Shown here in pieces: positions 1-26,105 of a stretch of 26,105 nucleotides of DNA. The notes under the pieces were generated by a model, which was given only the letters and a program-made list of their open reading frames with translations, was not told where the DNA came from and did not search any database. The position numbers were made by a program, and so were the translations under genes. Within the stretch, counting starts at the first letter, position 1, and each line of letters begins with the position of its first letter. Origin of the DNA: a virus. The stretch lies in the IMG/VR virus record IMGVR_UViG_3300042564_000718, positions 1 through 26,105 of that record; one strand, 5' to 3'.

Positions 1-107
1 GATTTTTTAGACACGTCCCGAATATCAGCAACACCAAAGTTCAAAGGAAAAGCCGTTCCATCCTTTACGTCAAGATAGCCCGTTTCAAGTTGTATTTTTA
101 CATTCAT
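1..107 (-). CDS. Tail-associated structural protein, N-terminal fragment (partial)
   Basis: The reading frame starts at 107 and runs off the left window edge, leaving 35 codons beginning MNVKIQLETGYLDVKDG. The start codon overlaps the TGA of the upstream 468-residue tail protein in an ATGA junction, so it is the next gene of the same operon. A stretch like PLNFGVADIRDVSKK near the N terminus resembles the opening of large tail or baseplate-type proteins seen in phages of Bacteroidota. That is my recollection of the family, not a search result. Nothing can be said about the rest of the protein. Confidence 0.6.
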   Translation of the reverse strand, partial: MNVKIQLETGYLDVKDGTAFPLNFGVADIRDVSKK

Positions 108-1510
108 ATATTTACCTTGTCTTGGTTTGCCAGCTTAATTGTGACCGTCTTTTTTATTAGGTTCTTATTGCGTTGCTTTTCCACTTCAAACGAAGTTTCT
201 TGAATTATACAAGCCAAGTATTTAGCACCGTCCCAAAAGTACACTACAGGCGATGTAATGAGTTCCTGAAAGTAAACCGCCATGTCTTCGCTCATCCAAT
301 TACTGTTTAGCGTATACGTCTTTTCCACCGTACTTGAATACGTGGTAAGCCCCGCTTCATAACTTTCGTATGACCATTCACCACCACTTACAAAACCTTG
401 TACATCTTTGTTAAATGATTGCTTTGCGCTTGTCCCGTTTTCGTATGCTCTAAGTTGAAATGCAAACGAACCCCACGAACCCATCCTATCCAAAAACACT
501 AAATAATAGTCATTGATTGCACAGCGTTGGTCAATATTGAAAGTATAGGTCTGCGAGTCGGTAGGTGGTGTATCGTCAATAAAATAAACTTCATAAGACG
601 TAGTGCTCGGCTTAATCAAAGGCAACGTCCCACTAAGCACCGTCAAATCTAAAAAAGGACTTGCAACGCATAGCTGAGTAGTTATTTCAGTATTCGTGAC
701 ATCGTAATAAAATGAGTCGCCGTTTGAGTTGTTAAATACCATCCGACCCGTCACGGCATTGTTAAAGCCATTAAACCAAAGTTCCTGATTAGGTGTTATC
801 GTCATGTCCCTATACGGAAAAGACGTCAGGAATAAAGCACTTGTGTCGTCTAATAAATATTGATTAAGATTATATCCGTTAAACTTGGACCATGACACCG
901 CCCCGTTAAATACCCAATAGTTCAACTCACTTTCAATGTCCCTTATAACCGTCTTTCTCTTGTCCGCATAAGTTACCGTCCCATCTGCTGCGGGGTTCGT
1001 CACGTTGGACCACAAAGCCGAAATAGTAAAGTCGGTAGTTCCCGTGATTGCCACCACCGTCCAAAGCCCCGTGATTAAAGTGTTAGTTCCTGCATTCATT
1101 ACAACTTGGTCGCCTACCTGAAACGTGTGTGCTACCGTTGGTGTTATCTTAACGTTCCCGCCGTTATCGACTAAACTTGCCGTGTAAGTGTAAGTTACTA
1201 TGTACTCTTCGCCTACCTTTACATCATAGTTAAATCGTGAAATGGGCGTGTCACTTTCTGAATAGTTTGTAGGTTGAAAATCGGGGGCTACTTTTGAACT
1301 TAGTAACTTACTTAAATCGATTTCACCGAAACCCGTCCCGTACGTTGGAAGTACTCGGTACTCAGCTATTTTGTTTGCCGTGCCTTGTATGTAAATATCA
1401 AATATGTATCTAAACCCTTCGTTGTTATTATTCGTCGAGTTGAATATAAACTTACACGGATTAAATGCGGGTGTAAATTCCTGCGGTGCTGCTATTAGTG
1501 TCATTGCCAT
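104..1510 (-). CDS. Putative tail-associated structural protein, 468 aa
   Basis: This is a 468-residue protein with no signal peptide or membrane segment, rich in Thr, Asn, Tyr and Phe like a beta-sheet virion protein. The N-terminal part has the pattern YRVLPTYGTGFGEIDLSKLL, which recalls tail or baseplate components of Bacteroidota phages. Residues about 120-180 (HTFQVGDQVVMNAG followed by a WTVVAITGTTDFTI stretch) look like a small inserted beta domain. It follows the large terminase after a 33-base gap and overlaps the next gene by four bases, so it belongs to the packaging/tail operon. Either ATG at 1510 or the one two codons later could be used. The structural role is inferred from composition and position; the exact tail component is unknown. 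Confidence 0.55.
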   Translation of the reverse strand: MAMTLIAAPQEFTPAFNPCKFIFNSTNNNNEGFRYIFDIYIQGTANKIAEYRVLPTYGTGFGEIDLSKLLSSKVAPDFQPTNYSESDTPISRFNYDVKVGEEYIVTYTYTASLVDNGGNVKITPTVAHTFQVGDQVVMNAGTNTLITGLWTVVAITGTTDFTISALWSNVTNPAADGTVTYADKRKTVIRDIESELNYWVFNGAVSWSKFNGYNLNQYLLDDTSALFLTSFPYRDMTITPNQELWFNGFNNAVTGRMVFNNSNGDSFYYDVTNTEITTQLCVASPFLDLTVLSGTLPLIKPSTTSYEVYFIDDTPPTDSQTYTFNIDQRCAINDYYLVFLDRMGSWGSFAFQLRAYENGTSAKQSFNKDVQGFVSGGEWSYESYEAGLTTYSSTVEKTYTLNSNWMSEDMAVYFQELITSPVVYFWDGAKYLACIIQETSFEVEKQRNKNLIKKTVTIKLANQDKVNI

Positions 1511-1543
1511 ACCCTAATAAGTAAGGATTGTAATTTGTGGTTA

Positions 1544-2692
1544 TTAGAAGGCGAAGTATTGGTCGTCGGTATAGTACATCTCTTTAATGTAGGTTGTAGC
1601 ATACCTTACGGCATCCATTGCATCGTCGTATAGCTTAACGGGTTCCTCCGTAATGATGTCCCCTACCTTTTTCCATTTGTAGTTTTCGTATTCCTTTTTT
1701 AAGGCTTCGTCTTCCTGACAATAAACCCCAAAGGTCTTGACGAAGTTTATACCCATCTTAACCGCCTTGTTAGCGTTGTTCACGTTGTACCCTGCGTTTT
1801 GAAGTTCGGCTATTATTTCAGGGCGTGAGTAATCCGCTAAAATATCGACCGTCTTTTCAATCTCCAGTTGCTTAAACTTTTCGATGAGTTCGGACGTGGT
1901 TAAGTAGCTTTCATAAATTACGGGTTCTATCCAAATGTCACCATCTGACCAATAGACCCTTATTAACGCAGTCGGGTGATTATACCCAAAGTCAAGCCCG
2001 TAAACGTAGGACTGAAAGCGTTGAGGCTTCCTACCTAAGAATGTCCAATTGTTGTATATATTGCTTTTGCTGATTGCCTTCTCACCAAGTGCGTAAATTT
2101 GGTATAGTGCCTCATCGGTTCGTTTGAGGTCTTCGATTTGGCGTTTAATACTTTCAGGTAAAAACGGATTGTCACGGTATGTAGATTTGATTAGTACACT
2201 TTCTTCGGGAGGTAACTTGTATAGCCAACTTGAACTATCCGACGGGTTGTAGTCAAAGATTAACTTTTCCTCGGTACGCATATTGAGTTGCTGAAAGTCC
2301 TCGAACCATAATTCGTTCGCTTCATTGCACCATCCAATGTCACGCTTCCGCCCCCTTATTTTCTGCTCGTCATCTACACTAAAAAACTCTACTATTGACC
2401 CATTTGGAAAACGGTAAATGTTCTCACTCATGTTATGGTTCGACTTTTCGTAAATTTCCAAGTCTTTCATAATCTCGAAGAAGTCACGCATGACGGTAGC
2501 CCTCAAAGCAGGGAATGTTTTACGAACTATACTTACCACCTTGTTTGGGTTTTGCACGCAGTAAACTATAATCATCTGACAAAGCGAATACGTCTTACTT
2601 GACCGTGACCCTCCCTGATTTATGATAAAACGTTTGTCGCTGTTTAGTGCGTCCCAATTACGGGCAAAGATATTAGTCGCTTGTATTTCCAT
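1544..2692 (-). CDS. terL: Terminase large subunit
   Basis: This is the ATP-driven packaging motor and nuclease that fills the prohead through the portal. At 382 residues it is slightly short for the family but complete. The Walker A variant is GGSRSSKT at residues 27-34, and the Walker B-like segment IGWCNEAN near 118-126 carries the catalytic acid. The C-terminal RNase H-fold nuclease shows three acidic motifs: GLDFGYNHPTA (about 233-243), DILADYSRPE (about 283) and DDAMDAVRY (about 357). The start overlaps the end of the small-subunit gene by 20 bases. It is separated from the portal gene by about 18 kb of lysis, replication and recombination genes, instead of sitting beside it. Confidence 0.95.
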   Translation of the reverse strand: MEIQATNIFARNWDALNSDKRFIINQGGSRSSKTYSLCQMIIVYCVQNPNKVVSIVRKTFPALRATVMRDFFEIMKDLEIYEKSNHNMSENIYRFPNGSIVEFFSVDDEQKIRGRKRDIGWCNEANELWFEDFQQLNMRTEEKLIFDYNPSDSSSWLYKLPPEESVLIKSTYRDNPFLPESIKRQIEDLKRTDEALYQIYALGEKAISKSNIYNNWTFLGRKPQRFQSYVYGLDFGYNHPTALIRVYWSDGDIWIEPVIYESYLTTSELIEKFKQLEIEKTVDILADYSRPEIIAELQNAGYNVNNANKAVKMGINFVKTFGVYCQEDEALKKEYENYKWKKVGDIITEEPVKLYDDAMDAVRYATTYIKEMYYTDDQYFAF

Positions 2693-3101
2693 TAACTATC
2701 CTTACCGTGACAGGTTGGTTTACTTTTTCCCCTCCAGTAGTTACGTCCGTCTTTTCAGTGAGTCCGTTTAGTCGCTGAGTGATTGACGGATTGTACTGTC
2801 CAATCATGCCACCTTCAATTTGGTCGTTGCGTATTTCTTTCTTAATGCGTGAACAGATACCTATATACGCTGAATATGCCCCCTCTCTATTTGAAAAGTA
2901 CTGCTCAACTCCCCTCGATTCAATACCTTCGTAATTCATGACAAAAACGTCGAAGCCCTCCATTGTAAGTGGGGGTGTGTGAAGTTCTATTACGACTCCC
3001 TTGGGGGTTGCTTTCTGTATTTGGCGTGGTTGTCTACTCTCTTTGTAGGCTTCGAATAGTTCCCACATCTTCTCAGGAGTTTCTATATACTTTGATTTCA
3101 T
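2673..3101 (-). CDS. terS: Terminase small subunit (gp3-like)
   Basis: This 142-residue protein lies directly upstream of the large terminase and overlaps it by 20 bases. The N-terminal layout (YIETPEKMWELFEAYKE, then a Pro-rich loop, TMEGFDVFV and a helical region ending IKKEIRNDQIEGG) resembles DNA-packaging gp3-like small terminases, in which this region recognises the packaging site. The segment QYNPSITQRLNGLTEKTDV is also common in terminase small subunits of Bacteroidota phages. Its role would be to bind the pac or cos site and recruit TerL. The family call rests on pattern memory plus the adjacent terL. Position alone strongly supports the function. Confidence 0.8.
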   Translation of the reverse strand: MKSKYIETPEKMWELFEAYKESRQPRQIQKATPKGVVIELHTPPLTMEGFDVFVMNYEGIESRGVEQYFSNREGAYSAYIGICSRIKKEIRNDQIEGGMIGQYNPSITQRLNGLTEKTDVTTGGEKVNQPVTVRIVNGNTSD

Positions 3102-3292
3102 TTTTTGTTCGTCTTTTTGTTGCTATAATGGTCTAAAAATTCATCTTCGCTTATTTCCTCTAAACACATCAATCCGTCCACATCGGTTAAATACATCACT
3201 ACATGGGCTTCATGAGCTTTTAGTTCACTTTCAAGAGCCATTGCAAAACGTGTCATGTTCTTTCCTGCGTCGAGTAGGTAGTATTTAGCCAT
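3098..3292 (-). CDS. Hypothetical protein, 64 aa
   Basis: This is a small 64-residue protein with a basic C terminus (NKKTNKK) and an acidic middle (EEISEDEFLDHY). I recognise no motif or membrane segment. Its start overlaps the end of the upstream small membrane protein by 8 bases, and its stop overlaps the terS start in an ATGA junction, so it is transcribed and probably translated with the packaging genes. Function unknown. Confidence 0.6.
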   Translation of the reverse strand: MAKYYLLDAGKNMTRFAMALESELKAHEAHVVMYLTDVDGLMCLEEISEDEFLDHYSNKKTNKK

Positions 3293-3446
3293 TTTCGCCA
3301 GTTATTGCTACCAAGTAACAAAGGTAGCTAATTAAAGACCACCCTGAAAACTGCATGGCGTGAGTAGTGTCGTTGTATATAAGGCTCAAAGCTGAAACAA
3401 GTACAAAACAAGCTACTAAAAAAGCGAATAGGTTACTAATTTTCAT
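3285..3446 (-). CDS. Small membrane protein, 53 aa
   Basis: This ORF of 53 codons exactly fills the space between its neighbours. It starts with MKISNLFAFLVACFVLVSA, one hydrophobic helix that could be a membrane anchor or signal sequence. A second, weaker hydrophobic stretch (SGWSLISYLCYLVAI) lies near the C terminus. Both ends support it: the start forms an ATGA overlap with the stop of the upstream 89-residue gene, and its end overlaps the next gene by 8 bases. No function can be assigned. A two-helix membrane protein in a phage operon could be lysis-related or affect the host envelope, but nothing here proves it. Confidence 0.6.
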   Translation of the reverse strand: MKISNLFAFLVACFVLVSALSLIYNDTTHAMQFSGWSLISYLCYLVAITGENG

Positions 3447-3712
3447 TTTCTTTTGCGCTTAGGTTTCTCAAAGGTTACCGCTTGAAGTTCGGGTTGTTCT
3501 ACTTCTATTGCTTTATAGTTTATAGTTGGTAGTTCGTTTGAAAATTCAATGTTTAGTTCCGTCTTTTCAAAGTACTTCGCCAAATGGACCCCGCATTTTT
3601 CAGCCGATTCAATTTCCTGTTCTGTAATGTCTTTAAGTTTTTTAGTAACACGAACCCCATTCAATGAGTATTCAATTGTTACATCTTCATAATTCTCTCT
3701 TATCTTCAACAT
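3443..3712 (-). CDS. Hypothetical protein, 89 aa
   Basis: This is an 89-residue soluble protein. The N-terminal half reads as alternating beta strands (VTIEYSLNGVRVTKKL) followed by an acidic helix (TEQEIESAEKCGVHLAKYFEK). The C terminus is a basic tail, KPKRKRK. It overlaps the upstream sigma-like gene by 26 bases and the next gene by four. I do not recognise the family. The basic tail could bind nucleic acid, which is speculation. Confidence 0.55.
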   Translation of the reverse strand: MLKIRENYEDVTIEYSLNGVRVTKKLKDITEQEIESAEKCGVHLAKYFEKTELNIEFSNELPTINYKAIEVEQPELQAVTFEKPKRKRK

Positions 3713-4190
3713 AATTTCTAAATTTTTGCTTCAATTCGTTAATGTAAATCAATGCACTTGACGGGTCAATGTTAAAATGTTCTGCAAGGTCTCGCTTTGT
3801 AGTTATTCCCTTGTTGTAATACACATTCCAAAGTATTGCATCGACTCTATCCAACGTGTTTTCAAAGTCGCTTACATCTATTTTAAGTAGCATATTGTTC
3901 GATTGGTTATTCAGGTCCGAAATATCAAATTCTAAATCCACTGAGTTTATCCGTTCTTTTAAATTCGTCTGCGAGTTATACCTCATCAATTCAAAATAGA
4001 TAAACCCAAAGGCTAAACGCTCGATTTCTTCTTCTTGGATGGTGTCCGCTTTACCTACTAAGTACAAATAGGATGATGACACTAAACTTTCAGGCTCAAT
4101 AGATTTCTTTAACTGCGTTATTCGTCTTTTCGCAGCGCTCACCAACAAGTTATAATTGTCAGTATAGAATTTATCTATTAAACTCCGCAT
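3687..4190 (-). CDS. Putative sigma-like or HTH transcription regulator
   Basis: This is a 167-residue, mostly helical protein. Residues 1-75 (LIDKFYTDNYNLLVSAAKRRI, SLVSSSYLYLV, IERLAFGFIYFELMRYNSQ) have the spacing and hydrophobic pattern of sigma-70 region 2-like helices. Residues about 118-160 (DAILWNVYYNKGITTKRDLAEHFNIDPSSALIYINELKQKF) read as a helix-turn-helix like sigma region 4. It sits in the operon that begins at the 4630 promoter and leads to the terminase genes. A role as a phage late-gene regulator is plausible, especially because I see no good standard promoter ahead of the late block. The similarity is by eye only; it could be an unrelated HTH protein. Confidence 0.45.
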   Translation of the reverse strand: MRSLIDKFYTDNYNLLVSAAKRRITQLKKSIEPESLVSSSYLYLVGKADTIQEEEIERLAFGFIYFELMRYNSQTNLKERINSVDLEFDISDLNNQSNNMLLKIDVSDFENTLDRVDAILWNVYYNKGITTKRDLAEHFNIDPSSALIYINELKQKFRNYVEDKREL

Positions 4191-4374
4191 ACCACGTTAA
4201 AAAGTCCTTGGCGTAAATCCGTCTTTGAACGCTCGAACACATACAATAGTTCACGGGCTTGTCTGCGTACTTGTTATAAACGTCACGCACCCTTACAATG
4301 GTCACTTTATTAACCTTGCCTGCGTTAAACTCGTCGTAAAGCGTTTCAAATAGGCTTACCTCCTGCGCATCCAT
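4171..4374 (-). CDS. Hypothetical protein, 67 aa
   Basis: This 67-residue protein has an acidic N terminus, a short CMCSS cysteine pair at about residues 44-48, and an aromatic C terminus (YAKDFLTWYAEFNR). It overlaps both neighbours by about 20 bases, which marks it as part of the compact operon from 4613 leftward. No recognised domain. Two close cysteines alone do not make a metal site. Function unknown. Confidence 0.55.
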   Translation of the reverse strand: MDAQEVSLFETLYDEFNAGKVNKVTIVRVRDVYNKYADKPVNYCMCSSVQRRIYAKDFLTWYAEFNR

Positions 4375-4613
4375 CCTTCATGAAGCATTTGTAATACGAA
4401 AGTAATAAAGGACGCAATAACCGCCTTTTCAAACGACCAAGTAATGGCTAACGCACTCCAAAACGTGCAACACTGCCAACACTCCAACGAGCCGAAAACG
4501 TACTCTATTATGTTATTAGGCTTTAGTTTAGAATAAACATAGTCAGCTAAATACTTGAAAGGTTCAAATTCCTGTATAAACCATCCTAAGGCAATTAAAA
4601 AGATATATTCCAT
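4356..4613 (-). CDS. Small membrane protein with CWQCC motif, 85 aa
   Basis: This 85-residue protein is the first gene after the 4630 promoter. It has a hydrophobic N-terminal segment (MEYIFLIALGWFI), a central cysteine motif ECWQCCTFW at about residues 44-52, and a C-terminal hydrophobic stretch (AVIASFITFVLQML) ending in basic RRR. I recall similar small membrane proteins with a cysteine pair followed by Phe-Trp in Bacteroidota phages, always of unknown function. It could modify the host membrane or exclude other phages. The start is the only ATG close downstream of the predicted promoter. Confidence 0.6.
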   Translation of the reverse strand: MEYIFLIALGWFIQEFEPFKYLADYVYSKLKPNNIIEYVFGSLECWQCCTFWSALAITWSFEKAVIASFITFVLQMLHEGWMRRR

Positions 4614-4629
4614 GTGGTTAATTTTTAGT

Positions 4630-4658
4630 CAAATATACGATTATTTTTTAACCAACAA
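4630..4658 (-). promoter_or_regulatory. Bacteroidota-type promoter P3 (packaging/tail operon)
   Basis: Read on the minus strand, the -7 box TATATTTG (4637-4630) perfectly matches TAnnTTTG. A TTTG with its TTG at 4658-4656 gives an 18-base spacer; another TTG at 4655-4653 gives 15. The spacer contains TTAAAAAATAATC, shared almost exactly with the promoters at 7586 and 13457. It lies 17 bases upstream of the start at 4613. Its -33 region is also the U-tract of the terminator just upstream. Confidence 0.8.
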
Positions 4659-4683
4659 AAAAACCCCGTTACTCTTCGGGGTT
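4657..4683 (-). terminator. Rho-independent terminator of the recombination operon
   Basis: On the minus strand a 7-bp GC-rich stem (AACCCCG with CGGGGTT, 4683-4677 and 4668-4662) closes an 8-base loop and is followed by a run of T. It ends the operon coming from the right. The stop codon of the 40-codon ORF lies in the loop. Confidence 0.85.
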
Positions 4684-4791
4684 CAGTCGCTCGAAAGCGG
4701 GTAATTGAAATATAAATCGTGTGTAGTCGGTTTTTGTCCGTCTTTGCGTCCGATATTTGACATAGTTTTTGTCAATCGTTCTGCGTCTCAT
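4669..4791 (-). CDS. Possible small basic protein, 40 aa
   Basis: The frame begins one base after the stop of the upstream gene and encodes 40 residues, starting MRRRTIDKNYVKYRTQRR and very rich in Arg and Lys, then FQLPAFERLNPEE. The last codons are the ascending arm of the terminator hairpin, and the TAA falls in its loop. It is the only reading of this 120-base stretch, which would otherwise be an untranslated tail. It could bind nucleic acid. Length makes this uncertain; it may be non-coding. Confidence 0.4.
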   Translation of the reverse strand: MRRRTIDKNYVKYRTQRRTKTDYTRFIFQLPAFERLNPEE

Positions 4792-4792
4792 C

Positions 4793-5122
4793 TTATTCTG
4801 ATTTAAAATAATTGATTATTGTATCAATTGATTCAGTTAGTATTTTCGGCGTTTGTAAAAATTCTTCTACATTTCCTAATCTCCATTCTTGGAAATCTTC
4901 TAATACCATTATAGCTATATCTAAATCAATTTCTGCAAAAGTTTCTTTATAGTATTTTTCAAAAATTGGCTTTTCAATTTCATTTTCCTTTCCTCTCCAA
5001 AATGAAGCACATTTATGCATCTGCTTTTTCTCCATTTCTTTGGCTTGTTCTAAATCCTCAAGAAATATAGTACCATTTTTAGCCCATTCACTATACAACC
5101 ATTGTACTGCTGTCTGCTTCAT
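4793..5122 (-). CDS. Hypothetical phage protein, 109 aa
   Basis: This 109-residue protein opens with MKQTAVQWLYSEWAKNG and an amphipathic LEDLEQAKEMEKKQM helix. That N-terminal pattern recurs in small phage proteins of Bacteroidota, which supports the chosen start. The remainder is acidic and helical, ending SIDTIINYFKSE. The gene overlaps the upstream HTH gene by 32 bases. Its codons look AT-richer than those of the adjacent HTH gene. No function is known to me. Confidence 0.6.
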   Translation of the reverse strand: MKQTAVQWLYSEWAKNGTIFLEDLEQAKEMEKKQMHKCASFWRGKENEIEKPIFEKYYKETFAEIDLDIAIMVLEDFQEWRLGNVEEFLQTPKILTESIDTIINYFKSE

Positions 5123-5321
5123 ATCTGCTATCTATTAGTGCGTGTGCTATTCGTTGGACTGTGGTGGTGTTTAGTCCGCCTTCGTTGTTTAGTAACTTCT
5201 TGACTTGGCTACATTGGACCTTTGAACGTCTACAAAAAGACCTCATCGATTCCACTTCCAAGCGTTCCTCAACAGCCCCCCGAAGGAAGCCGTTAAGGTT
5301 CGTTAGTTCTGCTACTCTCAA
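5091..5321 (-). CDS. HTH (XRE/Cro-like) DNA-binding protein, TTG start
   Basis: This is a 76-residue protein with a helix-turn-helix pattern at about residues 24-62: SMRSFCRRSKVQCSQVKKLL, then GGLNTTTVQRIAHAL. The middle matches the Cro/XRE type, in which the second helix of the HTH reads bases in the major groove. The only start giving the full first helix is TTG at 5321, which overlaps the upstream TGA in a TTGA junction like the ATGA junctions elsewhere. Starting at the internal ATG would remove part of the fold. It could regulate its own operon, whose promoter at 7586 carries a 12-base palindrome, but this link is inferred. It could also be an antitoxin-like protein. Confidence 0.65.
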   Translation of the reverse strand: MRVAELTNLNGFLRGAVEERLEVESMRSFCRRSKVQCSQVKKLLNNEGGLNTTTVQRIAHALIDSRYEADSSTMVV

Positions 5322-5554
5322 AACGGTATACCTGTTGAGTTCATAATCTTATCTGTGGTGCTTTGTGGCGTAGGTTGGAACGGTTCGCTAATCTTCAAAG
5401 AAAGAAATTTACCATTTGCTCCGTCTTTTAGCCATCCTGCGATGTCAAATTCTTGTTCACCTACTTTGATTTTACCTTTGTAGTCAGGGTGCGTGTCCGC
5501 CTTTTTGTTGTTTGGGAATAGGCTTCCCGTGTTTGCTTTGTGTTCGTAACTCAT
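5318..5554 (-). CDS. Small DUF736-like/OB-type phage protein, 78 aa
   Basis: This 78-residue protein has the pattern TGSLFPNNKKADTHPDYKG, then KVGEQEFDIAGWLKDG and NGKFLSLKISEPF. This is a widespread small phage and plasmid protein type, similar in layout to DUF736. The predicted short beta strands fit a compact barrel that might bind single-stranded DNA or another protein. It sits among recombination genes, which suits a single-strand binding accessory. The family assignment is by eye. Confidence 0.5.
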   Translation of the reverse strand: MSYEHKANTGSLFPNNKKADTHPDYKGKIKVGEQEFDIAGWLKDGANGKFLSLKISEPFQPTPQSTTDKIMNSTGIPF

Positions 5555-5560
5555 ATTTGC

Positions 5561-5731
5561 TTATTTATTGGTTTCGTCTTTTGGTTCGTATTTATAAATT
5601 TGCTCTTCTATTATAAATTCTATTTCCTCATATAAATCTCTGGGAAGTAGCTTTGCAGTTTGTGCCTTCCAAGTAACTTCATAATATAAAATTCCATTTT
5701 GTAGATTTACTTTTTCCTCTTGTCTTGTCAT
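5561..5731 (-). CDS. Hypothetical protein, 56 aa
   Basis: This 56-codon ORF starts MTRQEEKVNLQNGILYYEV and ends KYEPKDETNK. Its ATG overlaps the TGA of the upstream MazG-like gene in an ATGA junction, and its stop lies just before the next start, so it fills the gap exactly. It is acidic, with an amphipathic segment LYEEIEFIIEEQIYKY. No recognised motif and no function proposed. Confidence 0.6.
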   Translation of the reverse strand: MTRQEEKVNLQNGILYYEVTWKAQTAKLLPRDLYEEIEFIIEEQIYKYEPKDETNK

Positions 5732-5928
5732 AACTGTTTGTTTTTGATTTGCTCTTTAATTCGTTCTAAATATAGACAAAGGTCCATTGCCTCCTCTTGC
5801 GCGTGTTGTAACCAATCTAACGTCTCAAGGTCGGTTCTTTCGAGGTTCGTTCCGTATTTCTCTAGCCCTCGTTCGCTGCGGTCTGCTATTTGGTTTAGGA
5901 CTTGGATTACTATTCTATCTACTTTCAT
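5728..5928 (-). CDS. MazG-like small phage protein, 66 aa
   Basis: This is a 66-residue helical protein with the pattern ADRSERGLEKYGTNLERTDL followed by LQHAQEEAMDLCLYLERI. It resembles small phage proteins related to the MazG/dUTPase-like nucleotide pyrophosphatase fold, in which the EE...D residues of the second part bind magnesium. A frame of 79 codons from 5967 is open, but it would overlap the upstream RHH gene by 53 bases. The ATG at 5928 gives a 14-base overlap and keeps the whole recognisable part. If it is a full MazG domain it is short, so activity is uncertain. Confidence 0.5.
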   Translation of the reverse strand: MKVDRIVIQVLNQIADRSERGLEKYGTNLERTDLETLDWLQHAQEEAMDLCLYLERIKEQIKNKQL

Positions 5929-6097
5929 TTTCCGTGTTTTTAAATTTACCTTCCGTTTCTTTAACATTATTCACATAATAAAACCTTACCACTTGAGATT
6001 GAGTTAAACCAGTTTCTTTGGCTTTGTTTTCAATCCATTGTTTTTCGGTTGGTGTAATCATTAAGCGAAACATAATCGTTTTTTTTTCTTTTTTCAT
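5915..6097 (-). CDS. Ribbon-helix-helix-like DNA-binding protein, 60 aa
   Basis: This 60-residue, highly charged protein has a basic N terminus (MKKEKK), a short strand TIMFRLMIT, then a helix (PTEKQWIENKAKETG) and a second helix beginning LTQSQVVRFYY. This strand-helix-helix order is the ribbon-helix-helix pattern of small repressors and MobC-like proteins, which bind operators as dimers through the strand. It could regulate the recombination operon or act in DNA metabolism. It overlaps the MazG-like gene by 14 bases. Confidence is moderate because many short phage proteins show this pattern. Confidence 0.55.
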   Translation of the reverse strand: MKKEKKTIMFRLMITPTEKQWIENKAKETGLTQSQVVRFYYVNNVKETEGKFKNTENESR

Positions 6098-6100
6098 AGC

Positions 6101-6337
6101 TTACTTGTGAAATTCAATCCATTCGCATCCATCTTGAGGGTTCTGTTTAAAAAAGTCCTCCATTTCTTTCTTGTCGCTTTCATCGTCACCTCTTACTATT
6201 TTTCTTCCGTCTTCCATGTGAAAAGTAAATACACTTTTTTTATACGGCTTAAGCAATTCTATTTGTTCTTCAATTGACAATGAGTCTTGATAGGCTTGCG
6301 CTCTTTCGTTGTGTATAAGTAATTCAAGTAGATTCAT
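6101..6337 (-). CDS. Hypothetical protein, 78 aa
   Basis: This 78-residue acidic protein begins MNLLELLIHNERAQAYQ and contains VFTFHMEDGRKIVRGDDESDKKEMEDFF. It has no membrane segment or recognised motif. The start overlaps the exonuclease stop by four bases. It lies between the recombination exonuclease and small regulators. It could be an accessory or inhibitor of the exonuclease by position only. Confidence 0.55.
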   Translation of the reverse strand: MNLLELLIHNERAQAYQDSLSIEEQIELLKPYKKSVFTFHMEDGRKIVRGDDESDKKEMEDFFKQNPQDGCEWIEFHK

Positions 6338-7014
6338 AATCGTTCAATTAGTTCGTTATAGTATTCTCTTGCGTGTAACAGCTTTTCTTTAACCTGTTCG
6401 ATATTCGCATCATTCAACTCTACTTGGAACGCTCTAACACGCTTATTTTCGCTAATATGGGAAAATTCGTGTTTCGCTCGGACTTCGTTCTCCGTTTCTT
6501 CGGTGACATCTATCTCGAATTTCTTCCACGATGTACGTCTAATTTCGTCCTGCACGATGTCTTCGGGGGTATCGACCAAGCAATAAACCACACGCGCCTT
6601 TGAACGTCCAGTGAGCCACATATAACCGACCAACTGCCAAAAATAATCTTTGTTAGGAAGTTCGTCTTCAAACCAAGGAAAAGTAGTGCCATCCCAAGAA
6701 CATTTGATATCTATAATTTCGTCTTCTAAGATGAGGTCAGGCGTTCCTTTGATAAATTCATTTTCGAAGTATTCCGTGTTTTTGAGCGCAAAAGGCAAAT
6801 TTAGGACTTGTGACGCCATTTCTATAGCAAGTTCTTCTTGTAATAACCCTTTATCAGTGTACCTACTTGAAAAGTCTTTCTTTATTCCATATTTGTACTC
6901 AATTGCTTGTTCTTTAATACAAGTCTTTGCGGTTTGAGAAAGAACCTCCCCTTTAGATTTTGGGGAAGTCATCAATTTTCCAAGTTTATGACACCTAGTT
7001 TTAAATTCTTTCAT
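6334..7014 (-). CDS. YqaJ/lambda-exo-like recombination exonuclease
   Basis: This 226-residue PD-(D/E)XK nuclease would resect double-strand ends 5' to 3' and give 3' single strands to the annealing protein encoded just upstream. The N terminus (KLGKLMTSPKSKG) resembles the R-x-G-x-S type opening of YqaJ proteins. A conserved Glu sits in LLQEELAIEMA, the catalytic core is KGTPDLILEDEIIDIKCSW with Asp and Asp-x-Lys, and the helix QLVGYMWLTGRSKARVVY supplies the Gln and Tyr typical of the family. The start overlaps the ERF stop in an ATGA junction. Together the two genes make a lambda Exo/Beta-like recombination pair. Confidence 0.85.
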   Translation of the reverse strand: MKEFKTRCHKLGKLMTSPKSKGEVLSQTAKTCIKEQAIEYKYGIKKDFSSRYTDKGLLQEELAIEMASQVLNLPFALKNTEYFENEFIKGTPDLILEDEIIDIKCSWDGTTFPWFEDELPNKDYFWQLVGYMWLTGRSKARVVYCLVDTPEDIVQDEIRRTSWKKFEIDVTEETENEVRAKHEFSHISENKRVRAFQVELNDANIEQVKEKLLHAREYYNELIERL

Positions 7015-7562
7015 AATAACAATAGGGCTTTAGTTTGTAAGTCAGTTAATTGGTAACCGCTTAGGGCTTGTTTGAACGCTTCGGGTGTTAACTTACCTTC
7101 AGCTATTTGAGTGAGTCCATTTTCAAAACGTTCTTGCGTAATAGTTGGTTTCGTGTTTTTGACCGTTGCACTCGCGCTGTTAGCATCGTCGTCTTCCGCT
7201 TGTAGGCTCAAAAGTGACTGCAATGTATAGCGACGGTAGTAAGTCACCGCAGAGCCAATCTTTTGAGGGTCTTGAATTTCGGGTAGGCGCATTTCACTTT
7301 CAATTCTATCTCCGTTGTCAATGTCAACAATAACCGTAGTTACTAATCCGTTGTAAATTGGTTGAATTAAAACTAATCCGTATTCAAGTAAGATAGGTTC
7401 GACAGTTTCAACAAGTGCGTTAATGTCCGCATACTTGTTCTTAAAGTGTGGATTAGTGCTGTTCTTTGCTACCTTTCCAATTTTCTGCTTGGCAGCGTGT
7501 AGTTTCGGGTAAAGCCCCGTGACCTTAACCAGTTCTTCAACTTTTACTTCTTCTTTTTTCAT
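7011..7562 (-). CDS. erf: ERF-family single-strand annealing protein
   Basis: This 183-residue ERF-type protein anneals complementary single strands in phage recombination and genome circularisation. The diagnostic core is KNSTNPHFKNKYADINALVETVEPIL (about residues 33-58), followed by the GLVLIQ strand and the segment IGSAVTYYRRYTLQSLLSLQAEDDDAN (about 101-127), both standard for ERF. A short C-terminal domain follows, of the type used for partner contacts. It is the first gene after the promoter at 7586 and is coupled to the exonuclease. Confidence 0.92.
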   Translation of the reverse strand: MKKEEVKVEELVKVTGLYPKLHAAKQKIGKVAKNSTNPHFKNKYADINALVETVEPILLEYGLVLIQPIYNGLVTTVIVDIDNGDRIESEMRLPEIQDPQKIGSAVTYYRRYTLQSLLSLQAEDDDANSASATVKNTKPTITQERFENGLTQIAEGKLTPEAFKQALSGYQLTDLQTKALLLL

Positions 7563-7578
7563 GTTGTTTTGTTTATTG

Positions 7579-7590
7579 ATTTGTACAAAT
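7579..7590. promoter_or_regulatory. 12-base palindrome overlapping promoter P2 (candidate operator)
   Basis: ATTTGTACAAAT is a perfect palindrome that covers the second half of the -7 box and the expected start site of the recombination operon. A repressor bound here would block the promoter. The HTH and ribbon-helix-helix proteins encoded downstream are candidates; this is inferred. Confidence 0.4.
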
Positions 7591-7617
7591 ATACGTTTTA
7601 TTTTTAATACAATACAA
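7586..7617 (-). promoter_or_regulatory. Bacteroidota-type promoter P2 (recombination operon)
   Basis: On the minus strand the -7 box TATATTTG (7593-7586) is a perfect TAnnTTTG. A TTG at 7617-7615 gives a 21-base spacer; another at 7612-7610 gives 16. The spacer holds GTATTAAAAATAA, identical to the 13457 promoter. The erf start is 24 bases downstream of the -7 box. Confidence 0.85.
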
Positions 7618-7618
7618 A

Positions 7619-7978
7619 TTAAGGTAAATTTTTATTTAGTAGGTCATTTAATGGGAGTAAAATACCTTTACTTGTGTTCATGTCACCCCCTAAAATATCT
7701 CGTTTCGTGTTTATGTAAGCCCTACAAAGTACCTTTAACGCTTCCGTTTTTATTAATATACAATGGTCATCGCTTAACCAATAACACCAGTAGTCCGCTT
7801 CGGTGGATGCAATGCCACTTTTTTTATTTCGTGACTCGTATTCAATAAATATATTTCCCGTTTCTAAACATCGAAAGTCTCGTTTAATTTCTATTTTGCT
7901 ACCGAGTAATTTGGCGAAGGCTTGTTCGTAAACTTGACCTACTTGTAAGTCATAACGGAAGTCGTTGTTAAATTCCAT
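7619..7978 (-). CDS. PD-(D/E)XK nuclease-like protein, 119 aa
   Basis: This 119-residue protein has the small-nuclease pattern EIKRDFRCLETGNIFIEYESR, then KKSGIASTEADYWCYWL. A charged strand carrying Asp, an E-x-E strand and the following Ser-Gly-Ile-Ala-Thr/Ser-x-x-Ala-Asp-Tyr-Trp helix recur in small phage PD-(D/E)XK enzymes thought to cut branched DNA. Conserved positions are visible, but the family is recognised by eye. It overlaps the NinG-like gene by 11 bases and ends just before the promoter of the recombination operon. Holliday-junction or branched-DNA cleavage is the most likely role; homing or restriction-like activity is an alternative. Confidence 0.6.
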   Translation of the reverse strand: MEFNNDFRYDLQVGQVYEQAFAKLLGSKIEIKRDFRCLETGNIFIEYESRNKKSGIASTEADYWCYWLSDDHCILIKTEALKVLCRAYINTKRDILGGDMNTSKGILLPLNDLLNKNLP

Positions 7979-8486
7979 CTTTAATCTTGTTTTTGTAGGT
8001 TGCTATTAATTCCTTTAGTTCGTCTTTTGTCCATTTCTTCGTGTCGTGCGCCTTTGCTTCAAGTTGGTCGTACTTTTGTAGTCCAATTTTGGCTATTAGT
8101 CCTTTTTGGTAGGCTATTAAATTTCCGTGTTTATGTTGGTTACAAGCTACGCACTGGGCGTGTATATTGTCAATGTCAAAACGCACATTCCCGTGACCAC
8201 CTACGCTCCAATAGTGCCCTGCGTCATATTTGCTTCCGAGTGTTTGACCGCATGAAATACAACCTTTGTCTGCATCTCGCATTCTTATGTATTTGTTTAC
8301 GACTTGTTGAGCCAATTTAAGGTAGTCCGACGTAGTGAGCAGGTCTTCTTTCGCCTTTTTGACCTTGTCCTTTTTAATCTTGGCGAGGTTCTTTAACGCT
8401 TGTTCCGTCTTTTTGCAGACATAGCAATGTTTGTCTAAAGTCGTAAATGGTGTAAAGGTTTCACCACATTTTTTACATGACTTCAT
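7968..8486 (-). CDS. ninG: NinG/Rap-like HNH recombination nuclease
   Basis: This is a 172-residue protein of the lambda NinG (Rap) type, which cleaves branched recombination intermediates. An N-terminal zinc motif (CKKCGETFTP, then HCYVCK, residues 4-24) is followed by a long Lys-rich helix. The nuclease core is CISCGQ, DAGHYWSVGGHGNVRFDIDN, then HAQCVACNQHKHGN; the zinc-binding Cys pairs and the His in AGHY form the HNH-type active site. This order and spacing match NinG well. It overlaps the neighbours by four and 11 bases. Its Lys-rich linker is typical of the family. Confidence 0.85.
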   Translation of the reverse strand: MKSCKKCGETFTPFTTLDKHCYVCKKTEQALKNLAKIKKDKVKKAKEDLLTTSDYLKLAQQVVNKYIRMRDADKGCISCGQTLGSKYDAGHYWSVGGHGNVRFDIDNIHAQCVACNQHKHGNLIAYQKGLIAKIGLQKYDQLEAKAHDTKKWTKDELKELIATYKNKIKDGI

Positions 8487-8755
8487 ATAAATTTCTTTAG
8501 TTCCGTGTTTTCATTCCGTAGTCTCAAATTCTCCTCAAACACTGCGTAGTATTTCTTAATCACTTGCTTGTGGTCTTCGCAAACTCGGTAAAAGGTTAAC
8601 ATCGCTTCTTTCAGTTCGATTTGTCGTGTTTCCATCGGCTTAATCAGGTCAACTCGGTGCGTGTGTTTCGTCTTCAAGTCGTAAATGCTCATCGTCAACG
8701 CTCGGTCAAGTGTCTGTAGGTTGATTTGTGCGGTTAAAATGTCAAGTTCTTTCAT
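8483..8755 (-). CDS. Hypothetical coiled-coil protein, 90 aa
   Basis: This 90-residue protein is almost wholly helical. The C-terminal half (KQVIKKYYAVFEENLRLRNENTELKKFI) has leucine/asparagine heptads typical of a short coiled coil. There is no catalytic motif. It lies between the methyltransferase and ninG and overlaps ninG by four bases. It may be a small binding partner in DNA metabolism; the function is unknown. Confidence 0.6.
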   Translation of the reverse strand: MKELDILTAQINLQTLDRALTMSIYDLKTKHTHRVDLIKPMETRQIELKEAMLTFYRVCEDHKQVIKKYYAVFEENLRLRNENTELKKFI

Positions 8756-8756
8756 A

Positions 8757-9596
8757 TTAGAATAGGGTTGTTTGGTCTAAATATGGTTTTAATCTTTTGT
8801 TAGCTAAATCAACATATTCCTGAGATAACTCGCTTCCTATCCAATTTCTCTTATAAATATGCGCCATTTTAGCAGTTGTTCCACTTCCCATAAACGGGTC
8901 ATAAATTAAGTCTCCTTCATTTGACCAAGAGTAAATGTGATTTTTAGCTAATTTTTCAGGGAATGTAGCTGGGTGACTAAATATGTCATCTGTTGACGAT
9001 ACCATATACCCTACTGGTATATTCCAAATATTGGACATTAATTTCTCTTTACTTTCAGTGGCTTTCTTTAATCTTTTTAATGCTTTTTCATCTGCTGTTT
9101 TTGTGTTACCTTCTTTATCTCTATATGTGGTAGTGTTACTTCTACTAAATGAGTTTTCAGATTTTGGTTCATATAATGGATTAAATGTTTTCGGTTTACC
9201 TTTTGAAAAAATAAACATATATTCAAAACTTTGATGAAATCTTATTGAATCAGGAAATGGAGATATTCGTCTATAAATCATAGTATCGTGCAAATTAAAG
9301 CCACATTCCATTGCATACAATGCTTGTTTAAAACTTGTCCCGGTTTCACTTCCATTTATTGTTGCATCATTCACAACCCAAACAACTACACCACCTTCTT
9401 TAGTAACTCGATAAAGTTCATTTATTATTTGTTTCCAGATATGTTCACCCCAAGACTTATCAATATCGTCTTTATATGTCCTTAAATTGTCGTATGGTGG
9501 ACTTGTTACTGTTAAATCAATAAAGTTGTCAGGCATCTTTGCCATTGTTTCAAGATTACTCTCGCAGTAAATCTTATTTAGTTCTAAATTATTCAT
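8757..9596 (-). CDS. Site-specific DNA methyltransferase (beta-type, N4-C or N6-A)
   Basis: This 279-residue amino-methyltransferase has the permuted beta-class order: catalytic motif IV TSPPYD at residues 31-36 near the N terminus, then DPFMGSGTT (S-adenosylmethionine motif I) near residue 240, followed by NWIGSELSQEYVDLANKRL. The SPPY form is commoner in N4-cytosine enzymes but also occurs in N6-adenine ones, so the base is unresolved. The variable middle (about 120-200) would be the target recognition domain. No partner restriction gene is visible, so this is a solitary phage enzyme, probably protecting phage DNA from host restriction or marking it. The gene appears AT-richer than its neighbours, a hint of separate origin. 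Confidence 0.9.
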   Translation of the reverse strand: MNNLELNKIYCESNLETMAKMPDNFIDLTVTSPPYDNLRTYKDDIDKSWGEHIWKQIINELYRVTKEGGVVVWVVNDATINGSETGTSFKQALYAMECGFNLHDTMIYRRISPFPDSIRFHQSFEYMFIFSKGKPKTFNPLYEPKSENSFSRSNTTTYRDKEGNTKTADEKALKRLKKATESKEKLMSNIWNIPVGYMVSSTDDIFSHPATFPEKLAKNHIYSWSNEGDLIYDPFMGSGTTAKMAHIYKRNWIGSELSQEYVDLANKRLKPYLDQTTLF

Positions 9597-9813
9597 ATGC
9601 TCCAGTTATATTGTTTCTAATTTCGTCATTTTTTTTCACTTCAGTATACCCTAAATTTATTGCAGTTTGACCTACTACTTTAGAATTTAAAACATTTACT
9701 ATTTTATTATTTTTATATAATAAATCTCCTTCAGTCCAAACGCAGTTTTTTAATTGTTTTTCTTTGTTTTTTTCTATTACTATTAAATCCCCGTAAAGTA
9801 TGTTTTTTCTCAT
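9589..9813 (-). CDS. Hypothetical protein, 74 aa
   Basis: This is a 74-residue protein rich in Asn, Lys and Ile, encoded by very AT-rich DNA. The first part (ILYGDLIVIEKNKEKQLKN) reads as a small beta fold, and the rest is hydrophilic. It overlaps the methyltransferase by 8 bases. The shared AT-richness of the two suggests they came together. No motif is recognised. Confidence 0.55.
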   Translation of the reverse strand: MRKNILYGDLIVIEKNKEKQLKNCVWTEGDLLYKNNKIVNVLNSKVVGQTAINLGYTEVKKNDEIRNNITGAYE

Positions 9814-9814
9814 A

Positions 9815-10801
9815 TTAAAAAGGTAAGTCGTTATTAAATTCGTTTTTTGGTCCGTAGAAGTTGTTGAGTTCTGGCACTAATTTACTGACTTTAATCTCTC
9901 CTTTCGGTGATGCGTATCTTTTTTGCAGGTCACTCGGTCCAATCATATCCAATTCGTAATAAGTGAGCGTGTTCACGTCGAAATGTAGCACAACATCTCC
10001 AATTTGACCAACCGAACGAGGTTTGATTTTATTCATTTTGATTTCGGCTACATTGCTATTGATGTCAGGACGGTGTACCGTAATCATACACTTGCCACTA
10101 TTAAACCACTCCGAGCCTCCTTTCAAGTCGTAAGGTCCGGGGGCGTTCCTTTTTCCATCTCTACCCTTTTCCGTCAACTTCGGGTGAATAATGGTGTGAA
10201 AATGAAGATTATTTTCTTCGGCAATGTGATTTCGATACGGAAGGCAAAACTCCAAATAAGTCGCATAACCGCCAAACTCATCGTATGGGTGGCTCATATC
10301 TTTCCAAGAATCTATACTTGCTGTTTCAAGTCCTTCGCTTTTTTTCATTTCGGCGGCTAAGTCCCAAAACTGCATAGGTGTAAGTTTCGCTTTTACGTCC
10401 GTTCGCGTTAAGATTTTGAAATGAAATAAAACCCATTCAAGATTTTGTTCGATTTCTTTGTCCGTTATCGTGTTAGGTTTCTTTGGGTCAAATGATTTGC
10501 TCGTCTTTTTGTGCAAAAGGTCCGCGACAATTTCGACATTATTCCCAACGTCAGGAAAATATACCAAGTGTTTCCACGAATAAAACATCGATGCGTTAAC
10601 AAGTAACTCCATCAACACTTGAGTCTTTCCGCTCATGGGGAAACCCGTCCAATCTGTGCAATTTCCTAACTGCATCGAATAGTGTTTATCTAAACTTTCA
10701 AACCCTAAATACTTACCTCGTTCGTGGTATTTGTCTCGGTAGGTTTTGAGTTGGTTTAGTACGTCGTTAGGTTCAGTAACCTTAAATCCTTCTATTCCCA
10801 T
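9815..10801 (-). CDS. RecA/DnaB-fold replication ATPase (putative helicase)
   Basis: This 328-residue protein has a Walker A motif GFPMSGKT at about residues 53-60. That is followed by QVLMELLVNASMFYSWKHLVYFPD in the manner of DnaB/RecA-type ATPases, and by a Walker B-like SIDSWKDM near 164. The region HTIIHPKLTEKG then GPYDLKGGSEWFNSG (about 200-235) fits the sensor/loop of DnaB- and Twinkle-like ATPases, which hydrolyse ATP to move along DNA. It lacks an obvious N-terminal DnaB domain, so it may be a shortened helicase, or a helicase loader or recombinase. It follows the winged-helix organiser gene with a 10-base overlap, which supports a replication role. Confidence 0.75.
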   Translation of the reverse strand: MGIEGFKVTEPNDVLNQLKTYRDKYHERGKYLGFESLDKHYSMQLGNCTDWTGFPMSGKTQVLMELLVNASMFYSWKHLVYFPDVGNNVEIVADLLHKKTSKSFDPKKPNTITDKEIEQNLEWVLFHFKILTRTDVKAKLTPMQFWDLAAEMKKSEGLETASIDSWKDMSHPYDEFGGYATYLEFCLPYRNHIAEENNLHFHTIIHPKLTEKGRDGKRNAPGPYDLKGGSEWFNSGKCMITVHRPDINSNVAEIKMNKIKPRSVGQIGDVVLHFDVNTLTYYELDMIGPSDLQKRYASPKGEIKVSKLVPELNNFYGPKNEFNNDLPF

Positions 10802-11466
10802 GCTGCTTTGAATTTATTTTGTTGTTTAATTTGTCCGAATGTACTATTATTCTTTTGTCGTGTTTTTATCCAACCTCTAACAGTTAAATTAGCACTATCA
10901 TATTTCTTTTTTAAATCCTTAGAATTTTCCATTGACATAAATACATCGACTAAATCATATTTATCAAATTCTAATAATAGACGTTCAGCCTCCGAGTTGT
11001 TTATTGGGCTAGATAAACTTTGAACTTTAGGACAATTAGTATTTAAATATTCAACGAGTGGATGTACTTGTTCTTTGTTTATTGTTTCTTGTTTATTTAT
11101 ACTAACAGTGCTTTGACTTTGCTTTGTACTATGCTTTTGCAGTGCTTTGTCTAGTGCTTTGGTAGGTGCTTTTGTATTTTTTACAATAGCAATTATGTTA
11201 GATGAGTATTGATTTTTACTAATTTCTATCATCTTGATAAATCCAAAGTCAACAAGTTCTTGCAATCCTGCCGAGTACGTTCGCCAATTTTTAACACCTA
11301 TTGCCTCCATAACCATTTGAGAAGGAAGTCCAAATTTATCCTTCCAACCTAATCGGTTGCAATGCTCAATTGAAAAGTAATAAATTGCATAGTGAATTGG
11401 CTTCACTTTGTCAGGGTTCTCAAATGCCCAGTTGCAAAAGTTTCTGCTTAAATCGTAGCCATTCAT
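10792..11466 (-). CDS. Winged-helix replication organiser-like protein
   Basis: This is a 224-residue protein. The N-terminal domain (about 1-100) contains IHYAIYYFSIEHCNRLGWKD, then LPSQMVMEAIG and TYSAGLQELVDFGFIKMI, the helix-helix-wing pattern of phage replication organisers that recognise an origin. A Lys/Ser/Gln-rich linker with a run of short repeats (TKALDKALQKHSTKQSQS) follows. A C-terminal helical domain (about 155-205) contains LLLEFDKYDLVDVFMSMENS, of the type that contacts the helicase. It is encoded directly upstream of the ATPase. The combination fits a replisome organiser, though no origin repeats were found inside the gene. Confidence 0.65.
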   Translation of the reverse strand: MNGYDLSRNFCNWAFENPDKVKPIHYAIYYFSIEHCNRLGWKDKFGLPSQMVMEAIGVKNWRTYSAGLQELVDFGFIKMIEISKNQYSSNIIAIVKNTKAPTKALDKALQKHSTKQSQSTVSINKQETINKEQVHPLVEYLNTNCPKVQSLSSPINNSEAERLLLEFDKYDLVDVFMSMENSKDLKKKYDSANLTVRGWIKTRQKNNSTFGQIKQQNKFKAAWE

Positions 11467-11648
11467 AAAAATCTTATTAAATACTGGATTAGTTCTTTTA
11501 TATCTTCTTCGTCTAAACCTACTCCAATACTATTTTCACCATTTGTAATATCAAATAATACTGTTCCACCAGCACTTACAAATAATCTATCACCACTTTC
11601 AGGAGACAACTTACAAGTAAATTCTAAATAATCCTTTTCTTCATTCAT
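11463..11648 (-). CDS. Hypothetical acidic protein, 61 aa
   Basis: This 61-residue acidic protein is the first gene after the hairpin element at 11669-11720. It contains LFDITNGENSIGVGLDEEDIKELIQYLIRFL, ending in an amphipathic helix. There are no catalytic residues that I recognise. It overlaps the replication organiser by four bases. Position suggests it may act with the organiser and ATPase; nothing more can be said. Confidence 0.55.
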   Translation of the reverse strand: MNEEKDYLEFTCKLSPESGDRLFVSAGGTVLFDITNGENSIGVGLDEEDIKELIQYLIRFL

Positions 11649-11668
11649 AACTTAAATTTTTAATACAT

Positions 11669-11720
11669 AAAAAAACCCTACTGACGTTCGCGGCTTCCAC
11701 CTCGCTAATAATCAATAGGG
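11669..11720 (-). terminator. Long-loop terminator or attenuator hairpin
   Basis: On the minus strand CCCTATTGA (11720-11712) pairs with TCAGTAGGG (11684-11676), nine pairs including one G-U, followed by seven T. The 27-base loop includes GTGGAAGC-type sequence complementary to the region 11749-11760. It lies between the DnaA-IV-like gene and the 61-residue gene, in a 132-base stretch without a gene. Confidence 0.6.
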
Positions 11721-11760
11721 CATAATAACACCTTTAAAGTTCTATAACGTGGAAGCGAAC
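11686..11760 (-). repeat. 12-base inverted repeat linked to terminator loop
   Basis: GTTCGC-TTCCAC at 11686-11700 (with a 3-base insert GGC) is the reverse complement of GTGGAAGCGAAC at 11749-11760. One arm is in the loop of the terminator hairpin and the other is upstream of it on the minus strand. The RNA could therefore form a pseudoknot, or an alternative fold that excludes the terminator. Confidence 0.6.
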
Positions 11761-11780
11761 TCGTCTACAATATTAAGTGT

Positions 11781-12227
11781 TTAACGTTTCATTTGGTTGA
11801 TTCGATTATATTTTTTTATCAACAACCGTTCGATTTGTCTACTGGCTATTATTACGTTCGTGTTTTGGTCGTTACTCGCGTGTTGTGCTATCTCAACGCA
11901 ATCAATCACGTCTTGTAGCTTTTCTCTTAGCATGGGGTGGAAACCGTCTAAGGCGTAGACTAACATTTCCTGAGAGTAAACTACGGTTGCGTGGTCTTTA
12001 TTAAACGTCTTACCAGCTTCGACTATTGACATGCCACATAAACACGCCCATGCCATCCCTAATTGTCGCCACTGCATGATGTCACGGCTTCGGTTAGGGA
12101 TTTTTAGTTCGTCTATTGAATAGGGACACACCAAGAAAAACTCGTGCATCGTGTAGAAGTTCCGTTTCGGTAATTTCGACTTAATGTATTTTAACTTTCT
12201 GCCGTATCTTTCGCTGTCTTTAACCAT
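11781..12227 (-). CDS. DnaA domain IV-like DNA-binding protein, 148 aa
   Basis: This is a 148-residue protein. The central part (about residues 46-92) contains NRSRDIMQWRQLGMAWACLCGMSIVEAGKTFNKDHATVVYSQEML. It follows the C-terminal DnaA domain layout: a helix with Arg-x-x-Ala-type spacing, then S-x-x-E-x-G-x-x-F-x-x-(K/R)DH-(A/T)TV and a helix after it. In DnaA this part recognises DnaA boxes; here there is no AAA+ domain, so it might bind the origin or a phage promoter without initiating. It overlaps the upstream gene by 37 bases. It may recruit or compete with host DnaA. Family resemblance is by eye, but the Asp-His-x-Thr-Val signature is clear. Confidence 0.7.
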   Translation of the reverse strand: MVKDSERYGRKLKYIKSKLPKRNFYTMHEFFLVCPYSIDELKIPNRSRDIMQWRQLGMAWACLCGMSIVEAGKTFNKDHATVVYSQEMLVYALDGFHPMLREKLQDVIDCVEIAQHASNDQNTNVIIASRQIERLLIKKYNRINQMKR

Positions 12228-12445
12228 TGTCTGAATGCTATTTGTATGTTTATTTGTTGTTCGCTTGTTTCTTGTGACGCGTTCTTCATAATCCTTTCAT
12301 CGAGTTTTCGTATTTGTCCGATGAGGTTCTGCGTTGCTATCTTCATATCAGTTCTAAATGCTTTGTCTTCGTTTAGGTCTTCGAGGAAGTCCGCGAGTAC
12401 CGGCATTATTCCGATGGCTGCAAGGAGTTTGAGTTCTTGGTTCAT
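12191..12445 (-). CDS. Hypothetical helical protein, 84 aa
   Basis: This 84-residue helical protein starts MNQELKLLAAIGIMPVL and continues with charged amphipathic helices (LNEDKAFRTDMKIATQNLIG, LDERIMKNASQE). A longer frame of 117 codons from 12544 is open, but its first 33 codons overlap a well-supported upstream ORF. The ATG at 12445 forms an ATGA junction with that ORF, so the shorter start is preferred. Function unknown. It overlaps the DnaA-IV-like gene by 37 bases. Confidence 0.6.
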   Translation of the reverse strand: MNQELKLLAAIGIMPVLADFLEDLNEDKAFRTDMKIATQNLIGQIRKLDERIMKNASQETSEQQINIQIAFRQWLKTAKDTAES

Positions 12446-12585
12446 ATCATTTCTACTTTTAAAATTATACCTTCCCAAAGGTCGGCTTTTTTGATTGCGT
12501 CTTCTTTGCTGTTGGCTGTCACTATCTTGTACATCTCTATCCAAGTTTTGTGTGCGTAGCCTTTATATGTTACTTTCCATTTCAT
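12442..12585 (-). CDS. Hypothetical protein, 47 aa
   Basis: This 47-codon ORF starts MKWKVTYKGYAHKTW and continues with a pattern AN-SKEDAIKKADLWEGI that recalls small phage proteins where a short strand is followed by a helix. It overlaps the 68-residue upstream gene by 23 bases, and its stop overlaps the next start in an ATGA junction. The layout of short beta strand, helix and strand supports coding. Function unknown. Confidence 0.6.
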   Translation of the reverse strand: MKWKVTYKGYAHKTWIEMYKIVTANSKEDAIKKADLWEGIILKVEMI

Positions 12586-12769
12586 GATTACATTCTTTTA
12601 ATAGTTCAATCGTCTTTTCAGAGCCAATTATTTCGGACACTTTACCAATAAATAACTGACGTTTTAATCTTTCTTTTTTTTCAAGTTCTAAGGCTTGTTT
12701 AATTTCTTTGGCTTTTAAATATTCAAGTTGTCCAAATGCATTAACTAAAAATTCTACTGGTGTTTTCAT
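12563..12769 (-). CDS. Hypothetical helical protein, 68 aa
   Basis: This 68-residue protein is rich in Lys, Glu and Leu (LKAKEIKQALELEKKERLKRQL) and forms a likely long charged helix. The ending KTIELLKECNHEMESNI is hydrophilic. It overlaps the next gene by 23 bases. It lies in the early operon, and its function is unknown. Confidence 0.55.
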   Translation of the reverse strand: MKTPVEFLVNAFGQLEYLKAKEIKQALELEKKERLKRQLFIGKVSEIIGSEKTIELLKECNHEMESNI

Positions 12770-12813
12770 GCTAAATAGTTTTTACGTTTTACCGTGTTTT
12801 TGTTAATAGTATT

Positions 12814-12960
12814 TTACGTTGTTGCTTTTTTGATTTCTGAAATTCGGTTTACTAAGTCTGCGTTGTAATTGGTCCACCACTTTTTTCTATCTGCGTGGGT
12901 GATGGCTAACTGTCGTCTTAAGATTTCCTCAAAAACCAATATTTTCTTCTTCGTCTTCAT
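12814..12960 (-). CDS. Small basic helical protein, 48 aa
   Basis: This 48-codon ORF starts MKTKKKILVFEEILRRQLA and ends NRISEIKKATT; the middle has the aromatic segment RKKWWTNYN. It is basic and mostly helical. It overlaps the upstream Cys-rich ORF by 32 bases in another frame. Without it a gap of more than 100 bases would be left in a dense operon. No function is known. Confidence 0.5.
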   Translation of the reverse strand: MKTKKKILVFEEILRRQLAITHADRKKWWTNYNADLVNRISEIKKATT

Positions 12961-13090
12961 GTTCGATAATTTTAGTTATTGTACCTTCACCATTACATTC
13001 GTTGCATTCGCACCAAACCATGCGTGACTCTTCCCAACAAGCGACCTGAAAGTTCCCCGTTCCGTCGCAGAAAAAACATTTTGTTTCCAT
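12929..13090 (-). CDS. Cys-rich putative zinc-binding protein, 53 aa
   Basis: This 53-codon ORF contains two cysteine knuckles: CFFCDGTGNF (residues 5-14) and CECNECNGEGT (27-37). They have the Cys-x-x-Cys-x-Gly-x-Gly character of DnaJ-type zinc motifs. The remainder is acidic (EHEDEEEN). The sequence pattern, together with a start just downstream of the 68-residue gene, makes coding very likely. It may bind zinc and mediate a protein or nucleic-acid contact; activity is not known. It overlaps the next ORF by 32 bases. Confidence 0.65.
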   Translation of the reverse strand: METKCFFCDGTGNFQVACWEESRMVWCECNECNGEGTITKIIEHEDEEENIGF

Positions 13091-13093
13091 AGT

Positions 13094-13300
13094 TTATTTT
13101 TTATATATTAATTCTCTAGCGTGTCTTATGCCTTCAGTATAACCGCTATGAAGCCCTGATTGAAATTTAGATTCTAATGTTTCGTCATAAATTTGTTGAA
13201 GTTTGGTATAAACACCTTTTTTGTATTCTTCATTTTGATTTATGAAATATTCGTCGCTAATTATGCTAGCTACAAATTCTATAAACGGTTGCTTTTCCAT
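13094..13300 (-). CDS. Hypothetical protein, 68 aa
   Basis: This 68-residue protein is helical with polar surfaces: FIEFVASIISDEYFINQNEEY near the start and GYTEGIRHARELIYKK at the end. No membrane segment or catalytic motif is seen. It starts two bases after the upstream stop at 13303 and ends three bases before the Cys-rich ORF begins. Function unknown. Confidence 0.55.
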   Translation of the reverse strand: MEKQPFIEFVASIISDEYFINQNEEYKKGVYTKLQQIYDETLESKFQSGLHSGYTEGIRHARELIYKK

Positions 13301-13302
13301 AG

Positions 13303-13419
13303 TTAAAGTGAATAAAAGTAAAATACAATAGATAAAATTAAAAGCCCTGCAAATATTCCGAATAAAGAGTTACGCTCTTCTGTATTGCGTGGCGTGAAAT
13401 AGGTGATTAAATTTTTCAT
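13303..13419 (-). CDS. Small membrane protein, 38 aa
   Basis: This is the first gene after the 13457 promoter. The frame is open from 13497, but the earlier ATG lies upstream of the promoter, so it cannot be used from that transcript. The ATG at 13419 gives a 38-residue protein: MKNLITYFTPRNTEERN, then the membrane helix SLFGIFAGLLILSIVFYFYS. One membrane span and a hydrophilic N terminus of about 17 residues are visible. Function unknown; a small membrane protein made first in infection could alter the envelope or exclude other phages. Confidence 0.55.
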   Translation of the reverse strand: MKNLITYFTPRNTEERNSLFGIFAGLLILSIVFYFYSL

Positions 13420-13451
13420 ACTTCTTTTTTTTAATTGTTGTGCCTTATTGA

Positions 13452-13640
13452 CCTTACAAATATACTGCATTATTTTTAATACGCAATACTTTTGCACACT
13501 TTTTTAACAAAAAAAATTAAAGTCTATTTTTAAAGTCAATGATAGTGCGGGTTTCAGGGCAAAATAAAAATTCATGGAATAGTGATTTTGTAAAGGTATA
13601 GCCTTACAATAAATACATTTTGTCAAGAATAACCTTACAA
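13452..13640 (-). repeat. Three direct repeats TTGTAAGG in the early control region
   Basis: On the plus strand CCTTACAA occurs at 13452-13459, 13602-13609 and 13633-13640, and an imperfect inverted copy (TTGTAAAGG) lies at 13588-13596. The first copy overlaps the promoter at 13457. They occur in a 290-base non-coding stretch and could be regulator sites. Confidence 0.45.
13457..13486 (-). promoter_or_regulatory. Bacteroidota-type promoter P1 (early operon)
   Basis: On the minus strand the -7 box TATATTTG (13464-13457) is a perfect TAnnTTTG. TTG at 13486-13484 gives a 19-base spacer, inside the accepted range. The spacer contains GTATTAAAAATAA, shared with the promoter at 7586. It heads the replication operon. 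Confidence 0.9.
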
Positions 13641-13670
13641 AAAAACAGGGCTAACCCGAAAGAAAGCCCC
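13639..13670 (-). terminator. Rho-independent terminator ending the late operon
   Basis: On the minus strand GGGGCT (13670-13665) pairs with AGCCCT (13652-13647), six pairs including one G-U, with a 12-base loop and a run of T. It follows the exonuclease gene and separates the late operon from the early promoter. Confidence 0.65.
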
Positions 13671-13709
13671 ATTTAAACCTAACATGAAAAAGAAGTAGGT
13701 ACGAAGATA

Positions 13710-14483
13710 CTAAATATTGTTTATCATTTTATATTGAAGCCAATCGATATACACTTTATTGTTTACTGAGTAAGCTGAACGGCATCCGTCTTTACATTGT
13801 AGCGAGTGCATGATTGTTCCTGCTGAAGTTGTATAGGTTTTACTTAAACGTATGTTAGGCGTTCCACAGTTAGGGCATTCCCAACGTTCACCACCTCGCA
13901 ACGTAGAATAATTGACTTTGTGTTTAGAATAAGGGCGTAATTTATCAAATACTTTTTCAAGAATCACTACGTCATTTTTGCAATACTCAACCATGTGATT
14001 TAAAGCATCAGGGTCTTTGTCGAAAATAATCTTTTTCCAAGTATCAAAACCCCCCGTATCTACTTTGCCACCAACCCCCAAATATTTACCTATGTAATCA
14101 AGTCTATTTGAGTTAAAGTAAAAGCCACTTTTAGCGTATTTAAGCGTGTCTATAGTTCTGTATGTAGGGAACATTTCAATGTCATGAAATATACAGCGTG
14201 TACGAAGCCATTTAATATCAAACCTGTCGCCGTTGTGTCCGATTATTTCGTCTGCTTTGTTGAGTTCTTGAATGAACTTTTTTAGTAGGGTCTTATCGTC
14301 TTGTTTTTTGTCCCACGTCAAAGCGTGAACTTTATCTTCGCCTTCCCACTTCCAACATACGCAAATAATAGCACGTTCTTTTACTATATTATCATGGCTT
14401 ATATTAAGGTTGTAACCGATTCGCCAGCTTGTGACTATATTCGGGCTTGTTTCAATGTCGAAAAATAGTCTTTTGCGTGTCAT
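13710..14483 (-). CDS. DEDD-type 3'-5' exonuclease with zinc ribbon
   Basis: This 257-residue protein has the RNase H-fold exonuclease motifs of the PolB/DnaQ type: FFDIETSPN (Exo I, Asp9 and Glu11), IIGHNGDRFDIKWL (Exo II, about 83-96) and YCKNDVVILEKVF (Exo III, Tyr and Asp, about 168-180). A C-terminal zinc ribbon with CPNCG and CKDGC (about 204-234) follows. No polymerase domain is attached, so it is a free exonuclease. It overlaps the lysozyme stop in an ATGA junction and is the last gene of the late operon. It may proofread, degrade host DNA or process packaged DNA. The location after the lysis genes is unusual. Confidence 0.85.
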   Translation of the reverse strand: MTRKRLFFDIETSPNIVTSWRIGYNLNISHDNIVKERAIICVCWKWEGEDKVHALTWDKKQDDKTLLKKFIQELNKADEIIGHNGDRFDIKWLRTRCIFHDIEMFPTYRTIDTLKYAKSGFYFNSNRLDYIGKYLGVGGKVDTGGFDTWKKIIFDKDPDALNHMVEYCKNDVVILEKVFDKLRPYSKHKVNYSTLRGGERWECPNCGTPNIRLSKTYTTSAGTIMHSLQCKDGCRSAYSVNNKVYIDWLQYKMINNI

Positions 14484-15043
14484 GGTCTGAATGTTTTGTT
14501 ATAGTCGGCTAACCTATTTAACCAACCTTTACGAAATTTAGCGTTTTTCATTCCGGGCTTTGAGATTGCAATAAAGAAAGCCTCACGGAGCCGGATTAAT
14601 TCATCAAATAAAATAGTATTGTCTAATTCATTTGACGCCTTAATTGTCATTGGTCCGATTTTACCGTCAATAGCTACGTGTTTACCTAAATTATTTAACG
14701 CTTGTTGTAATGTAATGATTGCCCTATGCTGACCTGACCCCCAAGCCATTCCCGCAACGATAACACCAACGGAAAAACACTTAAACTCGTCGGCTCTACA
14801 TTGGTCCCAATACCCTTTCTTAAAGATTTTAAACCAATCCTCTGAATTCATATTTAAAAATCGTTGGTCATTTGTAGTGCCAAAAGTACCCGACCAAGTT
14901 GAGTAACAAATACCCATATTAGTATGGTACATTTTACCCTTGAATAAAGTAGGGCAATACATTGCAGAACAGGAATCAGACGGGTCACCTGAAAGACCGC
15001 CTTCCCATTTCTTAATAAATTTTACATAAGTTTCAATATTCAT
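14480..15043 (-). CDS. GH108-type endolysin with peptidoglycan-binding domain
   Basis: This is a 187-residue N-acetylmuramidase of the glycoside hydrolase 108 type. The catalytic Glu is in WEGGLSGDPSD at residue 14, and the rest of the first half (NMGICYSTW, WFKIFKKGYWDQCRADEF) matches GH108. The second half (QQALNNLGKHVAIDGKIGPMTIKA) is a peptidoglycan-binding type 3 domain. There is no signal peptide, so release should rely on the holin. It sits with the holin and spanin in a lysis cassette and hydrolyses the cell wall at the end of infection. Additional cysteines (CSAMYC) are typical of the Bacteroidota phage subgroup, in my recollection. Confidence 0.92.
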   Translation of the reverse strand: MNIETYVKFIKKWEGGLSGDPSDSCSAMYCPTLFKGKMYHTNMGICYSTWSGTFGTTNDQRFLNMNSEDWFKIFKKGYWDQCRADEFKCFSVGVIVAGMAWGSGQHRAIITLQQALNNLGKHVAIDGKIGPMTIKASNELDNTILFDELIRLREAFFIAISKPGMKNAKFRKGWLNRLADYNKTFRP

Positions 15044-15055
15044 AAGGTTTTTTTG

Positions 15056-15514
15056 CTAAAGTAAGACTTTTCTAAGCAGAATAAACATTAAAATAAGAAA
15101 GAGAATAAAGGATGAAATGAGTAAATAGTTCTTTACTTGGTTTAGTGGTGACTTTCTTTGTACTATGCGTTCACGTTTAACGTCATTTTTAGCCGTTTTA
15201 AGCGCATATCTTAGGCTGTCTTTATACGTTTGTCTAATCGACTGTAAACTATCGTTAAAACGCTTGTAATCGAATCTAATTTCGTAACGTGTTTTTGGTA
15301 TGTAGGAAGTCTTGTACTTTATAATAGTATCTTTTGACGTTATTATTTTTTCCCAATAGGTCGTGTCGTGTTTAACTACTAAGAAACTATCCACTTTAAC
15401 TACTCGAATAGTGTCCGTAATAGTGTCGCAACGGTAACCCTTTTTAAACGCTTTGTTGAGGTGGTAATTGACCGAGCAGCTACACACCAATAATAGGAGA
15501 AATAAATACTTCAT
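15056..15514 (-). CDS. Unimolecular spanin (u-spanin)-like lipoprotein
   Basis: This is a 152-residue protein. The N terminus MKYLFLLLLVCSCS is a lipoprotein signal, with Cys13 the likely lipidated residue after V-C-S. The middle is charged with long beta and helical segments (TYWEKIITSKDTIIKY, SLQSIRQTYKDSLRYALK). The C terminus is a membrane helix, LLISSFILFLILMFILL, followed by RKVLL. An outer-membrane lipid anchor plus an inner-membrane C-terminal helix in one protein is the layout of u-spanins such as T1 gp11, which fuse both membranes in the last step of lysis. It lies between the holin and lysozyme, as expected. Confidence 0.8.
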   Translation of the reverse strand: MKYLFLLLLVCSCSVNYHLNKAFKKGYRCDTITDTIRVVKVDSFLVVKHDTTYWEKIITSKDTIIKYKTSYIPKTRYEIRFDYKRFNDSLQSIRQTYKDSLRYALKTAKNDVKRERIVQRKSPLNQVKNYLLISSFILFLILMFILLRKVLL

Positions 15515-15927
15515 TAAAATGAATCTTTGATTGCTTTAACCTTTTTTATAAAAGACTTGAAACGGGCAATAAAACCTTTATCATCACCGTATTTTAAACG
15601 TATTTTTTCGTCAATGCTTACAACCTCGATTGATGCAAGGAATAAACCGACTAATTTAGTTAAAGTATAATCCACCGAAAAGACGGTTTTAACCATCTCG
15701 TTAACCATTGCGTAATCGATAAGGAAAAAAAGAATCACCGCACTTTGATAAGTAATCATTTTACCTACTAAGCCCTGTCGAAGTCGGCGACTTGAAAACT
15801 TTTCAGGACTCAAACGGACAGCAACAAAAGTGTCTACAAATATTGCCAACCCTATTACTAATAAGATGACCTGAATAGGTGCAAAAAACGAATAGACGGC
15901 GACTAATCCAGTGATTAAATATTTCAC
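15514..15927 (-). CDS. Holin-like membrane protein
   Basis: This 137-residue membrane protein has three hydrophobic segments: residues 2-33 (YLITGLVAVYSFFAPIQV then LLVIGLAIFVDTFVAV), about 60-80 (AVILFFLIDYAMV) and about 90-105 (LVGLFLASIEVV). The charged C terminus contains KRFKSFIKKVKAIK-type residues. The layout, with a conserved acidic residue in SIEVVSIDEKI, resembles phage holin family 4-like proteins common in Bacteroidota phages. It forms the membrane lesion that lets lysozyme reach the wall. Its stop overlaps the spanin start by one base, a TAATG junction, placing it first in the lysis cassette. Confidence 0.8.
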   Translation of the reverse strand: MKYLITGLVAVYSFFAPIQVILLVIGLAIFVDTFVAVRLSPEKFSSRRLRQGLVGKMITYQSAVILFFLIDYAMVNEMVKTVFSVDYTLTKLVGLFLASIEVVSIDEKIRLKYGDDKGFIARFKSFIKKVKAIKDSF

Positions 15928-16235
15928 ATCTGAATAGTTACGTCGTACCCCATTTGTTCAAAAGCAGCTTGTGCGTATGTGTGCGCAGTATCTAAACCTT
16001 GAATTTCACCTGTCTGAAGTTCTACGGTTAAATTCCCTTGTGGAACGTCCGTAAATATTTGACCGCTACCCGATTCAAATGCTGACTTACTTGCATAAGT
16101 TCCGACTGCAATTTCTAAAGTAGTTCCGTTTGCTCTTGCTGCAAATTCCAATCTTCCGTATACTAATGGCAAAGCGATGTCCGTACCTGTAATGGTGATT
16201 GATTTTTCTTTTGTTGAATTAATTAAAAGTCCCAT
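15924..16235 (-). CDS. Hypothetical virion protein, 103 aa
   Basis: This 103-residue protein is beta-rich (SITITGTDIALPLVYGRLEF, TTLEIAVGTYASKS, LTVELQTGEIQG) and soluble. It sits between the tail fibre and holin and overlaps the holin by four bases. Such a small beta protein following a fibre could be a fibre accessory, chaperone or small tail-tip protein. No direct homologue is recognised. Confidence 0.5.
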   Translation of the reverse strand: MGLLINSTKEKSITITGTDIALPLVYGRLEFAARANGTTLEIAVGTYASKSAFESGSGQIFTDVPQGNLTVELQTGEIQGLDTAHTYAQAAFEQMGYDVTIQM

Positions 16236-16253
16236 GATTTTTTATTTGTAAAT

Positions 16254-17987
16254 TTATGCTAAAATCCCCGTATTTCGTAATGCTTTGACTACTTTCTGCA
16301 AAGTGTATCCATCAAAAGTATCTGTACTTGTGATTGCTGTACCTCCTCCACTTACTAATGTAGCTGCCGTTACTGCTGTCGTAGGTTGAACTATTGGTGT
16401 GGCATTCCAAAATCCTATTTTTTCATTTGTTGCACTTCCTATTCTACCACCAGACACAGTATCAAAAACAATATTTCGACCTGCAGCCAAAGTAATTGCA
16501 TTACTATATTGTCCATTTAATTGTAAACCAGCTACACCTGAAGAGCTAAATAATTCCATCTGACAACCGTTGGCTGCTGTTCTAATATTTAAAAAAGCAT
16601 TGCCTGTTGTGCCGTAGAATCTTGCGACAGCGTCGGCACTATTTCCAGCATATACATGTAATGCGCCTCCCGTTGTGGTCATTCCAGATGTACCACAATT
16701 CATTCTTGTTTTTGCATGAACAATTGCATCACCTTGCACAGTTAATATATCAGCACTATCCGCTGAATTCCTAACTCGAAATGCTATATCCGTACTCAAA
16801 GCACCTGGGGCTTTTATATCAAGCCTTGCTGTATTTGAAGCAACGGCACCAATATTTAAACGAATGTTAGTATTGTCCCAAAACATATTAGCAGACTGCT
16901 GAACTACATCTCCTGTGCCTTGAAAAAATACACGCCCAATAGTCCCCGAAGTTACGGCTGTTGTGCCTACGGTTATTCCACCGCCCCCACTTATTGTTAT
17001 ATCACCACTACCAAGAACAGAAGTTCCGTTAATTGTTTTAATGCTTGTGCCACTTACTAGAGTAGGTTGAACCCCAGCTGTAGATAAACTTTCGTTTTTC
17101 CATAGCGATGTAGCCGAGTCGTATTGTAAAAGGTTATTGTCTGCTAAAGTACCTTGATTGATGTAAACATTATGAAGTTCATCAAGCTCCCACCCGTTCA
17201 TAATTTTAACGTAAATAGCCCCGTTATTAGCGTGTGCATATTCAACGTAACCCATAACAACTATGTGACCCGTTGCCCCCGTTGGTTTAATGTTTGTCAA
17301 TTGCCCTGCAACCGTAGGGCTTAGGTAAAGTACGTCACCATCTGCCCACGTTTCACCTTGTAAAGAACCCGTCGTATTAATGTCGAGTAATTGTCCAACC
17401 GTAATTATAAAACCTTCCTGATTAGTAGCTATTGTTTCAGTAACTAAACCGATAGTATCCGCACTATTTAAGTCCGTGTTTCCCTGAGCAAGTCCAACCG
17501 ATAAACGCCCACCTGTTGCACCGCTAACCTTAACCGCTTGGTAATTTGCTTTTGTTAGTGTGGTGTTAGGTGTTACTTTATTAACGATTCGGGCTACTAA
17601 GTCCACACCGTTTTTTAACGTTACGTTACCACCTTTCAAAAGTGTTTCAGAACTTCCGATTGTGTTGTTCCATTGCGTAGAACCTACAACAAAACCCGCT
17701 CCCGAAGGTGACACGTTTAAGTTAATGTGGTCCGCCGTTACGTTGTACGTCCCCATGTTCAAGTCGTTAGTTGCACCCGTGTAAGGTACAAACCCCGTAA
17801 CGCTTGGAATAGTAGGCAAGTTGTCTAAGTCATTGTAATCATTTGAAAAAGCCGTAGCACCTAAGTCTGCGGTGTTAGCTTTTAAATTTAAAGCGTCAAA
17901 TACTGCGTTCTCGCTTGGTGCTTTGTCCGTAACCCCATCCGTAATTGTTTGAGATACTTGTGAAGGTATATTTATATTTACTGCCAT
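16254..17987 (-). CDS. Tail fibre / receptor-binding protein
   Basis: This is a 577-residue protein. The N-terminal half includes TDKAPSENAVFDALNLK and then SVTGFVPYTGATNDLNMGTY, which is a fibre module seen in many phages of Bacteroidota. Glycine-rich linkers (GSGDITISGGGGITVG, about 325-340) separate a repeated beta C-terminal part (TNIRLNIGAVASNT and so on). The sequence ends in a helical DGYTLQKVVKALRNTGIL. It is beta-rich, Asn/Thr/Gly-rich and probably a trimer. The receptor-binding end is usually C-terminal. No S74 chaperone domain was seen. It overlaps the upstream gene by 10 bases. Confidence 0.75.
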   Translation of the reverse strand: MAVNINIPSQVSQTITDGVTDKAPSENAVFDALNLKANTADLGATAFSNDYNDLDNLPTIPSVTGFVPYTGATNDLNMGTYNVTADHINLNVSPSGAGFVVGSTQWNNTIGSSETLLKGGNVTLKNGVDLVARIVNKVTPNTTLTKANYQAVKVSGATGGRLSVGLAQGNTDLNSADTIGLVTETIATNQEGFIITVGQLLDINTTGSLQGETWADGDVLYLSPTVAGQLTNIKPTGATGHIVVMGYVEYAHANNGAIYVKIMNGWELDELHNVYINQGTLADNNLLQYDSATSLWKNESLSTAGVQPTLVSGTSIKTINGTSVLGSGDITISGGGGITVGTTAVTSGTIGRVFFQGTGDVVQQSANMFWDNTNIRLNIGAVASNTARLDIKAPGALSTDIAFRVRNSADSADILTVQGDAIVHAKTRMNCGTSGMTTTGGALHVYAGNSADAVARFYGTTGNAFLNIRTAANGCQMELFSSSGVAGLQLNGQYSNAITLAAGRNIVFDTVSGGRIGSATNEKIGFWNATPIVQPTTAVTAATLVSGGGTAITSTDTFDGYTLQKVVKALRNTGILA

Positions 17988-18613
17988 ACTATATTGATAT
18001 CAAAATTTGCTAAAGTTACCGCTGTTTCAGTTGCTACTAAAATAGAATCTAAATAGACGTTGTAAGTTGTGTCTGGTAATATAAGTAAACCACCACTCGG
18101 AACGGTTGCCGTATAGCTTCCATTTGAGTTTTCGACGCTACCATCTTGACATTCTACGGGCGGTTCGGGTGTTATGGGCTCCATTGGTATTTCACAAGGT
18201 CCGTAAGTTGCCACCTCAAACGTTATTGACATAACCCACCCCGCTACATAGTCACTGTCAAAGTTATTTACAGGGGTCATTGTAGACGTACCCACCACAT
18301 CCAACTGTAAATCCATGTCGTTGGTGTAATAAACGTACATATCTTTTAAGATGAGTTGGCAGTCCGATACTATTGAGTTAAGGTTTGCACGGTCTTTTTG
18401 GATTATATCGACACAATAAACGTTAATGCTAAATTGATTCGTGTTTAAGTCCTCTAAATCACTTACAGGCTCAACAAAAACCACAGGGTACTTTTCATCT
18501 TTAGTAGAAAAGTTCGGCATCTGCTCCCGAAATTCACCCCCGTATTTTTTGATTTGCAAGTGAGCGTTACAAAACTGCTCTATTTTTGAAAGTAATGTTA
18601 TATAGCTTGTCAT
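17978..18613 (-). CDS. Tail-completion-like protein, 211 aa
   Basis: This is a 211-residue protein. The first 145 residues (LLSKIEQFCNAHLQIKKYG, YPVVFVEPV, NQFSINVYCVDIIQKDRANL, WVMSITFEVATYG) fit a compact tail-completion or minor tail fold. The Pro-rich linker PMEPITPEPPVE is followed by a small beta C-terminal domain ending DINIVWQ. The separation into two domains is clear, and the C-terminal part resembles extra surface domains of Bacteroidota phage proteins. It follows the tape measure in the tail operon and overlaps it by four bases. Function is inferred from fold pattern and place. Confidence 0.5.
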   Translation of the reverse strand: MTSYITLLSKIEQFCNAHLQIKKYGGEFREQMPNFSTKDEKYPVVFVEPVSDLEDLNTNQFSINVYCVDIIQKDRANLNSIVSDCQLILKDMYVYYTNDMDLQLDVVGTSTMTPVNNFDSDYVAGWVMSITFEVATYGPCEIPMEPITPEPPVECQDGSVENSNGSYTATVPSGGLLILPDTTYNVYLDSILVATETAVTLANFDINIVWQ

Positions 18614-20604
18614 AATGTAGCGTTTTCCTGCATTTTCTTAACCTTATTTTGAGTAGACGTTACGTCACTTTCAACTACAACCGCTTTAACTGTAAGTTGG
18701 TTTGAATTGTTTTCTACGTCTTTTGGTCCGCTTGTCGTGTTCATATTGTTACCTTGCCCGAAAAGACTAAAAGAAGGTGTCCCTCCTCCTGCATTTGCAG
18801 TACCTCCGCCACTTGGTGCTGTCATTCCACCACCAGCACCGCCTGAACTTTTAGAGCCGTACTGAGTACTCGCAATTTTCGCAATGTTACCCACTACCGA
18901 AGTAAGTGTTAAAGCAAGTGACGCAATAGCACCGGGGTTTGGTACACCTGCAACCGTTAAAGAGTTAGTAGAAAAGAACGTTGTAACGGCTTTAAACCCG
19001 TCCATGATTGCCATGCTTAACTGCAAGGCTTTAGCTACTTGAAATTGACGCTTTGCCCGTTTCTCTTTGCTTTCTTCGTCTTGTTTTCCAAATCGATTAG
19101 ACAACGTAAACGCCGTTTCGGCTAAACTATTAACCGAATTTGTATAGTCTTCGGCTATTTTAATTTTGTCTTGAAGTTCTTTTTGCCTTTGTTCTTCACG
19201 TTTTTTTGCTGCTTCCTCTTCAATAGCTGCTATTTTATCCGCTGTGTCTTGAGCAATTAAAACTTCATCGGCTGCCGTTATTCCTACAAGTGCTAACTTG
19301 GCTTCACTTTCAGCAACTATTTGAGCAATGGCGCGTTCTTGTTCGGTTTGACTCAACGCTTGGCGCATTGCAAATAAAGCGTCTTGGTCTGCTATTATTT
19401 TTTCTTGTTCTTCTTTTCGTTTAGCTGCGAGTTCTTCCTGTTTCTTTATTTCAGCATCAACGTATTTCTGATTGATATCTTTAGCCGTTTGTTCAGCTTC
19501 CTTTACATATAACTCATTTAAAGCTATACGTTCTTTCTCGTTAAATTTTTTATTCTTTAAAAGGTCTTCTTGTAGACGCTCATATTTAAGTCGGTTTGCT
19601 TCAAGTTCTTTTTCAATGCCGTCATTCATTAAGCCAAGTCTAAGGTCTTCAATCAAACGTGTTGCTGCAAGTCGGTCCAATAAAAATTGTTCATGGGCTT
19701 CGGCTGATTTTTTGGCTTCGGCTCTAACCTCACTTTGTAACTTAACCTCTTCAACTTTTATTTCTTGTGCCTTGGCTTTATTCTCTTTGACCGTGTCTTT
19801 GTATAGCTTGGTTTGATTCAAGAAATTATTGTCCATAATCTCCAACAACTTAAGGTTGTTATTGATTTCTTCTTGAAGGTATTTATTACGTTCAATCCTT
19901 AACGCTAAGGTGCTTTTTCCTTCGGCATCTAACAAGGCTATCTTTTGGTCCATAACACCCAAGACCTCCTGACGCTTTTCCTTTTCCTCTTCAAGTGCCT
20001 TTGTAGTTTTAGCCAGTGCCTCATCGGCTGCAAAAGATGTCAAACCCATCAAGTCCAAAAACCATTTAATCATATCAATTAAAGGCTTAAAGGCTTGGGT
20101 TAAAAAGTCTACAAATTTAGTAACGAATCCGAGTCTATCTGCTAACATATACAACCCCGCTACAATAGCACCAATAACAGCAACAAGTAAGAAGATAGGA
20201 TTGATTAATAGTTGCGCCCCTAACTTTAGAAACGCACCACCAACCGAGCCAATAGTTGAGCCAAGCCCTTTAAGTGAACTCGAAATAGTTTTGCCGTCAA
20301 TTTTTCCTAAATTCCCAGCGAACAACTTAGCACTTTCTGCAGCCCCCTCAAAGTCCATGTCCATAAGTTGGGACTTCATTAACCCGAAAGCATTTGAAGT
20401 CTGCTCAAAACGTGACCCCGAAGCGAAGACCGCAGCCCGTTCGTTGGCATCTTTAAGTTGGTCACTTAATGCGCCCGCTTGTTCTGCAAGGGCAGCCATT
20501 TGTTTAGGGTCTGTTGCGTTGGCAAGTTCACCTTTTAGGGCTTTTAACTCAGAACGGATTTGTGCAATACCGTTAAGTTTTATATTTATTTCCTGGTCTG
20601 CCAT
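18610..20604 (-). CDS. Tail tape measure protein
   Basis: This 664-residue protein is the largest in the window. It starts with a helical segment (IAQIRSELKALKGELANATD), then has hydrophobic membrane-like stretches at about 120-160 (LLINPIFLLVAVIGAIVAGLY). A long Lys/Glu/Gln-rich coiled coil spans about 200-490 and a Gly/Ser-rich C terminus (SSGGAGGGMTAPSGGG) follows. This is the standard layout of a tape measure that sets tail length and may insert in the host membrane. At the common rule of about 1.5 angstrom per residue the tail would be roughly 100 nm. Its stop overlaps the next gene by four bases. Confidence 0.85.
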   Translation of the reverse strand: MADQEINIKLNGIAQIRSELKALKGELANATDPKQMAALAEQAGALSDQLKDANERAAVFASGSRFEQTSNAFGLMKSQLMDMDFEGAAESAKLFAGNLGKIDGKTISSSLKGLGSTIGSVGGAFLKLGAQLLINPIFLLVAVIGAIVAGLYMLADRLGFVTKFVDFLTQAFKPLIDMIKWFLDLMGLTSFAADEALAKTTKALEEEKEKRQEVLGVMDQKIALLDAEGKSTLALRIERNKYLQEEINNNLKLLEIMDNNFLNQTKLYKDTVKENKAKAQEIKVEEVKLQSEVRAEAKKSAEAHEQFLLDRLAATRLIEDLRLGLMNDGIEKELEANRLKYERLQEDLLKNKKFNEKERIALNELYVKEAEQTAKDINQKYVDAEIKKQEELAAKRKEEQEKIIADQDALFAMRQALSQTEQERAIAQIVAESEAKLALVGITAADEVLIAQDTADKIAAIEEEAAKKREEQRQKELQDKIKIAEDYTNSVNSLAETAFTLSNRFGKQDEESKEKRAKRQFQVAKALQLSMAIMDGFKAVTTFFSTNSLTVAGVPNPGAIASLALTLTSVVGNIAKIASTQYGSKSSGGAGGGMTAPSGGGTANAGGGTPSFSLFGQGNNMNTTSGPKDVENNSNQLTVKAVVVESDVTSTQNKVKKMQENATL

Positions 20605-21119
20605 TAAATAACCATCATTGTGTTATCGTAGTCCCCTCTATTTCCGCAACCCCCTACAGGTTTAATATCTGAATCCGTGTTTAGGTCACTCGTAAACTCA
20701 GGGAATAAAGCCTTGTTAGTTAGTAGGTAGTTAGTAAGTCGCTTTTCGTAAAAGGCTGCCATCTGCCCGTAGTGGTCCATCACGAATGCTGTTTCACCTT
20801 GACTCACGTTATTTGAGTAGTCACCGAACTGTGTTTGAATACCTTTATTCTTTAATTGGTAAGTAAGTCCGAAGGCTGCTTGCTCGGCTGCCCTCCATGC
20901 TACAACGGGTTGAATTTTCTCAACTAAAGTTTCTTCGTCGTTGTTTAATGTCTGAGCGTTATAAGCACCCAATAAATAAGCATAGAAGTAACTTCCGAGT
21001 ATAGCTTGTACTCGCATATCAGAAGCAGGTTTAACGTACGGGAAAACGTCCGTCACGTCCACATTTGCCGTGATTGGTGTGTTTACTTTTAAGTAATTTT
21101 CAGTTACGAAATAAATCAT
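20604..21119 (-). CDS. Head-tail connector-like protein, 171 aa
   Basis: This is a 171-residue protein, mainly helical, with IYFVTENYLKVNTPITANVD and then QAILGSYFYAYLLGAYNAQ and VVAWRAAEQAAFGLTYQLKNKGI. This layout recalls head-tail connector (gp6-like/DUF6712) proteins in Bacteroidota phages. It follows the portal, with a four-base overlap, and precedes the tape measure with a one-base TAATG overlap. The C terminus GGCGNRGDYDN is Gly/Asp-rich. The call rests on pattern and position. Confidence 0.65.
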   Translation of the reverse strand: MIYFVTENYLKVNTPITANVDVTDVFPYVKPASDMRVQAILGSYFYAYLLGAYNAQTLNNDEETLVEKIQPVVAWRAAEQAAFGLTYQLKNKGIQTQFGDYSNNVSQGETAFVMDHYGQMAAFYEKRLTNYLLTNKALFPEFTSDLNTDSDIKPVGGCGNRGDYDNTMMVI

Positions 21120-22432
21120 AATGCAGGTGGTATTAATCCGATTTGAGATTTAACAACGTCACCATCAGGTACAGGTGCAAGGGCTGCCATCGCTCGTATT
21201 TCATTTATTGTCATTGATTCAAGTACCTTTGTAGCTACAAGCGGACTCATTGCGTTTAATGCGTTGGTTACTTGGCTTCCTTCATCCTCAACAGCTGTTA
21301 TCGTTTCGTTTACGATTTGGTAATTAGTAATTTCGATATGAGTATTAATACCTACAACTTTTAATAGTTGGTTAAATACATCTGCTACCGTTTCACGCAA
21401 AGGAATAATAGTATTTTTCTCGAAAATTACATAGGCTTGTTTAATGTCCGAACCCGAACCAAGCGAACCCGTGGTTCTAACTCCAAGTAATATTGGGTCA
21501 ATGGTATGCGCAAAACAAATCTGCTCTGTATTTAATTCAGAAACCCCCTTAAACAGTTCGTCGTTTGAGTTTGTAGGTACGTTCACCAAGTCAGGAAGGG
21601 ACTCCTTGTTATTAGCAAAGAAGGCAACCGCTTTACCACTATTTTCTGCACCTTTTAACTTATTAACCGTGTCTTTGATTAACTGCATTTCCTCAGGTCC
21701 TTGCGGTTTCTTTGGGAACATCATAGCAAACGACGGGAAAATACTATTTTGAATGTTCGACTTCTGCAAGTAAGATAGTTCACCACTTAAAAAGGCGAAG
21801 TTTAACGCACTTGTGTACTGAGGTAAAGGGTAATAGTCTTGCCCTACGCTTTGACCTTCGTAAGCCAATAAATAACAACCGTCTTTATGTTCGGGGTGGT
21901 ATGGTAAATAAGTCTTTATTTGAAGTCCGTATTCCCAATCCTCATTTACTGCGTAGATAGTTTTGGTTTGGTTTATTCGTACCTTTTCAGGGGCTATCCG
22001 GTACACGTTAAACACCTTACCAGCCTTTAATTCGACGTGAAAGTAGCAACGGTCATGCAAAATAATGTCTTTTGTGATAGCTTTAATAGTACCTTTCAAT
22101 CCGATTTTCTTACCGAATGAATACAAAACTACCTTTTCCATGTCCGTGAGTTTAGACTCATCAAATGAATAACCCCCACCGATTGCAGCGTTTGTTTTAA
22201 AGTCTACAACAGAACCATGTAATGGACTCATAAAGTACATTTGATTCAAGTACTGCGGGTAAAGATTGTCATCACCAAAACGAACGTAACCCTGTGTTGT
22301 ATAGCGTACATCAATACGAGGTAAAGATAAATTTCCGCTTGGTACTTTCAAGAACGGTGTGCTAAAACTTTGATAACCCGTGTCCACTACCTTAAGACTT
22401 TCGTCTTTTTTAAATTTTCCAAATAAACCCAT
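21116..22432 (-). CDS. Portal protein
   Basis: This is a 438-residue portal, the twelve-part ring at the capsid vertex through which DNA passes. Features match phage portals: YTTQGYVRFGDDNLYPQYLNQMYFMSPLHGSVVDFKTNAAIGGGYSF (about 45-90), then the wing and stem regions (PEKVRINQTKTIYAVNE). The DELFKGVSELNTEQICFAHTI segment at about 280-310 is typical of a portal 'crown' helix region. The N terminus is charged (GKFKKDESLK). It overlaps its neighbours by one and four bases. No nuclease or fusion domain was seen. Confidence 0.88.
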   Translation of the reverse strand: MGLFGKFKKDESLKVVDTGYQSFSTPFLKVPSGNLSLPRIDVRYTTQGYVRFGDDNLYPQYLNQMYFMSPLHGSVVDFKTNAAIGGGYSFDESKLTDMEKVVLYSFGKKIGLKGTIKAITKDIILHDRCYFHVELKAGKVFNVYRIAPEKVRINQTKTIYAVNEDWEYGLQIKTYLPYHPEHKDGCYLLAYEGQSVGQDYYPLPQYTSALNFAFLSGELSYLQKSNIQNSIFPSFAMMFPKKPQGPEEMQLIKDTVNKLKGAENSGKAVAFFANNKESLPDLVNVPTNSNDELFKGVSELNTEQICFAHTIDPILLGVRTTGSLGSGSDIKQAYVIFEKNTIIPLRETVADVFNQLLKVVGINTHIEITNYQIVNETITAVEDEGSQVTNALNAMSPLVATKVLESMTINEIRAMAALAPVPDGDVVKSQIGLIPPAL

Positions 22433-22779
22433 TAGTCATAAATTGAATTTGATACACCTTCGACCACCATACGCCCTTCTTCAACAAGTGTTAAACCAAG
22501 TTCGTTGGTGTTTTCGTCCACTACAATAGGCTCGGGACTTTCGTAAACAAAATATCTGTATTGCCCTATTCTAAAAGTAACCTCTACGCCCTCTTCTAAA
22601 CGGAATAAATTATAACGGTTTGGGTACTGAGAAAAGTCCACACCAACCCAATAAATAGGGTCTTGTGTTACGTCCATTTCCCACACGAATTTAAACAACC
22701 AAACAGGACTCGAAATAGTCGCACTTTCGGTAAGCGTTAAGGCAAAAATATTGAGTGAATTTTTTTCTAAGTATATCAT
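22432..22779 (-). CDS. Small virion-associated protein, 115 aa
   Basis: This 115-residue beta-rich protein contains FALTLTESATISSPVWLFKF, WEMDVTQDPIYWVGVDFSQYPNRYNLF, IGQYRYFVYES and LVEEGRMVVEGV. The pattern recurs in Bacteroidota phages beside head and tail genes, and to me it looks like a small virion protein. It is the first gene after the terminator at 22819 and overlaps the portal start by one base. Function unknown. Confidence 0.5.
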   Translation of the reverse strand: MIYLEKNSLNIFALTLTESATISSPVWLFKFVWEMDVTQDPIYWVGVDFSQYPNRYNLFRLEEGVEVTFRIGQYRYFVYESPEPIVVDENTNELGLTLVEEGRMVVEGVSNSIYD

Positions 22780-22818
22780 ACTACTTTAATAAGTAACCAT
22801 TCGAAAAGTTGGTTAAAT

Positions 22819-22845
22819 AAAAAAGGGTGACCGAAGCCACCCCTT
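22819..22845 (-). terminator. Rho-independent terminator with UUCG tetraloop
   Basis: On the minus strand AAGGGGTGGC pairs with GTCACCCTTT around TTCG, ten pairs with two G-U, followed by T. It follows the tail-tube-like gene. Confidence 0.85.
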
Positions 22846-22863
22846 AAAATCTGAGTTATCTAA

Positions 22864-23370
22864 TTAGATAATGTTAGGAATTTCACCCGCTGCAACTTCA
22901 AATGCGAGGTTTTCGTTTTCAGCTACAAACGTAATTGAGTACTTAGAACCGTCAGCCTTAGCCGTTCCAGAACCTTCAGCAACCGCAGTTAATTGAGCGT
23001 TTGGAAAATACCAATACTTTCCGTTTGCGTCACCCACTACAAGTGCTAAATCTCTTTGACCTTCGCCAAGTATTTTAATAGACTTAGACTTAGCTGCTTC
23101 ACGACGGTGAAACATCAAAGTAATCGTTTGCGTAATAAATGAAGAACCGTTTACAAGGTCAATCGCTGCCTCTTCGGTAAACATTCCCGTGTTACGTCTA
23201 AACTCGAAAGGAATGAAAGGGTCTACAAGTGTACCAAAGTCAGAAATAATCCAGTTAGCCTCAACGATTGGACCCGTAATGTTGTCCATGTCATTGATAT
23301 AAATTGAAGTAATTCCTCCTATATTGTTGTCGCAACCCTTTAAAATTGTTGTTAATGTACTACAAGCCAT
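22864..23370 (-). CDS. Major tail tube-like protein, 168 aa
   Basis: This is a 168-residue protein starting MACSTLTTILKGCDNNIGG. The C-terminal part has the tube-like pattern: GKYWYFPNAQLTAVAEGSGTAKADGSKYSITFVAENENLAFEV. The middle contains TEEAAIDLVNGSSFITQTITLMF, also tube-like. Tail tube proteins of this size are abundant, and this gene is closed by terminators before and after, consistent with separate, high output. A head-associated role is the main alternative because it sits next to the capsid gene. The order capsid - tail tube - portal would be unusual. Confidence 0.6.
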   Translation of the reverse strand: MACSTLTTILKGCDNNIGGITSIYINDMDNITGPIVEANWIISDFGTLVDPFIPFEFRRNTGMFTEEAAIDLVNGSSFITQTITLMFHRREAAKSKSIKILGEGQRDLALVVGDANGKYWYFPNAQLTAVAEGSGTAKADGSKYSITFVAENENLAFEVAAGEIPNII

Positions 23371-23390
23371 TTTATTTAGTGTTTAAGGTT

Positions 23391-23417
23391 AAAAAAAAGG
23401 GGGAGGTTAGTCCCCCT
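23391..23417 (-). terminator. Rho-independent terminator after major capsid gene
   Basis: On the minus strand AGGGGGA pairs with TCCCCCT around CTAACC, seven pairs, followed by eight T. It lies between the capsid and tail-tube-like genes. Confidence 0.9.
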
Positions 23418-23435
23418 ACTATCTAAATAAATTGA

Positions 23436-24377
23436 TTAGTCGCAGTAAGCATCACCACCAACCCAAACGATTTGCGTGTCATTCACAGTATAGAAACCTG
23501 CTTTGAAGTCTGCTCTTGCACCGATACGACGGTCCAAAGTAGTTTTGCTGAAGTCTACAATTTGCAAGTTATCTACATCACCTTCCATATCCAAAGCATA
23601 GATAAAGTTAGTATAGTCAGAAAGGATAATTGAGTTAGCAGGAAGTCCGTACTCAACAACAACTGGAATATCCAAGTAAGTCAAAGCCAAACCTTCAGTT
23701 ACGTTTGTTACGTTGTTTTGTGACGCTGTAGCGATACGGTAGTAAGCAGCAACGTCAGGGGAAACTTTAAACTGCATATTTGCAGGGTTCACCAACATTT
23801 CAGATGTAGCCAAACCAAGTGCTTGTGCAAAACCGTTTGCAAGAATGTTTGAAGATGTAAACCCACCAACAGGAACTGTTCCATTAATATAGTCAGAGTT
23901 GTCACACAAACGCTTTAACCAACCATTACAAAGATTTAAAGCACCTTCTGCTGCTATGTCACCTTGCCACATCAACAAAGCCAATTCTTGGTGTGCTTTC
24001 TTTGCCATTTGACCCCAAAAGAAGTTCATGAAAGAAGCAACCGAAAAGTCTGAGTTAGAACCTTTAGCCATTTCCAAAGCCAACCATGATTGTTCAAGGT
24101 CGTACTGACAAACAGACGCTTGTGAAGTCAATGCACAAACATCTACTTCAACTGCAGAAACAGTACCGTCTTGAGCGTTAAAATCACATCCTGCTTCAGC
24201 AAGTACGTTTGCGAAAACAACCGTTGCAATTTTAGTTTTGTTTTTAATACCCGGAAGGACACGGTAGTTAGTTACTGCGTTTTCCATTCCGTAAAGAAGC
24301 GAATAATATTCACTTGGGTTTGCTTGAAGCAACGCACTTGCGTCTACTGTCAAATCGAATTTGTACTTTTTAGCCAT
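23436..24377 (-). CDS. Major capsid protein (HK97-fold)
   Basis: This is a 313-residue protein, the size of a core HK97-fold capsid subunit. The N terminus MAKKYKFDLTVDAS is followed by long helical and strand elements. The middle (SDFSVASFMNFFWGQMAKKAHQELALLMWQGD) is the long helix and following loop of the family. The P-domain and A-domain type ending NNVTNVTEGLALTYLDIPVVVEYG and FIYALDMEGDVDNLQIVDF fits the phage capsids of Bacteroidota. It follows the protease-scaffold gene after 5 bases and is followed by a strong terminator. The absence of a prominent delta domain is explained by the scaffold in the upstream gene. Confidence 0.85.
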   Translation of the reverse strand: MAKKYKFDLTVDASALLQANPSEYYSLLYGMENAVTNYRVLPGIKNKTKIATVVFANVLAEAGCDFNAQDGTVSAVEVDVCALTSQASVCQYDLEQSWLALEMAKGSNSDFSVASFMNFFWGQMAKKAHQELALLMWQGDIAAEGALNLCNGWLKRLCDNSDYINGTVPVGGFTSSNILANGFAQALGLATSEMLVNPANMQFKVSPDVAAYYRIATASQNNVTNVTEGLALTYLDIPVVVEYGLPANSIILSDYTNFIYALDMEGDVDNLQIVDFSKTTLDRRIGARADFKAGFYTVNDTQIVWVGGDAYCD

Positions 24378-24382
24378 TGTCT

Positions 24383-25339
24383 TTATTTTTTTAAGAAGTC
24401 AATTACTTGGTTAAACTTTTGCGCCGCTGTCATTTTGATTTCTTCAACGGGTGCGACTTCTTCCGTTTCAGTTAGTTCATTCTTTAGGTCTGCGATAACT
24501 TGTAACACCTCAGAAATACGTTGTTCCAATAAAGGACTAACGATTGCCAAGATAGCCTCCGCATCCGCTGCTGGGTCAATAGCTGCTTCAACTTCAACAA
24601 CCTCTTCCTCCTTAACGGTCTCTTCGGTTACTTCGGTTGTGTCCGCCATTTCCACTTCCGTAGACGCTTCAACTTCCATTACTTGTTCCTCAGCCATTGG
24701 CTCTTGTACTTCTACGATTTGACCGTCTTTGATAACGATAACCGTTCCATCTTCGAGCGTGTGTGTGCCGTCTGGTAACATATTATTTGTATTTATTTGG
24801 TTGCTTAATTTAAGACCTAAAAATCCTTCGATTGAAAAGCCTACTTGACCCGCTTCGACTAACTTATTATAGTAGTCCGTGTCCGTGATTTGAGCCGTGA
24901 CCATTAACGTGCCTTTAGGTACTGAAATACCGAAAGTACTTTTAGCCTTGTCCGCTTCTGGGTTATCCACAAGCCACGCTTCAAGAATATACGCAGGGAC
25001 AATTTTGTCGCCTTCGTGTTCTAAGTTGAATAAATTTCTATTATTTAGATTCAGCATGAAGTCCTTAAAGATTGTATCTATTTCGACTTCTGAGAATTGT
25101 ACATAGTACTCGCCCATTTCGTCATCACGTCGGTAAATGTCCATCGGAATCATGGCAGGTGCTGTGATACGATATTTCTTTTCGTCTGCAAAGTGACTTT
25201 TAGCTTGGGACTTAAACGCTACGCCCTTAACTAAAACTGCAGGGTTTGCTGTGAATGCTATGGCATCAACTCCAAGCGGTTCCGTCCCGTCATTGTATGC
25301 TTCGTCTATTGTGATTTTGTAAGTCGGTAGTCCATCCAT
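24383..25339 (-). CDS. Prohead protease (XkdF/S78-like) fused to scaffold-like tail
   Basis: This is a 318-residue protein. The first 190 residues have the S78-type serine protease pattern of PBSX XkdF: the His in NLEHEGDKIVPAYILEAWLV (about residue 99-118) and the Ser in QVGFSIEGFLGLKL (about 167-180), with FGISVPKGTLMVTAQI between. The remaining 110 residues are Glu/Val-rich and helical (EEQVMEVEASTEVEMADTTEV to LKNELTETEEVAPVEE), typical of capsid scaffolds. A protease-scaffold fusion would guide assembly and then digest itself. It is the first gene of the late operon and lies directly before the capsid gene. The catalytic third residue is not assigned. Confidence 0.8.
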   Translation of the reverse strand: MDGLPTYKITIDEAYNDGTEPLGVDAIAFTANPAVLVKGVAFKSQAKSHFADEKKYRITAPAMIPMDIYRRDDEMGEYYVQFSEVEIDTIFKDFMLNLNNRNLFNLEHEGDKIVPAYILEAWLVDNPEADKAKSTFGISVPKGTLMVTAQITDTDYYNKLVEAGQVGFSIEGFLGLKLSNQINTNNMLPDGTHTLEDGTVIVIKDGQIVEVQEPMAEEQVMEVEASTEVEMADTTEVTEETVKEEEVVEVEAAIDPAADAEAILAIVSPLLEQRISEVLQVIADLKNELTETEEVAPVEEIKMTAAQKFNQVIDFLKK

Positions 25340-25384
25340 TACCTACATAAGTAACGCTTAAATTTTTTGGTTAATTTTTCAACA
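25340..25384 (-). promoter_or_regulatory. Possible weak late promoter upstream of protease
   Basis: On the minus strand TACTTATG (one mismatch to TAnnTTTG) lies near 25354-25347, with a TTG 26 bases further upstream, outside the usual 17-23 range. It is poor as a standard promoter, so the late block may need a phage factor or read-through. Low confidence. Confidence 0.2.
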
Positions 25385-25400
25385 TTATTTTTTACCTTTG
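25367..25400 (+). promoter_or_regulatory. Bacteroidota-type promoter for rightward genes
   Basis: TACCTTTG at 25393-25400 is a perfect TAnnTTTG. TTG at 25367-25369 gives a 23-base spacer. The expected start site is near 25405-25407, so the leader before ATG at 25416 would be only about 10 bases, nearly leaderless. Confidence 0.65.
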
Positions 25401-25415
25401 ATTAAAATCTAAGCA

Positions 25416-25973
25416 ATGATACAAATTTACGGGACCGAAATTCCAAACCAACTAAACGAGCTAACTGTTGAGCAGTTCGACCACCTCAACAAAATTGAGA
25501 ATAACACCGAGTTAGACACTATTGAAAAGTGGATTGAAAAATTTATTTACTTAGGTGTTGAAGAAAAGGCGTTCGATTCAATGGAACTTGACGAGTTCGC
25601 TAACTACATTAAAGAGTTCAACAAGTCCGATATACCAAGTACTGAAAAGGTGACGCAAATTGTCATTGATAAGTACACTTATGAGGCAAATGAACAAATA
25701 GGTGTTAAAGACCTTGGAATGATTGAGAAAATTTACCGAAGTCAAGACGAAAACTTTACGGCTCAAACGCTTTCAATCCTATTCAAACGAACGGACCTTA
25801 CAAGAACTGAACATTACGCACCTGCGCACCTGAAATTGAAGGTTAATTTATTCAAGAAACAAAACGCAGAAATTGCATTTCCGTATATTCTCGATATTCT
25901 ACAAAAGATTACCAAGATAACCGAAAAGAAAGTAGATGAAACTACCGAAGAGCTGGAACGAGGTAACGGTTAG
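25416..25973 (+). CDS. Rightward virion-assembly-type protein, 185 aa
   Basis: This is a 185-residue soluble protein, the first of two rightward genes. It starts MIQIYGTEIPNQLNELTVEQFDHLNKI, then is helical throughout (EKWIEKFIYLGVEEKAF; AFPYILDILQKITKI). The opening pattern 'Pro, then short spacer, E-L-T-V-E-Q-F' recurs in the next gene and in small phage proteins of Bacteroidota that I associate with tail assembly chaperones. Divergent orientation from the tail genes weakens this. It has a promoter 16 bases upstream of ATG. Function tentative. Confidence 0.45.
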   Translation: MIQIYGTEIPNQLNELTVEQFDHLNKIENNTELDTIEKWIEKFIYLGVEEKAFDSMELDEFANYIKEFNKSDIPSTEKVTQIVIDKYTYEANEQIGVKDLGMIEKIYRSQDENFTAQTLSILFKRTDLTRTEHYAPAHLKLKVNLFKKQNAEIAFPYILDILQKITKITEKKVDETTEELERGNG

Positions 25974-26105
25974 CCAATGGGTCGAACTTAATTCGATTGA
26001 CCCAAACGAATTTAACAGCGTGTTTTTGCACACGTTGGAAGCGGTTTCCATACTCTCCGATACAGACCCCGAAGAGTTGGAAGAGCTAACTCCCGAACAA
26101 TTGAT
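25936..26105 (+). CDS. Paralogue of the 185-aa protein, N-terminal part (partial)
   Basis: The frame begins with ATG at 25936, inside the upstream gene, and runs off the window after 56 codons: MKLPKSWNEVTVSQWVELNSI and then an acidic stretch with EELEELTPEQL. The start resembles the upstream protein (IP-NQLNELTVEQFDHLNKI versus LPKSWNEVTVSQWVELNSI), so it is probably a tandem paralogue. The 38-base overlap and different frame raise the question of a frameshift product, but the new ATG and repeated opening argue for a separate protein. Confidence 0.55.
   Translation, partial: MKLPKSWNEVTVSQWVELNSIDPNEFNSVFLHTLEAVSILSDTDPEELEELTPEQL

Follow-up and report, generated by a model that had tools for sequence, protein, structure and literature searches.

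A phage RNA family in which two hairpin loops, one of them in a terminator-like stem, are predicted to kiss upstream of replication genes

The viral DNA analysed here (IMG/VR record IMGVR_UViG_3300042564_000718, positions 1 to 26,105; this whole 26,105-nt stretch is called the window) carries a terminator hairpin whose unusually long loop is complementary to a segment upstream on the same transcript. The question raised by this locus is whether the complementarity is an accident around an ordinary terminator or part of a structured RNA and, in the latter case, what such an RNA would do just ahead of a set of replication genes. The original prediction had considered a pseudoknotted terminator, an attenuator or a small RNA. 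Comparison with relatives indicates that the window element is one example of an undescribed phage RNA family, whose place in the genome points to control of DNA replication.

Layout of the element

The hairpin at 11676-11720 is present on the minus strand as predicted, with a 9-bp stem (11720-11712 with 11684-11676) around a 27-nt loop; a tenth pair (G-U) lengthens this stem, P2, to 11721/11675. The predicted 12-base complement was likewise found exactly, GTTCGCTTCCAC (11760-11749) being the reverse complement of the loop bases GTGGAAGC-CGC-GAAC with a 3-nt insert. With a P2 stem of 9-10 bp and seven U directly after it, the hairpin has the form of an intrinsic terminator, and it is missed by a generic terminator scan because that scan accepted no loop outside 3-8 nt. 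The element exceeds its first description, extending over about 11669-11762 (roughly 90-95 nt) with a promoter box in addition at 11768-11775. Its general order is a -7 box, a 5' hairpin (P1), a spacer, a terminator-like hairpin and a U-run. The terminator-like hairpin consists of an outer stem (P2), a purine-rich internal loop and an inner stem (P3), and its apical loop pairs with the loop of P1. The parts in the window, in the order of transcription, are as follows.

11768-11775, minus strand: -7 promoter box TAATATTG, one mismatch to the Bacteroidota TAnnTTTG, 5 nt upstream of P1
11757-11762, minus strand: P1 5' strand GAGTTC, putative RNA 5' end; covariation at all 5 modelled pairs
11749-11756, minus strand: kissing arm 1, GCTTCCAC, in the P1 loop; partner 11693-11700
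11743-11748, minus strand: conserved 6-nt loop linker GTTATA; consensus ATTATA
11737-11742, minus strand: P1 3' strand GAACTT
11722-11736, minus strand: spacer J12 from P1 to P2, TAAAGGTGTTATTAT; TTATT recurs in the alignment
11712-11721, minus strand: P2 5' strand GCCCTATTGA; two-sided changes at all 9 modelled P2 pairs (A7)
11706-11711, minus strand: purine-rich internal loop, 5' side, TTATTA; GAGTA or GAAT in relatives (alignment)
11703-11705, minus strand: P3 inner stem, 5' strand GCG; covaries through GC, UA, CG, AU and GU types
11693-11700, minus strand: kissing arm 2, GTGGAAGC, in the terminator apical loop; preceded by a 2-nt linker AG (11701-11702)
11690-11692, minus strand: P3 inner stem, 3' strand CGC; covariation
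11685-11689, minus strand: internal loop, 3' side, GAACG (alignment)
11675-11684, minus strand: P2 3' strand TCAGTAGGGT
11669-11675, minus strand: U-tract of 7 U, directly after P2

Taken alone, the window sequence is only mildly unusual, as an exact complement of at least 8 nt arises in 0.8% of shuffles of the element, and a loose descriptor of hairpin, complement and terminator is expected to give about 0.7 chance matches per window. The reading that the complementarity is accidental would rest on these two figures. The minimum free energy z-score from single-strand folding of the window RNA (-1.4 to -1.5) is uninformative here, because nested folding cannot show a kissing form. The calculated energies are about -20 kcal/mol for P1, P2 and P3 together and about -12 more for the arm duplex, against -22.5 for the nested alternative; the kissed form should be favoured on this rough sum, which omits loop-closure costs.

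Relatives of the element

Relatives of the upstream DnaA-IV-like protein are encoded at 66 IMG/VR loci, and most of the close ones are followed by the same RNA layout in different letters. Their arm pairs include CTTCCAC/GTGGAAG, CTCTCCAC/GTGGAGAG and CATCCTAC/GTAGGATG, and further GTAGCGG/CCGCTAC, GGGCAG/CTGCCC and GTGCAG/CTGCAC. A covariance model built from P1, P2 and P3 only, with the loop-loop helix left out, found 58 copies in these loci; classes II and III, which MAFFT misaligned, did not enter the model. Scanning viral contigs with a DNA pattern gave 120 stretches. Of the 79 new stretches listed, 57 were matched by model R1 at E<0.01; one more listed stretch (L157) was the contig of an already known copy, and the full layout was seen by inspection in 35 of the 40 unlisted ones. 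Altogether there are about 100 distinct copies in IMG/VR contigs, in addition to forms in cultured Polaribacter phages. As the DNA pattern demands ACATTATA, GA.GT, GC and TTTTT, the constancy of those letters is partly imposed in the set it gathered. This applies to the terminal AC/GT of the arms, which 23 of the 26 members of the protein-selected set also have, and in part to the conserved loop linker, which is present too in the protein-selected set A4.

A stand-alone descriptor of promoter box, P1, arms, P3, P2 and U-run matched 142 real loci and had no match in 2.09 Mb of order-2 Markov shuffled sequence made from the same loci; one of its matches, in a bacterial locus (L099), looks false. 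BLASTN of an approximately 110-base window element against phage records gave chance matches only, and tblastn of the DnaA-like protein at E 1e-5 found no phage record. Among bacterial genomes, the matches of a DnaA-based scan were all weak (E 3e-9 and above) and to cellular DnaA-type proteins, and model R1 had no match in 395 Bacteroidota genomes. The DNA pattern gave chance-like matches in 11 genomes, at about the rate of a reversed control, the two class samples used for it being almost identical sets of genomes. Since the sampled bacterial genomes yielded nothing convincing, the RNA appears to be phage-borne.

Compensatory change in the kissing helix

Compensatory change in homologues, on which the original prediction had staked itself, is found across about 100 distinct relatives. 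Among 71 distinct aligned sequences, 98.0% of the cells hold standard pairs, compared with 65% in shuffles, two-sided changes occur at 23 of 25 pairs, and the covariation score is 0.860, falling to 0.117 or less when the partner is slid by 1-3 columns. The protein-neighbourhood set, collected with no RNA pattern, gives the same picture (26 distinct sequences, 98.6% paired, two-sided changes at 22 of 25 pairs). Because the alignment model did not contain the kissing helix, these changes are independent evidence for it. The arms pair over 8 bp in register in 68 of the 71 sequences and in a shifted register in the other three. A complementary-arm parser applied to 100 elements found a helix of 8 bp, rarely 9 bp, in at least 96, with two 6-bp exceptions. 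In these elements arm 1 almost always follows the P1 5' strand directly and arm 2 directly precedes the P3 3' strand, with usual linkers of 6 nt in loop 1 and 2 nt in loop 2. The pairing partners are two hairpin loops, and the predicted pseudoknot is more exactly a hairpin-hairpin kissing loop. The compensatory changes strongly support both this contact and the broader category of attenuator or small RNA. On these comparative grounds the fold of P1, P2, P3 and kissing helix is essentially certain, whereas accidental complementarity, set against compensatory change and fixed geometry in so many relatives, has been refuted and retains a negligible probability. P1, the kissing helix and P3 are probably stacked, to judge from the lack of unpaired bases between them on one side.

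The competition proposed originally between the upstream arm and the terminator was not supported. None of the P2 bases takes part in the kissing helix, and conservation extends to all four helices jointly. The long competing helix of 12 bases was rejected, because its outer four pairs are kept in only 5 of 96 elements; the conserved core is the inner eight bases, GCTTCCAC/GTGGAAGC. The outer bases GTTC/GAAC are lineage-specific, GTTC really being the 5' strand of the separate covarying hairpin P1. P3 and the surrounding purine-rich internal loop also recur among relatives. In that internal loop (11706-11711/11685-11689 in the window), several relatives have AGUA opposite GAA in a sarcin-ricin-like arrangement and in others the purine-rich strands look swapped (GAA/AGGA), both as judged by eye only.

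The 100 elements contain 36 arm types. For 32 distinct 8-bp pairs, own pairing is always 8/8, and cross pairing with GU allowed reaches 8/8 in 15 of 992 combinations. Selection for orthogonal specificity of the arms was not supported, as P1 and P3 show two-sided changes at least as often as the arms do.

Variants and cultured carriers

Beside the common form there is a 7-bp class with 8-nt loops (L012, L019, L026, L310 and the second copy of L071) and a 6-bp class with 6-nt loops (L018, L024). The 7-bp form was found by the stand-alone descriptor in the isolated Polaribacter phage Danklef_1 (L073), and the DNA of this element is present, unannotated, in Danklef_1-5 and Freya_1-10. A looser form occurs in Cellulophaga phages phi13:2 and phi19:3 (L321 and L322, around 2900-3000), where the promoter-kissing-terminator layout has a 9-nt arm pair, CTCTCACAA/TTGTGAGAG, no clear P1, and then the terminator and a replication gene.

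There is usually one copy per contig. The L071 contig, which is also that of L312, has two copies (2882-2970 and 5967-6060) of different arm classes, with 8-bp GCTCTCAC and 7-bp GTTACGG arms, the second lying directly before a NUMOD4-HNH-type gene; L309 has a similar double arrangement. In L032, around 3426-3450, the DnaA-like gene runs directly into a DUF6291-type replication gene with no RNA between them, so the element is not indispensable. A ParB-like gene stands between the DnaA-like gene and the RNA in L017 (3306), L025 (5035) and L030 (5046), and the RNA there still has beside it a sequence, ATTAACCAAATGAATTAAATAGTAC, resembling the remnant of a dnaA gene end.

Promoter, U-run and neighbouring genes

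An exact TAnnTTTG precedes P1 in 74 of 100 distinct elements, the box being 2-8 nt away in all but one. TAnnTTTG as such occurs at chance frequency in the window; TATATTTG boxes at 4630-4637, 7586-7593 and 13457-13464 (minus strand), in or near intergenic gaps, are possible promoters. At the other end of the element, the T fraction is 0.85-1.0 at each of the first six positions after the stem in the 100 elements. Not every copy has a perfect U-run, the L051 group reading UUUGUU and the L224 group CAUUUAUU, and termination may therefore be weak. In each of the 96 elements whose downstream ORF could be read, an ATG follows the U-run at 1-50 nt (median 19), so that a further Bacteroidota promoter with a leader would hardly fit, if at all. 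A reading of the element as a DNA origin of replication was set aside, given the constancy of promoter spacing, of the U-run and of orientation relative to the following gene.

In the window the RNA lies, as predicted, just after the DnaA-IV-like gene, and the order continues on the same strand with the genes below.

11781-12227, minus strand: DnaA domain-IV-like gene, upstream of the RNA (PF08299, E=3.4e-9)
11463-11648, minus strand: 61-aa ORF, a variable small ORF with its start codon 20 nt after the U-tract; no Pfam or PHROG match
10792-11466, minus strand: replication-initiator-type gene of the MNGYDLSR family, 224 aa, the usual second gene after the RNA
9815-10801, minus strand: helicase or helicase-loader-like gene of the same operon, with PHROG primase/helicase matches

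The MNGYDLSR gene has no direct Pfam or PHROG match and was assigned by position and by its interchange with DUF6291, Lin1244_N and HTH_36 genes. Across relatives the first downstream gene belongs to more than 15 families (DUF6291, Lin1244_N, HTH_36, NUMOD4-HNH, a methylase fusion and many unannotated). In most operons that could be read, a gene of the replication-initiator type stands first or follows a single small ORF; where a small ORF comes first, the second gene is usually of the replication-initiator type and the third a helicase or loader. The 61-residue gene is consequently one of many interchangeable small genes, and the constant partner of the RNA is the replication-initiator-type gene. 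With its HNH genes or mutually unrelated small ORFs (about 50-100 aa), the slot between RNA and initiator gene resembles a cargo site. A ToxI-like type III toxin-antitoxin arrangement was not found, there being no Pfam toxin match in ten downstream proteins; variable small ORFs, HNH genes and replication-initiator-type genes lie downstream of the RNA. The window also codes for terminase, portal, tape-measure and endolysin.

Possible function

We consider it rather probable that the element is a leader RNA combined with a conditional terminator of the replication operon. A structured 5' leader of about 95 nt would be made on the minus strand from the Bacteroidota-type promoter at the end of the dnaA-IV-like gene, with transcription starting at P1. 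P1 and P2/P3 would then be joined by the intramolecular 8-bp kissing-loop helix, and the RNA would end in the intrinsic-terminator-like stem and U-run. Because the U-run lies 20 nt before the first start codon, transcripts from this promoter would have to read through it to express the operon. The terminator would then be partial or conditional, and the promoter would give rise to a stable short RNA and, by read-through, to replication-operon mRNA in a regulated proportion. The kissing fold may set the efficiency of termination or form the binding site of a phage or host factor. The leader would not be a classical antiterminator, because the kissing helix uses no P2 bases, and for this RNA neither a ligand, a protein nor a competing antiterminator fold was identified, nor is any antiterminator fold conserved. 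The leader probably switches the replication genes on or off, and control of the 61-residue protein together with these genes, as put forward originally, is plausible. A more specific proposal, which we offer tentatively, is that of a phage RNA switch for replication in which the terminator hairpin is the sensing domain. Its apical loop would kiss the 5' hairpin, and this contact would be opened or closed by a phage or host factor, or by another copy of the RNA, so as to time the expression of the replication genes.

Other functions can be fitted to parts of the same evidence. A trans-acting phage small RNA, IsrK-like, whose product of about 90 nt is the effector (for instance as a protein decoy or as antisense to mRNA of the host or the phage) and whose terminator only sets the 3' end, with read-through secondary, would agree with the element's own promoter 2-8 nt before the first hairpin, its own terminator, its compact and probably stable fold and its occurrence as a rule once per contig before many different genes. 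We nevertheless regard this as rather unlikely, for a free-standing small RNA gene needs neither the invariable same-strand position nor the short distance to a start codon seen in 96/96 elements, and the candidates for target pairing, the arms, differ among relatives and are already paired internally. Alternatively, the RNA could stabilise the mRNA or tune its translation, P1 blocking 5'-end-dependent decay and the U-run being part of an AU-rich ribosome entry site. The start of P1 within a few nucleotides of the expected transcription start, the AU-rich stretch up to the ATG and the copies with imperfect U-runs would suit such a role, yet it does not require the mostly G-C-closed stem with immediate U-run that is kept in nearly all copies, and we hold it to be improbable.

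Equally little weight can be given to immunity or copy control like that of P4 CI/C4 or pT181, in which a resident short RNA would pair with an incoming leader and force termination, the arm providing specificity. The position in the leader of a replication operon, the number of arm variants, the different arms of phages with about 95% identical DnaA-like proteins and the two differently armed copies in L071 speak for such a system. Against it, the arms are no more variable than P1 or P3 and are constrained in composition, and distinct arms often still match at 7/8 (172 of 992 cross pairs). Moreover, there is no integrase among the window proteins scanned, and no separate antisense gene was seen; no exact TAnnTTTG occurs on the plus strand of 8078-13188, an absence that says little about an antisense RNA as the element's own box has one mismatch.

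For the leader and conditional terminator that we favour, the wider meaning lies in its position and its distribution. A well-supported structured RNA family, absent from Rfam 15, is present in many uncharacterised aquatic phages and sits where its carriers turn on DNA replication. Since it recurs before interchangeable initiator families, it looks like a general control point. To judge from the promoters, the hosts of the carriers are Bacteroidota, in which few regulatory RNAs have been studied. Because the Polaribacter phages Danklef and Freya are cultured carriers, direct tests of the fold and of its influence on termination are feasible, and the 36 matched arm pairs form a natural mutational series for the study of kissing loops.

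Comparison with known systems

Rfam 15 gave no match at the gathering threshold in the window or in 12 loci with relatives, neither the C4 antisense RNA of P4 CI (RF01695) nor IsrK being matched; the best trace was a sub-threshold atoC match (21.4 against 50 bits). To our knowledge no RNA family uses as a switch an intramolecular kissing loop that is part of a terminator, and we found no description of such a kissing-loop leader in the open-licence literature, an earlier description elsewhere being possible. The put RNA of phage HK022 is a two-hairpin leader that acts in cis on termination from the beginning of an early operon. It differs in lying upstream of separate terminators, whereas here the terminator is part of the fold. 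The preQ1 and fluoride riboswitches similarly place a compact leader pseudoknot beside an intrinsic terminator, but the present element is not tied to one metabolite through any gene family, lacks an Rfam match and showed no invariant ligand-type core.

Attenuators of the pT181 type act in the control of plasmid rep genes. In these a kissing-hairpin contact is coupled to transcription attenuation (PMC3753616). There, however, the kissing partner is a separate antisense RNA and the antiterminator is known, while here the contact is intramolecular and no antiterminator fold is conserved. Motifs from Bacteroidetes and from phages are among the candidate structured RNAs listed in 2010 (PMC2864571); Rfam includes some of these, and none of those it includes matched the element.

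Together with the pT181 attenuators, two phage RNAs are the nearest systems described. From the IsrK locus of the Gifsy-1 prophage, one promoter gives both a terminated small RNA and a read-through mRNA into phage genes (PMC4825925), which parallels the promoter, short terminated RNA and downstream read-through envisaged here. As far as the account in that source goes, IsrK differs in acting on the translation of its own read-through mRNA, and no loop-loop link to the terminator loop is described for it there (PMC4825925). The CI RNA of P4 likewise lies in the leader of a replication operon, with complementary segments in the same leader, and premature termination limits expression of the replication genes (PMC4825925). 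In what the same source gives of P4, CI is processed from the leader and pairs with the separate seqA and seqC, whereas in the present family both arms are loops of one RNA of about 90 nt that ends in its own terminator.
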